From contig NZ_CP149803.1 in the NCBI RefSeq assembly GCF_037943105.1, forward strand, positions 3,328,001 through 3,392,000: a stretch of DNA of 64,000 nt. Direction: 5' to 3'. Below the pieces are notes generated by a model that did not search any database, was not told the DNA's origin, and saw only the letters and a list, made by a program, of their open reading frames with translations. The DNA comes from Pseudomonas sp. TMP9 (GTDB lineage Bacteria; Pseudomonadota; Gammaproteobacteria; Pseudomonadales; Pseudomonadaceae). Shown here piece by piece: positions 1 through 64,000 of the stretch (position 1 is the first letter of the stretch; each line of letters starts with the position of its first letter). The translations under genes and the position numbers were made by a program.

Positions 1-162
1 GAAGCCAAGGTGAGCGAAGCCGAAGAAGAAGTCAGCCAGCGCGAGAAAGACCTGCGTGAAGCCCAAGACGAAGGCGATCAGGACGACATCAGCAAACGCC
101 AGCACAAATTGCAGGAAGCGCACACCGAACTGCAGCAAGCCCGCGATGCACTCAGCCAGTAA
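1..162 (+). CDS. C-terminal end of a coiled-coil protein (partial)
   Basis: The reading frame is open from base 1 to a TAA at 160-162, giving 53 residues of a protein that begins before the window. The visible part is very rich in Glu, Gln, Lys and Asp with regularly spaced Leu, and has no Pro or Gly-rich turns. This is the pattern of a charged coiled-coil helix, and the protein ends in LSQ. No catalytic motif is visible and I do not recognise the family, so no function is assigned. The next genes lie on the opposite strand, so it is the last gene of its own transcript. Confidence 0.6.
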   Translation, partial: EAKVSEAEEEVSQREKDLREAQDEGDQDDISKRQHKLQEAHTELQQARDALSQ

Positions 163-262
163 CTTAATGACTGTTTAACCTGCAACGCAGAGCGCGCCAA
201 CCGATACGCGCAGGCCGCGCCTGCGATGCAGCAGGCCCGGCACAAGCAGGTCGCAGGCGGTC

Positions 263-712
263 CTAGTAAGCGCGAAATTCTTCGTGGCACGCCTTGCAGC
301 TGTCTTCTACTCGCTGCATCGGCGCACTCAGCGACTCGCGCAGCAACGGCTGCGCTTGAGTGGCAACGACTAAAGCGGCGGTGCTCGCTTCCATGGCTCG
401 GGCTAGCTCTTGAAAGCGCGCCTGGCGCTGCCAAACGTCATCTTTAGCCCGCGTTTCGCCGCCCTCTTCACGCACCTGCGGGAAATGCTGCCACGGCGTG
501 CGCGTCAATTGGTCGAGCTCAGCTGCTCCAGCAATAAATGCGGGTTCCTTGTAGGCAATTCTGCCGCGCAACATACCGCCCAGATTTTCACTGACCTTGA
601 GCATCTGTTTGAAGATGCCCTGGCGCTGGCCTTGCGGGGAGTTGGGATCGACTCCGCCACAACCACTCACAGCCAAGACCAATAAAACGAGGGACAGGGT
701 TTTAAGCTTCAT
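263..712 (-). CDS. Cytochrome c' family lipoprotein
   Basis: A 149-residue protein that looks like a c-type cytochrome of the cytochrome c' (four-helix) family. Residues 1-17 are a signal sequence ending in VSGC, a lipobox with Cys18 as the lipidated residue. The single haem-binding motif CKACH is at residues 139-143, close to the C-terminus, as is typical of cytochrome c'. The start at 712 is preceded by AAGGTG at good spacing; an upstream in-frame ATG would add 36 unlikely residues and hide the signal peptide. It probably sits in the periplasm anchored to a membrane. Cytochromes c' bind NO and CO or carry electrons; which applies here cannot be read from sequence. It lies downstream of the MAPEG gene on the same strand, about 90 bases away. 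Confidence 0.82.
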   Translation of the reverse strand: MKLKTLSLVLLVLAVSGCGGVDPNSPQGQRQGIFKQMLKVSENLGGMLRGRIAYKEPAFIAGAAELDQLTRTPWQHFPQVREEGGETRAKDDVWQRQARFQELARAMEASTAALVVATQAQPLLRESLSAPMQRVEDSCKACHEEFRAY

Positions 713-803
713 AACACCTTCAATGCCTACAACAGGGTGAATAGCGGGTGACAGTATCGCCACCCACGCCCTCACGGCCAAGCGTGGTGTTTTGCCGCAG
801 ACG

Positions 804-1190
804 TCAGGCGGCGACCACAAACAGGCTGATGATCAGCCCCATATTGACGAACCACATCAGCGAGCGCACGGGTGCCCAGTCCGCCAGGTAGCAGACGAGA
901 TAGAGGAGGCGACTGACGATAAACGCCATCGCCAACTGATCGAGTAGCGCTTGTTCGGCACTGCCCGCCAGGTGGGCAATGATCACGGCCGCAGAAAACG
1001 CCGGCGTTACCTCAAAGCTATTGAGTTGGGCATTGTTGGCGCGCCGGCCGATGCCACTGAGGTTGTCCAGCAGCGCACGCGGGTCATGGTTATGCTTGGG
1101 CGTGAAGCCGCCGCTAACGGCTTTGGCTGTGACGGTAGACAGGTAAGGCAGAAACAGTGCAATCAATACACACCAATAGGCAATTGTCAT
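804..1190 (-). CDS. MAPEG family membrane protein
   Basis: A 128-residue integral membrane protein with about four hydrophobic segments (residues 3-23, 62-80, 86-104 and 108-127). It carries the features of MAPEG proteins (membrane-associated proteins in eicosanoid and glutathione metabolism): an Asn/Arg-rich stretch RRANNAQLNSFE near residues 49-60, and the later RLLYLVCYL segment. Bacterial members are small inner-membrane proteins, some with glutathione transferase or peroxidase activity, but most are untested. The cytochrome c' lipoprotein follows on the same strand, so the two may share a transcript. Substrate unknown. Confidence 0.85.
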   Translation of the reverse strand: MTIAYWCVLIALFLPYLSTVTAKAVSGGFTPKHNHDPRALLDNLSGIGRRANNAQLNSFEVTPAFSAAVIIAHLAGSAEQALLDQLAMAFIVSRLLYLVCYLADWAPVRSLMWFVNMGLIISLFVVAA

Positions 1191-1244
1191 AACAGCTCCA
1201 CATTAAAGTTATAAGCATTAAAGACTGCATCAACCACCGGGTAA

Positions 1245-2906
<1,662 letters not shown>

Positions 2907-2921
2907 TAAAACGCCAAGTCC

Positions 2922-3038
2922 GTAGGGTGGATTAGCCGTGCAACGGCGTAATCCACCGATCATGTCGGCGGGTTACGCGCCGCGCACTTAGCCGCACGAG
3001 CTGTTGCTCAGGCGAAATGAGGCGCTAACCCGGCCTAC
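2922..3038. repeat. Palindromic repeat element with two stem-loops, bounded by GTAGG/CCTAC
   Basis: An imperfect inverted-repeat element fills most of the gap between ahcY and metF. The ends are GTAGG (2922-2926) and CCTAC (3034-3038). Inside are two hairpins: GGTGGATTA (2926-2934) with TAATCCACC (2949-2957), and GGGTTACGCGCC (2970-2981) with GGCGCTAACCC (3021-3031), which has one bulged base. Related elements with the same ends occur near 8527, 59266, 60412 and 60624. They look like the small dispersed intergenic repeats common in Pseudomonas. This one could also end or stabilise ahcY mRNA. Confidence 0.75.
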
Positions 3039-3062
3039 ACCTGCGCTTTGAAGGGATTTTCA

Positions 3063-3908
3063 ATGTCACAAGAACGCCGTTACAGCTTCGAGTTCTTTCC
3101 TACCAAGACCGAAGCCGGGCACGAAAAACTGATGAATGTGGCGCGCCAGTTGGCGACCTACAACCCCGATTTCTTCTCCTGCACTTACGGTGCCGGTGGC
3201 TCCACCCGTGACCGCACGCTCAATACCGTGCTGCAACTCGATGGCGAGATTAAAGTGCCGGCTGCGCCGCACCTGTCTTGCGTCGGTGACACTAAAGCTG
3301 AGCTGCGTGATTTATTGGGCCTGTATAAAAACGCCGGGATCAAACGCATCGTGGCCCTGCGCGGTGATCTGCCGTCCGGCATGGGCATGGCCAGTGGCGA
3401 ATTGCGCTACGCCAACGACTTGGTCGAATTTATCCGTGACGAGACTGGCGACCACTTCCACATTGAAGTGGCGGCCTACCCGGAAATGCATCCTCAGGCA
3501 CGCAACTTTGAGGACGACATCGCTAACTTTGTGCGCAAAGCCAATGCCGGTGCCGACAGTGCGATCACCCAGTATTTCTTCAACGCCGACTGCTATTTTT
3601 ACTTTGTCGAGCGCGTGCAGAAGCTGGGCGTGAACATCCCGGTGGTGCCGGGGATTATGCCGATCACCAATTACAGCAAACTGGCGCGCTTCTCTGACGC
3701 CTGCGGCGCTGAGCTGCCGCGCTGGATGCGCAAACAACTGGAAGCCTACGGTGACGACACCAACAGCATTCAGGCATACGGCGAACAGGTGATTAGCGAG
3801 ATGTGTGAACGCCTGCTGCAAGGCGGCGCGCCCGGCCTGCACTTCTACAGCATGAACCAGGCTGAACCGAGCTTGGCGATTTGGAACAACCTCAAGCTGC
3901 CACGCTAG
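3063..3908 (+). CDS. metF: 5,10-methylenetetrahydrofolate reductase
   Basis: A flavoenzyme that reduces 5,10-methylene-THF to 5-methyl-THF, the methyl donor for methionine synthesis. It has 281 residues, typical of bacterial MetF (a single TIM-barrel domain). Family marks are the N-terminal SFEFFPTKTEAG with the catalytic Glu, the segment SCTYGAGGSTRDRT, and the later ITQYFFN and PGIMPITNY motifs. The start at 3063 is chosen because AAGGGA lies six bases upstream; an ATG fifteen bases earlier has no such site. It follows ahcY after the repeat element, forming a methyl-cycle cluster. Confidence 0.97.
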   Translation: MSQERRYSFEFFPTKTEAGHEKLMNVARQLATYNPDFFSCTYGAGGSTRDRTLNTVLQLDGEIKVPAAPHLSCVGDTKAELRDLLGLYKNAGIKRIVALRGDLPSGMGMASGELRYANDLVEFIRDETGDHFHIEVAAYPEMHPQARNFEDDIANFVRKANAGADSAITQYFFNADCYFYFVERVQKLGVNIPVVPGIMPITNYSKLARFSDACGAELPRWMRKQLEAYGDDTNSIQAYGEQVISEMCERLLQGGAPGLHFYSMNQAEPSLAIWNNLKLPR

Positions 3909-4154
3909 CGCTTGGCGGCCGCTGTGTCGGCATCCGCGCCCTGCGCCTGCTGATTCTGCTACATGGGCCAACTGAGGCGGCCTGTCGCTTGCCCCGCAGA
4001 CGGCTCACCACTCACTCGGCAAAGCGCGTTAGCCTTTTGCCCGGCAACCCGCCCTAGTGCAGCATAACCTGGGCAGGTTCTCAGCCTCGAGCATCCTTTC
4101 AGCACGCGTTCAGCCATGTAAGGCTTGCGCGGTTTCACAACCATGGAGGCCGCA

Positions 4155-5528
4155 ATGGCCGCACGACAAACGATCAACGCTACAGTCACGCCCAAGGGCA
4201 GCCTAGAAACTCTCTCGCAACGAGAAGTGCAGCAGCTGCGCGAAACGGGCTCCGGTAGCGTTTACACCTTGTTCCGCCAATGCGCCTTGGCGATCCTTAA
4301 TACCGGCTCGCACAGCGATAACGCTAAAACCATTCTGGAAGCCTACCCGGACTTCGAAATCCGCATCCTGCAACAGGACCGCGGCATCCGCCTGGAGCTG
4401 AGCAACGCACCGGCCGACGCCTTCGTCGATGGCGAGATGATCGCCAGCACCCGCGAGATGCTGTTCAGCGCCCTGCGCGACATCGTTTATACCCAGAGCG
4501 AGCTGGAGAATAAGCGAGTCGACTTCAGCAGCTCCCAAGGCATTACCGATTACGTCTTCCACCTGCTGCGCAACGCCCACACCCTGCGCGCCGGGGCCGA
4601 GCCGAAGATCGTGGTCTGCTGGGGCGGTCACTCGATCAGCACTGAAGAATATAAGTACACCAAAAAAGTCGGCCACGAATTAGGCCTGCGCGGCCTGGAT
4701 ATCTGCACCGGTTGCGGCCCTGGCGTGATGAAAGGCCCAATGAAAGGCGCGACCATCTCCCACGCCAAACAGCGCAACGTGCATGGCCGCTACCTGGGCC
4801 TGACTGAGCCCGGCATTATCGCCGCCGAGGCCCCCAACCCGATCGTCAATGAGCTGGTGATCCTGCCGGATATCGAGAAACGCCTGGAGGCGTTCGTACG
4901 CGTTGGCCATGGCATCATCATCTTCCCCGGCGGCGCGGGTACAGCGGAGGAACTGCTGTACTTCCTCGGCATCCTCATGCACCCGGCTAATCGCGACATT
5001 CCCTTCCCGCTGATCATGACCGGACCGCGCTGCGCGGCGGCTTACCTCGAACAGCTGCACGCATTTATCGGCGCCACCTTGGGTGAAGCGGCGCAGCAGC
5101 GTTACAGCATCATCATCGAAAACCCCGCCAGGGTCGCCCGAGAAATGGCGGACGGTATTGGCGTCGTCAGAGAGTTCCGCCGCGAACATAACGATGCGTT
5201 TCACTTCAACTGGCTGCTGAATATTGACGAAAGCTTCCAGCACCCGTTTGAGCCGACGCACGCCAACATGGCCAGCCTGAAACTGACGCGTAACCAGCCT
5301 GTGCATGAGCTGGCGGCCAACCTGCGCCGGGCGTTTTCTGGGATTGTTGCCGGTAACGTTAAGGACAAGGGCATCCGCTTAATCGAGCAGCATGGCCCTT
5401 ACGAAATCAGCGGCGATCGCGACATCATGCTGCACCTCGACCAGTTGCTGCAGGCCTTCGTTGACCAGCACCGCATGAAGCTGCCGGGCAATATTGCATA
5501 TGAGCCTTGCTACAAACTGGTCACCTGA
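4155..5528 (+). CDS. ppnN: Pyrimidine/purine nucleotide 5'-monophosphate nucleosidase (LOG family)
   Basis: A 457-residue homologue of E. coli PpnN (YgdH), which hydrolyses nucleoside monophosphates to base and ribose 5-phosphate and is controlled by (p)ppGpp in E. coli. The family N-terminal domain begins near LSQREVQQL. The catalytic lysine-decarboxylase-like domain holds CTGCGPGVMKGPMKGA and the signature PGGAGTAEE. The start at 4155 has GGAGG five bases upstream; an ATG at 4143 overlaps that ribosome site. The 246 bases before it hold no recognised gene. It stands alone on its transcript. Confidence 0.93.
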   Translation: MAARQTINATVTPKGSLETLSQREVQQLRETGSGSVYTLFRQCALAILNTGSHSDNAKTILEAYPDFEIRILQQDRGIRLELSNAPADAFVDGEMIASTREMLFSALRDIVYTQSELENKRVDFSSSQGITDYVFHLLRNAHTLRAGAEPKIVVCWGGHSISTEEYKYTKKVGHELGLRGLDICTGCGPGVMKGPMKGATISHAKQRNVHGRYLGLTEPGIIAAEAPNPIVNELVILPDIEKRLEAFVRVGHGIIIFPGGAGTAEELLYFLGILMHPANRDIPFPLIMTGPRCAAAYLEQLHAFIGATLGEAAQQRYSIIIENPARVAREMADGIGVVREFRREHNDAFHFNWLLNIDESFQHPFEPTHANMASLKLTRNQPVHELAANLRRAFSGIVAGNVKDKGIRLIEQHGPYEISGDRDIMLHLDQLLQAFVDQHRMKLPGNIAYEPCYKLVT

Positions 5529-5634
5529 TAAATTCTCAAATCGACGAATAGCCTGACGGTATTCAGCCAACCTCAGCCGATAGCAGCTACATTTAAAAAC
5601 GATGAGCTGCGATCAAACCCCTGAGGTTACCTCC

Positions 5635-6408
5635 ATGATCAGACTGCTTGCGTCAATTGCTTTGCTTTTCGTCACCGGTGCTGGCCACGCCCAATCCCTT
5701 AAGGTATGCACCAACGAGTGGCCGCCCTACACATTGCTGGAAGAGGGTCAGGTGCGTGGCATTGATGCCGACCTCCTGTATCTGGTGCTGACCAACCTTG
5801 GCATCCGCTATGACATTACTCTGGAACCCTGGCGGCGCTGCTTGCGTAAAATGAGTGACGGCAAGCTTGATATTCTGCTCGATGCTTTCTACAGCGACGA
5901 ACGCGCCAAAACCATGACATTCCCCAGCGAGCCCATGGCAGAGAGTTCCATGGTCTTGTTTCACGCTCGCGCCCGCCCTTACATGATCAATTCAGTGGAT
6001 GATCTGACCGGGCTGCGCGTCGGTACCGAGCCTGGCTACGCCTACAGCCTTGAGGCCTTTGCCAAAGGCACACACTTTATCCGTGAAGATGCACCGACAC
6101 TGGATGCCAACGTCGGTAAATTACTGCTGGGCCGAGTTGATCTGGTGATCACAGACAGAGCGGTTGGCCTGTTCACTGCCAGAAACATGGGTGTGCAGCA
6201 TGACATCGCGTACAGCCCTCAGCCGCTCTACAGCGATCGCGTTTATGCCGCCTTCAGCCGCCGCCCGGCCGTTGCTGCGCTGGTGCCCAGCTTTGAAAGC
6301 GAGTTACGCCGCGTTAAACAGACGCCGGAATATGCTGCCATCCTGCGTCGTTATCACCAGGAAGTGTCCATACAGGCCGCTGAGCAGACAGACGCTCGCG
6401 CAGACTAG
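5635..6408 (+). CDS. Periplasmic amino-acid-type substrate-binding protein
   Basis: A 257-residue member of the bacterial extracellular solute-binding family 3 (polar amino acid ABC transporter type). Residues 1-20 are a signal peptide ending GAGHAQ. The mature start SLKVCTNEWPPYT is the usual first strand and ligand loop of this fold. It is followed by GIDADLLYLV and later GLRVGTEPGYAY, the second-lobe entry. The start at 5635 has GAGG eight bases upstream. No permease or ATPase genes lie beside it, so it is an orphan binding protein that may serve a distant transporter or act as a sensor. Ligand not predictable. Confidence 0.87.
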   Translation: MIRLLASIALLFVTGAGHAQSLKVCTNEWPPYTLLEEGQVRGIDADLLYLVLTNLGIRYDITLEPWRRCLRKMSDGKLDILLDAFYSDERAKTMTFPSEPMAESSMVLFHARARPYMINSVDDLTGLRVGTEPGYAYSLEAFAKGTHFIREDAPTLDANVGKLLLGRVDLVITDRAVGLFTARNMGVQHDIAYSPQPLYSDRVYAAFSRRPAVAALVPSFESELRRVKQTPEYAAILRRYHQEVSIQAAEQTDARAD

Positions 6409-6561
6409 CGGCTCTGTTATACTCGGGCCTTCCCGCCAGGCTTGCGCCCGGATGCTAGCCCCCAGAGGCCAGTAGTACCGGACGGGATGACGCCCCCCAA
6501 GCGTGATTCAAGCCAGGCAATACACCCCATAGGGCCATGCCCTCACTAGACAGGATTACAC
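6409..6561 (+). other. Leader region of rhlE
   Basis: This 153-base space precedes the helicase gene. A TATACT at 6418-6423 could be a -10 box, although no convincing -35 lies upstream. The sequence after it is GC-rich with complementary segments (CCCGCC and GGACGGG), so the leader RNA may fold. Long structured leaders occur on other RNA-helicase genes; here that is inference only. Confidence 0.3.
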
Positions 6562-8442
6562 ATGTCCTTTGCCTCCCTCGGTCTCTCCGAGGCTTTAGTC
6601 CGTGCGGTCGAATCCGCCGGCTACACCCAACCCACTCCGGTGCAACAGCGGGCTATCCCCGCCGCGTTGCAAGGCCGTGACCTGATGGTTGCAGCCCAGA
6701 CGGGTACAGGTAAGACAGGCGGTTTTGCCCTGCCGATCCTCGAGCGACTGTTCCCCAACGGTCACCCTGATCGTGAGCAGCGCCACGGCCCGAAACAGCC
6801 GCGCGTACTGGTGTTGACCCCGACCCGCGAACTGGCCGCCCAAGTGCATGACAGCTTTAAGCTGTATGCCCGCGAATTAAAATTTGTCAGCGCCTGCATC
6901 TTCGGCGGTGTTGGTATGAACCCGCAGGTTCAAGCCTTGGCCAAGGGTGTCGACGTACTGGTGGCCTGCCCCGGACGCCTGCTCGACTTGGCTAACCAAC
7001 GCGCCATCGACCTCTCGCACGTGGAAATCCTCGTGCTCGACGAAGCCGACCGCATGCTCGACATGGGCTTTATCCATGACGTGAAGAAGGTTCTCGCCAA
7101 GCTACCGACCAAACGGCAAAACCTGCTGTTTTCGGCGACCTTCTCGAAAGACATCACCGACCTGGCTGGCAAGCTGCTGCACAACCCAGAGCGCATCGAA
7201 GTGACGCCGCCTAACACCACGGTTGAGCGCATTGAACAACGTGTATTCCGCGTTCAGGCCAGCCATAAGCGCGCCTTGCTCGCTCATCTAATCACCGCTG
7301 GCGCGTGGGAACAGGTGTTGGTCTTCACCCGCACTAAACACGGCGCCAACCGCTTGGCTGAATACTTGGATAAGCACAGCCTTTCCGCTGTAGCGATCCA
7401 TGGCAACAAGAGCCAGAACGCCCGCACCAAAGCGCTGGCCGACTTCAAGGCCGGCAATGTGCGCATCTTGGTCGCTACTGATATCGCCGCGCGCGGCCTG
7501 GATATCGACCAACTGCCGCACGTGGTCAACTTTGAATTGCCAAACATCGAAGAAGACTACGTGCACCGTATCGGCCGGACTGGTCGTGCCGGTCGCAGCG
7601 GTGAGGCGATCTCCTTGGTTGCGCCGGATGAAGAGAAACTGCTCAAGGGCATTGAGCGGATGACCAAGCAAAAAATCGGTGATGGCGACCTGCTCGGCTT
7701 TGATGCCAGCACCGTTGAAGCCGAACGTCCGGAAGTGCGTGAGCCGCAAAAGCCCCGCCAACCGCGCGGCGCCAAGCCAGAAGGCGAACGCCATGGCGGC
7801 GGCCGCAAGGACAAAGGCAAAGATGCCGGCCGCGACACCAGCCGCAGCAAGCCTCCAGCCAGCCGCAGCTCTCAGCCGCGCAACTCTTCCTCAGCGCGCG
7901 CACCTGCAGCCGCAGTGCCTGTACTGCCGCAAGATCGCGCGCCAGATGAATTCCGCGACGATGAAGTGGATAACTTCGGTAACCGTGCTGATTACGTAAG
8001 CCCCAACCAGAACAAGCAGCAGAACCGCGGCCGTCGTCCCGGCGCCCCTGCGACTGGCCCGAGCGCCAGCAATGGTGTCGGCCTGGGTGCGCGCCCCGCT
8101 AATAAACCTGCTCGCACAGGTGGCGGTGCAGGTGCAAGCACGGGGGCGGGTGCACAAGGTCGTCGTTCCGGCGCAGGCTCCAGTGGCCAAGGCGGTCAAG
8201 CCCGCAATAGCTCCGGCCGTGCACGTCCTCCGCATGATACTCGCACCACCTCACTGAATCGTGATGAGTTGCCACGTAAAGAAGGCCCGGTGAAAGCCCC
8301 AAGCGACAAGCAGCCAGTGATCGTGCACAAGGGCTCACGCCTCGACCGCCTGCCCACTGCGGAGCAGCTCGACGAATTAGCCAATGCCCGTCCGCGTGGT
8401 GAAAAACCGGCCTTGCTGACGCGTAACCGCGAAGAGTCATAG
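6562..8442 (+). CDS. rhlE: DEAD-box ATP-dependent RNA helicase RhlE
   Basis: An RNA helicase of the RhlE group, 626 residues long. The helicase core fills roughly residues 1-380: the Q motif near 21-28, AQTGTGKT (45-52), PTREL (87-91), DEAD (160-163), SAT (191-193) and HRIGRTGR (335-342). Residues from about 390 to the end are a long low-complexity tail rich in Pro, Arg, Gly, Ser and Ala with several RGxxP and GxG clusters, probably disordered and RNA-binding. This matches the RhlE2 type of Pseudomonas, linked in P. aeruginosa to RNA decay and virulence. Its likely role is RNP remodelling and mRNA turnover. A terminator follows at once. Confidence 0.94.
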
Positions 8443-8461
8443 TCCGCGAGCCGCACACAAT

Positions 8462-8490
8462 AACGCCGCCCGTTGGGCGGCGTTTTAGTT
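8462..8490 (+). terminator. Rho-independent terminator of rhlE
   Basis: Stem AACGCCGCCC (8462-8471) and GGGCGGCGTT (8475-8484) with a 3-base loop, followed by a short T run. It lies 20 bases after the helicase stop codon and before the convergent yceI gene. Confidence 0.88.
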
Positions 8491-8526
8491 TCAGCCGAGG
8501 TCTGCCGTGCAAGTTAAATCATCAGC

Positions 8527-8558
8527 ATAGGGTTCGCTGAGCTCAACCCATCCTACGG
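8527..8558. repeat. Short relic of a TAGG/CCTA palindromic repeat
   Basis: The segment reads TAGGGTT, then a GCTGAGCTC centre, then AACCCATCCTACGG, an inverted repeat with TAGG/CCTA ends like the element at 2922. It is wedged between the rhlE terminator and the stop of the convergent yceI-like gene. It looks like a shortened single-hairpin copy. Confidence 0.5.
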
Positions 8559-8560
8559 GG

Positions 8561-9139
8561 TTACTGGCGAATGCCTTCAACTGAGATGATCAACTCAACG
8601 TCCTGAGACGCGGGGCCGAGGTCTTTCTGAATGTCGAAGTCTTTCAATTTCAACAGGGTGCTGCCCTCAAAACCGGCGCGGTAGCCGCCCCATGGGTCTT
8701 TGCCTTCGCCGATAAACTTCGCCGCAATCACCACCGGCTTGGTCACTCCGTTGAGTGTCAAATCACCGGTGATATCGGCCGTGCCTTCCCCAGTGGACTT
8801 AACCGAAGTGGACGCAAAGGTGGCCGTTGGGTGCTCACCGACATTAAGAAAGTCATCGCTGCGCAGGTGCTTATCGCGCTCGGCGTGGTTGGTATCAACA
8901 CTGGTGGTATTCAGCGTGACGTTGACCTTACTGTCTTGTGGCGTGGCGGCATCGAAGCTGAAGCTACCATCGAAATCTTTAAAGGTGCCATACAGCCAGC
9001 TGTAGCCTAGGTGGCTGATCTTGAAGTTAACGAAGGCGTGCTGGCCCTGCTTGTCTATGGCGTAGTCAGCAGCCATTGCCTGACCGGCGCCCATCAATGC
9101 GCCGCCCAATGCCAGGGCTACGAGGGTTTTCTTCAACAT
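8561..9139 (-). CDS. YceI family periplasmic protein
   Basis: A 192-residue exported protein of the YceI family, a lipocalin-like barrel that binds isoprenoid-type lipids. Residues 1-23 are a signal peptide (AGQAMAADY cleavage region). The mature part has family marks such as [18 protein letters not shown], the DxSFxFD segment and the [10 protein letters not shown] strand. The start at 9139 has AAGGAG eight bases upstream. The P. aeruginosa counterpart PasP has been described as a secreted protease-like factor, but no protease motif is visible here. It lies 63 bases downstream of a cytochrome b561 gene, the same pairing as yceJ-yceI in E. coli. Confidence 0.92.
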
Positions 9140-9202
9140 GGGCAATCTCCTTGTGATTGAGGGATAGGGCGTAAGCATCCGGCCCCGATAACAGCTGGAC
9201 AG

Positions 9203-9751
9203 TCACTTGCGACCGAGCATTCGCGTAAGCGTCCGGTCGCGGTCAATAAAATGGTGCTTGAGCGCCGCCAGAGCATGGATGCCGGCGAATATCACCAGCA
9301 CCCAGCCAAGGTATTCATGCACCAGGCCGGCGATATCTTCCTGGTTAGGGATACTGGTCAGGGTCGCTGGCAGCTCGAACAAACCAAACACTTCGATACC
9401 GCGGCCATTGGCCGTGGAAATCAGGTAGCCGGAGATCATCAACACAAACAACCCAACATACAGAAAGCTATGGCCCAACTTGCTGGCCAAGCGGGTCAAC
9501 CGCCCGTGACTGGGCAGGCTGGCGGGTGGCGGGGTGAACCAGCGCCACAACACACGCGCCAACATCACCACAAACAGCAGCACACCGATGCTCTTGTGCA
9601 GATCCGGGGCGGTTTGATACCAGCCGCTGTAGTAGTCCAAGCCAACCATCCAAAAGCCCAGACCAAACAGGCCGAACACGGTCACTGCCACTGACCAGTG
9701 CAGCACGATGCTCAACAGGCCGTAGTGAGAAAAGCTATTGCGCCATTGCAT
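9203..9751 (-). CDS. Cytochrome b561 family protein (YceJ-like)
   Basis: A 182-residue inner-membrane di-haem cytochrome b561 with four hydrophobic helices (about residues 12-35, 51-72, 92-113 and 145-168). Candidate haem ligands are histidines in or near the helices, for example His18, His52, His145 and His159. Electron transfer partners are unknown; in other bacteria the family can pass electrons to quinone or oxidise superoxide. The start at 9751 gives a normal length for this family; further upstream in-frame starts would add a non-homologous, poorly composed stretch of over 100 residues. It is the first gene of a likely two-gene operon with the YceI protein. Confidence 0.9.
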   Translation of the reverse strand: MQWRNSFSHYGLLSIVLHWSVAVTVFGLFGLGFWMVGLDYYSGWYQTAPDLHKSIGVLLFVVMLARVLWRWFTPPPASLPSHGRLTRLASKLGHSFLYVGLFVLMISGYLISTANGRGIEVFGLFELPATLTSIPNQEDIAGLVHEYLGWVLVIFAGIHALAALKHHFIDRDRTLTRMLGRK

Positions 9752-10054
9752 TGCAGATGTTCCAAAAATAAGGGCTTGGTGCATGAGTAGGGCAAGGTTA
9801 GCAACAAATCTATCGACTAAAAGCGGAAATTTTCGCTTTGAAATATCGAGAAATACGATGCGTCGCTTAACCCTCACACGCGGACTTTTTAATCTATCAG
9901 CGCCCGGTAACGTTCTGCCCCCAGGCTGCAAGAGCCATGATAGAGCGCCCAGGCAAGCAACCGAAGTAATCGCGGGCAGTTGCGCCGACCCTCCACCGCT
10001 GTGCTTCTGATAGGCTTGGCGCTGATGAGTGAACACCTGGGGATGAGTAAAGCG
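9752..10054. promoter_or_regulatory. Divergent intergenic region with a 20-bp palindrome
   Basis: These 303 bases separate the divergent cytochrome b561 and bioA genes. At 9820-9839 lies AAAGCGGAAATTTTCGCTTT, whose two half-sites match at nine of ten positions. It is flanked by two TATCGA copies (9811-9816 and near 9843). An AT-rich palindrome of this type between divergent promoters is a likely operator. A 9-base inverted pair, ATCAGCGCC and GGCGCTGAT, lies further right. No gene is supported here, and no classic BirA biotin operator is visible. Confidence 0.45.
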
Positions 10055-11461
10055 ATGAGCCTGAATGACCAGTGGATGCAACGTGACCTGAAAGTACTCT
10101 GGCACCCCTGCACACAAATGAAGGATCACGAGCACTTACCACTGGTGCCGATCAAGCGCGGCGAAGGGGTGTGGCTGGAGGACTTTGACGGCAAACGCTA
10201 TATCGATGCCGTCAGCTCTTGGTGGGTCAATGTGTTTGGCCACGCCAATCCGCGGATTAACCAGCGCATCAAAGATCAGGTCGACCAACTGGAGCACGTG
10301 ATTCTTGCAGGCTTCAGCCATCAGCCGGTGATCGAGTTGTCCGAGCGCTTGGTTAAGATGACGCCAGCGGGCCTTGACCGGGTGTTTTATGCTGACAACG
10401 GCTCCTCATGCATCGAAGTCGCCTTGAAGATGAGCTTTCATTACTGGCTCAACGTCGGCAAGCCCGCAAAAAAACGCTTCGTCACCCTGAGCAACAGCTA
10501 CCACGGCGAAACCATCGCCGCCATGTCAGTGGGTGATGTTGCGTTGTTCACCGACACCTATAAAGCGCTGCTGCTCGACACCATCAAAGTGCCCAGCCCG
10601 GATTGCTACCACCGTCCCGAAGGCGTGAGCTGGGAGGACCACTCGCGCCTCATGTTCACCCACATGGAGCAGACCCTGGCCGAGCATGGCCATGAGGTCG
10701 CTGCGGTGATAGTCGAGCCCCTGATCCAGGGTGCGGGCGGCATGCGCATGTATCACCCCATCTACCTCACGCTGCTGCGTGAAGCCTGCGACCGTTATGG
10801 CGTGCACCTGATTCACGACGAAATCGCCGTCGGCTTCGGCCGCACCGGCACCATGTTTGCCTGCGAACAAGCCGGCATTCGTCCGGACTTCCTCTGCCTG
10901 TCAAAAGCCCTCACCGGTGGCTACCTGCCACTGGCAGCGTGCCTGACCACTGATGAGGTGTATCAGGCGTTTTATGACGATTACTCGACCCTGCGCGCCT
11001 TTTTGCACTCACACAGTTACACCGGCAACCCGTTGGCCTGCGCAGCAGCCTTGGCAACCCTGGATATCTTTGAGCACGACAACGTGATTGAGGCCAACAA
11101 AGCCCTCAGCGCCCGCATGGCCAGTGCTACCGCGCACCTAGCCGACCACCCGCATGTCGCTGAAGTGCGCCAGACCGGAATGGCCTTAGCTATTGAGATG
11201 GTGCAGGACAAAGCCAGCAAAACAGCCTACCCCTGGCAGGAGCGTCGCGGCCTCAAGGTTTACCAACACGCCCTTGAACGCGGCGCGTTGCTACGCCCAT
11301 TGGGTAGCGTGGTGTATTTCCTGCCGCCTTATGTGATCACTCCCGAGCAAATCGATTTTCTCGCCGAAGTGGCCACTGAAGGCATCGACATTGCTACCCG
11401 CTCCTCGGTCAGCGTAGCGCAAGGCAATGCCAACTACCCGGGCTTTCGCGACCCAGGTTAA
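10055..11461 (+). CDS. bioA: Adenosylmethionine-8-amino-7-oxononanoate aminotransferase
   Basis: A PLP enzyme that transfers an amino group from SAM to KAPA, giving DAPA, in biotin synthesis. It has 468 residues. Family marks are DAVSSWWVNVFGHANPRIN near the N-terminus, the ADNGSSCIEVALK cofactor loop, the HDEIAVGFGRTG segment carrying the PLP-contacting Asp, and the catalytic Lys in CLSKALTGG. The start at 10055 (MSLNDQW) fits the usual Pseudomonas N-terminus; ATG codons at 10043 and 10025 are in frame and cannot be excluded. bioB, bioF and the other biotin genes are not in the window. Confidence 0.96.
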   Translation: MSLNDQWMQRDLKVLWHPCTQMKDHEHLPLVPIKRGEGVWLEDFDGKRYIDAVSSWWVNVFGHANPRINQRIKDQVDQLEHVILAGFSHQPVIELSERLVKMTPAGLDRVFYADNGSSCIEVALKMSFHYWLNVGKPAKKRFVTLSNSYHGETIAAMSVGDVALFTDTYKALLLDTIKVPSPDCYHRPEGVSWEDHSRLMFTHMEQTLAEHGHEVAAVIVEPLIQGAGGMRMYHPIYLTLLREACDRYGVHLIHDEIAVGFGRTGTMFACEQAGIRPDFLCLSKALTGGYLPLAACLTTDEVYQAFYDDYSTLRAFLHSHSYTGNPLACAAALATLDIFEHDNVIEANKALSARMASATAHLADHPHVAEVRQTGMALAIEMVQDKASKTAYPWQERRGLKVYQHALERGALLRPLGSVVYFLPPYVITPEQIDFLAEVATEGIDIATRSSVSVAQGNANYPGFRDPG

Positions 11462-11544
11462 GCCTTCCTAAGCAAGCGGCTGTATGCGCTACGTGGCAGG
11501 CGTTAAACTTGGCGCCCTAACCGTGCTGCTGCAGCGATTAATCC

Positions 11545-12264
11545 ATGCGCCTCTCTCGTTTTTTCATCGATGCACCCTTGTCCCTCGGCCAGCAGGAGCT
11601 GCCAGAAGCCCAAGCCCATTACATCGGCCGCGTACTGCGCCATGCGGTGGGCGATGTGGTGCAGTTGTTCGATGGCAGCGGCCAGGAATTTCGTGGTGAG
11701 TTAGTTGAAGTAGGCAAGAAAAACGTGCGCGTCGAGTTGCGTGAAACGCTTGAAGGCTTAGCCGAATCGCCGTTACAGATTCACCTAGGCCAAGGCTTAT
11801 CACGCGGTGAGCGGATGGACTGGGCGATTCAAAAAGCCACCGAATTGGGCGCTACTGAAATCAGTCTAATCGTCAGCGAGCGCTGTGAAGTACGCCTAAA
11901 AGATGAACGCGCAGACAAACGCATGGCGCATTGGCGGCAAGTGGCGATTAGCGCCTGCGAGCAATGTGGCCGTTCGGTGCTGCCCATTATTAATCCGCCA
12001 ATCAGCCTCACCGAATGGCTGGAGCAGGTTTGCGCTGACTTAAAGTTAGTGCTGCACCCGGTAGCCGAACCGTGGGCAAAGCACCCGCAGCCCGCCAGCC
12101 TGGCCTTTCTAATCGGCCCTGAGGGCGGGCTCAGCGATAACGAAGTCAGCCAAGCCAAAGCCCAAGGCTTCCATGCTGCGCGCCTCGGCCCTCGCGTATT
12201 GCGCACTGAAACAGCGCCGGTGGTGGCGTTAAGCGTGGCACAGCAGTTGTGGGGCGACTTCTAA
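11545..12264 (+). CDS. rsmE: 16S rRNA (uracil-1498-N3)-methyltransferase
   Basis: A 239-residue SPOUT-class RNA methyltransferase that methylates N3 of U1498 in 16S rRNA. Residues 1-70 form the PUA-like RNA-binding domain (RFFIDAPL and AHYIGRVLRH). The C-terminal knotted SAM-binding domain shows QKATELGATEISLI, SACEQCGRS, FLIGPEGGLSDNE and the final LGPRVLRTETA. The ribosome site is weak. It follows bioA at 83 bases and ends at a terminator shared with the convergent chp operon. Confidence 0.96.
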   Translation: MRLSRFFIDAPLSLGQQELPEAQAHYIGRVLRHAVGDVVQLFDGSGQEFRGELVEVGKKNVRVELRETLEGLAESPLQIHLGQGLSRGERMDWAIQKATELGATEISLIVSERCEVRLKDERADKRMAHWRQVAISACEQCGRSVLPIINPPISLTEWLEQVCADLKLVLHPVAEPWAKHPQPASLAFLIGPEGGLSDNEVSQAKAQGFHAARLGPRVLRTETAPVVALSVAQQLWGDF

Positions 12265-12270
12265 TCCCTA

Positions 12271-12294
12271 TAAAAAAGCCCGCTATCGCGGGCT
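12271..12294 (-). terminator. Terminator of the pil-chp operon, partly bidirectional
   Basis: Stem AGCCCGC (12277-12283) and GCGGGCT (12288-12294) with a TATC loop. On the minus strand it is followed by six T residues (the A run at 12272-12277), a good Rho-independent terminator after chpC. On the plus strand it can also end rsmE, with a weaker T tract. Confidence 0.85.
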
Positions 12295-12312
12295 CTATTA
12301 TGGCTGTTTAAC

Positions 12313-12783
12313 TTAGATCAATCCGGCGTCGGCTAGCTTCTGTTCCAGCCCGACCAGGTCCGGAATTTTCAACACGGCCTCACCAAACTGCACCGCATCC
12401 AACTCCAGTGGCGACAACGCAACATCTGCGCGCAGCAGCTCGGCACCGACCTTGATCGAGCGCGGAATCCCCTGCACCAACACGGCAAAAAATTTCACGG
12501 CAGGACGACCGCCGAGGGCGTTGATTACCGCTACCCGCGAGCCGGGGCTAATTGTCGGCTGACCATCGGACGCGGCCTCGAACGACAACAGCGGCAGACG
12601 CAGATCACGCCACGCAATCTGCCCCAGGAACCAACTGGGCATACCTTCACTGACGTGCGGTGCACGAAAGGGGATCAGCTCGGCAACAGCGACGTTGGGC
12701 AACAGCAGCGTGCGGTCAGACAGCGGCATTAACAAGCCGGTCAGGCTGTTGCTGCTGTTTTGAGTGACGACGGCTTGGCTCAT
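12313..12783 (-). CDS. chpC: CheW-like chemosensory adaptor ChpC
   Basis: A 156-residue CheW-domain protein, the last gene of the Pil-Chp cluster. CheW-like marks include LLLPNVAVAELIPF near residues 27-40, the WFLGQIAWRDLRLPLLSFE segment (the usual ligand and kinase contact strand), and the SRVAVINALGG region. In P. aeruginosa ChpC is thought to link additional receptors to the kinase ChpA, while PilI is the main adaptor. The start at 12783 gives the normal length. In PAO1 chpD (AraC type) and chpE (LysE type) follow; here a terminator and rsmE come next. Confidence 0.9.
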   Translation of the reverse strand: MSQAVVTQNSSNSLTGLLMPLSDRTLLLPNVAVAELIPFRAPHVSEGMPSWFLGQIAWRDLRLPLLSFEAASDGQPTISPGSRVAVINALGGRPAVKFFAVLVQGIPRSIKVGAELLRADVALSPLELDAVQFGEAVLKIPDLVGLEQKLADAGLI

Positions 12784-12814
12784 AAAAATATCCTGTACAG
12801 GGCGCTGCCCCGGG

Positions 12815-13834
12815 TTAACGGCACTGCTCGGCCAGATGATTGACCAGGGCGGCGGCCAGCTCACGCGGATCACCGCTGAAACTGCTGTAACCCCCCTCAC
12901 GCAAACTGTCCGGCATGCTTGGGCAAACGCAGCTGTCAGCGCGCTGAGTCCAAATCAAACCACCCTGACGCAGCACATAAGCCGCTGCGGCGCTGCCATC
13001 ACTGCCCATGCCGCTAAAAGCAATCACGCCACTTAATGCGCCAAAATGCTGAGCCAAATTAAGCATCATCTGATCAATTGACGGGCTGTAAGGTTCTGGC
13101 CAACCACGGTCGGTGACTTGCATCTGCCCCTCATCACTGAAACCCAGCTCGTAACTGATCGGCGCAACGACCACTTCACCGCAGCGCAGGGCGTCGCCGT
13201 GGCGCGCCAAATTAACATGCCATTGGCTGTGCCGGCCCACCGCCTGCGGCAGCGTGGCCTCAAAGCTGGGATCGATATGCTGGGCGTAGATAAAGGCGAC
13301 CGGCATGCCGCCGGGCAACGCATCGAGAAACGCTTTAACAGCTGCTGGGCCGCCCAAAGAGGCCGCCAACAACCAAACTTGACGCGCCGGCTCACCCGCC
13401 ACCAGCGGGGTGTCCGCCAGCGCAGCAGGCAAATCCAAACGCGACGGGCGTTGCGCTTCGGCGAGTAAGGCTTCCAAGGTTGGACCAACAGCTTGCGACG
13501 GATCGCCAACCAGCTTTTTCAGCTTGCCGAACAACCGCCGCTCCCAGCGCGGGTAGTTTTCTGAGTGGCGCTCGGGCGCGTGGCCTTCACCAAACAGCAC
13601 CGGCGCCAACGCATTTTCCATCAGGTTATCGATCAGCGGTGAGTCATCCGATTGGGCCAGATCGACCAACCACAAGTCCGTCTCGCAAGCGTTCAGCGTT
13701 TCCTGATCGAGGCGCGCGGGGTCCGTATTCATCACCACCTGATAGCCGCTGCCGGTCAACGCTTGCTGCAACACATGGCGCTGCAGCGAGGTGTCGGCAA
13801 TGACCGCGATACGAGCTGCAGTTTTCTCAGTCAT
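12815..13834 (-). CDS. chpB: CheB-like methylesterase ChpB
   Basis: A 339-residue methylesterase that should remove methyl groups from the receptor PilJ, opposing PilK. The C-terminal CheB domain shows the catalytic serine motif AASLGGPAAV, the AQHIDPSFE histidine segment and GMGSDGSAAA with the catalytic Asp. The N-terminal part (residues 1-130) is receiver-like (RIAVIADTSLQRHVLQQAL and DLWLVDLAQ). It lacks the full acidic cluster and conserved Lys, so it is probably a degenerate receiver. Its ATG overlaps the chpA stop by four bases, showing translational coupling. Confidence 0.92.
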   Translation of the reverse strand: MTEKTAARIAVIADTSLQRHVLQQALTGSGYQVVMNTDPARLDQETLNACETDLWLVDLAQSDDSPLIDNLMENALAPVLFGEGHAPERHSENYPRWERRLFGKLKKLVGDPSQAVGPTLEALLAEAQRPSRLDLPAALADTPLVAGEPARQVWLLAASLGGPAAVKAFLDALPGGMPVAFIYAQHIDPSFEATLPQAVGRHSQWHVNLARHGDALRCGEVVVAPISYELGFSDEGQMQVTDRGWPEPYSPSIDQMMLNLAQHFGALSGVIAFSGMGSDGSAAAAYVLRQGGLIWTQRADSCVCPSMPDSLREGGYSSFSGDPRELAAALVNHLAEQCR

Positions 13835-16800
13835 GTGCGGTTTACCGGGCGACGTCCCACCAGCTTCTGAATGGTTTCGAGCAACAAGGACTCTTGGTAA
13901 GGCTTGCCCAGGTAATCATTGACGCCGATGCTCATGGCGCGCTCACGGTGTTTCTCACCGGTACGCGAGGTGATCATGATGATTGGCAGGTCTTTCAGAC
14001 CCTCATCGTGGCGCACTAGGGTGGCCACTTCAAAGCCATCCATACGTGGCATTTCAATATCCAGCAGCATGATGTCGGGTTTGCGCTCCTGCAGCTGGGA
14101 GATGGCATCGACACCGTCCTTAGCCGTGAGCACGTTCATGCCATTACGCTCAAGCAAACGGCTGGTGACCTTGCGCACGGTGACCGAATCATCAACCACC
14201 ATGACCAAGGTTGGCCGATCCGCTTCAATCTCAGCAGCGGTTGCCGACTGCCGGAGCTGACGCGGTTGCAACTGAGTGAGCAAGTGCGCATGCAGCACGC
14301 GGATGGTCGCCAGCAGGTCAAGAATCACCACCACGCGACCGTCACCGAGGATGGTCGCACCAGAAATCCCATGCACGCCAGCGAACTGCGGGCCGAGACT
14401 CTTCACCACGATCTCACGCGAACCAGCCAAGGAGTCTACCTGCACGGCCACGGCATGCTCTTTAGAGCGCACCAGGATTACCGGCAGGGGCAAACTCTGC
14501 CCCACAAGTTTTGGTTGCTGCCCGTTGTTCAGCAGGTCACCCAAGTAGCGCAGCTCATAGCTTTGCCCGGCGTACTCGAAGCGGGGTGCATCGGGGGCGT
14601 AATAGGCTTCCAGCTCGAACGGTGAAACCCGCACGATACCTTCAATGGTGTTCAACGGGATGGCATACAGGTCTTCGCCCGACAGCACCATCAACGCACG
14701 GTTGACCGACACGGTGAATGGCAGACGAATCGTGAAGGTTGTGCCGCTGCCGGGCTGCGACTCAATGCTCATCGAGCCGCCGAGTTGCTTCACTTCCGAA
14801 TGCACCACGTCCATGCCCACACCACGCCCGGAAATCTGCGTGATTTTCTCCGCCGTGGAGAACCCTGCTTCAAGAATAAACTGCAGGACTTCGTGGTCGC
14901 TCAGGTCCGCGTCGGCGTCCATCAAGCCACGCTCGATGGCCTTGCGCCTGACCGCTTCCAAGCGAATGCCACCGCCGTCATCGGCAAGGGTGAGGACGAT
15001 ATCACCGCCCTCACGACCCAGTGCCAAACGGATGGTGCCCTGTTCCGGCTTACCAGCTGCACGGCGTACATCGGCGGCTTCGATGCCATGGTCGACGGCG
15101 TTACGCAGCATATGCTCCAGCGGCGCGACGATGCGCTCGAGTACGGTACGGTCCATCTCGCCGTCGGCGTTGCCGACCACAAATTCAACCTGCTTGCCCA
15201 GCTCACCCGAAATCTGCCGCACGATACGGCGCAAGCGCGGCACCAAGCGGTCGAAGGGCACCATGCGCGTGCGCATCAGGCCTTCCTGCAGCTCGGAGTT
15301 GACCCGCGCCTGTTGCAGCAACAAGGTTTCTGCATCGCGGTTACGCGCGGCCAGCGTTTCCTTCAAATCGAGTAAGTCGGACGCCGACTCAAACAGGGCA
15401 CGCGAAAGCTGCTGCAACTGTGAATGACGGTCCATTTCCAACGGGTCGAAGTCTTCGTAACCCATGCGCTCGGCTTCAGCCTCGATTCGGCTAAGAATTT
15501 GCGCTTGGGTTTCGGTATCGAGGCGGCGCAACTGATCACGCACACGATCGATAGTCGCTTCCATTTCACTCAAGGTGAAGCCGAAGTCGCTGACTTGCTG
15601 CTCGACACGGCCGCGGAAGATCGACGTTTCACCGGCCAAGTTGACCAAGCCTTCGAGCAATTCGGCGGGTACCTTGACCAACTCTTGAGGCGCACGACGC
15701 GAAGCGGCTTCCTGCGCCGCTTCTTGTGCCCGGCGCACAAACGGCAGCACCTTAGCCACCAACTCCTGCGCCGGCATGCTGCTAGCCGCAACAATTGGCA
15801 CGCTCAGCTCGGGTAGACGAGTAACCGGCTGGGCAACTGAGGCAGGTGTTTGCGTGCTCGCCATGTCGGCTAGCGAACTGTCATTAAGGCGTTGGCGCAG
15901 CGCATCAAGTTCCTGCTGCAAACCTTCAAAGCCCGACTGCACGTCAACAAACAAACTCTGCGGCCAGGGCGCCCCTTGGGCTTGTGCCTCAGTCAGGTGC
16001 TGCTCAAGGCTATGGGTCAGGTCACCCAAAGCTTTCTGTCCGGATAACCGCGCGCCTCCTTTGAGGGTGTGCAGAATGCGCAACATATCGTCGATAGCAG
16101 CGGTATTTTCACGGTCATCTTCCCAGCGACCGATGGCCACTTCCATGGCCTCCAGCAGGTCATCACCTTCTTCCAGGAAAATATCCAGAATATCCGCTTC
16201 GCCGTCGTCATCTTGCTGCGCGTCAGCGGCCCTGAGTGCAACCGCAGACGGCATGCTGAGCTGCTCATCCGGGTTGGCGCGAAACCGCTTGATGGTGTTA
16301 ATCAGCTCATCACCACTGGGCACGCCGCGCGTGTCGCGAACGGCCTCAAGCATCTCGGCAAGGCTGTCGTGACATGCCTGGAGCAAGGTGAAGAGGTCTT
16401 GGCTGGCACGCAAACGGCCCTGACCAAGATCTTCATAGAGGAATTCCAGCTCGTGAGCTAAATCGCCGATTTCACGGATTTCGGCCATACGCGCGCCACC
16501 CTTGAGGGTGTGCAGGTCACGTTGCAGCGACTCCAGCTCGAGGCTGTTATTAACGTCGCCCATCCAACGTTGCAGCGCTGCACCCGCGCTGTCGATGATG
16601 TCGAAACCTTCCTCAAGGAAAATCTCCACCAGCTCAGGATCACGGTCATCGCTTAGTACTGCAGGCAGGGCTGCGATTTCTGGTTCAAATTCAGGTTGCC
16701 ATTCGGGCTCGATATCCGTGACCGCGGTAGATTCGCTCTCGGTATCAAGATCAATTGATGGCGGCTCGTCGAACGCCATGGCCGACAACTCGATCGCCTC

Positions 16801-19800
16801 AATTTCCTCAGGTTCAGTCTCTGACGGCTCGCCATCTGGTCGATCCTGCGGCATGTCCGCAAGCATGCCAAAGTCGATTTCTTCTGCAACCTCAGGCTGC
16901 TCAGAGGGTTCTGATTCAGCAAGATCGAGGGGTTCGAATACCTGCTCAAGGTCGGTTTCAGGCACGATGGCTGCAAAGTTCTCCGCAACACCTTGCCCCC
17001 CGGCCTGACGAAAACTGCGGATCGCTTCAATTAACTGCACCGGCGAGGGCATGGCGGTGCGTGCCTGCAGCTGCTCAAGCAGCTGCGCCAGGCTGTCATG
17101 ACTTTGCTGGAGAAGCGCCGCTAGCGGCTGCGAGAAGCTGTAACGGCGATCAACTAAGCCTTCATACAAGGATTCAAGTTCGTGGGCGAGATCACCAATG
17201 GGGCGAATCTCAGCCATGCGTGCGCCACCCTTCAGGGTGTGCAAGTCACGCTGCAACGATGACAGGGCGGCCTTATTGTCTGAATCAACTGTCCAGCGCT
17301 CTAGCGCTTGGCCAGCGCTTTCTAAGATATCGACTGCTTCCTCTAGGAAGATCGACACCATTTCTTCATCAAGTGTTTCGTATAGCGCACCCGCTGGCGG
17401 CTCAAGCAACGGCTCAGTGACAGGCTCAACTGACGAAGCGCGCTCTTCAATTGGCGCGGTGTCCAGCTCAAGTGGCGCATCAAATTCATCGATGCTGAGC
17501 GCTTCAAGTGCGGCCGTGGCGTCAGCCAGTTCGACAATATCGAGACCCGAGGTACCGTCGTTGGATAGCAGCGCCAGCTTACTGGGGTCCAGTGCCTCCA
17601 TCATTAAGCTACGCAGCGCCGTCACGCGCTCAGGCGCAGCACTGACCTGCAGGCCAGCCGCCACTTGGTCCATCATGCCTATCAGCACTTCATGGGCTTG
17701 TTCGGCTTCGCTAAAGAAGCGTTCGCTGACCGCTAGGCGACCTTCTTCAACCGCACCATAAAGGTCGAGTAAGGCTTCACATAATTCATCGATCTGCGGC
17801 AAATCAGCCATTTCGGCGCCGCGGCCAAGCGTGGTCAATTCATCTAAGAGGGAACTGAGTTCTTGGCGCTCCGATGGGTGATCGCGCCAGTTGCGCAGCA
17901 GGGCTTCCGCATCCAGCAAGATATCCATGCCTTCTGCGAGGAAGATGCCGATCATCTGCGGGTCGCGCTTCTCGCCTTGGTCACCCTGACGGCTGCTTTC
18001 GGCGTGATCAAGGCGTTCGTTGTGCAGTTTCTGCACACACTCAAGAAACTCAGCAGCGCCCGGCAAAATAGCCAGTGGCTGACTTTCAAGCTGCTCAAGA
18101 CCCAAACGGAAAAGCTTCTCGGCGCGGCTTAACAACTCCGCTTCAGCCAAGTCCATAGGAATTAGGTTGGCTTTGAATTCTTTGACCATTTTTTCCAGTG
18201 GCGAAGCAATCTCAGCCACCGGTAGGATGCCGGCCATTGAGGCACTGCCCTTAAGAGTGTGCAACGCACGCTGCAAATCATCAGTCACCGGCTGCGGTAA
18301 CTCTTGAGCACAGTCTGCTAAGAAGCCCACCAACGTATCGAGGTGCATTTCCGCTTCATTACGGAAAATCTCCAACAATTGTGGGTCTAGACCCTCTTCA
18401 TCTGCATCGGTATAAGTATCGATGATAGCGTCTGGGCTGCTAACGAGCGTCTCGGCTGACTCAACAGGCGCGTCGGATTTTGCCAGTCGCTGGCCTTTAG
18501 CCAAGGCGTGCGCCGTCGCAGCTAAATGATCAACATCGTCACGCTGACGCTGTGCTTTATTGGCAAATTCATCGACCAAGGCCGGCATCAAGCTGACTAC
18601 ATCAGCGATCACCTGCTGCACCTCAGCATCAGGTTGAATGCTGCGGTCGAGCACGCGGTTGAGTAGGTTTTCAATCGACCAGCCCAGCTCACCAATAACC
18701 AACGCGCGCACCATACGACCACTGCCTTTGAGCGTGTGGAAGGCGCGGCGTATTTCGCTCAACGCTTCTTTGTTGTCAGTGTCTGCACACCATTGCGGGA
18801 AGTATTGCGCGATGGTCTCGAGCACTTCACCCACTTCTTCGATAAAGACCTCCATGAGTTCTTCATCAATCGGTTCTTCATCGGCCGGAGGCGGCAGAAG
18901 GCTGGGCGGCACGTCATGGGCAGGGGGATTAATGGCTTGCACTGGAGCGGCCATAACATCGGCCATCGACAGTTCTTTTTCCGCAACGGGTAGCGTGGCC
19001 GCATCAGCTAACGGCGCACTGGGCAGGTCAACCTCAGGCAAGTCCAGTGCGGCCAGCTCGGCCTCATTCCAATTAGCCGGGCTGTCGTTTTCATCCAACT
19101 CGAAGCTACCGAGCTGCAACTCCTCGCCAGCAAAAGGTTGTTGTTGCTCACTCTCAACCAGCGGTAAAGCGTCAGCATCCACCCCATCAAGATCGAAATC
19201 GATTAACTCAAGATCTGCTTCGTGTATCTCGCTCGCCCATTCGGCGTCAGGCCGCGGCGGTTCAATAGCTGTTGAGCTCAGGTCCGCAAACTCGGCACTG
19301 AAGTCATCCGCCAAATCCAGCTCAGGTGACTCTTCGACGGCTGGCGCAGGGTTTAACTCGATCTCGACAGGTGACTCTGCTTCAGCGCTGAGCACCTCAA
19401 TGTCGTCGAGCGGATTGGACAATGGCGCGAAGCTCTCAGCGATTGGCTCGACGCGGTCCAGGATGGATGGCTTTTCTTGCAGCGGGTAGCCAAGGCTTTC
19501 GAGGCTTTCCTCGGCCACATCGAGAATCAAATCGCCCTGAGTCGCATGGTCTTCGCTCAGGCGCTCGAGGTAGTACTCAACGCTGGTGATGGCGTCCGCC
19601 AGGGTATCGAGGCTTTGCCAATTGGGCACAGCTTTACGCGCCAGCAACTGTTCTTGAATATAACGGGTGCACACATTGAGTAGATCAGCTGCGCGCTGCA
19701 GCGGAATCATCGCCAGACCGCCGCGCACCTGAGTCAATAACTCGGGCACACGGGCCAAGTGCTCATGGTTCCACTGCGAAGCGATAAATTCGATGATTGC

Positions 19801-21159
19801 GTCTTTGGCCTGCTCCAATCCATTGCGCGCTTCTTTGATCACTAGCTGGTGAATCTGCGCAACGTCAGTGATGGGAAGATGACTCTCTTCACGGCCACTG
19901 TCCTGTGCGGGGCCGACCATGCCGGCCAAGGTAGCCTCGACATACAACAGGGCACCGGCAATATCCATCAGCACCGCATCGCTGGGCTCGCCCTGGCCTT
20001 TGGCTAGACCATTGATCACATCAAGCTGGTCAGCTATGACTTTGCGCGGCTGACCGAACCCCAGCACAGCAAGGGTGTCGGCAATTTGCTTGAGCGGCGC
20101 GGCAAGCGCGTCTAGGTCTGATACTTGGGTTCGATCACTGCGTACAAACAGGTCGAGACTGTCTTTCACTCGCACCAGTTCTTCACACAGCGCGGCGACC
20201 ACTGAGCGCATCGCGTCACGGTCTGGACCGGCCAGCCGGGCACGCTCTTCGTCGACAATATCGTCATCGGGTAAGGCGTCGTCGAGACGATATTGGTCTC
20301 TGAGATTACGCACGCGCGGTGACTGAGCCGTGGACTTGGCCACGTAGAACAGCAGGTTTTTACTCAGCTCATCAGGTGCTGCTTGGTTAAGCCCCTTTGC
20401 ACCCTGCTCGAGCAGGCGTTTTAATTCCTTATCCACTTGGCGCAACAGTGTGCGCACAGACGAACCGTTAGCCACGCTGCCATTGGCAAGACCTTCGACC
20501 ACACCGGAGGCGATCTGCCATAAGGGCCCGAGAGGGGAGTCTTTGCATAGGTTTTCTAGGCGGGCAAACACGCGCGCCATGTAGCCCAGATTGGCCGGCA
20601 GGTCCTGATTACGGATCACCCCAACCAAGGCCATTTGCAGCATCTGGCGCAGCTTGCGTAACAGCCCTGGCAGCTCAGCGGTACTCAATTGCGCAATCGA
20701 TTCATTCGACAGCGCTGCGTTACGGCCGGACATATCCGGGGCAAACAGGCTGGTTTCCGAAAGCAGTTTTTCCCCGCGCGCTGCGCGCAGGTCGTTGAGC
20801 AGTGGTAACACGACCATAGGCAGGTCGCGGCGCGCCGTTTGGATGCGATCGAGGTAAACCGGCAGCTGCAGAATTGACTGCATCAGCACTTCCAGGGCTT
20901 CACCCTGATTGGTGACGCGCCCATCAATCAGCGCGCCCGCCAGCTGCTCCATTTCCTCCGCTAGCAAGGCGGCGCCGAAAAACTCGACCATTTGCAAGGT
21001 GCCGTGCACCTGGTGCACATAGGTCTGGCAGAAACGCATGCGCGTGGCATCCTGGGGGTTCTCGACGAACGCCTCCAGCGCCTGACGTGCCTGCTTCAGG
21101 GTTTCCGCGATCTCGCCCTTGACCCATTCAAGGGCGACATAATCGTGCCGATCACCCAT
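13831..21159 (-). CDS. chpA: Giant hybrid histidine kinase ChpA
   Basis: The central CheA-like kinase of the type IV pilus chemosensory system, 2442 residues. Phosphotransfer-type sites with His are seen at 49 (HQVHG), 808, 967, 1307, 1550 and 1697 (all HTLKG). Two related modules have Thr in the His position: T476 in LTQVRGG and T1109 in TTLGRGAEM. The C-terminal third holds the dimer region, the HATPase (HMLRNAVDHGIE and DDGGGI), a CheW-like domain (about 2130-2290) and a receiver with D2367 in LLDIEMPRMDG. Long acidic Pro/Glu/Ala-rich linkers join the modules. The start at 21159 (MGDRHDY) has GGAG upstream; an ATG fifteen bases earlier is possible. ChpA phosphorylates PilG and PilH. Confidence 0.97.
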   Translation of the reverse strand: MGDRHDYVALEWVKGEIAETLKQARQALEAFVENPQDATRMRFCQTYVHQVHGTLQMVEFFGAALLAEEMEQLAGALIDGRVTNQGEALEVLMQSILQLPVYLDRIQTARRDLPMVVLPLLNDLRAARGEKLLSETSLFAPDMSGRNAALSNESIAQLSTAELPGLLRKLRQMLQMALVGVIRNQDLPANLGYMARVFARLENLCKDSPLGPLWQIASGVVEGLANGSVANGSSVRTLLRQVDKELKRLLEQGAKGLNQAAPDELSKNLLFYVAKSTAQSPRVRNLRDQYRLDDALPDDDIVDEERARLAGPDRDAMRSVVAALCEELVRVKDSLDLFVRSDRTQVSDLDALAAPLKQIADTLAVLGFGQPRKVIADQLDVINGLAKGQGEPSDAVLMDIAGALLYVEATLAGMVGPAQDSGREESHLPITDVAQIHQLVIKEARNGLEQAKDAIIEFIASQWNHEHLARVPELLTQVRGGLAMIPLQRAADLLNVCTRYIQEQLLARKAVPNWQSLDTLADAITSVEYYLERLSEDHATQGDLILDVAEESLESLGYPLQEKPSILDRVEPIAESFAPLSNPLDDIEVLSAEAESPVEIELNPAPAVEESPELDLADDFSAEFADLSSTAIEPPRPDAEWASEIHEADLELIDFDLDGVDADALPLVESEQQQPFAGEELQLGSFELDENDSPANWNEAELAALDLPEVDLPSAPLADAATLPVAEKELSMADVMAAPVQAINPPAHDVPPSLLPPPADEEPIDEELMEVFIEEVGEVLETIAQYFPQWCADTDNKEALSEIRRAFHTLKGSGRMVRALVIGELGWSIENLLNRVLDRSIQPDAEVQQVIADVVSLMPALVDEFANKAQRQRDDVDHLAATAHALAKGQRLAKSDAPVESAETLVSSPDAIIDTYTDADEEGLDPQLLEIFRNEAEMHLDTLVGFLADCAQELPQPVTDDLQRALHTLKGSASMAGILPVAEIASPLEKMVKEFKANLIPMDLAEAELLSRAEKLFRLGLEQLESQPLAILPGAAEFLECVQKLHNERLDHAESSRQGDQGEKRDPQMIGIFLAEGMDILLDAEALLRNWRDHPSERQELSSLLDELTTLGRGAEMADLPQIDELCEALLDLYGAVEEGRLAVSERFFSEAEQAHEVLIGMMDQVAAGLQVSAAPERVTALRSLMMEALDPSKLALLSNDGTSGLDIVELADATAALEALSIDEFDAPLELDTAPIEERASSVEPVTEPLLEPPAGALYETLDEEMVSIFLEEAVDILESAGQALERWTVDSDNKAALSSLQRDLHTLKGGARMAEIRPIGDLAHELESLYEGLVDRRYSFSQPLAALLQQSHDSLAQLLEQLQARTAMPSPVQLIEAIRSFRQAGGQGVAENFAAIVPETDLEQVFEPLDLAESEPSEQPEVAEEIDFGMLADMPQDRPDGEPSETEPEEIEAIELSAMAFDEPPSIDLDTESESTAVTDIEPEWQPEFEPEIAALPAVLSDDRDPELVEIFLEEGFDIIDSAGAALQRWMGDVNNSLELESLQRDLHTLKGGARMAEIREIGDLAHELEFLYEDLGQGRLRASQDLFTLLQACHDSLAEMLEAVRDTRGVPSGDELINTIKRFRANPDEQLSMPSAVALRAADAQQDDDGEADILDIFLEEGDDLLEAMEVAIGRWEDDRENTAAIDDMLRILHTLKGGARLSGQKALGDLTHSLEQHLTEAQAQGAPWPQSLFVDVQSGFEGLQQELDALRQRLNDSSLADMASTQTPASVAQPVTRLPELSVPIVAASSMPAQELVAKVLPFVRRAQEAAQEAASRRAPQELVKVPAELLEGLVNLAGETSIFRGRVEQQVSDFGFTLSEMEATIDRVRDQLRRLDTETQAQILSRIEAEAERMGYEDFDPLEMDRHSQLQQLSRALFESASDLLDLKETLAARNRDAETLLLQQARVNSELQEGLMRTRMVPFDRLVPRLRRIVRQISGELGKQVEFVVGNADGEMDRTVLERIVAPLEHMLRNAVDHGIEAADVRRAAGKPEQGTIRLALGREGGDIVLTLADDGGGIRLEAVRRKAIERGLMDADADLSDHEVLQFILEAGFSTAEKITQISGRGVGMDVVHSEVKQLGGSMSIESQPGSGTTFTIRLPFTVSVNRALMVLSGEDLYAIPLNTIEGIVRVSPFELEAYYAPDAPRFEYAGQSYELRYLGDLLNNGQQPKLVGQSLPLPVILVRSKEHAVAVQVDSLAGSREIVVKSLGPQFAGVHGISGATILGDGRVVVILDLLATIRVLHAHLLTQLQPRQLRQSATAAEIEADRPTLVMVVDDSVTVRKVTSRLLERNGMNVLTAKDGVDAISQLQERKPDIMLLDIEMPRMDGFEVATLVRHDEGLKDLPIIMITSRTGEKHRERAMSIGVNDYLGKPYQESLLLETIQKLVGRRPVNRT

Positions 21160-21192
21160 AGCCACTCCACTCATAAACTTGGCTCTTCTGCC

Positions 21193-22074
21193 TTATCCCT
21201 TGCGGGTAAACGCCAGCACTCGCTCGTCGGCCACCGGGATCAAATCCGGGTGCTGCCAACCTGCTATTTCGCCCACTCCCACCACCAGCAAACCTCCAGG
21301 CACCAGACGCTCGGCCAGGCGGTTGAGGATCTCGCGGCGGCGCCAGCGACGAAAATAGATCAACAAGTTCTGACAAAAAATAACGTCCATACCGGACATG
21401 GGTGCTTTGGCCAGCTCGAGTACATTGAGCCGGGCGCAACACACTCGCGCTGCCAAACTCGGCAGCACTTTGAAACGACCGTCGTCTTGAGCCAAGAAGT
21501 AGCGCTGGCTTAGATCGGCCTCTAAGTGTTCTAAACGGCGTGCGCCATATTGGCCGTCACGCGCCTTGCTCAAGGCGTTCAGGCTGATATCAGTGCCTGT
21601 CACACCAAAATGCTCCGGGTAATCACTGTTACGCAGCACTTCTGCAGCGCTGATCCCCAGTGAATAAGGCTCTTCGCCGCTGGCGCAGCCTACGCTCCAA
21701 AGCGCCAATGGCTGCGTCAGACCCCGCTGCAACCGCTCACGCAAATAATTCTCGAGCAGATCAAACGACGGCCGATGACGAAAAAAACGGGTTTCCTGCA
21801 CAGTCAAACGGTCCAGCAGCGTCGACCACTCCACTGCACCGCGAGGGCCATCGGTTACCTGCTGGTAGTAGGCGGCGTAATCAATTACACCGAGCTCACG
21901 CATGCGCGCACTCAGATTGGTTTGCAAAAACGCTCGCCGTCGCCCATTCAGAACAACCCCGGTACGCTCCTCAAGCAGCATCTGCCAGTCGCGAAATTCC
22001 TTGACTGTCATGTCTGCCAAAGGCTGCAAGGCCCAAACGCCTGACTGCATGTCGTGCCCCTCGCTAACGGCCAT
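21193..22074 (-). CDS. pilK: CheR-like methyltransferase PilK
   Basis: A 293-residue SAM-dependent protein-glutamate methyltransferase that should methylate the receptor PilJ. The N-terminal helical CheR domain includes FRDWQMLLEERTGVVL. The methyltransferase domain shows LWSVGCASGEEPYSLG (the SAM-binding Gly-rich loop), FGVTGTDISLNALSKAR, and the DVIFCQNLLIYF motif of CheR enzymes. The chosen start at 22074 has AGAGG upstream; an ATG at 22050 is also well placed behind GAGGGG, so the N-terminus is uncertain by eight residues. It lies between pilJ and chpA. Confidence 0.94.
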   Translation of the reverse strand: MAVSEGHDMQSGVWALQPLADMTVKEFRDWQMLLEERTGVVLNGRRRAFLQTNLSARMRELGVIDYAAYYQQVTDGPRGAVEWSTLLDRLTVQETRFFRHRPSFDLLENYLRERLQRGLTQPLALWSVGCASGEEPYSLGISAAEVLRNSDYPEHFGVTGTDISLNALSKARDGQYGARRLEHLEADLSQRYFLAQDDGRFKVLPSLAARVCCARLNVLELAKAPMSGMDVIFCQNLLIYFRRWRRREILNRLAERLVPGGLLVVGVGEIAGWQHPDLIPVADERVLAFTRKG

Positions 22075-22119
22075 AAACCTCTGTGCAACAGGCTTTTCAG
22101 CCTGTCACGCAGCGGCTGA

Positions 22120-24165
22120 TTAGGCCTGCTCACCACCCGGCAAGGTAAAACCGGATACCGACTTACGCATCTCACTGGCCATTTTGGCCAAGTTACCAAT
22201 GCTCTTGGCGGTCGCGGTGGTACCGGACGAGGTTTGCGAGGTGATTTCCTGGATCACGTTCATCGTGTTGGAAATATGACCCGCCGAAGACGCTTGCTGG
22301 CGGGCGGCATTGGAGATGTTCTGGATCAAGGCCGCGAGGGTCTTGGATACCTTCTCAATCTCTTCCAGAGCCACCCCGGCGTCTTGGGCCAGACGCGCAC
22401 CGCGTACCACTTCAGAGGTCGTTTGCTCCATCGAGATTACGGCTTCATTGGTGTCGGTCTGAATCGTCTTAACCAGCGCTTCGATCTGCTTAGTTGCAGC
22501 AGAAGAACGTTCTGCAAGGCGTTGTACTTCGTCCGCTACTACGGCGAAGCCTCGACCTGCATCACCCGCCATGGAGGCCTGAATCGCAGCGTTCAGTGCA
22601 AGGATGTTGGTCTGATCAGCAATGTCGTTAATCAAGCTAACGATGTCACCGATCTCCTGGGACGATTCACCGAGCCGCTTAATTCGCTTGGAGGTGTCCT
22701 GGATCTGCTCACGGATGTTATCCATGCCGGTGATGGTGTTGTGCACCACCTCGTTGCCCTTGTTGGCGATGGCTACGGAACGCTCTGCTACCGCAGAGGA
22801 CTCCGAGGCGTTCGCAGATACCTGGTCAATCGACACAGCCATTTCATTAATTGCCGCAGACGCGCCAGCAATTTCCTGAGCCTGGTGCTCAGAAGCCTCA
22901 GCCAAATGCATCGCCGTGGCTTGGGTTTCTTGGGCTGCACCGGCTACCTGAACAGCGGTCAGGTTGATCGTTGCGACCAGATCACGCAGCTGGTCGATGG
23001 AGTAGTTGATGGAGTCAGCAATGGCACCTGTAAAGTCTTCGGTTACCGTCGCCGCCACCGTCAGGTCACCGTCGGCAAGGTCAGCGATTTCGTCGAGCAA
23101 TCGCAGAATAGCTGTCTGGTTGCGCTCGTTTTTCTCGGCAGTAGAGGCTAGGCGGCGGTTGGTTTCACGTACCATGACTAAGCCAATCAGAATGATCGAA
23201 CCCAGCGCCAAGGCACCAAGTACGTAACCAATCAGGGTGTTGATGGCACGGCCCGTGGCCAGATCATCAAAACCAACAGCCAAGTTTGAAGCCTTGTCCA
23301 ACAGCGTCTGCGACACGGTAAAGATGACGTTGGCCGACTCCCGCACCTGGAACAGCTCAGGTGAGGTTTCGAGAATTTCATCCACCGAACCAGAAACGAA
23401 TTCAAACAGCTCGGAAATTTCTGACAAGCGCTCAAGGGCCTCATCGTCGCTCACTTGAGCGATTTCCATGGCAGCGTTGCCTTCCAGCATTGCGCTCAAT
23501 ACGCGGCCGAACAAGCTAGCATCACGACCGAACATGTCGGCGGCTTGCACCGAGTCTTGGTCACCGGCCAGTACCTTGTTAACCGAACCGAGGATACGTT
23601 CGGCCAGCAAAGACTGACGCTGAGCAACCGACACCTGAGCCGCCGGCGCACCGCTTTCGAGCAGGATGTCGACTACCTCTTCGTACTCAACCTGCAGCTG
23701 CGGAATGGTTTCCGCCAGCGTGGCTGCTACTTGGTGCAACGACAGTACAGTCTGTTCGTTAGCCAAGATGGCGTCAGTGTTCTGCCGCAGCGTATCCCAG
23801 TCCTGTTGCACCACAGCGATCTGAGGCTGCAAGGATTGCGGCGCTGCGGGCAGCCCGCTTTCCTCGTTACCGTCGGTCAGATAACCCCAGCGAGTCTGGA
23901 AGTCGTTGCGCGCTTCGCGTAGCAAACTGAACGCTTCAGCCGTACCTGCCGCCGCTTCCGTGGAGTTTTTCGCAATACGCTGAGACAGCACGCGCAACTC
24001 ACCGGCGTGACCGATGTACTCCGTGTCGTAGTTGGATTGCGTATTGATGTAGGCGAAGTTGGCGAACAACAACACGATCGAAACGATCAGGACAATAAAC
24101 AGCCCTGCAATCAACGAGCTGCTACGCGCGCCTGCTAACAATTTACCTGCATTTATTTTTTTCAT
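22120..24165 (-). CDS. pilJ: Methyl-accepting chemotaxis protein PilJ
   Basis: The 681-residue receptor of the Pil-Chp system. The first membrane helix is at about residues 16-38. A periplasmic PilJ-type sensor region follows (rich in helices, [16 protein letters not shown] at its start), and the second helix is near 307-328. A HAMP-like linker and the long cytoplasmic coiled coil follow. The conserved signalling tip reads [20 protein letters not shown], then [18 protein letters not shown]. In P. aeruginosa PilJ senses pilus or surface contact and drives ChpA. The chromosomal start at 24165 leaves a normal MKK N-terminus. Confidence 0.97.
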
Positions 24166-24249
24166 TTACTGGCCCCCGCCTGGACCGACCGCACTACGGT
24201 TCTCATGTAACGCCAAAAGGCCGGCAATGCCGACCCAACCGATAAACTG

Positions 24250-24786
24250 TTAATACGCCACGTCGAGAAAACCCGAGTTCTGGGCCAGCGCGTGTGGGCT
24301 GAACACCAGCCAGGGCTGTTCACGTTGAAATACTCCGTGGATGAAAGGTGCGATGGACGCCTCGAGCGGCGGCAGCTGCTCAGTGAAGGTGTCCACAGGG
24401 AAATGCTGCATACCAAACACTTCGTCGACTGTAAGTCCGGCGAAGACGTCTTGGTGGTCAACCACCAAAACACGACGTTTTTTACGCAACGGCGACAGCT
24501 CGCTGCCGAAAAAGCCACACAGGTCCATCACCGGCAGCAGACGCCCGCGAACGTTGGCCACGCCCTTTACCCAGTGTTTAACACCGGGCAGCAAGGTATG
24601 GCGCGGCTCATGCAGAACCTCACCCACCTCACCCATGGGGGCGACGAAATAACGCTCACCCATACGAAAACCGATACCGCTCCACGTTTGCACGACCGCT
24701 TGCTGCGAAGGCAAGCCAGCAGCCAGCGACCGACAAAGTTTGTCGATATCAAGAAGGGTTTGAAAAGGAGTTTGCGCGTCCGACAT
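24250..24786 (-). CDS. pilI: CheW-like adaptor PilI
   Basis: A 178-residue CheW-family protein coupling PilJ to ChpA. The CheW fold is visible from about residue 35: GIGFRMGERYFVAPMGEV, the receptor-contact region VKGVANVRGRLLPVMDL, and the later VLVVDHQDVFAGLTVDEV. It sits between pilH and pilJ in the standard order. Its absence in P. aeruginosa abolishes twitching, which is family knowledge and not visible here. Confidence 0.95.
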   Translation of the reverse strand: MSDAQTPFQTLLDIDKLCRSLAAGLPSQQAVVQTWSGIGFRMGERYFVAPMGEVGEVLHEPRHTLLPGVKHWVKGVANVRGRLLPVMDLCGFFGSELSPLRKKRRVLVVDHQDVFAGLTVDEVFGMQHFPVDTFTEQLPPLEASIAPFIHGVFQREQPWLVFSPHALAQNSGFLDVAY

Positions 24787-24831
24787 GCCAACTGCGGCCT
24801 TATTTTTATTTAATTGCGGACTGAATCGGTC

Positions 24832-25197
24832 TTAACCAGCCAATACCGCATTCAACGTTTTAACGAGGGTGTCTTCATCAACCGGCTTGGTCAGGTAATC
24901 CTTGGCGCCTTGGCGCTTGCCCCAGACCTTGTCGGTTTCCTGATCTTTAGTGGTGACGATGATTACCGGTATATGGCTTGTCTCTGCGTCTTTGGTGAGC
25001 TGGCGGGTCGCCTGAAAACCATTAAGACCAGGCATTACGATGTCCATCAAAACCGCGTCGGGCTTTTCCTGACGCGCCAAAGCAACGCCATCAGCACCGT
25101 TTTCCGCCTTCAGTACCTGATGGCCATGCTTTTCCAACATAGCAGTCAGCTTGTACATTTCAGTCGGCGAGTCATCAACAATCAGAATTCGAGCCAT
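24832..25197 (-). CDS. pilH: Response regulator PilH
   Basis: A 121-residue single-domain CheY-like receiver. The acidic pair is in ILIVDDS (residues 4-10), the phosphorylated residue is D52 in LMDIVMPGLNG, the conserved Thr is in IIVTTKD and the Lys in YLTKPVD. There is no output domain. In P. aeruginosa PilH favours pilus retraction or acts as a phosphate sink that dampens PilG. The start at 25197 gives the usual length; an ATG 12 bases upstream is possible. Confidence 0.95.
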   Translation of the reverse strand: MARILIVDDSPTEMYKLTAMLEKHGHQVLKAENGADGVALARQEKPDAVLMDIVMPGLNGFQATRQLTKDAETSHIPVIIVTTKDQETDKVWGKRQGAKDYLTKPVDEDTLVKTLNAVLAG

Positions 25198-25244
25198 GGT
25201 GTTTCCCACTACCTTAAATAGATACCCAGCTAATCAGCTAGGCA

Positions 25245-25652
25245 TCAGGACGATTGTTCCACCGGTACAAAGCCAGGCACATGGGCTTTGATCGCACCGA
25301 GCAACTCTTCTTTGCTGAAGGGCTTAGTCAGGTATTGATCTGAGCCGACGATGCGCCCCTTAGCTTTATCGAACAGGCCGTCTTTAGAAGACAGCATGAT
25401 CACCGGAGTGGATTTAAAAGCGCTGTTGTTTTTAATCAAGGCGCAGGTCTGATATCCGTCAAGCCGCGGCATCATAATGTCGACAAAAATGATGCTTGGA
25501 TGAGTATCAGCGATCTTTGCTAACGCATCGAAGCCGTCAACTGCGGTAATTACTTCGCAGCCCACTTTTTTCAGCAGGGTTTCCGCGGTACGACGAATCG
25601 TTTTCGAATCGTCGATCACCATCACCCTCAAACCCTCGGAATGCTGTTCCAT
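25245..25652 (-). CDS. pilG: Response regulator PilG
   Basis: A 135-residue single-domain receiver and the first gene of the pil-chp operon. Key residues are the DDS acidic pocket (residues 14-16), D58 in IIFVDIMMPRLDG, Ser/Thr in IMLSSKD and Lys in YLTKPFSKEE. Phosphorylated by ChpA, PilG promotes pilus extension and cAMP synthesis in P. aeruginosa. The operon promoter must lie in the 239-base gap shared with the divergent gshB gene; I see no convincing consensus boxes there. Confidence 0.96.
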   Translation of the reverse strand: MEQHSEGLRVMVIDDSKTIRRTAETLLKKVGCEVITAVDGFDALAKIADTHPSIIFVDIMMPRLDGYQTCALIKNNSAFKSTPVIMLSSKDGLFDKAKGRIVGSDQYLTKPFSKEELLGAIKAHVPGFVPVEQSS

Positions 25653-25891
25653 GTTTGCCCTACCATCGCCTCGGTGAATCGTTATTTTACGTTTTATCAG
25701 TGCGCTTGAGGCCCTGTCACCGACGGGCTACGCCCCAATCGTTTGGCCTTTTTAGCACACTCTCCTGATGCAATCTATAAGCCGCGACGGCGCAAGGTTT
25801 TTCCTTGACCACCCGACTTGTCAGCGCCACCCTGACGCCACATAAAGCCTCAGCACACTTTAATCGCTGCCATTTTACGGAGAACACCGCC

Positions 25892-26854
25892 ATGAGCGTC
25901 CGCCTCGGCATTGTCATGGACCCCATTGCCCAGATCGCCTTCAAGAAGGACAGTTCGCTGGCCATGTTGCTCGCCGCTCAAGCGCGTGGCTGGTCCCTCT
26001 TCTATATGGAGCAGAAGGATCTTTACCAAGCTAAAGGTGTAGCCCGCGCCAAAGTCGCAGCGCTTACTGTATTCAACGACCCACAGCGCTGGTTCGAGCT
26101 GAGCACTGAGGAGGACGTTGCGTTAAGCGAGCTGGATGTGATCCTGATGCGCAAGGATCCGCCATTCGATAACGAGTTCGTCTACTCCACCTACCTGTTG
26201 GAACAAGCCGAGCAAGCCGGCACATTGGTGGTTAACCGCCCGCAAAGTCTGCGCGACTGTAATGAAAAGTACTTTGCCACCCAGTTCAGCCAATACACCC
26301 CGCCGACTGTGGTCAGCCGAAGAGCGGACATTCTGCGCGAGTTTGCCAAAGAGCAGCGTGACATCATTCTCAAACCCCTCGATGGTATGGGCGGATCGAT
26401 GATATTTCGTCATACCGAGGGCGATCCCAACCTTTCAGTGATTCTTGAGACCCTGACCAACCATGGCCAGCAACAAATCATGGCTCAAGGCTATCTGCCG
26501 TCAATCAAGGATGGCGACAAGCGCATTCTGATGATTGATGGCGAGCCGGTGCCCTATTGCTTGGCGCGTATTCCGGCGGCTGGCGAAACTCGCGGCAACC
26601 TAGCCGCTGGCGGTCGAGGCGAAGCCCGTCCGCTGACCGAGCGCGACCGCGAGATCGCCGCCGCTGTTGGCCCAACATTGCGTGAAAAAGGCTTGCTGTT
26701 TGTCGGCCTGGATGTGATTGGCGAGCACCTGACCGAAATTAACGTCACCAGCCCAACCTGCATTCGCGAAATCGATAATGCTTTTGGTACGCACATCGGC
26801 GAACAACTGATGGATGTGATCGCTCAGAAGCTCAATGCGCGCAGTGCTTCATAG
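25892..26854 (+). CDS. gshB: Glutathione synthetase
   Basis: An ATP-grasp ligase that joins gamma-glutamylcysteine and glycine to make glutathione. It has 320 residues, typical of proteobacterial GshB. Marks are the N-terminal RLGIVMDPIAQI, MRKDPPFDNEFVY, the ATP-binding ILKPLDGMGGSMIFR, and NVTSPTCIREID near the C-terminus with the metal-binding Asn. The start at 25892 has GGAG upstream. It is divergent from pilG and followed closely by tonB3. Confidence 0.97.
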   Translation: MSVRLGIVMDPIAQIAFKKDSSLAMLLAAQARGWSLFYMEQKDLYQAKGVARAKVAALTVFNDPQRWFELSTEEDVALSELDVILMRKDPPFDNEFVYSTYLLEQAEQAGTLVVNRPQSLRDCNEKYFATQFSQYTPPTVVSRRADILREFAKEQRDIILKPLDGMGGSMIFRHTEGDPNLSVILETLTNHGQQQIMAQGYLPSIKDGDKRILMIDGEPVPYCLARIPAAGETRGNLAAGGRGEARPLTERDREIAAAVGPTLREKGLLFVGLDVIGEHLTEINVTSPTCIREIDNAFGTHIGEQLMDVIAQKLNARSAS

Positions 26855-26910
26855 ACTTTTCCATGCGCCCTCGGCAGACTGCGCGGCATGCTCAGCAGGC
26901 CCACTATGCA

Positions 26911-27807
26911 ATGAATGCAGCAACCCAACCCCCTGAACTTTCCAGCGCCGGCGTAGAGCCGGCGGATCGCTTGGGCTTTACCTTGTTTCTCGCAGCCGTA
27001 CTGCATCTCGCGTTGATTCTCGGCTTGGGTTTCACCCTGGCCGAGCCAAGCCAAATCAGTAAAACCCTGGAAATAACCCTCTCCACCTTTAAGAGCGAAG
27101 ACAAGCCCAAAGATGCCGATTTTCTCGCCCAGGATAACCAGCAAGGCAGCGGCACCCTAGAACATAAGGCCGCGCCAAAAACCACTGAACAGGCGCTGTT
27201 TCAAGACAGCGAAGTCAAGCGTGTAACGCCGCCCGCCGCCCCACAACAACCGGCGGTGCGCCAGCAAGCCCCCAAGGCTGCCGTTGCCACTCGCGCGCCG
27301 CAACAGCAGAAAACACCGGTTAAACGCGAAGCAGCCAAACCCACGCCGCAAGCACGACCTGCCCCGGTGTTTGACAGCGCGCAGCTGTCTTCAGAGATCG
27401 CAAGCTTAGAAGCCGAACTGGCTCTGGAAGTGCAGCAATACGCCAAGCGCCCGAAAATCCATCGCATCAATGCTGCTTCGACCATGCGTGACAAGGGGGC
27501 TTGGTACAAAGATGAATGGCGCAAAAAAGTCGAGCGTGTCGGCAACCTCAACTACCCGGATGATGCACGGCGCCAAGGTATTTACGGCAACCTGCGTTTG
27601 CTGGTGTCGATCAATCGTGACGGTACGCTTTATGAAGTACTGGTACTGGAGTCGTCCGGTCAACGCCTACTCGACCAAGCCGCCCTGCGCATCGTGCGTT
27701 TAGCTGCACCGTTCGCACCGTTCACCGGCGATTTAGCCGATGTTGATCGCCTAGAGATCATCCGCACGTGGCGCTTCGAGCGCGGCGACCGGCTGTCGAG
27801 CAACTGA
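26911..27807 (+). CDS. tonB3: TonB-family protein TonB3
   Basis: A 298-residue TonB-type energy transducer. The N-terminal membrane anchor is at about residues 22-44 (FTLFLAAVLHLALILGLGF). It is followed by a long Pro/Ala/Gln/Lys-rich periplasmic linker, then the C-terminal TonB domain (VERVGNLNYPDDARRQGIYG, LLVSINRDGTLYEVLVLESSG). In P. aeruginosa TonB3 is needed for twitching motility and pilus assembly, which fits its place between pil genes and gshB. The start is uncertain: an ATG at 26863 would add 16 residues, and neither has a strong ribosome site. Confidence 0.88.
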   Translation: MNAATQPPELSSAGVEPADRLGFTLFLAAVLHLALILGLGFTLAEPSQISKTLEITLSTFKSEDKPKDADFLAQDNQQGSGTLEHKAAPKTTEQALFQDSEVKRVTPPAAPQQPAVRQQAPKAAVATRAPQQQKTPVKREAAKPTPQARPAPVFDSAQLSSEIASLEAELALEVQQYAKRPKIHRINAASTMRDKGAWYKDEWRKKVERVGNLNYPDDARRQGIYGNLRLLVSINRDGTLYEVLVLESSGQRLLDQAALRIVRLAAPFAPFTGDLADVDRLEIIRTWRFERGDRLSSN

Positions 27808-27891
27808 GCGCTCACAAGAAAGTCAGCCGCTGCAATGCCGGCTAAACGTTTGAGGCTTGAGGCTTGCCGCCCAAAGCTCCAAACTACCCCC

Positions 27892-28461
27892 ATGAAAGAC
27901 GCCAGCCCCAGCTACCTTAAGCACCATTTCCTGATTGCCATGCCGCACATGGCCGATCCGCGTTTTGCGCAGACCGTCACCTACCTAATTGACCATAACG
28001 AGCATGGCGCCATGGGTTTGGTGATCAACAAGCCCAGCGGCCTCAGTTTGGCTGATGTGCTCGAACAACTGCGCCCCGATGAAGAGCCGCCGGTGCTGTG
28101 CCAAAGCCTGCCGATTTTTACCGGTGGCCCGGTACAAACGGACCGCGGCTTTGTCCTGCACCCCAGCGGGCCGCAGTATCAGGCGACGCTGGATTTAGGC
28201 GAACTGGGCCTGTCGACCTCACAAGACGTGTTGTTCGCCATTGCTGACGGCAGCGGCCCCGAAAAATACCTGATCACCCTTGGCTACGCTGGCTGGGAAG
28301 CCGGGCAACTGGAAGCCGAGCTGGTTGATAACGCTTGGCTGACCTGCCCGGCCGATCCCAGCATCCTCTTCGAGCTGCCTTACGATCAGCGCTTAAAAGC
28401 CTCCGCCGCCTGCTTGGGGGTCAACCTCAGCCTGCTTACCTCACAAGCTGGGCACGCCTGA
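27892..28461 (+). CDS. algH: UPF0301/AlgH family protein (YqgE)
   Basis: A 189-residue protein of the YqgE/AlgH family. Family marks are LKHHFLIAMPHMADPRFAQT at the start, YLIDHNEHGAMGLVINKPSG, and FTGGPVQTDRGFVLH. It was linked to alginate regulation in P. aeruginosa, but its molecular function is not established. The ATG at 27892 gives the normal length. Its stop codon overlaps the ruvX start (TGATG), and this algH-ruvX pairing is widely conserved in gamma-proteobacteria. Confidence 0.95.
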   Translation: MKDASPSYLKHHFLIAMPHMADPRFAQTVTYLIDHNEHGAMGLVINKPSGLSLADVLEQLRPDEEPPVLCQSLPIFTGGPVQTDRGFVLHPSGPQYQATLDLGELGLSTSQDVLFAIADGSGPEKYLITLGYAGWEAGQLEAELVDNAWLTCPADPSILFELPYDQRLKASAACLGVNLSLLTSQAGHA

Positions 28462-28898
28462 TGGCCGAGACCAAACCTCTGCGCCTGCTGCTCGGCTTCG
28501 ATTACGGCAGCAAACAAATTGGCGTGGCAGTGGGTCAGATCATCACCGGCCAAGCCCGTGAACTGTGCATCCTCAAGGCACAGAACGGCGTGCCGGATTG
28601 GTTGAAAGTCGAAGCGCTGCTCAAAGAATGGCAACCCGACGCCATCGTTGTCGGCCTGCCCTTAAACATGGACGGCAGCAAGAGTGAGATGAGCGAGCGC
28701 GCCGAGAAGTTTGCCCGCCGCCTAAACGGCCGCTTCAATCTGCCGGTGCATACCCACGACGAACGTCTCACCACTTACGAAGCTAAAGGCCAGCGTTTGC
28801 ACCAAGGGCAAAACAGCGGCTACCGCGAACGCCCTGTCGACGCCCTAGCCGCAGCGTTATTGCTGCAAGGCTGGCTTGAAGAAAACTACCCGGGCTGA
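28461..28898 (+). CDS. ruvX: RNase H-like Holliday junction resolvase / pre-16S rRNA nuclease
   Basis: A 145-residue YqgF-family protein, essential in E. coli for maturing the 5' end of 16S rRNA and related in fold to RuvC resolvases. It shows the first catalytic Asp in LLGFDYGSKQIGVAV, the VGLPLNMDGSKSEMS loop, the DERLTTYEA motif and the C-terminal VDALAAALLLQGWLE. It is translationally coupled to algH through a one-base overlap and followed 32 bases later by pyrR. Confidence 0.95.
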   Translation: MAETKPLRLLLGFDYGSKQIGVAVGQIITGQARELCILKAQNGVPDWLKVEALLKEWQPDAIVVGLPLNMDGSKSEMSERAEKFARRLNGRFNLPVHTHDERLTTYEAKGQRLHQGQNSGYRERPVDALAAALLLQGWLEENYPG

Positions 28899-28930
28899 TC
28901 GCCTAATTTGTGTGCTCCTGGAGTGTTGTC

Positions 28931-29437
28931 ATGCGCTTACCCAACCCAGCCGAATTGCTGCCGCAAATGGCCGCCGCCCTGACCAGCCACCTGAATAAGC
29001 GGCATATCAGCGAACCGCGCTTTATCGGCATCCGCACCGGTGGTGTCTGGGTTGCTCAAGCACTGCTGAAGGCATTGGGTCGCGACGATGCACTGGGTAT
29101 TCTCGATGTGTCGTTCTACCGTGATGACTTTACGCAGAACGGCCTGCACCCGCAGGTGCAACCGTCCGAGCTGCCGTTCGAGGTTGAAGGCCAGCATCTG
29201 GTGCTGATCGACGATGTGCTGATGAGTGGCCGCACTATCCGCGCCGCACTCAACGAATTGTTCGACTATGGCCGTCCCGCCAGCGTAACCCTGATCAGCC
29301 TGCTCGATCTGGATGCCCGTGAACTGCCGATCCGTCCTGACGTGGTGGGCGCGACCCTGTCGCTGGCTGCCGATCAACGGGTAAAATTGTCCGGCCCAAC
29401 GCCGCTGACCCTAGAACTCCAGACGCTTGCCAACTGA
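28931..29437 (+). CDS. pyrR: PyrR bifunctional regulator / uracil phosphoribosyltransferase
   Basis: A 168-residue phosphoribosyltransferase-fold protein. The PRPP loop reads [18 protein letters not shown]. The [13 protein letters not shown] segment and the [13 protein letters not shown] flexible loop are typical. PyrR makes UMP from uracil and in Gram-positives regulates pyr attenuation; in Pseudomonas its part in controlling pyrB is less clear. The start at 28931 has GGAG eight bases upstream. It precedes pyrB by ten bases, so the genes are cotranscribed. Confidence 0.94.
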
Positions 29438-29447
29438 GACTCGCCCG

Positions 29448-30458
29448 ATGACGCCCCTAACCGCCAAGCGCTCGCTGCAGCTGAATGAACACGGCCAACT
29501 GCGCCACTTTCTGTCCCTCGACGGCCTGTCCCGCGAGCTGCTGACAGAAATCCTCGACACCGCCGACTCCTTCCTCGAAGTGGGCGCACGGGCGGTTAAA
29601 AAAGTCCCGCTGCTGCGCGGTAAAACGGTGTGCAACGTATTTTTCGAGAATTCCACACGCACCCGTACCACCTTCGAGCTGGCGGCCCAGCGCCTCTCAG
29701 CCGACGTAATCAGCCTCAATGTATCGACCAGCTCGACCAGCAAAGGCGAAACCCTGTTCGATACCCTACGTAACCTAGAGGCCATGGCGGCGGACATCTT
29801 CGTGGTGCGCCACGGCGATTCCGGCGCGGCGCACTTTATCGCGGAGCATGTTTGCCCCAACCTGGCGATCATCAACGGCGGCGACGGCCGCCATGCGCAC
29901 CCAACCCAAGGCATGCTCGACATGCTCACCATCCGTCGTCACAAAGGCAGCTTTGAAAACCTTTCGGTGGCCATCGTTGGCGACATATTGCACTCGCGCG
30001 TAGCGCGTTCAAATATGCTGGCGCTGAAGACACTGGGCTGCCCAGATATCCGCGTGATTGCGCCAAAAACGCTGCTGCCAGTCGGCATCGAACAATACGG
30101 CGTTACCGTTTATAGCGACCTGGCCGAGGGCCTTAAGGACGTCGACGTGGTGATCATGCTGCGTTTGCAGCGCGAGCGCATGACCGGCGGTTTACTGCCC
30201 AGCGAAGGCGAGTTTTACCGCCTGTTCGGCCTGACTGAAGAACGCCTAAAACTGGCCAAGCCCGACGCGCTGGTGATGCACCCGGGACCGATCAATCGCG
30301 GCGTTGAAATTGAGTCCGCGGTGGCCGACGGCCCGCAATCGGTGATCCTCAACCAAGTCACCTACGGCATCGCCGTGCGAATGGCTGTGCTGTCCATGAC
30401 CATGAGCGGCCAAAACGTGCAACGCCAACTCAATCAAGATGCCGAGGAGCAGAACTGA
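29448..30458 (+). CDS. pyrB: Aspartate carbamoyltransferase catalytic subunit
   Basis: Joins carbamoyl phosphate and aspartate, the first committed step of pyrimidine synthesis. It has 336 residues. The carbamoyl-phosphate site is [18 protein letters not shown], the SSTSKGET loop holds the mobile Ser and Lys, and the C-terminal [11 protein letters not shown] is diagnostic. Pseudomonads carry a class A ATCase: PyrB has an N-terminal extension with nucleotide-binding residues and needs the inactive dihydroorotase for assembly. Its last base overlaps the start of that partner. Confidence 0.97.
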
Positions 30459-31729
30459 TGCGTACCCGTATCCTCGGTGCCCGCGTGATCGACCCCAGCA
30501 GCGGCTTTGACCAGGTTGCCGATATCTTTATCGAAAGCGGCAAAATCAGCGCTATTGGCCAAGCGCCAATGGGCTTCGTCACTGAACATGACATCGACGC
30601 TCAAGGGCTGGTCGCCGCACCGGGGTTGGTCGATCTAAACGTCGCCCTACGCGAGCCGGGTTACAGCCGCAAGGGCAGTATCAGAACAGAAACTCTAGCG
30701 GCGGCGGCGGGCGGCGTTACCAGCGTGTGTTGCCCGCCTTTTACCAAACCGGTATTGGATACCCCAGCCGTAGCCGAGCTGATCCTCGACCGCGCCCGCG
30801 AGGCCGGGCACACCAAAGTGTTCCCCATTGGCGCCTTGAGCAAAGGCCTTGAAGGCGAACAATTGGCAGAACTGGTTGCGCTGCGCGACGCCGGTTGCGT
30901 GGCTTTCGGTAATGGCCTGAATAGCTTTCGCAACAGCCGCACCTTGCGCCGCGCGCTGGAGTACGCCGCCACCTTCAACTTGACCGTGATCTTCCACTCG
31001 CAGGATCACGACTTGGCAGAAGACGGCCTGGCCCACGAAGGCGCAATGGCCAGTTTCCTCGGCCTGCCGGGCATTCCGGAAACGGCGGAAACAGTGGCGT
31101 TAGCCCGTGATCTGTTGCTGGTTGAACAGACCGGCGTGCGCGCGCATTTCAGCCAACTGACCAGCGCCCGTGGCGCGCAACTGATCGCCGAAGCTCAGGC
31201 ACGCGGGCTTTCGGTAACGGCCGATGTGGCGATGTATCAGCTAATCCTCACTGACGAAGCACTCGAAGGCTTTTCCAGCCTGTACCACGTGCAGCCGCCG
31301 CTGCGCTCTGCGGCTGACCGTGAGGGCCTGCGAGCAGCGGTCAAAAGTGGCGTCATTTCGGCCATCTCCAGTCACCATCAGCCGCATGAACGCGATGCCA
31401 AGCTGGCCCCTTTTGGCGCTACCGAGCCGGGCATCAGCAGCGTGCAATTGCTGCTGCCATTGGCGATGAGCTTGGTCCAGGATGGCCTGCTCGACTTGCC
31501 TACCTTATTGGCACGCTTAAGCTGCGGTCCGGCTGATGCCCTAAGCCTGAAGCTTGGTCGCCTTAAGGTCGGCGCGGCGGCGGATGTGCTGCTATTTGAC
31601 CCACAAGCGTCGACGCTGGCCGGAGAAACCTGGTTTTCGAAAGGCGCTAACTGCCCGTTTATCGGTCACTGCCTGCCCAGCGCAATACGCTACACCCTTG
31701 TAGAGGGGCGAGTCAGCTATCAGGCTTGA
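30458..31729 (+). CDS. pyrC': Inactive dihydroorotase homologue (ATCase partner PyrC')
   Basis: A 423-residue dihydroorotase-fold protein. The active enzyme needs a His-x-His zinc pair before the Arg-Glu-Pro-Gly motif; here that place reads [12 protein letters not shown], so both histidines are gone. The other segments ([15 protein letters not shown], later [12 protein letters not shown]) resemble the family but diverge at metal ligands. This is the known pseudo-dihydroorotase of Pseudomonas, which forms a dodecamer with PyrB and supports its activity and stability. A true pyrC must be elsewhere. The gene starts on the last base of pyrB and ends before a terminator. Confidence 0.93.
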
Positions 31730-31770
31730 CCCGCCGGGAAGCGACAAAAAATTAAAGCCCGCTATAAATA

Positions 31771-31798
31771 AAATCCCGCCTGAATGAGCGGGATTTTT
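31771..31798 (+). terminator. Terminator after the pyr operon
   Basis: Stem AAATCCCGC (31771-31779) with GCGGGATTT (31788-31796), an 8-base loop and a T5 tail. The A-rich left side means it can also work for the convergent TM2 gene. Confidence 0.88.
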
Positions 31799-31877
31799 CA
31801 CTTAAGCAAAGGCTAGACGGCTTCCTCGCCCCTCCAGAAAAGGCCAGAGAGAGGTGCAACCCTCAGGCTGGCAACAT

Positions 31878-32276
31878 TTAGCCGTGCTGAGCGTTTTTGA
31901 TCGACACTTGGGTATTTAACGTCCAGAAGTCATACAGTACACCGACCAGAAACAGGCCGCCGGTGCACAGGTAGATGATCCCGGTAATCCACTTACCTTG
32001 GTACATGCGGTGTACACCGAAAATGCCGAGGAAGGTCAGTAAAATCCAAGCCACGTTGTAATCCGTGTCACCCGCCGTAAAACGCAGGTCGGCCTCACGA
32101 TCCATTGCCGGGATCAAGAATAGATCGACAATCCAGCCAACAAACAGCAAGCCAAGGGTGAAGAACCAGATGGTCCCGGTCACCGGCTTGCCATAATAAA
32201 AGCGATGGGCGCCGAGAAAGCCAAAAATCCATAGCAAATAGCCGATGAATTTGCTGTGCGTATCCTGTGACTGCAT
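31878..32276 (-). CDS. TM2 domain membrane protein
   Basis: A 132-residue protein made of two TM2-type repeats. Each has a short helix pair with a Gly-rich turn: YLLWIFGFLGAHRFYYGK with GTIWFFTLGLLFVGWIVDLF, then LLTFLGIFGVHRMYQGKW with GIIYLCTGGLFLVGVLYDF. Four membrane segments are expected. TM2 proteins are widespread but mostly of unknown function. It is divergent from the SOS-linked radical-SAM gene, and their shared gap holds the LexA box. Confidence 0.9.
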   Translation of the reverse strand: MQSQDTHSKFIGYLLWIFGFLGAHRFYYGKPVTGTIWFFTLGLLFVGWIVDLFLIPAMDREADLRFTAGDTDYNVAWILLTFLGIFGVHRMYQGKWITGIIYLCTGGLFLVGVLYDFWTLNTQVSIKNAQHG

Positions 32277-32374
32277 ATGCGTGACTCCAAATGGCGTGAG
32301 TGAGATCTGACGTCACACTCTACGCAAGGTTCGGCAAGCGGGGAAATCCGCTGTGCAGGTTGCAATGCCAGCGC

Positions 32375-32403
32375 TTGATACCCGTCAAAGAATGCTAAAT
32401 ACT
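32375..32403 (+). promoter_or_regulatory. Promoter of the radical-SAM gene overlapping a LexA box
   Basis: TTGATA (32375-32380) and AATACT (32398-32403) are separated by 17 bases, a good sigma-70 arrangement. The -10 box overlaps the LexA operator, so repressor binding would block RNA polymerase. The predicted start of RNA is near 32410. Confidence 0.7.
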
Positions 32404-32419
32404 GTATGCATAAACAGTT
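32400..32419. promoter_or_regulatory. LexA (SOS) operator
   Basis: TACTGTATGCATAAACAGTT matches the gamma-proteobacterial SOS box TACTGTATATAAAAACAGTA almost completely, including the invariant CTGT-N8-ACAG core. It sits over the -10 region of the radical-SAM promoter and 17 bases before its chosen start codon. No other gene in the window shows such a box to my eye. Confidence 0.9.
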
Positions 32420-32435
32420 ACTTTTAGGCATAACC

Positions 32436-33647
32436 ATGCAGCTGATCGAAAAACTTACCGTGCTCGCCGATGCCGCCAAGTACGATGCTTCTTGCGCCAG
32501 CAGCGGCGCGCCGACGCGCAGTTCCAAAGGCAAAAGCGGTGTGGGCTCAACCAACGGCATGGGCATTTGCCACAGCTTCACCCCTGACGGCCGCTGCGTA
32601 GCCCTGCTGAAAATACTGCTGACCAACTTCTGTTTGTACGATTGCCAATATTGCGTCAACCGCCGCTCCAGTGATGTGCCGCGAGCGCGCTTCACCCCTG
32701 AAGAAGTGGTGACCCTGACTATCGATTTCTACAAGCGCAACTGCATCAGCGGGCTGTTTCTAAGCTCAGGCATCATCCGCTCAGCGGACTACACCATGGA
32801 GCAGCTGATCCGCGTGGCCAAACTATTGCGCGAAGAACATGAGTTTCGTGGCTACATCCACCTCAAGACCATCCCCGACGCCGACCCGCTGCTGATTGCC
32901 GAGGCCGGCCGCTACGCCGATCGCCTCAGCGTGAATATCGAACTGCCCACCGAAGCCAGTCTTATTCGCCTGGCACCGGAAAAACAGGTGCGCACCATCA
33001 AACAAGCCATGCACTCGATTCATCAGGGTGAAAGCGAAGCTCGCGCCGATAAACGTGCACCCCGCTTCGCCCCCGCAGGGCAAAGTACGCAAATGATCAT
33101 CGGTGCCGATGCCACCGATGACAGCACCATCCTGCACACCGCCGCCACACTATATGGTGACTACCGCTTGCGCCGCGTGTATTACTCAGCCTTTAGCCCG
33201 ATCCCGCAAAGCCCGAATACCGTGCCTTTTGAAGCGCCACCGTTGCTGCGCGAGCACCGCTTGTACCAAGCGGATTTTCTGATGCGCGGCTATGGCTTTG
33301 AGGCCAGCGAGTTGCTCAGTGGCCCCGGCAATCTGGCGTTGGACATCGACCCAAAGCTGGCGTGGGCGTTGAATAACCGCGCGTATTTCCCCGTCGACCT
33401 TAATCGCGCTGAACCGGCGATGATTGCCCGAATACCCGGCATCGGCGTGCTGAGCGCAAAACGCTTGGTCGCCTTGCGCCGGCAGAAACGCATCCGCTTC
33501 GAAGACCTCGCCCGCCTGCGCTGCGGGCTTGAAAAGGCCAAGCCTTTTATCATCACCCAAGATTACCGACCCGTGCAGGCCACGCGCGAATCCCTCCTGC
33601 TGCGCCAACAACTGAGTGAAACACCCGCACAAATGGCCCTGTGGTGA
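32436..33647 (+). CDS. Radical SAM protein, putative DNA modification/repair enzyme
   Basis: A 403-residue radical SAM enzyme. The [4Fe-4S] cysteines C66, C70 and C73 form CxxxCxxC in NFCLYDCQYC, preceded by a conserved N-terminal region (KYDASCASSG and GSTNGMGICHSF). The C-terminus carries a helix-hairpin-helix DNA-binding motif (IARIPGIGVLSAKRLVAL), so the substrate is probably DNA. It belongs to the family paired with DUF4130 or uracil-DNA glycosylase-like proteins; the reaction is unknown. The start at 32436 is chosen because the ATG at 32406 lies inside the LexA operator. Its stop overlaps the next start (TGATG). SOS control by LexA is strongly implied. Confidence 0.9.
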   Translation: MQLIEKLTVLADAAKYDASCASSGAPTRSSKGKSGVGSTNGMGICHSFTPDGRCVALLKILLTNFCLYDCQYCVNRRSSDVPRARFTPEEVVTLTIDFYKRNCISGLFLSSGIIRSADYTMEQLIRVAKLLREEHEFRGYIHLKTIPDADPLLIAEAGRYADRLSVNIELPTEASLIRLAPEKQVRTIKQAMHSIHQGESEARADKRAPRFAPAGQSTQMIIGADATDDSTILHTAATLYGDYRLRRVYYSAFSPIPQSPNTVPFEAPPLLREHRLYQADFLMRGYGFEASELLSGPGNLALDIDPKLAWALNNRAYFPVDLNRAEPAMIARIPGIGVLSAKRLVALRRQKRIRFEDLARLRCGLEKAKPFIITQDYRPVQATRESLLLRQQLSETPAQMALW

Positions 33648-34525
33648 TGCACAGCGCCACCTTCGATGGCAGCTTTGCCGGTTGGCGTGATGCCGCTAGG
33701 GCGTTATTGCAGCAGGGTGTGGCACCGCATCACGTCAACTGGCTGGGTGACGGCGATACGTCTGGCCTGTTTGACCAAACGCCTGATGCCGTCAGCACGC
33801 AACCGGCCACGCCTGCCCCGCGGATCCCCAAGCAGCTGCTGGAGTTACTGCAAAGTGCCGCACGCTTTCGCGTTGAAGACCGCTGGAGCTTGCTCTATCG
33901 GATTCTCTGGCGAGTCGCCCAAGGTGATCGCGCTGCCATGCTGGCGGGGGATATGGATGGCAGCCAACTGCATAAACGACTTAAAGCGGTGCGCCGCGAG
34001 GCCCATCATCTGCATGCATTTTTGCGTTTCCACCCCCGCCCGGCTAACGCCGAAGGCCCGCAACTGGTGGCCTGGCACGAACCCGCTCATGACATTTTAT
34101 CCAGCGCCAGCGAGCACTTTGCCGAACGCTTGGGCCGCAGCACCTGGCTCATTGCTACACCGGATGACGGGGTTTATTGGGACGGTCAGCGCCTGCATTA
34201 CCAGCGCCACTGCCCAACAGAATGGCAACGGCTGGCGCAAAATCCTGAGGATGATGGTGAGGCGCTGTGGCTGGCGTATTACGGCAGCACCTTTAACCCC
34301 GCGCGACTAAACCGCAGTGCTCTGGAAAACAGCATGCCGGTACGCTTTTGGAAAAACCTACCAGAAGGCCCGCTGATCCCACGCTTGATGAGCCAAGCCC
34401 GCGCCGGCGCACAGCGCGACGGCCAGGCCGAAGCCGTCACGCGCCAGAGCGGCAAACGCATTCGCCATAGCGCAGCGAAGGCATTAGCTGTTAGCGAAAA
34501 CGTCGGGCCGGATCATCATCACTGA
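33647..34525 (+). CDS. TIGR03915/DUF4130 family DNA metabolism protein
   Basis: A 292-residue partner of the radical SAM protein, translationally coupled to it by a one-base overlap. It has the family pattern: an N-terminal ATFDGSFAGWRDAARALL, a central RLKAVRREAHHLHAFLRFHP, WLIATPDDGVYWDG, and LWLAYYGSTFNPARLN near the C-terminus. In many bacteria this domain is fused to a uracil-DNA glycosylase-like domain; here the protein ends after DUF4130 with a short basic tail, so no glycosylase is attached. Function unknown, but the SOS promoter and the partner argue for DNA repair. Its last 35 bases overlap the end of pilU on the other strand. Confidence 0.85.
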   Translation: MHSATFDGSFAGWRDAARALLQQGVAPHHVNWLGDGDTSGLFDQTPDAVSTQPATPAPRIPKQLLELLQSAARFRVEDRWSLLYRILWRVAQGDRAAMLAGDMDGSQLHKRLKAVRREAHHLHAFLRFHPRPANAEGPQLVAWHEPAHDILSSASEHFAERLGRSTWLIATPDDGVYWDGQRLHYQRHCPTEWQRLAQNPEDDGEALWLAYYGSTFNPARLNRSALENSMPVRFWKNLPEGPLIPRLMSQARAGAQRDGQAEAVTRQSGKRIRHSAAKALAVSENVGPDHHH

Positions 34526-35636
34526 TCTCCAGCGACAAGCCTTGCGCCATGCTACTGAGGTGATCGCCATCGGTTTCTGAGCCGAGCTTAATCATTAGGC
34601 GCAGATCGTTAGCCGAATCGGCATACAGCAGCGCGTCTTCGTAGGTGATCTCGCCATGGCTGTAAAGGTTGTACAGGGCCTGATCAAAGGTCTGCATGCC
34701 CTGCTCAGTGGAGCGCTTCATCAGCGCCTTGAGTTCATGCACCTCACCTTTGCGGATCAAGTCGGAAGCCAGTGGGGTGTTGATCAACACCTCAATAACT
34801 GCACGACGGCCTTTGCCATCTGGCGTCGGGATGAGCTGCTGGGCGACGATGGCCTTGAGGTTCAGCGACAAGTCCATCCACACCTGATTTTGTCGATCAG
34901 CCGGGAAGAAGTTGATGATGCGGTCCAGCGCCTGGTTAGCGTTGTTGGCGTGCAGCGTGGCCAGACACAGGTGGCCCGTTTCGGCAAAGGCCACAGCGTG
35001 GTCCATGGTTTCGCGGGTACGCACCTCACCGATCAAAATGACGTCTGGCGCTTGGCGCAGGGTGTTCTTTAGCGCCACTTCGAAGGACTCGGTGTCGATG
35101 CCAACCTCACGCTGCGTGACGATACAGCTCTGGTGCTGGTGGATGTATTCGATGGGGTCTTCGATGGAGATGATGTGGCCGCTGCTGTTCTTATTGCGGT
35201 AGCCAATCATCGCCGCCAGCGAGGTCGACTTACCGGTACCGGTTGCGCCCACAAACAACACCAAGCCGCGCTTGGTTAGGGCCAATTTTTTGAGAATCTC
35301 CGGTAGCTTCAGCTCGTCTAAAGTCGGGATATTAGTTTCGATACGGCGCAACACCATGCCAGCCAGATTGCGCTGATAGAAGGCACTTACGCGGAAACGA
35401 CCCACACCGCGAGCACTGATGGCGAAGTTGCACTCATGGTTTTCAGTAAAGTCGCGCCGTTGCTGCTCGTTCATCACAGAGTGCACGGTTTCACGGGTTT
35501 GCTCAGGCGACATGGGCGTCTTGGTGATCGGCATGATCTTGCCGTTGACCTTCATCGACGGCGGCACGCCAGCGGTAATAAACAGATCTGAGCCGCCCTT
35601 TTCGACCATCAGGCGCAGCAGTTTTTCGAATTCCAT
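34491..35636 (-). CDS. pilU: Type IV pilus ATPase PilU
   Basis: A 381-residue PilT-like hexameric ATPase that assists pilus retraction. Walker A GATGTGKST spans about residues 130-138 with Lys136; the Asp box is IISIEDPIEYIH, the Walker B region is LIGEVRTRETM and the His box is HLCLATLHANNA. The C-terminal extension (DGDHLSSMAQGLSLEISDDDPARRFR region) separates PilU from PilT. It lies downstream of pilT on the same strand with about 105 bases between them. Its stop codon lies within the end of the convergent DUF4130 gene. Confidence 0.97.
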   Translation of the reverse strand: MEFEKLLRLMVEKGGSDLFITAGVPPSMKVNGKIMPITKTPMSPEQTRETVHSVMNEQQRRDFTENHECNFAISARGVGRFRVSAFYQRNLAGMVLRRIETNIPTLDELKLPEILKKLALTKRGLVLFVGATGTGKSTSLAAMIGYRNKNSSGHIISIEDPIEYIHQHQSCIVTQREVGIDTESFEVALKNTLRQAPDVILIGEVRTRETMDHAVAFAETGHLCLATLHANNANQALDRIINFFPADRQNQVWMDLSLNLKAIVAQQLIPTPDGKGRRAVIEVLINTPLASDLIRKGEVHELKALMKRSTEQGMQTFDQALYNLYSHGEITYEDALLYADSANDLRLMIKLGSETDGDHLSSMAQGLSLEISDDDPARRFR

Positions 35637-35741
35637 CGTTGTTCGCCCATGTGCATCACGCAGTTATGCAAGGCCAGCGACAGGCGTGTGGAATGCCGCT
35701 GGTGACGGCCCGAAAGGCGATTGCCGCTCGGGACTGTCGAG

Positions 35742-36776
35742 TTAAAAATTTTCCGGTATTTTAGCTTTCTCGCGTGCCGCTTCACGGCTGACGATGCCTT
35801 TGGACAGCAAGGTTTTCAGGCACGAGTCGAGCGTTTGCATGCCCAGCGAGCCGCCGGTCTGAATCGCTGAATACATCTGCGCGACCTTGTCCTCGCGGAT
35901 CAAGTTACGAATGGCCGGAGTGCCGATCATGATTTCGTGGGCTGCCACGCGACCGCCGCCAACCTTCTTCAGCAGGGTTTGCGAGATCACTGACTGCAAG
36001 GATTCAGAAAGCATGGAGCGCACCATGGACTTTTCCTCAGCCGGGAATACGTCCACCACGCGGTCGATAGTTTTAGCCGCCGAGGTGGTGTGCAAGGTGC
36101 CAAAGACCAAGTGCCCCGTTTCTGCAGCCGTCAGGGCCAAGCGGATGGTTTCCAAGTCGCGCATCTCGCCCACCAGAATGATGTCCGGATCTTCGCGCAG
36201 CGCTGAGCGCAGGGCTTCAGAGAAGCCAAGGGTGTCGCGGTGGACTTCACGTTGGTTGATCAGGCATTTTTTCGATTCGTGAACGAACTCGATCGGGTCT
36301 TCAACCGTCAGGATGTGGTGATATTTGTTGCTGTTTATATAGTCGAGCATCGCCGCCAACGTGGTCGACTTACCGGAACCAGTCGGCCCGGTAACCAACA
36401 CTAAACCGCGCGGCACATCAGAAATCTTACGGAAAATCTCGCCCATGCCGAGGTCTTCCATGCTCAGCACTTTCGACGGAATGGTCCGGAACACGGCGCC
36501 AGGGCCACGGTTTTGGTTAAAGGCGTTAACCCGAAAGCGCGCCACACCCGGCACTTCAAAGGAGAAGTCGGTTTCGAGGAACTCCTCGAAGTCCTTACGC
36601 TGCTTGTCGTTCATGATGTCGTAGATCAGTGCATGCACTTGTTTATGGTCGAGTGCAGGCAAATTGATCCGGCGAACATCACCGTCGACCCGAATCATCG
36701 GAGGCAGGCCAGCGGAGAGGTGCAGGTCCGATGCACCTTGCTTGGCGCTGAAGGCCAGCAATTCAGTGATATCCAT
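35742..36776 (-). CDS. pilT: Type IV pilus retraction ATPase PilT
   Basis: A 344-residue hexameric motor that depolymerises pili for twitching. Walker A GPTGSGKST is at residues 130-138 (Lys136); the Asp box ILTVEDPIEFVH, Walker B LVGEMRDLETI and His box HLVFGTLHTTSA follow. The C-terminal AIRNLIRE motif needed for retraction is present. The start at 36776 (MDITELL) gives the exact usual length; more distal starts would add non-homologous residues. The gene is divergent from yggS. Confidence 0.98.
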   Translation of the reverse strand: MDITELLAFSAKQGASDLHLSAGLPPMIRVDGDVRRINLPALDHKQVHALIYDIMNDKQRKDFEEFLETDFSFEVPGVARFRVNAFNQNRGPGAVFRTIPSKVLSMEDLGMGEIFRKISDVPRGLVLVTGPTGSGKSTTLAAMLDYINSNKYHHILTVEDPIEFVHESKKCLINQREVHRDTLGFSEALRSALREDPDIILVGEMRDLETIRLALTAAETGHLVFGTLHTTSAAKTIDRVVDVFPAEEKSMVRSMLSESLQSVISQTLLKKVGGGRVAAHEIMIGTPAIRNLIREDKVAQMYSAIQTGGSLGMQTLDSCLKTLLSKGIVSREAAREKAKIPENF

Positions 36777-36839
36777 GGGACTCCCTAATGACAGACAAGC
36801 AGGTAGAATGCCGCGAAACCCACGCGGCGGGCGCGAGTA

Positions 36840-37529
36840 ATGTCCACGATAGCAGAGAATATTGCAAAGGTCGGAGTGCGCATACGTGAGGCGGCGCAAG
36901 CCTCACAGCGAGATTGTGCCTCTATTGGCCTGCTCGCGGTGAGCAAAACCAAACCGGCAGAAGCGATTCGCCAGGCGTTTAGCGCCGGCACCCATGACTT
37001 CGGTGAGAACTACCTACAAGAAGCGCTGGATAAGCAGCAAGAGCTGAGCGATCTGGCGCTGACGTGGCACTTTATTGGGCCTATCCAATCGAACAAAACC
37101 AAATCCATCGCCGAGCATTTCAGCTGGGTGCATTCGGTGGACCGCCTGAAAGTCGCTGAGCGCCTTTCAGCACAACGCCCCGCACACCTGCCGCCGTTAA
37201 ATATTTGCTTGCAGGTGAATGTCAGCGGTGAGGCCAGTAAATCTGGCTGCAGCCCCGACGAGCTAACGGCATTGGCACAGGCGGTTACACAACTGCCCAA
37301 CCTGCAACTGCGCGGATTGATGACAATTCCCGAGCCCACGGACGACCCCACCGAACAACGCGCTGCATTTGCCCGTTTACGCGAGTTGCAACAAGGTCTG
37401 CACTTGGGCCTCGACACGCTGTCCATGGGCATGAGCCATGATCTGGAAGCCGCCATCGCCGAAGGGGCAACATGGGTGCGCATCGGCACCGCGCTATTCG
37501 GTGCACGTGATTACAGCAAGCCCGTTTGA
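36840..37529 (+). CDS. yggS: PLP-binding homeostasis protein YggS
   Basis: A 229-residue PLPBP/YggS protein, a single-domain alanine-racemase-like barrel that binds pyridoxal phosphate without known catalysis. It balances vitamin B6 and amino-acid pools. The PLP lysine is K36 in LLAVSKTKP. Further marks are HDFGENYLQEA, WHFIGPIQSNK, GLMTIP and LSMGMSHDLEAAI with the phosphate-binding loop near WVRIGTALFG. It leads the conserved yggS-proC-yggT-yggU cluster. Confidence 0.96.
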   Translation: MSTIAENIAKVGVRIREAAQASQRDCASIGLLAVSKTKPAEAIRQAFSAGTHDFGENYLQEALDKQQELSDLALTWHFIGPIQSNKTKSIAEHFSWVHSVDRLKVAERLSAQRPAHLPPLNICLQVNVSGEASKSGCSPDELTALAQAVTQLPNLQLRGLMTIPEPTDDPTEQRAAFARLRELQQGLHLGLDTLSMGMSHDLEAAIAEGATWVRIGTALFGARDYSKPV

Positions 37530-37561
37530 GTTTGCCTTCAGCTTTGTTAAGGAAACCCGCT

Positions 37562-38395
37562 ATGAGCACTCCCCGCATTGCCTTTATTGGCGCAGGCAAT
37601 ATGGCCGCCAGCCTGATCGGCGGCTTACGCGCGCAAGGCGTCGACGCCAGCGCCATTCGCGCCAGTGACCGCGGAGCCGAGCAGCGCAGTAAAATCAGCG
37701 CTGAATACGGCATCGAGACTTTTGCCAGTAACGCTGAGGCGATTGCTGACGCTGACGTGATTGTGTTTTCGGTCAAACCGCAGGTCATGAAAGAGGTCTG
37801 CTTAGACCTCGCCCACCATATTGGCGAGCAACAACTGCTGGTTTCGATTGCGGCCGGCATCAGCTGCGCCAGCCTGCAAAACTGGCTGAGCCAAAGTCCA
37901 GATGCAGCCCCCGCCATTGTCCGCTGCATGCCCAATACCCCGGCCTTGCTGCGCCAAGGGGTGAGTGGCCTGTACGCTAACGCGAATGTCTCGCCGAACC
38001 AGCGCCAGCAAGCTGAACAGCTGCTTAGCGCGGTAGGGCTGGCCTTGTGGCTGGATAAAGAGGCGTTGATTGACGCTGTAACAGCGGTGTCGGGCAGCGG
38101 TCCTGCGTATTTTTTCTTGCTCATTGAGGCGATGACGGCCGCCGGCGAGAAACTTGGTTTGCCGCGCGAAACAGCGGCCCAGCTGACGCTGCACACCGCT
38201 CTGGGCGCTGCACGCATGGCGGTGGCCAGCGATGTTGACGCCAGCGAACTGCGTCGCCGCGTCACCTCTCCGGCCGGCACCACCGAAGCGGCCATCAAGA
38301 GCTTCCAAGCTGATGGTTTCGAAGCACTGGTCGAAAAGGCCCTTAACGCTGCCGCCCACCGCTCTGCCGAGCTGGCTGAACAACTAGGTCAATAA
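37562..38395 (+). CDS. proC: Pyrroline-5-carboxylate reductase
   Basis: The last step of proline synthesis, reducing P5C with NADPH. It has 277 residues. The N-terminal dinucleotide loop is IAFIGAGNMAASLIGG; the FSVKPQVM segment and the C-terminal AVSGSGPAYFFLLIEAM and LRRRVTSPAGTTEAAI motifs are typical. The start at 37562 has AAGGA nine bases upstream. It sits 32 bases after yggS. Confidence 0.97.
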   Translation: MSTPRIAFIGAGNMAASLIGGLRAQGVDASAIRASDRGAEQRSKISAEYGIETFASNAEAIADADVIVFSVKPQVMKEVCLDLAHHIGEQQLLVSIAAGISCASLQNWLSQSPDAAPAIVRCMPNTPALLRQGVSGLYANANVSPNQRQQAEQLLSAVGLALWLDKEALIDAVTAVSGSGPAYFFLLIEAMTAAGEKLGLPRETAAQLTLHTALGAARMAVASDVDASELRRRVTSPAGTTEAAIKSFQADGFEALVEKALNAAAHRSAELAEQLGQ

Positions 38396-38404
38396 GGAAC
38401 GAAG

Positions 38405-38995
38405 ATGATCGGACTTAACACCGCCGCTGTTTATATTCTGCAAACCATTGGCAGCCTTTATCTGCTGATTGTGTTGCTGCGCTTTATCTTGCAACTGGTC
38501 CGCGCGGACTTCTACAACCCGCTCAGTCAGTTCATCGTGCGCGCGACCCACCCGCTGCTGAAGCCTTTACGCAAGGTTATACCCAGCTTGGCCGGGCTTG
38601 ATTTGGCCTCATTGGCCTTGGCAATTCTGGTGCAATTGGTGCTGATGGCGCTGACCCTGATGCTGCTGGGTTATGGCTTGGATAATCCGGTTCAGCTGCT
38701 GGTTTGGTCTATCATTGGCGTCACGGCGCTGTTTCTTAAGGTGTTCTTCTTTGCCTTGATCATTAGCGTGATCCTCTCTTGGGTCGCGCAGGGCAGCCAA
38801 AACCCCACGGTGGCGCTGGTCAACCAGATCTGTGAACCATTACTGACGCCAATCCGCCGCATCTTGCCGAATCTGGGCGGGCTGGATTTATCGCCGATCG
38901 TGGCCTTCCTGATCCTCAACCTGATCGACATGCTGGTTATCCGCAATCTCGCCGTCATGACGGGCATGTATAAGGGCCTAAGTTTGGCAATCTGA
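38405..38995 (+). CDS. yggT: YggT family membrane protein
   Basis: A 196-residue inner-membrane protein with two copies of the YggT domain: YLLIVLLRFILQLVRADFYNP with HPLLKPLRKVIPSLAGLDL, and later FALIISVILSWVAQGSQNP with CEPLLTPIRRILPNLGGLDL. About four to five hydrophobic helices are expected. In E. coli YggT has been linked to osmotic tolerance; the function is not settled. It follows proC at 9 bases. Confidence 0.93.
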   Translation: MIGLNTAAVYILQTIGSLYLLIVLLRFILQLVRADFYNPLSQFIVRATHPLLKPLRKVIPSLAGLDLASLALAILVQLVLMALTLMLLGYGLDNPVQLLVWSIIGVTALFLKVFFFALIISVILSWVAQGSQNPTVALVNQICEPLLTPIRRILPNLGGLDLSPIVAFLILNLIDMLVIRNLAVMTGMYKGLSLAI

Positions 38996-39008
38996 GCCCG
39001 AGCGCTGG

Positions 39009-39305
39009 ATGAGCCATTTTCGCTGGGACGGCGCCGACCTGATCCTTGAATGCCACCTGCAGCCCAAGGCAAGTCGCGCTGAGTTCGCAGGCCTGCACGG
39101 TGATCGCGTAAAGATCCGCCTCACCGCACCGCCTGTAGATGGCAAGGCCAATGCACAGCTATTGGCCTTTCTGGCCAACGCCTTCGCCGTCAGCAAAAGC
39201 CAGGTCAGCCTGGAAAGTGGCCAGCAGAGCCGGCAAAAGCGCGTGCGCATCAAACAACCGCAGATTCTGCCCGGCCAGCTCTTACTGACCACTCAGTCAC
39301 CCTGA
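39009..39305 (+). CDS. yggU: UPF0235 (DUF167) family protein YggU
   Basis: A 98-residue small cytosolic protein of the YggU/DUF167 fold. It shows LECHLQPKASRAEFAGLHGDRVK and the strongly conserved IRLTAPPVDGKANAQLLAFLA, then VSLESGQQSRQKRVRI. Function unknown. It completes the yggS-proC-yggT-yggU operon, starting 13 bases after yggT. Confidence 0.94.
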   Translation: MSHFRWDGADLILECHLQPKASRAEFAGLHGDRVKIRLTAPPVDGKANAQLLAFLANAFAVSKSQVSLESGQQSRQKRVRIKQPQILPGQLLLTTQSP

Positions 39306-39338
39306 GTGACCACAAGGCGGCCGTGCGACAGCGTACAA

Positions 39339-39366
39339 TTGACCGCGCAACTGCAACCCGCATAAT
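39339..39366 (+). promoter_or_regulatory. Sigma-70 promoter of the dynamin-like gene
   Basis: TTGACC (39339-39344) and CATAAT (39361-39366) with a 16-base spacer, each differing from consensus by one base. It lies in the 231-base gap after yggU and would give a leader of about 165 bases, so the GTPase gene need not depend on the proC cluster. The rest of the gap holds nothing I recognise. Confidence 0.65.
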
Positions 39367-39536
39367 GGCTAGCAGGCCAATCAACTGCTTTCTGCATTCG
39401 GCTTACTGGGATAACCCTTTTAAGAGTGTCTGCCGCGCGGGTTGATCGCGGTCTAGTTGCCTGAGTGGCCCCTTCACTCTTGGCCACAACGCGCAATCGC
39501 CCCGTAATGGATGCGCTAACCGGAGGAAAGCCAAGG

Positions 39537-41519
39537 ATGAGCATGGAACGTCTCAGTCAGCAGGTCGATGCTTACGTCACCTGGAAGCGTGAGTTGATGC
39601 GCGAAATCACCCGCTACCGTAGCTGGCTGGTGAGCAATCGACTCAACTCCGAAGCGGTGGAAGGCAAGCTTGAGCGGGCCTTGAAGCTGCTGCGCACTGA
39701 CCACATCACCTTGGCGTTTGTCGGCGAGTTCTCACGCGGTAAAACTGAGCTGATCAACAGCCTGTTCTTCTCGTCTTTCGGCCAGCGCATGCTGCCATCC
39801 CAGGCGGGGCGCACTACCATGTGCCCCACCGAGCTGTTCTTCGACCCGCGCTCGGAACGCTCCTATATTCGCTTGCTGCCGATCGAGACGCGCGGCTCAG
39901 AAGCCAGCGTCGCGCAGTTCAAACGCATTCCGCGGCACTGGGTCAATATCACCCTCGACCTCAGCGACCCAGACAATATGGTTCAGGCCTTCAACCAAGT
40001 GGCCCGCACCAAGCCCATGCCGGTTGAGCAGGCCATTGCCTTGGGCTTTCACCCGGACATGCTCGAAAGCACAGGTAAACCCGGCGAAGTGCTGGTGCCT
40101 GCTTGGCGGCATGCCATGGTCAATTTTGACCACCCGCTGCTGCGCCAAGGTTTACGCATCCTCGATACGCCCGGGCTTAACGCGCTGGGCAGCGAGCCGG
40201 AACTGACCCTGTCGATGCTGCCCAGCGCCCAAGCGATCATCTTCCTGCTGTCCGCTGATACCGGAGTGACAGCCAGCGACATGGCGGTGTGGCAGCAACA
40301 TGTGCGCCAGCTCGATGAAGACACGCAAACCTGCCTCTTCGCCGTCTTGAACAAAATTGACGTCCTGTGGGACGACCTGGCCGGTGAAACCTTTGTGCAA
40401 AACGCCATCCGCCAGATCCAAACCAACACCGCCAAACAGCTTGGTATCCGTATTGAAGACGTCCTCCCGCTCTCGGCCAAGCAGGCCATGCTGGCGAAAG
40501 TGCGTAAGGATAAAGAGCTACTGGCCCGCAGCCAGATCAGCAACCTAGAAAACCTGCTTTGCGAGCGCATCATCGCGCAGAAAGAGCGCCTGCTCGAAGA
40601 CCGCGTGGTCAACCAAGTTTTGGCCCTGCTGCAGAACAGCCAGCACGTGCTCAACCTGCGCCTAGAAAAGGTCAACGAGCAGCACGCGCTACTCAGTAAC
40701 CACGAGCAGGATAACGGCCAAATACTCTTCGAGCTGACCACCAAGACCAAAGAAGAGCACAACCAGCATCACAAGCGCCTGCTTGGCCTGAAAACCAATC
40801 AGCGCCTGCTCAAGCGCCAAGGTGACTTGCTGCGCCATGCTTCGCGCAGCGAACGTTTGGACGAACACCTGGACGAAGTGCGCAAAAACCTCAACGGCAG
40901 CTGGACGACTGTGGGGATCAACCAAGCGATCATGCGTTTCTTCCGCTGCGTGGAGCACGACCTGCACAACCTGGCGCACGAAGCCGAGATGGCCAACAAA
41001 ATGGTCGCGGCCATTTACCGCCGGCACAATGAAGAAAACCCGCTACATGGCGTCGATGCACCGCAGTTCAACGCTAAGCGCTACCTGCGAGACCTCACCC
41101 AGCAGCAGGGCAAAGCCGACCAGTTCCGCCTGCAGCTGAAAACCCTGCTAACCGAACAACGCAGCCTAACCAAACGCTTCTTCGCGACCTTGGTACAAGA
41201 AGTCATCGGCTTGCACCAGCGCATGCGTCTGGACGCCGAACAATGGGCTAGCGATGCGCTAATGCCCTTGATGCAACACACCCTGGAACACAAACAACTG
41301 CTGGAAACCCACATGTTGCGACTCAAGGCGCTGGCTCAAGAGACTCAACAAGCGCGCCAACGCGGTCAACAACTGGTGCGTTACGGCGCCGAACTGGAGC
41401 AGCAACTGGCGCAGGCCGGCGAGATGGTGCGGGTGCTACGCCGTCCGGCGCCCGTGCAGCGTCAAGGTAAGGTAGTCAGCCTGCCAGGGCTGGCGCGCCC
41501 GCACAGCATCGGCGAATAG
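39537..41519 (+). CDS. Bacterial dynamin-like GTPase
   Basis: A 660-residue large GTPase. The G1 loop is GEFSRGKTELINS (near residue 65), the switch Thr lies in AGRTTMCPTELFF, G3 is DTPGLNALGSE and G4 is LNKID. Residues from about 330 onward are almost wholly helical, with long Gln/Leu/Glu/Arg-rich coiled-coil stretches, as in dynamin stalks. No membrane helix or lipid-insertion paddle stands out. Bacterial dynamins reshape or repair membranes, but this one is uncharacterised. GGAGG lies upstream of the start at 39537; ATG 39543 is an alternative. It sits between yggU and metX. Confidence 0.85.
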   Translation: MSMERLSQQVDAYVTWKRELMREITRYRSWLVSNRLNSEAVEGKLERALKLLRTDHITLAFVGEFSRGKTELINSLFFSSFGQRMLPSQAGRTTMCPTELFFDPRSERSYIRLLPIETRGSEASVAQFKRIPRHWVNITLDLSDPDNMVQAFNQVARTKPMPVEQAIALGFHPDMLESTGKPGEVLVPAWRHAMVNFDHPLLRQGLRILDTPGLNALGSEPELTLSMLPSAQAIIFLLSADTGVTASDMAVWQQHVRQLDEDTQTCLFAVLNKIDVLWDDLAGETFVQNAIRQIQTNTAKQLGIRIEDVLPLSAKQAMLAKVRKDKELLARSQISNLENLLCERIIAQKERLLEDRVVNQVLALLQNSQHVLNLRLEKVNEQHALLSNHEQDNGQILFELTTKTKEEHNQHHKRLLGLKTNQRLLKRQGDLLRHASRSERLDEHLDEVRKNLNGSWTTVGINQAIMRFFRCVEHDLHNLAHEAEMANKMVAAIYRRHNEENPLHGVDAPQFNAKRYLRDLTQQQGKADQFRLQLKTLLTEQRSLTKRFFATLVQEVIGLHQRMRLDAEQWASDALMPLMQHTLEHKQLLETHMLRLKALAQETQQARQRGQQLVRYGAELEQQLAQAGEMVRVLRRPAPVQRQGKVVSLPGLARPHSIGE

Positions 41520-41608
41520 TCACACGCGTGTCTGCCCGGCTCCATGCGCTTGCCGCGTGGGGCGGCGCTCTTTAGACTGCGGCTCTTTGTTTATTTAGAG
41601 CAGGGTCG

Positions 41609-42748
41609 ATGTCCACTGCCTTCCCCCAAGACTCCGTTGGCCTGGTAACCCCGCAGGTTCTGCACTTCGCAGAGCCTCTGGCACTGGCCTGCGGGCGCGA
41701 CTTGGCCGACTATCAGCTGATCTATGAAACCTATGGCGAGCTTAACGCTACGGCCAGCAACGCCGTGTTGATTTGCCATGCTTTGTCCGGCCATCACCAT
41801 GCCGCTGGCTACCACAGCGCGGATGAGCGCAAGCCCGGCTGGTGGGACAGTTGCATCGGCCCCGGCAAGCCGATCGACACCCGCAAATTTTTCGTTGTCA
41901 GCCTGAATAACCTTGGCGGCTGCAACGGCTCCACCGGGCCCAGCAGCGTCAACCCGGCCACTGGCAAACCGTTTGGCGCCGACTTCCCAGTCATGACCGT
42001 AGAAGACTGGGTGCATAGCCAAGCGCGTTTGGCCGACAACCTGGGCATCAGTCAATGGGCCGCTGTAGTTGGCGGCAGCCTTGGTGGCATGCAGGCCATG
42101 CAGTGGGCCATCAGCTACCCCGAGCGGGTGCGCCATTGCTTGGCGATTGCCTCGGCGCCCAAGCTCTCAGCGCAGAACATCGCCTTCAACGAAGTCGCCC
42201 GCCAGGCGATCCTCACCGATCCGCAATTCCACGGTGGGCACTTCCAAGAACAGGGCGTGATCCCCAAGCGCGGCTTAATGCTGGCGCGCATGGTTGGGCA
42301 CATCACTTATTTGTCAGATGACGCCATGGGCGAGAAATTCGGCCGTGGCTTGAAGAGTGAAAAGCTCAACTACGACTTTCACAGCGTCGAGTTTCAGGTG
42401 GAAAGCTACCTGCGCTATCAGGGCGAGGAGTTCTCCACCCGCTTCGATGCCAACACCTACCTGCTGATGACCAAGGCGCTCGATTACTTCGACCCGGCGG
42501 CCAATCATGATGGCGACTTGGCCAAGACTCTGGCCGCTGTCAGCGCCGACTTCTGCGTGATGTCATTCACCACCGATTGGCGGTTTTCGCCGGCCCGCTC
42601 GCGGGAAATCGTCGATGCGTTGATCGCAGCGCAAAAAAACGTCTGCTACCTGGAAATCGATGCACCCCAAGGCCATGACGCGTTCCTGATCCCGATCCCG
42701 CGCTACCTGCAGGCATTCGACAGCTATATGAAACGGATTAAGGTGTAG
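41609..42748 (+). CDS. metX: Homoserine O-acyltransferase MetX (succinyl type in Pseudomonas)
   Basis: A 379-residue alpha/beta-hydrolase-fold enzyme that activates homoserine for methionine synthesis. The nucleophile is Ser157 in GGSLGGMQ; the Asp and His of the triad lie in FTTDWRFSP and APQGHDAFL. Other marks are [11 protein letters not shown] and [12 protein letters not shown]. Sequence alone looks like the MetX (acetyltransferase) family; Pseudomonas enzymes are known to use succinyl-CoA, so the product is probably O-succinylhomoserine. metW follows two bases later, the standard pair. Confidence 0.94.
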
Positions 42749-42750
42749 CC

Positions 42751-43371
42751 ATGCGCGCGGATCTAGAAATCATCCAAGAGTGGATTCCTGCTGGCAGCCG
42801 GGTCCTCGACCTCGGTTGCGGCAATGGCGAACTGCTCGCGTGGCTGACCGAACACAAACAGGTCAGCGGCTACGGTTTGGAAATTGATGCGGACAATATC
42901 GCCCAGTGCGTAAGCAAGGGCGTCAACGTCGTCGAGCAAAACCTCGATAAAGGACTGAGCAACTTCGCCAGCAACAGCTTCGATGTGGTGGTCATGACCC
43001 AATCGCTGCAAGCCTTGCATTACCCCGACAAAGTGCTTGCAGAAATGCTCCGGATTGGTAAAACCTGCATCATTACCTTTCCCAACTTTAGCCATTGGCG
43101 TTGCCGTTGGTACCTGACGACAAAAGGTCGCATGCCGGTGTCGGACTTTCTGCCCTACACCTGGTTCAATACACCCAACATCCATTTTTGTACCTTTGAA
43201 GACTTCGAAAACCTGTGCCACGACCAAGGCGCAACCATCAAAGATCGCTTAGCTGTGGACCGTGATCACCGGCACGGCTGGGCCAGCCGCCTGTGGCCAA
43301 ATCTGCTGGGTGAGATCGGAATTTATCGCATCAGCGGTCAAGCCAGCACAGGCGTCAACAGCGTTACCTAA
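42751..43371 (+). CDS. metW: Methionine biosynthesis protein MetW
   Basis: A 206-residue class I SAM-methyltransferase-fold protein. The SAM loop is VLDLGCGNGELLAWL, followed by GYGLEID and the FDVVVMTQSLQALHYP post-I segment. Its N-terminus (RADLEIIQEWIPAGSRVLD) and LLRIG/CIITFPNFSHWRCR are diagnostic of MetW. It works with MetX in methionine synthesis; recent work on other bacteria suggests that it forms a complex with and activates MetX. It starts two bases after metX ends. Confidence 0.95.
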   Translation: MRADLEIIQEWIPAGSRVLDLGCGNGELLAWLTEHKQVSGYGLEIDADNIAQCVSKGVNVVEQNLDKGLSNFASNSFDVVVMTQSLQALHYPDKVLAEMLRIGKTCIITFPNFSHWRCRWYLTTKGRMPVSDFLPYTWFNTPNIHFCTFEDFENLCHDQGATIKDRLAVDRDHRHGWASRLWPNLLGEIGIYRISGQASTGVNSVT

Positions 43372-43411
43372 GCGGTCTTATCTCAGCCCGCTGTTCACTT
43401 GGAGAGCCACC

Positions 43412-43831
43412 ATGCAACGCATCGCCTTACTGTTCATCGCCTTGTGCCTGAGCCTGCCCGCGCTGGCTGAACGCAAACAGAGCTTCGGTGATTTGGATGT
43501 GCACTACATCGCGTTTAACTCCGGCTTTTTACAACCGGATATCGCCGCCGCCAACAACCTGGTCCGCAGCAAAACCCAAGGCGTGGTGAATATTTCCGTG
43601 CTAAAAGCCGGCAAGGCCAGCAACGCCAGCGTCAGCGGCGTGGTCAAGGACTTGGTCGGGCGCAGCCATACGCTAACGTTTAAGCGGGTCAGCGAAGGCG
43701 AGGCGATTTATTACCTGGCGCAGTTCCCGTTTACTCAGCAGGAATTACTGCGTTTCAGCCTCACGGTTAGCGCGGCCGACGGCGTGGCGCACACACTCGA
43801 GTTCAACCAAGAAGTTTTCCCCGACGAATGA
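43412..43831 (+). CDS. DUF4426 family periplasmic protein
   Basis: A 139-residue exported protein. Residues 1-19 are a clear signal peptide ([19 protein letters not shown]). The mature part begins [21 protein letters not shown] and contains NISVLKAG and the ending [10 protein letters not shown], the pattern of DUF4426 proteins found beside metW in pseudomonads. It is beta-rich and has no cysteines or catalytic motif. The start at 43412 has GGAG upstream. Function unknown; its conserved position suggests cotranscription with metXW and rdgB. Confidence 0.88.
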
Positions 43832-43844
43832 TGGCCCTGAATAC

Positions 43845-44441
43845 ATGATGGATTTCAACGAGCTGGTGCTGGCCAGCCATAACGCCGGCAAACTCAAAGA
43901 GCTGCAAGCCATGCTCGGCGCCAGCGTGCGTGTGCGTTCGGTCGGCGAATTTTCACGTGTTGAGCCGGAAGAAACCGGCTTGTCGTTTATCGAAAACGCC
44001 ATCCTCAAGGCACGCAATGCCGCGCGTTTATCCGGCCTGCCCGCGTTGGCCGACGATTCCGGGTTGGCGGTGGATTTTCTCGGCGGGGCACCGGGCATCT
44101 ATTCCGCGCGCTATGCCGATGGCCAGGGTGATGCCGCCAACAACGCCAAGCTGCTTGACGTGATGCAAGCGCTGCCGGATGCAGAGCGCGGCGCGCAGTT
44201 CGTGTGCTGCTTGGCACTGGTGCGGCATGCCGATGACCCGCTGCCGATCATCTGCGAGGGCCTCTGGCATGGGCGCATTCTGCATGCCGCGCAAGGCGAA
44301 GAAGGCTTTGGCTATGACCCCCTGTTCTGGGTGCCCGAGCGCAACTGCTCCAGCGCGCAATTACCGGCCGCCGATAAAAACCAAATCAGCCATCGCGCCC
44401 GTGCCATGAGCCTACTGAAACAACGCTTAGGTTTGCTGTGA
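43845..44441 (+). CDS. rdgB: dITP/XTP pyrophosphatase
   Basis: A 198-residue HAM1/RdgB house-cleaning enzyme that hydrolyses dITP, ITP and XTP so that damaged purines are not built into DNA. Marks are [18 protein letters not shown], the [15 protein letters not shown] acidic pocket, [20 protein letters not shown], and [15 protein letters not shown] occurs twice at the start (43845 and 43848). hemW overlaps its 3' end by four bases. Confidence 0.96.
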
Positions 44442-45622
44442 GCCTGCCCTCCTCTCCCCAGCGTCTATCCCAAGGGGAGACGGGTTTTCAGCTGCCGCCG
44501 CTGTCGCTCTACATTCATATCCCTTGGTGCGTAAAGAAGTGCCCGTATTGCGACTTCAACTCGCATACCGCAGGGCCTAATTTGCCCGAAGACGCCTATG
44601 TTGATGCGTTGCTTGCCGATCTGCAGGCTGACCTTGAGCATGTCCATGGCCGCGCACTCACCTCGATCTTTTTTGGCGGCGGCACGCCCAGCCTATTTTC
44701 AGCCAAGGCACTTGGACGCTTGCTAGAAGGCGTGGAACAACGCATCGCCTTTGCTCCGGACATCGAAATCACCCTAGAAGCCAATCCTGGTACCTTCGAG
44801 CAGGCCAAGTTCCGTGACTACCGCCACCTGGGCATTAATCGCTTGTCGATCGGCGTGCAAAGTTTTCAGGCACCCAAGCTGATCGCGCTGGGGCGCATCC
44901 ACAATGGCGATGAAGCGGTACGCGCGGCTGATATGGCTCGCGCCGCCGGTTTCGACAACTTCAACATGGACCTGATGCACGGCCTGCCAGATCAGTCCAT
45001 TGACGATGCCCTCAATGACTTGCGTATCGCCATCGCCCAAGGCCCGACGCACCTGTCCTGGTACCAGCTGACGGTGGAGCCAAACACGGTGTTTTGGAAC
45101 CAGCCGCCAGTAATGCCCGAGGACGACGTGCTCTGGGATATCCAGGAAGCGGGTCAAGCCCTGCTGGCCGCTGAAGGCTACGCACAGTACGAAGTTTCGG
45201 CTTATGCCCACGCCGGTAAAGCGGCGCGGCACAACCTCAACTATTGGACCTTTGGTGATTTTCTCGGCATTGGTGCTGGCGCCCACGCCAAGCTGAGCAA
45301 CCCGAACGGGCGCATCAGCCGCAGCTGGAAAACCCGCCTGCCCAAGGATTACCTGGACACTCGCAAACGCTTCAGCGCTGGCGAGCGCGCCCTAGAGGTC
45401 GATGAGCTGCCCTTCGAGTTTCTAATGAACGTGCTGCGCCTCACCGACGGCGCCGCCAGCGAGCTGTTTACTCAGCGCACCGGCTTGCCGCTAACCCAGT
45501 TTGCTGCAGCACGTGCCGACGCTGAGCAACGTGGCCTGCTAATCAGCGACCCATCCCGCCTGAGCGCGACCCGTGAAGGCCAGCTGTTTCTCAATGACTT
45601 GCTGCAACACTTTCTGCCCTAA
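44438..45622 (+). CDS. hemW: Radical SAM haem chaperone HemW
   Basis: A 394-residue HemN-like radical SAM protein. The cluster motif is CVKKCPYC near residues 31-38, preceded by LSLYIHIPW. Further marks are [32 protein letters not shown] and the HemN C-terminal domain with [16 protein letters not shown]. HemW members bind haem and deliver it to respiratory enzymes and lack coproporphyrinogen oxidase activity. A GTG start at 44438 overlaps the end of rdgB. Confidence 0.94.
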
Positions 45623-45653
45623 CGTATACGCCGCCTTGGCTAAGGAAACCTTG

Positions 45654-45977
45654 ATGGATCTGCTACTCGACTTGATCGTCATCTTGTCCCGCTGGAGCCG
45701 CAGCCACCTTTACGACATCGCGCTGACAATTATGGCGACCCTGCTGGTGTTGTTCGGGCCTGGCATCAACGCGTGGGTGCAGCGCAACACCAGCAGCATG
45801 AACTTCATCTTTCGTACGCTGATCTTTGTCCTGCTATGCGCGGTGGGTTACGGCCTGTTGATCATCTTCGCCACGCCCTATCTGGCCAAGGGACTGGGCT
45901 TCTTCAACAATTTCACCCTCGCGCCGATGCTGATTTTGGTGTTCTTTATCATCGGCATCCTCGCCGACCGTAATTGA
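45654..45977 (+). CDS. DUF3392 family inner-membrane protein
   Basis: A 107-residue protein with three hydrophobic helices: about residues 20-40 (YDIALTIMATLLVLFGPGI), 51-72 (FRTLIFVLLCAVGYGLLIIF) and 84-105 (NFTLAPMLILVFFIIGILA). The short loops are basic on the cytoplasmic side. It matches DUF3392 of Pseudomonas. The start at 45654 has AAGGAAA upstream. It follows hemW at 31 bases and precedes a strong terminator. Function unknown. Confidence 0.9.
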   Translation: MDLLLDLIVILSRWSRSHLYDIALTIMATLLVLFGPGINAWVQRNTSSMNFIFRTLIFVLLCAVGYGLLIIFATPYLAKGLGFFNNFTLAPMLILVFFIIGILADRN

Positions 45978-45992
45978 GCACACAGCAGATGC

Positions 45993-46021
45993 AAAAAGCC
46001 GCCCAATTGGGCGGCTTTTTT
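45993..46021. terminator. Bidirectional Rho-independent terminator
   Basis: Long stem AAAAAGCCGCCC (45993-46004) with GGGCGGCTTTTT (46009-46020), a 4-base AATT loop and flanking A/T runs. It lies between the DUF3392 gene and the convergent DUF1329 gene and works for both. Confidence 0.93.
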
Positions 46022-46036
46022 GCGTCTGCTAGAGGC

Positions 46037-47380
46037 TTAGTTGCCTTCGCGGCGCAGTGCCTGCGGGGTAAAATCGCGGGGCGATAGCGTGGCTTTGAAG
46101 TTGTACATCGGCTCGTTGTTATCCAGGCCATCAACGAAGTAGCGCTTACCCTTGAAGTCGTAGATGGTTTCCAAGGTACTGCCGAACATCGGTACATCGT
46201 AGTAGCTGATTGGGTGGCTTTCTTGCAGGCCACTCAGTGCGCCGCTCTTATCGTAAAGATCGACAGCGAGGATCTGCCAGCTGTCTTCGTCGATATAGAA
46301 GCGGCGCTTGGCGTATGGATGGCTAAAGCCTTTGCGCAAATCAGCCTCGACCACCCACACGCGGTGCAACTCGTAGCGCAGTAGTTCAGGGTTGACGCTG
46401 TTGCTGCGCAGAATGTTGTCGTAGGGAATGCCCTTCTGGTGCACGGCATAGCTGTTGTAGGGCACCAGCATTTCCTGCTTGCCGATCAGGTTCCACTCGT
46501 AACGGTCCGGAGCGCCGTTGTAGGAGTCGACCACGTCAGCCGTGGCCATGCCGTTGGTGTCTGGCTGCAGGGAGTCGTAAGCGAGCATCGGTAAGCGGCG
46601 TACGCGACGCTCACCTCGGTTGAAGCGCCACGCCTTACGGATGGCCAACACTTGGTCAAGGGTTTCTTGCACCACCAATGCCGACCCGGACAGCTTGGAC
46701 GGCGCGACCACTTTGTACTTGTAGTAGAACAGGGTGTTGTCTAGGTCCTGCGGAGTGACGCCTTCACGACCGTAAAGGAAGTAAATATCGCGTTCCAGCT
46801 TAAGCAGGTTGTAGGCACCGTTGGCCAGCACAGCAGCTTGGTTGGTGACAAAACTTATCTGGTCGCCACGGTAGCGCATGATGTGGTTCCAGATGGCTTC
46901 CTGCCCAGTTTTCGGCAGCGGGAAGGGAATGCCGGCGGCCACCCCGTCAACACCATTACCGCCTGAAATCAGCTCAGCGGCCTGCGCATTAAAGCGCGTA
47001 GCGTCATAGATGCGCTGCGGCGCAGCGGCGCTGCGACGGGTCGGGAACACCCGCAGGTAGTATTGCGGGTTCTTTTCCAACAGCGCTTTTAAGCCAGCCG
47101 GTAGCTGCGCTTGATATTGCGCCATGTTCTGGCTGTTAACCTGATAGAGCGCGACATCGCTGCTGTAAGGGTCTGGATGGTGCATACCCGGCTGGAAGTT
47201 GGCTGGCGGCTGCGCCAGACCGCCGTCCCACGCGGGGATGGTGCCGGCCGCATTGCCTGCACGCTCACCGCCCAATGGGGTGAGGTCTTGGCCCAAGCGT
47301 GCAGCTTGGACACTGTCGACTTTGGCCTGCGCCTGCAGCGCACAGGTTGCTAGCAGCAGAATTGAAAGCGTTCTCAACAC
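46037..47380 (-). CDS. DUF1329 family periplasmic/outer-membrane protein
   Basis: A 447-residue exported protein with signal peptide residues 1-19 (ALQAQAKVDS at the cut). It matches DUF1329 through the opening LGQDLTPLGGERAGNAAGTIPAWDGG, RYRGDQIS and PYNSYAVHQKGIPYDNIL, and ends near LSPRDFTPQALRREG. The family is LolA/lipoprotein-sorting-like, often encoded with DUF1302 porins and RND-type transporters in lipid or steroid use; here it stands alone. The start is GTG at 47380, supported by AGGAG seven bases upstream. The 178 bases before it hold no gene I can support. Confidence 0.9.
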   Translation of the reverse strand: MLRTLSILLLATCALQAQAKVDSVQAARLGQDLTPLGGERAGNAAGTIPAWDGGLAQPPANFQPGMHHPDPYSSDVALYQVNSQNMAQYQAQLPAGLKALLEKNPQYYLRVFPTRRSAAAPQRIYDATRFNAQAAELISGGNGVDGVAAGIPFPLPKTGQEAIWNHIMRYRGDQISFVTNQAAVLANGAYNLLKLERDIYFLYGREGVTPQDLDNTLFYYKYKVVAPSKLSGSALVVQETLDQVLAIRKAWRFNRGERRVRRLPMLAYDSLQPDTNGMATADVVDSYNGAPDRYEWNLIGKQEMLVPYNSYAVHQKGIPYDNILRSNSVNPELLRYELHRVWVVEADLRKGFSHPYAKRRFYIDEDSWQILAVDLYDKSGALSGLQESHPISYYDVPMFGSTLETIYDFKGKRYFVDGLDNNEPMYNFKATLSPRDFTPQALRREGN

Positions 47381-47558
47381 AGCGATCTCCTCGCAGCCTG
47401 GCCAGAGGCGGGGCTGCTGTTGTTATGTCCCAGGCTTGTACTTGGATATATTGGCCGTCTTGGTGAGGCGCCGTCCTGGCCTGCGTCGGATTGTTCCGAT
47501 CTCTGCAATCACCCTTGCAATTATGGTCGTGCTGCGTTGATTGCTCAACGCGGGTCAA

Positions 47559-48278
47559 TCAACTGATGCGCTGGAACTTCAAGTCCCACACACCGTGGCC
47601 CAACTTCTCGCCGCGGCGCTCGAATTTAGTGGTCGGGCGCTCTGTCGGGCGTGGCACATAGTGGCCGTCTTCAGCCACGTTCTGGTAACCGGGCGCTGCG
47701 CCCAGCACCTCCAGCATGTACTCCGCATAAGGCTGCCAGTCAGTGGCCATGTGCAGCACACCGCCGACCTTAAGCTTGTGTCGGACCAACTCAGCAAATG
47801 AAGCCTGAACGATCCGTCGCTTGTTATGCCGCGCTTTGTGCCACGGGTCCGGGAAGAATAGTAAGACGCGATCCAGGCTGGCGTCAGCCACGCAGTGACG
47901 CAGCACCTCCAGCGCATCGCAGGTGTAGACGCGCATGTTGCTGAGGTTTTGCGTCATCAAGCCGTTGAGCAGTGCGCCAACGCCTGGGCGGTGCACCTCA
48001 ACCCCAATAAAGTCTTGCTCCGGCGCTGCAGCGGCCATTTCCAACGTCGAATGACCCATGCCAAAGCCAATCTCGAAGGTGCGCGGCGCCGTGCGGCCAA
48101 ACAGCGCATCAAAATCCTGCGGACCATCCGCTAATGCGAGGCCAAATCTGGGCAAGCCTTGATCAAGACCGCGCTGCTGACCTTCAGTCATGCGCCCAGC
48201 CCGCATCACAAAACTTTTGATCGGACGATGCTTGGAGGTGTCTTCAGCCGGCTCAGGCTGTTGCTGCAATTCAGTCAT
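47559..48278 (-). CDS. trmB: tRNA (guanine-N7)-methyltransferase
   Basis: A 239-residue class I methyltransferase that makes m7G46 in tRNA. Marks are [15 protein letters not shown] (SAM loop), [16 protein letters not shown], and the strongly conserved [19 protein letters not shown]. The C-terminal [15 protein letters not shown] and [17 protein letters not shown] are typical. It follows thiG on the same strand after about 174 bases, in which I see no further gene or clear signal. Confidence 0.97.
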
Positions 48279-48452
48279 GCTGTGCTCGTTATCAGGCGCG
48301 GCCCGAACATAATCGCGTGTGGCGAGAGGTCCGAGCGGAGGCAGTATTAGCAGTTTTACCCGTGGAAAAGCCGACGAGTTGACGAGGAAAAACGCGGCAA
48401 TAACCTATTACGTATTGCGGCTGGTGTACTGCGTCAAACTCGACAGGCGTCT

Positions 48453-49244
48453 TTAGATCATTCCGTCCAGCGGCGAAGAGGCACTGGCATACAGCCTCTT
48501 CGGCATACGTCCGGCCAGGTAAGCCATGCGCCCGGCGATGATCGCGTGTTTCATGGCCTTACCCATTAGAATCGGATTTTGCGCATGGGCAATCGCGCTG
48601 TTCATCAGCACGGCCTCGCAGCCCAACTCCATGGCGATGGTGGCGTCAGACGCAGTGCCCACACCCGCATCAACCAGCACCGGCACGGTGGCTTCTTCCA
48701 GGATGATGCGCAGGTTGTAAGGGTTGCAAATACCCAGGCCGGTGCCGATCAAGCCAGCTAATGGCATGACCGCGATGCAACCCATAGCGGCCAGTTCGCG
48801 GGCGATGATCGGGTCATCGCTGGTGTACACCATCACGTCGAAACCATCCTTGACCAGCACTTCGGCGGCCTTGAGGGTTTCGATCACGTTAGGGAACAGG
48901 GTCTTCTGATCGGCCAGCACTTCCAACTTAACCAACTTATGGCCGTCGAGCAGTTCACGGGCCAAACGACAGGTGCGTACGGCCTCAACAGCATCGTAGC
49001 AACCCGCTGTGTTCGGCAGGATGGTGTAACGCTCAGGGCTGATTACATCCAGCAAGTTAGGCTCGCCAGGATTTTGCCCAATATTAGTGCGCCGCACTGC
49101 CACGGTAACGATCTCGGCGCCTGATGCCTCAATGGCCAAACGGGTTTCTTCGAGGTCTTTGTACTTGCCGGTACCGACCAATAAACGTGATTGGTAGGTG
49201 CGGCCGGCCAGGGTAAAGGGCTTATCGTTGACAACGTGACTCAT
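48453..49244 (-). CDS. thiG: Thiazole synthase
   Basis: A 263-residue TIM-barrel enzyme that builds the thiamine thiazole from deoxyxylulose phosphate, dehydroglycine and ThiS thiocarboxylate. Marks are [47 protein letters not shown], the catalytic-Lys strand VKLEVLAD, and the phosphate-binding [20 protein letters not shown]. The start at 49244 has AAGGA upstream. It lies 55 bases after thiS. No TPP riboswitch is visible. Confidence 0.97.
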
Positions 49245-49299
49245 GGTTAATCCTTGTGAAGTGCTCGGCAATCATCAATGGCAACGCTGCTAGCGGGTC

Positions 49300-49500
49300 T
49301 TAACCGCCACCAATGGCATGCACCACCTCAACCTGGTCACCTTCGCGCAACGCGGTGGTGGCGTGTTGGCTGCGCGGCACAATGTCTAAGTTGAGCTCGA
49401 CTGCCACGCGACGACCGGCCAGATCCAGACGGCTAATCAAGCCGGCAACGGTTTCATCTTGGGGTAATTCAACTGTTTCACCGTTTAACTGGATGTGCAT
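49300..49500 (-). CDS. thiS: Sulfur carrier protein ThiS
   Basis: A 66-residue ubiquitin-fold protein with the obligatory C-terminal Gly-Gly (HAIGGG) that is thiocarboxylated to carry sulfur to ThiG. Typical segments are MHIQLNGETVELP, LLISRLDL-like helix and VAVELNLDIVPRSQ. It is the first gene of thiS-thiG. Confidence 0.95.
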   Translation of the reverse strand: MHIQLNGETVELPQDETVAGLISRLDLAGRRVAVELNLDIVPRSQHATTALREGDQVEVVHAIGGG

Positions 49501-49617
49501 GACGGCTCGGTCAAAACGTGCAAAAGGGCTGGCATTCTAGCCTGATCATGGGCGCTGACCAAGACTAACGGCTGGCGCGCACCCCGCGTTCTGACCTGCG
49601 GGCCAAGCGGTGTTGCA

Positions 49618-49989
49618 CTAAGCCAGCCGCCACGCCGCTAGGCCCAGACACAACCAACCCGCCAGAAACGCCACGCCACCGAAGGGCGTGATAATGCCTA
49701 GCGCCGAGATGCCGCTCAAGGTCAGCGCATACAGGCTGCCAGAGAACAGCAGCACGCCAACGGCAAATAACGCGCCAGCAACATTGACCACACGTGAGGG
49801 GCGCAGCAAGGCCAGTAACCCGACGCCAAACAGCGCCAATGCATGCACCAGTTGATAGTGCGCGCCGGTTTGAAATACCGCGAGATAGGCCGGCGTCAGC
49901 TGATCCTTCAACCCATGCGCCGCAAAAGCGCCCAAGGCGACCCCGGTAAAACCGGCACAAGCAGACAGTAATAACCACAGACGTGCCAT
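49618..49989 (-). CDS. DUF423 family membrane protein
   Basis: A 123-residue protein with four hydrophobic helices, matching DUF423 (YgdD-like). It shows the opening LLLSACAGFTGVALGAFAAHGLK, the conserved FQTGAHYQLVHALALFGVG, FSGSLYALTLSG and ITPFGGVAFLAGW. It is an inner-membrane protein of unknown function. The start at 49989 has GGAG eight bases upstream. It is divergent from mtgA. Confidence 0.93.
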   Translation of the reverse strand: MARLWLLLSACAGFTGVALGAFAAHGLKDQLTPAYLAVFQTGAHYQLVHALALFGVGLLALLRPSRVVNVAGALFAVGVLLFSGSLYALTLSGISALGIITPFGGVAFLAGWLCLGLAAWRLA

Positions 49990-50056
49990 GCATCACTCCA
50001 GCGATTTAAACGAGGCTGGCTATAATGGCCGGCAAATTCACCCTGGCCAAGCTCGT

Positions 50057-50797
50057 ATGGTTCGCTCGCTCTTCCGTCGCCTGTTAAAACTTATGCTCTG
50101 GCTGGCTATCGGCTCGGTATTACTGGTGCTGCTGCTGCGCTGGGTGCCGCCACCCGGTACGGCGCTGATGATGGAGCGCAAGGTTGAGTCGTGGCTGAAC
50201 AACCAACCGATTGACCTGCAACGCACGTGGCGACCCTGGAGTGAACTGCCCGATGACCTGAAAATGGCCGTCATCGCGGGTGAAGATCAGAAATTTGCCG
50301 AGCACTGGGGCTTTGATGTAGCCGCCATTCAGGCCGCTTTGGCGCACAATCAGCAGGGTGGGACACTGCGCGGCGCCAGCACGCTCAGCCAGCAGGTGGC
50401 AAAGAACCTGTTTCTCTGGTCGGGGCGCAGCTGGCTGCGCAAGGGTTTCGAGGTGTGGTTCACCGGGCTGGTTGAAATGCTCTGGCCCAAACAGCGGATT
50501 CTTGAGGTGTACCTCAATAGTGTTGAGTGGGGTGATGGCGTGTTCGGAGCTGAGGCTGCGGCGCGGCATCACTTCAACATCGGCGCGCCCTACCTGTCAC
50601 GCCAGCAGGCCAGTTTGCTCGCCGCGGTACTGCCCAACCCGCGCGACTGGAGCGCCAGCCGCCCAAGCGCACACATCAGCCGCCGCGCCAGCTGGATTCG
50701 CCAGCAGATGTGGCAACTGGGCGGCAGCCATTACCTCAATCGCTTGCAGCCAAACCGTCCCGACTGGTTGCGTGAGTGGCTCCCCAGCGGCGTCTAA
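50057..50797 (+). CDS. mtgA: Monofunctional peptidoglycan glycosyltransferase
   Basis: A 246-residue GT51 enzyme that polymerises lipid II glycan strands in the periplasm while anchored to the inner membrane. The anchor is residues 10-28 (LKLMLWLAIGSVLLVLLL). The catalytic motifs are AGEDQKFAEHWGFD, with the catalytic Glu, and GASTLSQQVAKNLFLW; later RKGFEVWFTGLVEMLWPKQRILEVYLN and AARHHFN follow. The start at 50057 gives the normal length. Confidence 0.96.
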   Translation: MVRSLFRRLLKLMLWLAIGSVLLVLLLRWVPPPGTALMMERKVESWLNNQPIDLQRTWRPWSELPDDLKMAVIAGEDQKFAEHWGFDVAAIQAALAHNQQGGTLRGASTLSQQVAKNLFLWSGRSWLRKGFEVWFTGLVEMLWPKQRILEVYLNSVEWGDGVFGAEAAARHHFNIGAPYLSRQQASLLAAVLPNPRDWSASRPSAHISRRASWIRQQMWQLGGSHYLNRLQPNRPDWLREWLPSGV

Positions 50798-50798
50798 A

Positions 50799-51410
50799 CT
50801 AGCGCTGTTTAAGTAGATGCCGCGGTACGGCGTAGAGAAAATACAGCTCGTCATCCTGCAAGTGGGCGGTCATACCCAACTCGGGATACACCCAGGCTTG
50901 ACCCTCGGCCAGCTCCAGCGTCAGGCGCGGCTGGCCGATGCTGGCGGCTAGCCGCGCCGCATCCAGCGGTGCCGGCGGCAACAGGGTCAGCGCAATAATC
51001 GGCCGATTGGCCAGCGGCAACAGCATTTGCCGGCCGAGAGGTTGCGCTTTATCTGTGGGCTTGAGCCCGGCGGCGGCCAGTAAACTGTCACGTTCGGCTT
51101 GCTCGAGGCCAACTTCAGCCTCCAAAGACCAATTGCCTTGCGCATCCTCAAACTCCCCGCGATACAGCAGGCGCGCGCCATCCAGATTTGGCTGCAGCCA
51201 CAAATCACCTTCTAGCGCGTCACGCAGGTGCACCAAGCTAAGCCGATCATCGGCCAGAGGGGTGAGCACATCGGTTTGCCATTGCGCCAGCCAGGGCAAG
51301 GGTTGCGCCGCTGGCTGCGGGCTCATCAGCCACGCCCCCCAGGCAAAAAACACGGCGGCGACCAGCGCGAAAATCAGCCATTGCTGAGGGCGTATGGACG
51401 GCAATTTCAT
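50799..51410 (-). CDS. Hypothetical membrane-anchored protein
   Basis: A 203-residue protein with one N-terminal hydrophobic segment (residues 11-29, WLIFALVAAVFFAWGAWLM), probably an uncleaved anchor or signal. The rest is polar and periplasmic, rich in Leu, Ala and Pro, and contains LHLRDAL-like and LLLPLANRPIIALTLLPPAPLDAARLA stretches without a known motif. It is convergent with mtgA, the two stops being two bases apart, and downstream of rpoH. A counterpart occurs at this place in other pseudomonads. Function unknown. Confidence 0.75.
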   Translation of the reverse strand: MKLPSIRPQQWLIFALVAAVFFAWGAWLMSPQPAAQPLPWLAQWQTDVLTPLADDRLSLVHLRDALEGDLWLQPNLDGARLLYRGEFEDAQGNWSLEAEVGLEQAERDSLLAAAGLKPTDKAQPLGRQMLLPLANRPIIALTLLPPAPLDAARLAASIGQPRLTLELAEGQAWVYPELGMTAHLQDDELYFLYAVPRHLLKQR

Positions 51411-51429
51411 TAGGGCGTTCCTTGGGCAG

Positions 51430-51454
51430 AAAAAAGCCGCACTAGGTGCGGCTT
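51430..51454 (-). terminator. Terminator of rpoH
   Basis: Stem AAGCCGCAC (51434-51442) with GTGCGGCTT (51446-51454) and a TAG loop. On the minus strand it is followed by a run of T residues (A run at 51430-51435), 17 bases after the rpoH stop. Confidence 0.88.
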
Positions 51455-51470
51455 CTGACGGTCGTGCAAT

Positions 51471-52325
51471 TTAGGCGGCGATCGAGCCCTTGAGCTTATT
51501 CATCGCATTCTTTTCCAGCTGACGAATGCGCTCGGCTGACACGTTGTATTTGGCCGCCAAGTCATGCAGCGTGGCTTTTTCCTCGGCCAACCAGCGCTGG
51601 TAAAGAATATCGCGGCTGCGTTCATCAAGCCCTTCGAGCGCCACGTGCAAGTTGGCGGTAGAGCTGTCGGTCCAATCAGAGTCTTCCAACTGGCGCGCCG
51701 GGTCGTAGCGATGGTCTTCTAAGTAATGCGCCGGCGACTGGAAGGCACTTTCATCGTCAGCCTCAGCGGCTGGATCGAAGGCCATATCGTGGCCAGTCAA
51801 GCGGCTTTCCATCTCGCGCACTTCACGCGGCTCAACGCCGAGGCTGGCGGCCACGGCATGCACTTCTTCGTTGTTCAGCCAAGCCAGACGCTTCTTCTGG
51901 CTGCGCAGATTGAAGAACAATTTACGCTGCGCCTTTGTTGTGGCGACTTTGACGATGCGCCAGTTACGCAGAATGAACTCGTGGATCTCAGCACGAATCC
52001 AGTGCACCGCGAATGACACCAAGCGCACACCCATTTCTGGGTTGAAGCGCTTAACGGCCTTCATCAGGCCAACGTTACCTTCCTGGATCAGGTCGGCTTG
52101 GGCCAAACCGTAACCGGAATAACTGCGGGCGATGTGCACCACAAAGCGCAGGTGAGCCAAGACCATCTGCCGAGCGGCTTCGAGGTCTTGCTTGTAGAAG
52201 AGACTTTCCGCTAGCTCGCGCTCCTGCTCAGGGGTCAACAGCGGAATGCCATTTACCGCATGCACGTAAGCCTCAAGGTTGGCACCCGGGACCAGCGCAT
52301 GAACAGGTTGCAAAGAAGTGGACAT
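51471..52325 (-). CDS. rpoH: RNA polymerase heat-shock sigma factor RpoH (sigma-32)
   Basis: A 284-residue group 3 sigma factor. Region 2 shows [32 protein letters not shown] and the -10 reading [21 protein letters not shown]. The RpoH box follows at about residues 130-140 ([13 protein letters not shown]). Region 4 carries the helix-turn-helix in [27 protein letters not shown]. It directs heat-shock genes such as groESL and dnaK. A strong GGAGGA lies before the start. ftsX-ftsE-ftsY are immediately upstream on the same strand, the usual arrangement. Confidence 0.98.
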
Positions 52326-52379
52326 TTGGATCCTCCGACTTATGAAATCGTGAGCAGTTTAGCACTGACAGATGAGACG

Positions 52380-52395
52380 TTGTGCGCGCGCACAA
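52380..52395. repeat. Perfect 16-bp palindrome in the rpoH leader
   Basis: TTGTGCGCGCGCACAA is fully self-complementary and lies 55-70 bases before the rpoH start in the 112-base gap after ftsX. As RNA it would make an 8-bp GC-rich hairpin with almost no loop; as DNA it could be a dimer-binding site or, through the alternating CG tract, adopt Z-form. No known operator matches. Confidence 0.6.
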
Positions 52396-52437
52396 GTTCC
52401 TTTACACATAGTCAATATCAGGCAAAACAATAACTTA

Positions 52438-53454
52438 CTACCTAGGTGACAATTCATTCAAGTGCCGCGCAACCGCCAGCCAGGCGCCAATATAGCCCAA
52501 CAGTACCGCGCCGAGCAGCAGGGACAGACCATCGGCCATCGGCACACCACCCAAGGCGAAATCGCTGCCGTATAAATCCGCCAAGCGCACCACCGCATCG
52601 TTCAGCCAGCCAAGGCCATAAGCCAACAACAGCCAAGCTAGCAGGCCGGCGCCCAAGCCGTAGAGCGTACCCATATAAAGAAAGGGCCGGCGCACATAGC
52701 TGTCGGTACCACCGACCAACTTGATCACCTCAATCTCAGTGCGGCGGTTCTCGATATGCAGACGGATGGTGTTACCAATTACCAGCAGCAACGCCATGAT
52801 CAGCAACAGGGTTAGACCGAATACAAACCGCTCACCCAGCTTGAGCATGGCGCTGAGACGCTCGACCCAAAGCAGGTCCAATTGCGCCTGCTGTACCCGT
52901 GGCAACTCGGCCAAGCGCAGACGTAAGGCTTCGAGGGCAACTTTATCGACCTCTTGCGGGGTCACCACAATCACCCCAGGCAGCGGATTATCCGGCAGTT
53001 CTTTTAGCGCTTCACCGAGGCCTGACTGCTGCTGGAACTCCGCCAGCGCCTGCTCGCGGCTGATCCACTCAGCTTCAGCCACATCGTCCATGGCACCGAT
53101 TTGCTCACGCAGCGCCTGGCCCTGAGCCTCGCTGGCGTCGATCTGTAAAAAGAGGGAAATCTGCGCCGCACGCTGCCAAGACACACCTAAGCGCTCAACG
53201 TTATCCAGCAGCAGCGCCAGCCCCATGGGCAAACTCAGGGCCACGGCCATCACCAGGCAGGTGAAAAAGCTGCCAATGGGCTGCTTGGCCAACCGGCGTA
53301 GGCTGTCGACCAAACTGGCGCGGTGGCTTTCTAGCCAGGCATGCAGTTGGTGAGAAAAGCGTGGGTCATCATCCGGCGTCGGCGACTCCGACTTCTTCGG
53401 CGCAGCACCCACGCGCTGGGCAGGTTGCGGCGGCGGCATGCGAGTAGCGCTCAT
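52438..53454 (-). CDS. ftsX: Cell division protein FtsX
   Basis: A 338-residue permease-like protein that with FtsE couples the divisome to periplasmic cell-wall hydrolases. It has a long polar N-terminus (about 70 residues), TM1 near residues 68-88 (CLVMAVALSLPMGLALLL), a periplasmic loop, and three C-terminal helices (LLLIMALLLVIGNTI, YGLGAGLLAWLLLAYGL and LLLGAVLLGYIGAWLAV). The RTEIEVIKLVGGTDSYVRRPFLYMG segment is diagnostic. Its ATG overlaps the ftsE stop by four bases. Confidence 0.96.
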   Translation of the reverse strand: MSATRMPPPQPAQRVGAAPKKSESPTPDDDPRFSHQLHAWLESHRASLVDSLRRLAKQPIGSFFTCLVMAVALSLPMGLALLLDNVERLGVSWQRAAQISLFLQIDASEAQGQALREQIGAMDDVAEAEWISREQALAEFQQQSGLGEALKELPDNPLPGVIVVTPQEVDKVALEALRLRLAELPRVQQAQLDLLWVERLSAMLKLGERFVFGLTLLLIMALLLVIGNTIRLHIENRRTEIEVIKLVGGTDSYVRRPFLYMGTLYGLGAGLLAWLLLAYGLGWLNDAVVRLADLYGSDFALGGVPMADGLSLLLGAVLLGYIGAWLAVARHLNELSPR

Positions 53455-54122
53455 ACGAAGGCCTCCCCATCACCAATCAAACGGCCGCGCTGCAATGTCA
53501 GCATGCGGTGGCGCATGCGCGCGATCAGCGCTAAGTCGTGGCTGGCGATCAGTACGGTGGTGCCCAGACGGTTGATGTCTTCGAACACGCCCATGATCTC
53601 CGCCGCCAAACGTGGGTCGAGGTTGCCCGTAGGTTCGTCCGCCAGCAGCAGGGCCGGCCGGTGCACCACAGCGCGGGCAATACCGACACGCTGCTGCTGA
53701 CCGGTGGACAGGTCGCCGGGCGATTGATCGGCTTTATCGGCCAGCGATACGCGCTCCAGTGCGGTGCGCACGCGGCTGCCGATCTCATCTTTGGACAAGC
53801 CAAGAATCTGCAGTGGCAGCGCCACATTGTCGAACACGCTGCGATCAAACAACAGTTGATGGTTTTGGAACACCACACCAATCTGCCGACGCAAATAAGG
53901 TATTTGTGCGTTGGTGATGTGCGACAAGTCTTGGCCGGCCAGCAATAGCTTGCCGCTGCTCGGTCGCTCCATCGCCAGCAGCAGACGCAGCAGCGTGCTC
54001 TTGCCGGCGCCGGAATGGCCGGTGACAAAGAGGAACTCACCACGACGCACCTGGAAGCTCAGCTCGTGCAGCCCAACGTGGCCATTGGCGTAGCGCTTAC
54101 CGACCTGCTCGAATTTGATCAT
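53451..54122 (-). CDS. ftsE: Cell division ATP-binding protein FtsE
   Basis: A 223-residue ABC ATPase. Walker A is GHSGAGKST (about residues 35-43), the Q-loop is VFQNHQLL, the signature is LSTGQQQRVGIARA and Walker B is LLADEPTGNLD, followed by the SHDLAL switch His. The start at 54122 follows the ftsY stop by one base. The three genes ftsY-ftsE-ftsX form one translationally coupled unit. Confidence 0.97.
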   Translation of the reverse strand: MIKFEQVGKRYANGHVGLHELSFQVRRGEFLFVTGHSGAGKSTLLRLLLAMERPSSGKLLLAGQDLSHITNAQIPYLRRQIGVVFQNHQLLFDRSVFDNVALPLQILGLSKDEIGSRVRTALERVSLADKADQSPGDLSTGQQQRVGIARAVVHRPALLLADEPTGNLDPRLAAEIMGVFEDINRLGTTVLIASHDLALIARMRHRMLTLQRGRLIGDGEAFV

Positions 54123-54123
54123 C

Positions 54124-55611
<1,488 letters not shown>

Positions 55612-55816
55612 GGAGGACGGCTATCTCAAAGGAGCGCCGCGCCTAGAAAAGCCTCTGAAAGCATTACTCACGCAGCATTAATAAGCTGAAGAGTGTACGC
55701 AGTAACAATCAGATGCTTTCGCAGGCGTGGTCGTCAGTAAAACGGATGCGTATCCTAGCACCTCCGCGCCCGCTGACGCTAAAACCAAGCGGGCCCGTCC
55801 GACAGGTCGAAAATTT

Positions 55817-57172
55817 ATGCCGATGATTGCCCAACGCACCGCCGCCCTGCTGTTCGGTGTGCTCTGTACACCGCTGCTGGCTTTTGCCGCTGCACCGCAG
55901 CCGACCCACCAATTCAGCCTGGACAATGGCCTCAAGGTCATCGTGCGCGAGGACCATCGCGCTCCCGTAGTGGTCAGCCAACTCTGGTACAAAGTCGGTT
56001 CCAGCTACGAGTCACCCGGCCAGACGGGCCTGTCCCACGCCCTCGAACACATGATGTTCAAAGGCAGCCGTAAGCTCGGTCCCGGTGAAGCGTCAGGCAT
56101 ATTGCGCGAGCTGGGCGCTGAGGAAAACGCCTTTACCAGCGACGACTACACCGCCTACTACCAAGTATTGGCGCGTGATCGCCTGGCTGTCGCGCTGGAA
56201 CTAGAAGCTGACCGCCTGGCCAGCCTCAAGCTGCCCGCTGATGAGTTCGCCAAGGAAATCGAGGTCATCAAAGAGGAGCGCCGGCTGCGCACCGATGACA
56301 AACCATCGAGCCTGGCCTATGAGCGATTCAAGGCCATGGCCTACCCCGCCAGCGGCTACCGCACGCCCACCATTGGCTGGATGGCTGACCTTGAACGCAT
56401 GACGGTTGAGGAACTGCGGGCCTGGTACGAAACCTGGTACGCGCCGAACAACGCCACGTTGGTAGTGGTCGGTGATGTCAGCGTCGCCGAGGTGAAAACC
56501 CTCGTCGAGCGCTATTTCGGCCCAATCCCCAAGCGTTCTGTGCCCATTGCCAAGGCGCCGCTTGAGCTGGCTGCACCGGGTGAACGGCGCATCACCCTGC
56601 ACCTGAAAACTCAACTGCCGAGCCTGATGATGGGTTTCAACGTGCCCGGCCTGGCTACCGCCGCAGAGCCTCGGCAGGTCTATGCCCTGCGCTTGGCAGC
56701 CGCCCTGCTTGATGGCGGTTACAGCGCACGCCTGCCCACACGCTTAGAGCGTGGCGAAGAGCTGGTGTCTGGCGCCTCGGCTTGGTACGACGGTTTCTCC
56801 CGTGGTGACAGCCTGTTCATCCTTTCCGCCACACCCAACGTGCAGAAAGATAAAACCTTGGCGCAGGTCGAGGCCGGCTTGTGGCGTGAGTTGCAGGACT
56901 TACAGAACAACCCGCCCAGCGCCGATGAGCTGGCACGCGTGCGGGCGCAGGTAATTGCCGGCCTGGTGTATGAGCGCGACTCGATCACCAGCCAGGCCAC
57001 GGCCATCGGCCAACTGGAAACCGTCGGCCTGTCGTGGACGCTGATGGACCAGGAACTGGCCGAGCTGGAAGCTGTAACGCCAGCCGACATTCAGCTAGCC
57101 GCCAGCACCTTTTTTACCCGCGACCGCTTGAGCGTCGCCCATGTTCTGCCTGAGGAGAAGCACGATGAGTGA
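55817..57172 (+). CDS. M16 family zinc metalloprotease, catalytic subunit
   Basis: A 451-residue pitrilysin-type peptidase, probably exported (signal-like residues 1-24, LLFGVLCTPLLAFAAA). The inverted zinc motif is HALEH in GLSHALEHMMFKG, with the third ligand Glu in LELEADRLASLKL about 75 residues later. Such M16B proteins pair with an inactive homologue; here the next gene fills that role. Start codons at 55817 and 55823 are both possible, and neither has a strong ribosome site. It is divergent from ftsY. Confidence 0.92.
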   Translation: MPMIAQRTAALLFGVLCTPLLAFAAAPQPTHQFSLDNGLKVIVREDHRAPVVVSQLWYKVGSSYESPGQTGLSHALEHMMFKGSRKLGPGEASGILRELGAEENAFTSDDYTAYYQVLARDRLAVALELEADRLASLKLPADEFAKEIEVIKEERRLRTDDKPSSLAYERFKAMAYPASGYRTPTIGWMADLERMTVEELRAWYETWYAPNNATLVVVGDVSVAEVKTLVERYFGPIPKRSVPIAKAPLELAAPGERRITLHLKTQLPSLMMGFNVPGLATAAEPRQVYALRLAAALLDGGYSARLPTRLERGEELVSGASAWYDGFSRGDSLFILSATPNVQKDKTLAQVEAGLWRELQDLQNNPPSADELARVRAQVIAGLVYERDSITSQATAIGQLETVGLSWTLMDQELAELEAVTPADIQLAASTFFTRDRLSVAHVLPEEKHDE

Positions 57173-58640
57173 GCGCAATGGTCTGCGCTACGGCCTGCTT
57201 GGTCTGGCGTTACTGGTATTGCTGGCGCTACTGGCCATGGTTATCAACCGCCCGGATAGCCGCCAAACCGAGGTGCCTGTCGGCGACAGCATCGAATCCC
57301 TCGCCGCTCTTGGCGATCAACCGCCCAGCCGCCGCGACCTCAATATCCAAACGTGGCAAACCGCAGAAGGCGCCAAGGTGCTGTTCGTTGAGGCGCGCGA
57401 GCTGCCGATGTTTGATCTGCAACTGACCTTTGCTGCAGGCAGCAGCCATGACGACGGCAGCGCTGGCTTGGCCTTGCTGACCAACGCCATGCTCAACGAG
57501 GGTGTACCGGGCAAAGATGTTGGCGCGATTGCCACCGGCTTCGAAAACCTCGGTGCCAACTTCGGTAACGGTGCGTTTCGCGATATGGCCATCGCCAGCC
57601 TGCGCAGCCTCAGCGCCGCCGAGCAACGTGAGCCAGCCATGCAGTTATTCAATCAGGTCATCGGCCAGCCGACATTCCCTGATGACGCCCTCGCGCGAAT
57701 CAAGAATCAGCTCTTAGCCGGTTTCGAATTCCAGAAACAAAACCCCGGCAAGCTGGCTAGCCTGGCGTTGTTCGAGCGCCTCTACGGCACCCATCCTTAC
57801 GCCCACCCTAGCGACGGCAACGCCGAGTCAATCCCGATCATTAGTCGTGAGCAGTTGCAAGCCTTCCATGCCAAAGCCTACACAGCGAATAACGCGATCA
57901 TTGCCCTAGTCGGTGACCTCTCGCGCAGCGACGCCGAGGCCTTGGCCAGTGCAGTGTCCGCAGCCCTGCCGCAAGGCCCTGCATTACCGCGCATCGCCCA
58001 GCCGCAAGAGCCCAAAGCCGGTCTGCAGCATATCGAGTTCCCGTCAAACCAGACCCACCTGATGATTGCTCAACTCGGCATTGACCGGCGTGACCCTGAT
58101 TATGCGGCGCTCTACCTTGGTAACCAGGTGTTCGGCGGCGGTGGCTTCGGCACCCGGTTGATGACCGAGGTGCGTGAAAAGCGCGGCCTGACATACGGCG
58201 TCTACTCAGGCTTCAGCGCCATGCAAGCCCGCGGGCCGTTTATGATCAACCTGCAAACCCGTGCCGAACTCAGCGACGGCACCCTGCAACTGGTCAAAAG
58301 CATGCTCGCCGACTTTATCGCCAACGGCCCGACCGAGCAGGAGCTAAACAACGCTAAACGTGAGTTAGCGGGCAGCTTCCCGCTCTCTACTGCGAGCAAT
58401 GCCGCCATCGTCGGCCAGCTAGGCTCCATGGGCTTTTATGACTTGCCATTGAGCTACTTGGAAGATTTTATGCGTGACGTGCAGGCGCTCACGGTCGAAC
58501 AGGTCAAGACCGCTGTGGCCAAACGCCTCGACGTGAATGCGCTCGTCATCGTTACCGCGGGCCCAACAGTTACGCAAAAAGAGCTGCCGCCCCCCACCGA
58601 CAACCCCATCGAACAACCTTCAGCCGTACCGGAACACTAA
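57165..58640 (+). CDS. M16 family peptidase-like subunit lacking the zinc site
   Basis: A 491-residue homologue of the preceding gene. It has an N-terminal membrane anchor (residues 8-26, YGLLGLALLVLLALLAMVI). The place of HxxEH reads DGSAGLALLTNAMLNEG, so the zinc ligands are absent. The C-terminal substrate-binding Arg/Tyr motif survives in GTRLMTEVREKRGLTYGVYSG. By family rule it supplies substrate binding to the catalytic partner. It starts eight bases inside the previous gene with GAGGAG upstream. Confidence 0.92.
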   Translation: MSERNGLRYGLLGLALLVLLALLAMVINRPDSRQTEVPVGDSIESLAALGDQPPSRRDLNIQTWQTAEGAKVLFVEARELPMFDLQLTFAAGSSHDDGSAGLALLTNAMLNEGVPGKDVGAIATGFENLGANFGNGAFRDMAIASLRSLSAAEQREPAMQLFNQVIGQPTFPDDALARIKNQLLAGFEFQKQNPGKLASLALFERLYGTHPYAHPSDGNAESIPIISREQLQAFHAKAYTANNAIIALVGDLSRSDAEALASAVSAALPQGPALPRIAQPQEPKAGLQHIEFPSNQTHLMIAQLGIDRRDPDYAALYLGNQVFGGGGFGTRLMTEVREKRGLTYGVYSGFSAMQARGPFMINLQTRAELSDGTLQLVKSMLADFIANGPTEQELNNAKRELAGSFPLSTASNAAIVGQLGSMGFYDLPLSYLEDFMRDVQALTVEQVKTAVAKRLDVNALVIVTAGPTVTQKELPPPTDNPIEQPSAVPEH

Positions 58641-59245
58641 TGAACCAACGCGCCAAATCACCTAAACCTGCCCCCGCCCACGGAGGCGACGGTCAGCTGC
58701 GGATCATTGCTGGGCAATGGCGTTCGCGTCAGTTCAACTTCCCCATGGCCGCTGGGTTGCGGCCAACGCCGAATCGGGTGCGGGAAACCTTGTTCAACTG
58801 GCTCGCCCCCTATGTCGAGGGCGCCAACGTACTCGACCTGTTTGCTGGCAGCGGCGCGCTGTTTCTTGAAGCGCTGTCGCGCGGAGCCGGCAGCGCCTTG
58901 GCGCTGGACCTCAACCCCGCAGCCATCAACAGCTTGCGCGGCCACCTGCACACGCTGAACTGCGACAACGGCCAACTGCAGCAAATCGACGCGCTGATTT
59001 ACCTGCAACAACCTGCCGCCGCACAATTCGACCTGGTATTTCTTGACCCACCGTTCAGCCAAAATCTGCTTCTACCAGCCTGTAACCTGCTGGAACAGAA
59101 CGGTTGGCTGGCGACCGATGCCTGGGTTTACACCGAAAGCGAACACTCACCCTCCAGCCTCGGCATGCCCGGCAACTGGCGTTTGCACCGCGAGCAGAAA
59201 GCCGGCCAGGTGTATTACGCGCTGTGGCAGCGGTCGGCAGCCTAG
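58640..59245 (+). CDS. rsmD: 16S rRNA (guanine-966-N2)-methyltransferase
   Basis: A 201-residue class I methyltransferase acting on G966 of 16S rRNA. Marks are LRIIAGQWRSRQFNFP, LRPTPNRVRETLFNWL, LDLFAGSGALFLEALSRGA (SAM loop) and the catalytic FLDPPF. It begins on the last base of the M16 partner gene and ends at a terminator. The M16-rsmD neighbourhood is conserved in pseudomonads. Confidence 0.96.
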   Translation: MNQRAKSPKPAPAHGGDGQLRIIAGQWRSRQFNFPMAAGLRPTPNRVRETLFNWLAPYVEGANVLDLFAGSGALFLEALSRGAGSALALDLNPAAINSLRGHLHTLNCDNGQLQQIDALIYLQQPAAAQFDLVFLDPPFSQNLLLPACNLLEQNGWLATDAWVYTESEHSPSSLGMPGNWRLHREQKAGQVYYALWQRSAA

Positions 59246-59257
59246 CTGCTTTTTTTT
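59236..59257 (+). terminator. Terminator overlapping the rsmD stop
   Basis: GCAGC (59237-59241) and GCTGC (59245-59249) pair around a CTA loop, followed by eight T residues (59250-59257). The hairpin includes the stop codon of rsmD. The stem is short but the U-tract is strong. Confidence 0.7.
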
Positions 59258-59265
59258 AGCGCTTA

Positions 59266-59403
59266 GCCTGGATGAGCCGCAGGCGTAATCCGGGTGTCGC
59301 GCAATCAGCCCGCTTCAGCCGTGACACGTACAATGCCGAACCATCACCAAGTGGAGTGCTGCGCGCTCCATGTCGGATTATGCTTCGCTAATCCAACCTA
59401 CGG
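59266..59403. repeat. Composite palindromic repeat before the YheT gene
   Basis: It begins with CTGGAT and AATCCGGG around a GC-rich loop, like the elements at 60412 and 60624. It ends with GGATTA (59375-59380) and TAATCC (59389-59394), followed by CCTACGG. It fills the gap between rsmD and the hydrolase gene and reaches to within seven bases of the hydrolase start, so it also forms part of that gene's leader. Confidence 0.55.
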
Positions 59404-59409
59404 AACTGT

Positions 59410-60405
59410 ATGAACACCAATTTCTGCCCAGCCTGGTGGCTGCCCGGCCCGCACCTGCAAACGCTGTGGAACCCGCTGTGCCGGCGCGCGACAACCCTTG
59501 AACGCACCCGCGAACGACTGTGGCTGGCGGATGGCGACTTTCTCGACCTCGACTGGCACGGCCCACATGAGGCAGACACGCCGTTGGTGCTGGTGTTACA
59601 TGGCTTGACCGGCTCGTCCGACTCGCTTTATGTCATGGGCTTACAGCAAAAACTGGCCACTCAAGGCTGGGCCAGCGCGGCGCTTAACTGGCGCGGCTGC
59701 TCGGGTGAACCTAATTTGCTTGCACGCGGCTACCACTCTGGCGCCAGCGAAGACTTGGCGGAAACCGTGCGGCACCTGCGCGCCCTGCGACCGCTGGCAC
59801 CGTTGTATGCAGTGGGCTATTCGCTGGGCGGTAATGTGCTGCTCAAGTACCTCGGTGAAACGGGAACTGACAGCCAATTGCAGGGCGCGGCGGCGGTTTC
59901 AGTGCCGTTTCGCTTGGACCAATGCGCCGACCGCATCGGAATGGGCTTTTCTCGGGTTTATCAAAGCCATTTCATGCGCGAGATGGTGGCCTACGTGAAG
60001 GACAAGCAGCGCCTGTTCGCGCACCACGGCATGAGCGAGCGATTGGCCACCCTGGATAAACTCGGGCCGCTGGACAATATGCGCACTTTCTGGGATTTCG
60101 ACGGCCGCATCACCGCGCCGCTGCACGGTTACGCCGATGCTGAAGACTATTATCGACGGGCCTCTAGCCGCTACTTCCTTAGCCAGATTGATACGCCGAC
60201 GCTGATTATTCAGGCTGCGGATGATCCTTTTGTGTTTGCCCACAGCCTGCCAGAAGCTAATGAACTGTCGCCGAGCATCGACTTCGAACTGCACGCCCAC
60301 GGCGGCCATGTCGGTTTTGTCGAAGGCAGCCTGAGCAACCCGGGTTACTACTTGGAGCGACGCATCCCAAAGTGGCTGGCCGAACAGGCCGCCGTTAGCC
60401 CGTAG
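59410..60405 (+). CDS. YheT family alpha/beta hydrolase
   Basis: A 331-residue hydrolase of the YheT/EMB8 family. The diagnostic N-terminus is PAWWLPGPHLQTLWNPL. The nucleophile serine is in AVGYSLGGNVLLKYLGE, an oxyanion-type HGLTGSSDS precedes it, Asp is in IIQAADDPFV and His in HGGHVGFVEG. Family members act on acyl or carboxyl esters, with no settled substrate. The ribosome site is poor because the repeat element abuts the start. Confidence 0.92.
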   Translation: MNTNFCPAWWLPGPHLQTLWNPLCRRATTLERTRERLWLADGDFLDLDWHGPHEADTPLVLVLHGLTGSSDSLYVMGLQQKLATQGWASAALNWRGCSGEPNLLARGYHSGASEDLAETVRHLRALRPLAPLYAVGYSLGGNVLLKYLGETGTDSQLQGAAAVSVPFRLDQCADRIGMGFSRVYQSHFMREMVAYVKDKQRLFAHHGMSERLATLDKLGPLDNMRTFWDFDGRITAPLHGYADAEDYYRRASSRYFLSQIDTPTLIIQAADDPFVFAHSLPEANELSPSIDFELHAHGGHVGFVEGSLSNPGYYLERRIPKWLAEQAAVSP

Positions 60406-60411
60406 CCTTTG

Positions 60412-60529
60412 GCCCGGATAAGCCTCGGCGCAATCCGGGGTTGCGCGCCCCCGATTGCACTGCGCTTGTCGGGGCTACGAGTTAGGTATTCCAACGGCCA
60501 ATCAAATCACCTGATCTAACGGCACATGC
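60412..60529. repeat. Duplicated block, copy A: hairpin element plus relic of the tetR 3' end
   Basis: This 118-base block is about 92% identical to 60627-60744. It contains the paired CCCGGAT/ATCCGGG and CCCCGA/TCGGGG hairpins ending in GGGCTAC at 60478. It then carries, on the minus strand, codons for HVPLDQVI and a stop, the same last eight residues as the real tetR gene. The copy is not attached to any open frame, so it is a duplication scar. Confidence 0.85.
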
Positions 60530-60623
60530 CGCCCATTTCGCCCGCGGCATGACCCACCCAACGCAAGCCAGCCCTGAGCAACAGTGATTTTCGCGTCACC
60601 ACAATCACCTAATCTGACCGCCT

Positions 60624-60744
60624 GTAGCCCGGATAAGCCTCGGCGCAATCCGGGGTTGCGCTCCCCCGATTGCGCTGCGCTTTTCGGGGCTACGGGTTAG
60701 GTACTCCAACGGCCAGTCAAATCACCTGATCCAGCGGCACATGC
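60624..60744. repeat. Duplicated block, copy B: hairpin element joined to the tetR 3' end
   Basis: The intact partner of copy A. GTAGCCC (60624-60630) and GGGCTAC (60687-60693) bound a 70-base element with the two inner hairpins. The remaining part, to 60744, is the end of the tetR gene. The 97 bases between the copies hold no gene I can support. Confidence 0.85.
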
Positions 60745-61376
60745 AGTTTGGCGTACAAAGCCTCCACTGCTTCGCGCGCCTGCGGGGCGGTGTAGCCGCC
60801 TTCCAGCGCGAGCACCTGATAGATGCCACGCCTGAGCATTTCTTCACTGAGGTCGCCGGGGTTGCCGCGGGTGGTGCAGAGAAAACGCACCCAGGAAGTC
60901 ATGATGATCCAGCTATTGAGGGTCAACGCCTCGATCTGCGCCGCGTTCATCAGCAAAATACCGGCTTCGACAAACCCCTGATAAATACCTTGCGCCCGCA
61001 CCAAGCAGCGCTGGGCAAACAGCCGATAACGCTCGGCCAAGTCGGCGTCACTGTCGAGTAGGTGCTCCAAGTCGCGGTGCAGAAAACGGTAATGCCACAT
61101 GGCCGCCAACAGCGCTTCTAGGTAGAAGGTTTTGTCCTGCACCGTTAACGCACGACCCTCGGGGCGACGCAGGAAAATGTCCACTTGGCTTTCGTAGAGG
61201 GCAAACAGTTCGGCGATGATCGCCTGCTTGTTGCGGAAGTGGTAATACAGGTTGCCCGGCGAAATGCCCAAGTGCGCGGCGATATGGTTGGTGGTCACGC
61301 TGCGCTCGCCTTGGGCGTTAAACAGCGCCAGGCTTTCCTGAATGATGCGTTCGCGGGTTTTTAGTGGGGCTGACAT
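60717..61376 (-). CDS. TetR family transcriptional regulator
   Basis: A 219-residue regulator. The N-terminal DNA-binding domain (about residues 8-55) has the helix-turn-helix HIAAHLGISPGNLYYHFRNKQAII. The C-terminal part is a helical ligand domain of the TetR_C type rich in Leu, Trp and aromatic residues. It is divergent from the aldehyde dehydrogenase gene, so it probably controls that gene and itself from the 234-base gap. The ligand may be an aldehyde, alcohol or fatty compound. Its last 28 bases lie in a duplicated block. Confidence 0.93.
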   Translation of the reverse strand: MSAPLKTRERIIQESLALFNAQGERSVTTNHIAAHLGISPGNLYYHFRNKQAIIAELFALYESQVDIFLRRPEGRALTVQDKTFYLEALLAAMWHYRFLHRDLEHLLDSDADLAERYRLFAQRCLVRAQGIYQGFVEAGILLMNAAQIEALTLNSWIIMTSWVRFLCTTRGNPGDLSEEMLRRGIYQVLALEGGYTAPQAREAVEALYAKLHVPLDQVI

Positions 61377-61610
61377 AACGACTCGTACTCAACTCAAAAG
61401 CCCGGCAAAGGTACACGCACAAGCGCCCCAAGTGTTATCTGCTCTGCGACTATCAACGGCCATTGACGCTGGATTGGACGGCGTCTGTCGACTGACTCCG
61501 TCAAGCCATTTGACAGATTAGAGTAATTGCTCTAAAAAACCAGCATGTCTTTCTGCAGCAGCCTCAGCCACCTGATGCGTTGCACCACCGCAATATCAAG
61601 GAGCCGCACC

Positions 61611-63053
61611 ATGGCCGCTGACGTCACTTACCTGGAACAAAGCCTGAAAAACAGCCAACAGCAACTCAGCCAGCTGGAAGCCAGCTTTGCCCGTCAGCGC
61701 CAGGCCTTCAAAGCCAATCCCATGCCCTCGGCGGAGCAACGGATCCAATGGCTCAACGTGTTACGCGAGCTACTCAGCAGCGAGCGCGACGCATTTATCA
61801 GCGCTATAAACCAAGACTTCAGTAACCGCAGCGCTGATGAAACCCTGCTGGCAGAGATCATGCCCAGCCTGCAAGGCATTCATTACGCGAGCAAACATAT
61901 TAAAAAGTGGATGAAACCCTCGCGGCGTCACGTTGGCATGGCTTTTCAGCCGGCTGCGGCCAAGGTTATTTACCAGCCACTGGGCGTAGTCGGGGTGATT
62001 GTGCCGTGGAACTATCCACTGTTTCTCGCCATTGGCCCGCTGGTGGGCGCACTGTCAGCCGGCAACCGGGTGATGATCAAAATGAGCGAATCAACCCCGG
62101 CCACCTCGCAACTGGTCAAGGACCTGCTGGCTAAAATCTTCCCTGAGGACTTGGTCTGCGTGGTGCTTGGCGAGGCGGAAGTCGGCATGGCCTTCTCCAA
62201 GTTACCGTTCGATCACCTGCTGTTCACGGGTGCAACCAGCATTGGCAAACACGTGATGCGCGCGGCAGCCGAGAACCTGACCCCGGTCACTCTGGAGCTG
62301 GGCGGCAAGTCGCCAGTTATCGTCTCAGCCGATGTGCCCCTGAGTGACGCCGCCGAGCGGGTCGCCTTCGGCAAAACGCTGAACGCCGGGCAGACCTGCG
62401 TTGCTCCCGACTACGTGCTGGTGCCGCGCGAGCGCGTGGAGGGTTTTGTCGAAGCCTACCGCACGGCAGTGCTGAGTTTTTACCCGCAACTCAAAGACAA
62501 CCCTGACTACACCGCGATCATCAATGAGCGCCAGCTGCAGCGCCTCAAGGGCCTGCTCGGCGATGCTGAAAGCAAGGGTGCCAAAGTCATCAGCCTCTAC
62601 CCTGAGGCCCAAGGGCGCCGTTTGCCGCATGCCGTGCTGCTGAATGTAAACGACGAGATGACCGTGATGCAGGACGAAATTTTTGGCCCGCTGCTGCCCA
62701 TCGTGCCTTACGACAACCTGGAGCAGGCCTTCGCTTATATCAACGAACGCCCTCGGCCCCTGGCCCTTTACTACTTCGGCTACAACAAAGCGGAACAACA
62801 ACGCGTGCTGGAGCAAACCCACTCCGGCGGCGTGTGCCTGAATGACACCATGCTGCACGTTGCCCAAGACGACATGCCGTTTGGTGGCGTCGGTCCTTCC
62901 GGCATGGGCCATTACCACGGTCACGAAGGCTTCAAGACCTTCAGCCACGGCAAAGGCACCTTTATCAAACAGCGGTTCAACGCTGCGAAAATGATCTACC
63001 CGCCCTACGGCAAAACCCTGCAGAAGCTGGTCTACAAACTTTTCGTTCGTTAA
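61611..63053 (+). CDS. Coniferyl-type aldehyde dehydrogenase
   Basis: A 480-residue NAD(P)-dependent aldehyde dehydrogenase. The catalytic Glu229 lies in LELGGKSP and the catalytic Cys263 in NAGQTCVAPDY; the nucleotide segment VVGVIVPWNYPLFLAIGP and the turn LLFTGATSIGKHVM are typical. It is close to the coniferyl aldehyde dehydrogenase group, which oxidises bulky aromatic or aliphatic aldehydes to acids. The start at 61611 is set by AAGGAG eight bases upstream. The following Tat-exported subunit and GMC oxidoreductase suggest a path from alcohol to aldehyde to acid. Confidence 0.93.
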   Translation: MAADVTYLEQSLKNSQQQLSQLEASFARQRQAFKANPMPSAEQRIQWLNVLRELLSSERDAFISAINQDFSNRSADETLLAEIMPSLQGIHYASKHIKKWMKPSRRHVGMAFQPAAAKVIYQPLGVVGVIVPWNYPLFLAIGPLVGALSAGNRVMIKMSESTPATSQLVKDLLAKIFPEDLVCVVLGEAEVGMAFSKLPFDHLLFTGATSIGKHVMRAAAENLTPVTLELGGKSPVIVSADVPLSDAAERVAFGKTLNAGQTCVAPDYVLVPRERVEGFVEAYRTAVLSFYPQLKDNPDYTAIINERQLQRLKGLLGDAESKGAKVISLYPEAQGRRLPHAVLLNVNDEMTVMQDEIFGPLLPIVPYDNLEQAFAYINERPRPLALYYFGYNKAEQQRVLEQTHSGGVCLNDTMLHVAQDDMPFGGVGPSGMGHYHGHEGFKTFSHGKGTFIKQRFNAAKMIYPPYGKTLQKLVYKLFVR

Positions 63054-63060
63054 TTCCATC

Positions 63061-63082
63061 CTGCCCCGGCTTACCGGGGCAG
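63061..63082 (+). other. Strong hairpin between the aldehyde dehydrogenase and Tat subunit genes
   Basis: CTGCCCCGG (63061-63069) pairs perfectly with CCGGGGCAG (63074-63082) around CTTA. No T run follows, so it is unlikely to be a simple Rho-independent terminator; it may protect or attenuate the mRNA. Confidence 0.6.
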
Positions 63083-63107
63083 TGGCCTGACCGGGTGATC
63101 ACAATAA

Positions 63108-63653
63108 ATGCACAACACCACGCTTGAAACAGCCAACCTGTCACGTCGCAGCCTGCTTAAAGTTGGCTTGCTGGGCAGCGCCCTGCTCGGCACAGCCGGC
63201 CTAACCGCAACGCTTAGCGGTTGTTCTGCCAGCACGCCGAAAACCGGCTTTGCGGTGATTCGCGAGTCCGACCTGCCGCTTTTGCAAGCCCTGATCCCGG
63301 TCATGCTTGCCGGCGCAGTGCCGCCAACCCAGATGGTCCAAGCCATTAGTGGCACCTTGCAAAACCTCGACTTCAGCCTCAATCACCTGTCGCCCGAGCT
63401 GCTCAAAATGACCCTGCAACTGTTCGACATACTGGCCATGCCGATTACTCGCGGCCCGTTAACGGGCGTCTGGGGCAGTTGGCAGCATGCATCGGCTGGC
63501 GATATGCAGGCGTTTCTCGACCGCTGGCAGAACAGCTCCATCAGCTTGCTGAGGATGGGCCACGCCTCACTGTTACAGCTGGTGATGATGAGCTGGTACA
63601 GCCGTGCTGAGTCATGGGCGCACTGCGGCTATCCCGGCCCACCAGCAGTCTGA
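63108..63653 (+). CDS. Tat-exported small subunit of a GMC-type dehydrogenase
   Basis: A 181-residue protein with a twin-arginine signal (SRRSLLKVGLLGSALLG) ending in LSGCSAS, so it may become a lipoprotein at Cys42. The mature part is helical and contains FAVIRESDLPLLQALIPVM and MSWYSRAESWAHCGYPGPP. It resembles the small gluconate-dehydrogenase-like subunits that accompany membrane-bound FAD GMC oxidoreductases. The next gene is such an oxidoreductase. The Tat route would allow export of the folded FAD partner. No strong ribosome site is seen. Confidence 0.82.
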   Translation: MHNTTLETANLSRRSLLKVGLLGSALLGTAGLTATLSGCSASTPKTGFAVIRESDLPLLQALIPVMLAGAVPPTQMVQAISGTLQNLDFSLNHLSPELLKMTLQLFDILAMPITRGPLTGVWGSWQHASAGDMQAFLDRWQNSSISLLRMGHASLLQLVMMSWYSRAESWAHCGYPGPPAV

Positions 63654-63674
63654 ATAACGGCTGGCTGCGCGTTG

Positions 63675-63759
63675 GCCAGGCGTTGTTGCAGATGCGCTCG
63701 GACTGCTCATTTACAGCTCGTAAACTCCGCGTCCTTGCGCATCTGCAACAACGCCTGGC
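63675..63759. repeat. 23-bp perfect inverted repeat with a 39-base loop
   Basis: The arms at 63675-63697 (GCCAGGCGTTG to GATGCGC) and 63737-63759 are exact reverse complements. The loop contains a further small hairpin, TTTAC (63710-63714) with GTAAA (63720-63724), and CGGA/TCCG. It lies in the 158-base gap between the Tat subunit and the GMC gene. No protein gene is convincing across it. It could be a miniature transposable element, a transcription stop or an mRNA processing site. Confidence 0.85.
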
Positions 63760-63811
63760 TCTAGCTCGCTCAGCCTTGTATGCAGCGCAATCATAAGAAA
63801 GAGATTCTCAA

Positions 63812-64000
63812 ATGCCTGTACCCGATATGTTCAAGCAAGGCCTGGCCAGCGGCTGGAAAACCTATAACGGCTCACGTCTGGACAGCGATCTGACCCTAGA
63901 AGCCGACGTAGCCATCATCGGCAGCGGCGCAGGTGGCGGCACCACTGCCGAAATCCTCAGCGCGGCTGGTTTCAAAGTGCTGTTGATCGAAGAAGGCCCG
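63812..64000 (+). CDS. GMC family FAD oxidoreductase (partial, N-terminal)
   Basis: The first 63 residues of a gene that runs past the window. After MPVPDMFKQGLASGWKTYNG comes DVAIIGSGAGGGTTAEILS, a GxGxxG FAD-binding loop, and VLLIEEGP, the strand ending in the ribose-binding Glu. This is the start of a glucose-methanol-choline oxidoreductase, probably a membrane-linked alcohol or polyol dehydrogenase working with the Tat subunit. Further domains cannot be seen. Confidence 0.88.
   Translation, partial: MPVPDMFKQGLASGWKTYNGSRLDSDLTLEADVAIIGSGAGGGTTAEILSAAGFKVLLIEEGP

Follow-up and report, generated by a model that had tools for sequence, protein, structure and literature searches.

The window (the whole 64,000-nucleotide stretch of DNA that was analyzed) belongs to a Pseudomonas genome of 3.75 Mb, present as a single contig. 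Within it, two overlapping genes on the forward strand are preceded by a predicted promoter and a LexA (SOS) box, as a sequence-only reading of this DNA had already proposed. The sigma-70-type promoter (32375..32403, + strand; consensus match only) consists of the −35 hexamer TTGATA (32375-32380) and the −10 hexamer AATACT (32398-32403), separated by a 17-base spacer. The box, TACTGTATGCATAAACAGTT (32400..32419, + strand), overlaps the −10 hexamer and was assigned on the basis of its matrix score and its conservation upstream of orthologues.

Gene 1 (32436..33647, + strand) encodes a radical SAM protein of 403 aa. Its match to NCBIfam TIGR03916 (544.3 bits; curated cut-off 343.5) was the sole family found at E ≤ 0.001 in an NCBIfam scan, and its PF04055 score also exceeds the cut-off (30.7 versus 29.5 bits). 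The first ATG of the gene, at 32406, falls within the LexA box, and in a protein read from there the family model would align only from residue 14 onwards, so the start was placed at 32436, following the family alignment; this is most likely the true start, and it leaves the box 17-36 bases upstream of the gene.

Gene 2 (33647..34525, + strand) encodes a 292-aa protein of the TIGR03915/DUF4130 (PF13566) family, both models being matched over their cut-offs (200.6 versus 112.25 bits and 117.9 versus 27 bits, respectively), with no fused uracil-DNA glycosylase. The stop codon of gene 1 and the ATG of gene 2 overlap at 33647 (TGATG), and in-frame GTG codons at 33641 and 33644 are alternative starts. 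The gene 2 product ends in a His-rich tail, which is unconserved. At its 3′ end gene 2 overlaps by 35 bases (34491-34525) a convergent gene (34491-35636) that was judged by eye to be PilT/PilU-like. Both families are named putative DNA repair proteins by NCBI, where the name reads modification/repair.

The LexA box and its conservation

The box was scored with a leave-one-out matrix built on the boxes at lexA, umuD, recA, yebG and one further site (L017) of the same genome; this matrix comprises five sites only, so its scores are rough. The module's box reaches 23.19 bits, equal to the recA box, and is outscored by the boxes of the umuD-type gene, L017 and yebG. Among exact matches to CTGTN8ACAG, of which this genome contains 32 (the reversed pattern, used as a control, occurs 11 times), it ranks fifth. 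Strong boxes of this genome precede lexA, recA, the umuD-type gene and yebG (these names, like FAN1 and dnaB below, denote family matches). The runner-up 20-mer within the window scores 8.72 bits. With one mismatch allowed, CTGTN8ACAG is not enriched in the window (21 occurrences versus 22 expected from shuffles); the pattern alone therefore proves nothing, and it is the full score together with conservation that does. A second exact CTGTN8ACAG, located at the gene junction (33639-33654), was dismissed as a chance occurrence (1.76 bits; present in 1 of 11 Pseudomonas relatives).

The possibility that the module's box is likewise a chance sequence, with the operon outside SOS control in this strain, is in keeping with the shuffle result for the loose pattern. 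Against it stand the score equal to that of the recA box, the overlap with the −10 hexamer and the presence of a box with 0-1 mismatch in all 11 Pseudomonas relatives (six of them exact), and we consider it extremely improbable.

Two other sites of the window's genome were noted. A LexA-like box, CACTGTATTCTTGTACAGGA (L003, G000:C1:747799; 19.48 bits, sixth-ranked), is found 11 bases ahead of an ORF carrying FAN1_HTH and FANC_SAP domains; SOS control in this genome probably extends to a cross-link repair nuclease of the FAN1 type. At L017 (G000:C1:2024243) there is a very strong SOS box, TACTGTTTATTTGTACAGTA, and neither of the flanking ORFs has a Pfam match.

CTGTN8ACAG and GTTCN7GTTC are taken here to be the LexA motifs of beta-/gammaproteobacteria and of alphaproteobacteria, respectively. 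The loci considered numbered 87 (80 named loci from genome_contigs and seven from plasmid and phage collections), and 120 bases upstream were scanned in 76 of them: 13 gamma-, 12 beta- and 51 alphaproteobacterial. The 11 loci set aside comprise three from Xanthomonadaceae, three from Verrucomicrobia and five others (L059-L063, outside the script scan). CTGTN8ACAG with at most one mismatch was found in all 25 beta/gamma loci (shuffle mean 1.03), 16 of which have the exact motif (shuffle mean 0.01) and nine the one-mismatch form. Exact GTTCN7GTTC, on either strand, is present in 47 of the 51 alpha loci (shuffle mean 0.21), the exceptions being L087, L094, L107 and L142; two of 51 lack it when one mismatch is allowed. 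Coding-region controls gave 0-2. The motifs never cross, i.e. the alpha motif occurs in 0/25 beta/gamma loci and CTGTN8ACAG in 0/51 alpha loci, and thus the module's box has tracked the LexA specificity proper to each class. Comparative evidence strongly supports both the SOS control and the two-gene module proposed in the sequence-only reading.

Among the loci set aside, one from Verrucomicrobia (L125) has CTGTN8ACAG with one mismatch and the other two have no match. At the Pusillibacter locus (L059), GAACN4GTTC, presumably the Gram-positive LexA consensus, was seen by eye about 155 bases upstream, ahead of a small leading ORF.

The three named Xanthomonadaceae loci have neither class box; common to all three is GTCTCAN5TGAGAC at the promoter. 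Exact copies of this palindrome were found at 46 sites in 26 of 40 Xanthomonadaceae genomes (loci L148-L172 and L208-L253), the reversed control giving 0. Fourteen sites lie before a DEAH helicase that we take to be MrfA-like (NCBIfam TIGR03817 match below the cut-off, ORF cut), eight before the radical enzyme, one before uvrA and one before a weak RmuC-like match, only 24% identical. By script assignment, 22 of the 46 fall outside the seven reference genes; they include sites before recA (L214) and dnaB (L227, L235) and, by eye, several before mraZ. When one mismatch is allowed, the three named genomes contain 25 sites (reversed control 0), which precede imuA, a PA0069-type radical SAM gene, an SRAP gene and rmuC, the remainder being beside other genes or within ORFs. 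Judged by these neighbours, GTCTCAN5TGAGAC looks like a damage-response operator.

Conserved cysteines and fold of the radical SAM enzyme

Of the relatives with a species name, that in Pseudomonas peli is closest to the radical enzyme (95% identity). The CxxxCxxC motif, noticed in the sequence-only reading, occupies residues 66/70/73, and C66, C70 and C73 are invariant; C20, C45, H46 and C54 are also invariant, in 58 of 58 sequences. Among the matches listed for close homologues (8000 scored), the C20/C45/C54 triad occurs in 119 of 120, the single miss being a 349-residue homologue that is probably a fragment. In a sister family, whose named members are mostly Gemmatimonadota, the matches listed (7817 scored) have the radical-SAM triad in 120/120 and the extra cysteines in 0/120, the two counts, 120 of 8000 and 120 of 7817, being narrow samples. 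At the one sister-family locus examined tblastn detected no DUF4130, which is a weak negative. The conservation pattern suggests that the N-terminal C20/C45/C54 triad constitutes a second metal site, perhaps one tied to the partnership with DUF4130.

A structural model of the enzyme shows a radical-SAM barrel (pLDDT 85.1, pTM 0.84). Residues 20-53 of the model have pLDDT < 50, so no cluster is visible around the extra cysteines, and the proposed second metal site draws on conservation and not on the model. The closest solved folds (Foldseek, VIA-align) are HydE, LipA, BioB, MqnE and RlmN; PDB sequence searches gave best E-values of 0.073 and 0.66. The C-terminal helix-hairpin-helix (HHH) claimed earlier was recovered at approximately residues 320-359, though its Pfam HHH_3 score of 23 bits lies under the 27-bit cut-off. 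Among the matches listed, PF12836 is precomputed for many close relatives.

Since HydE, LipA, BioB, MqnE and RlmN have RNA, peptides or small molecules as substrates, their likeness favours a reading in which the target of the pair is not DNA (instead tRNA, a protein, or a nucleotide or other small molecule) and its induction simply accompanies the SOS response; the literature, in which we found no biochemistry of the pair, is compatible with this. Such a reading is unlikely in view of the HHH domain, the partner's fusion with a DNA glycosylase and the damage-type regulation kept across classes. The HHH domain is in itself no proof of a DNA substrate, and the match of the window's protein is below the Pfam cut-off.

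Spore photoproduct lyase (SplB) and PA0069-type proteins are radical SAM enzymes linked to SOS or DNA damage, with a DNA lesion as the known or presumed substrate. Unlike these, the window's enzyme has extra N-terminal cysteines, an HHH domain and a DUF4130 partner, and it matches TIGR03916 only in an NCBIfam library that, we assume, includes the SPL model. Lipoyl synthase (LipA/LIAS) gave the highest VIA-align Z (18.3 over 222 residues, 3.1 Å), tied with HydE, at 13% identity, and it resembles the window's enzyme in having three extra cysteines N-terminal to CxxxCxxC. In LipA the auxiliary cluster motif is C-x4-C-x5-C, whereas the spacing in the window's enzyme is C-x24-C-x8-C and CX4CX5C is not found.

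The DUF4130 partner and the glycosylase

The co-occurrence of the two families, also part of the sequence-only reading, is complete in one direction: when the phylum was sampled with 249 genomes, the radical enzyme scored over the cut-off in 39 and DUF4130 in 41, and all 39 genomes with the former also have the latter. Caulobacter vibrioides, included as a control genome, gave matches to both families. The two genes usually lie next to each other; in G229 and G241 they are separated by other genes spanning about 3 kb. The presence of the pair is patchy; it is missing from G130, of the same genus as the window's genome, and from G058, G062 and G146, of the same family. No DUF4130 was detected by tblastn at L061, L062, L063, L075 and L090, misses that are weak because L062 has an annotated one. 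In two genomes DUF4130-UdgX occurs with no radical SAM partner over the cut-off, and a GTTCN7GTTC-type box lies upstream (near 1001 in L206; near 2909, as the reverse complement, in L207), so DUF4130-UdgX may act alone.

In one proteobacterium a hemerythrin (PF01814) gene (L205:1722-2198, − strand) is situated between the radical enzyme and DUF4130-UdgX, and similar ORFs were seen by eye in L203 and L204. The hemerythrin perhaps guards Fe-S clusters from oxygen.

Ten records of the phage collection matched, two labelled “Acinetobacter phage MD-2021a” being on top, and of 26 pattern stretches in viral_contigs two encode a relative. A phage origin of the module was rejected. In the MD-2021a record examined (L062, CAKLQH020000003.1) the module is surrounded by glyS, glyQ and further genes of chromosomal type; the record is probably a mislabelled bacterial contig. 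Patchy presence, along with an NCBI name that includes modification/repair, could also point to a module that modifies DNA for defence or tolerance, e.g. by marking damaged or foreign DNA, and performs no repair. PADLOC returned 0 families for three proteins and PHROGs no family match, and together with the SOS control these results make such a role very unlikely.

Within the alpha and beta loci, DUF4130 is fused to a UdgX-like glycosylase in 57 of 63 cases, and a UdgX annotation was found in Paracoccus and Caballeronia. GEQPG is present in 59/59 long DUF4130-glycosylase ORFs; the UdgX histidine loop was recognized in 48 of these by pattern and in eight further by eye, the remaining three being ambiguous. 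The loop histidine is presumably the residue by which UdgX links covalently to an abasic site. The connection with uracil-DNA glycosylase drawn in the sequence-only reading does not extend to the window's genome, which has no TIGR03914 glycosylase match, either fused or separate. TIGR03914 is also without a match in G190, G237 and G023, which belong to the same family and have the pair. The same-genus genome G054 has the DUF4130-glycosylase fusion, which suggests that the glycosylase was lost in the lineage of the window's genome. The lack of a glycosylase match in the window's genome also indicates that the core of the module, as read from sequence, is the radical SAM enzyme plus DUF4130.

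These data bear on a further interpretation, namely a base-excision module for uracil or abasic sites, with the glycosylase at its core and with the radical enzyme and DUF4130 processing AP sites or the UdgX-DNA adduct. The frequent fusions, including that in G054, and the UdgX annotations agree with it, as does the naming of a Bacteroidetes operon as a putative base excision repair system in the available part of PMC8565304. The four genomes that have the pair and no glycosylase match (the window's, G190, G237 and G023) speak against it, as do the unfused DUF4130 genes of the Bacteroides and Pusillibacter loci, and we regard it as a minor but real possibility.

The model of the DUF4130 protein weakly resembles DHH/DHHA1 proteins (RecJ, Cdc45), without sequence support. 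Homology to RecJ by sequence was rejected (HHalign probability 0.2% versus 0.4% for an unrelated comparison), and DUF4130 differs from the RecJ/Cdc45/PAP phosphatase group also in having no conserved DHH motif: in a comparison of 61 DUF4130 sequences none of the conserved positions form columns of this metal motif, and the C-terminal DHHH of the window's protein falls in its unconserved tail. A BFVD search for DUF4130 gave nothing at E ≤ 0.001, and no Pfam family other than DUF4130 matched more than four of the 61 members.

Related systems and the proposed function

Both proteins score far over the cut-offs of NCBIfam TIGR03916 (rSAM_link_UDG) and TIGR03915/DUF4130 and share the gene order and coupling of that system; the window's genome differs from it in having no TIGR03914 glycosylase match. 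COG4277 is assumed here to be the TIGR03916 radical enzyme family. The available part of PMC8565304 predicts that in Bacteroidetes the COG1573-COG4277 operon is under SOS control, and cites work on Verrucomicrobia and Caulobacter (Alphaproteobacteria) for the same control; likewise, an excerpt of PMC3828012 predicts LexA control for CAC3343-CAC3344 of Clostridium acetobutylicum. The Pseudomonas module resembles these operons in its LexA-type control and, unlike them, has a CTGTN8ACAG box and no glycosylase. Passages of Anand et al. 2013 (PMC3765255) connect DUF4130, within gene neighbourhoods of SOS type, with glycosylases and radical SAM proteins resembling SplB. An excerpt of PMC13130816 reports the gene as raised at 8% humidity; excerpts of PMC5554334 contain no mention of the radical enzyme gene. 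The radical SAM genes of the Streptomyces and Balneolaeota LexA papers were not matched to the TIGR03916 family, and no paper on PA0069 with LexA was found. Our search, with most subscription journals outside its scope, found no published substrate, product, mutant phenotype or reaction of the pair. The novelty of the module is smaller than the sequence-only reading implied: NCBI already gives both families repair names, and SOS control of such operons has been published for several phyla. The pair is widespread and known in kind, with no reaction described in the papers found, and the Pseudomonas version represents a form of this established SOS module that lacks the UDG.

It is rather probable that the two genes form an operon repressed by LexA and that the proteins they encode work together as a single DNA-processing machine. 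Weighing against this are the two genomes with DUF4130-UdgX and no detected radical enzyme, the low model confidence around the extra cysteines, the HHH match below the Pfam cut-off and the literature search, which yielded no substrate, product or mutant phenotype. As to its role, the HHH domain, the radical-SAM barrel model, the UdgX-type partner fusions and the shared damage-type operators best fit an enzyme that uses radical chemistry to repair or modify damaged DNA. After damage, LexA would be cleaved and both proteins made. The radical SAM enzyme would bind DNA via its C-terminal HHH domain, and the 5′-deoxyadenosyl radical would remove a hydrogen from the base or the deoxyribose of a damaged nucleotide. 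The putative further metal site at the N terminus would assist; it is probably an auxiliary Fe-S cluster with C20, C45 and C54 as its ligands. DUF4130 might present the lesion strand or complete the reaction. In most of the alpha- and betaproteobacteria examined, the DUF4130-fused UdgX-type uracil-DNA glycosylase may add lesions or trap AP sites, and in the window's Pseudomonas the core would work without a glycosylase.

A more specific proposal is a two-cluster, LipA-like radical SAM enzyme acting on DNA, with an auxiliary Fe-S cluster at C20/C45/C54 and a degenerate DHH/RecJ-like DUF4130 holding the strand. The auxiliary cluster might bind or donate to the damaged nucleotide, possibly inserting sulfur or resolving an abasic-site or UdgX-type DNA-protein adduct. 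Although this proposal is decidedly doubtful, it would, if true, add a new class to the chemistries by which DNA is repaired directly.

The conserved cysteines of the radical enzyme offer a clean mutational test. The Pseudomonas pair is a minimal two-protein form of the module, whose core reaction would be separable from UDG activity. That a probably damage-induced radical enzyme has kept a LexA box of its own in alpha-, beta- and gammaproteobacteria, with reports from further phyla, suggests that the DNA lesion or repair step it serves is a common one.
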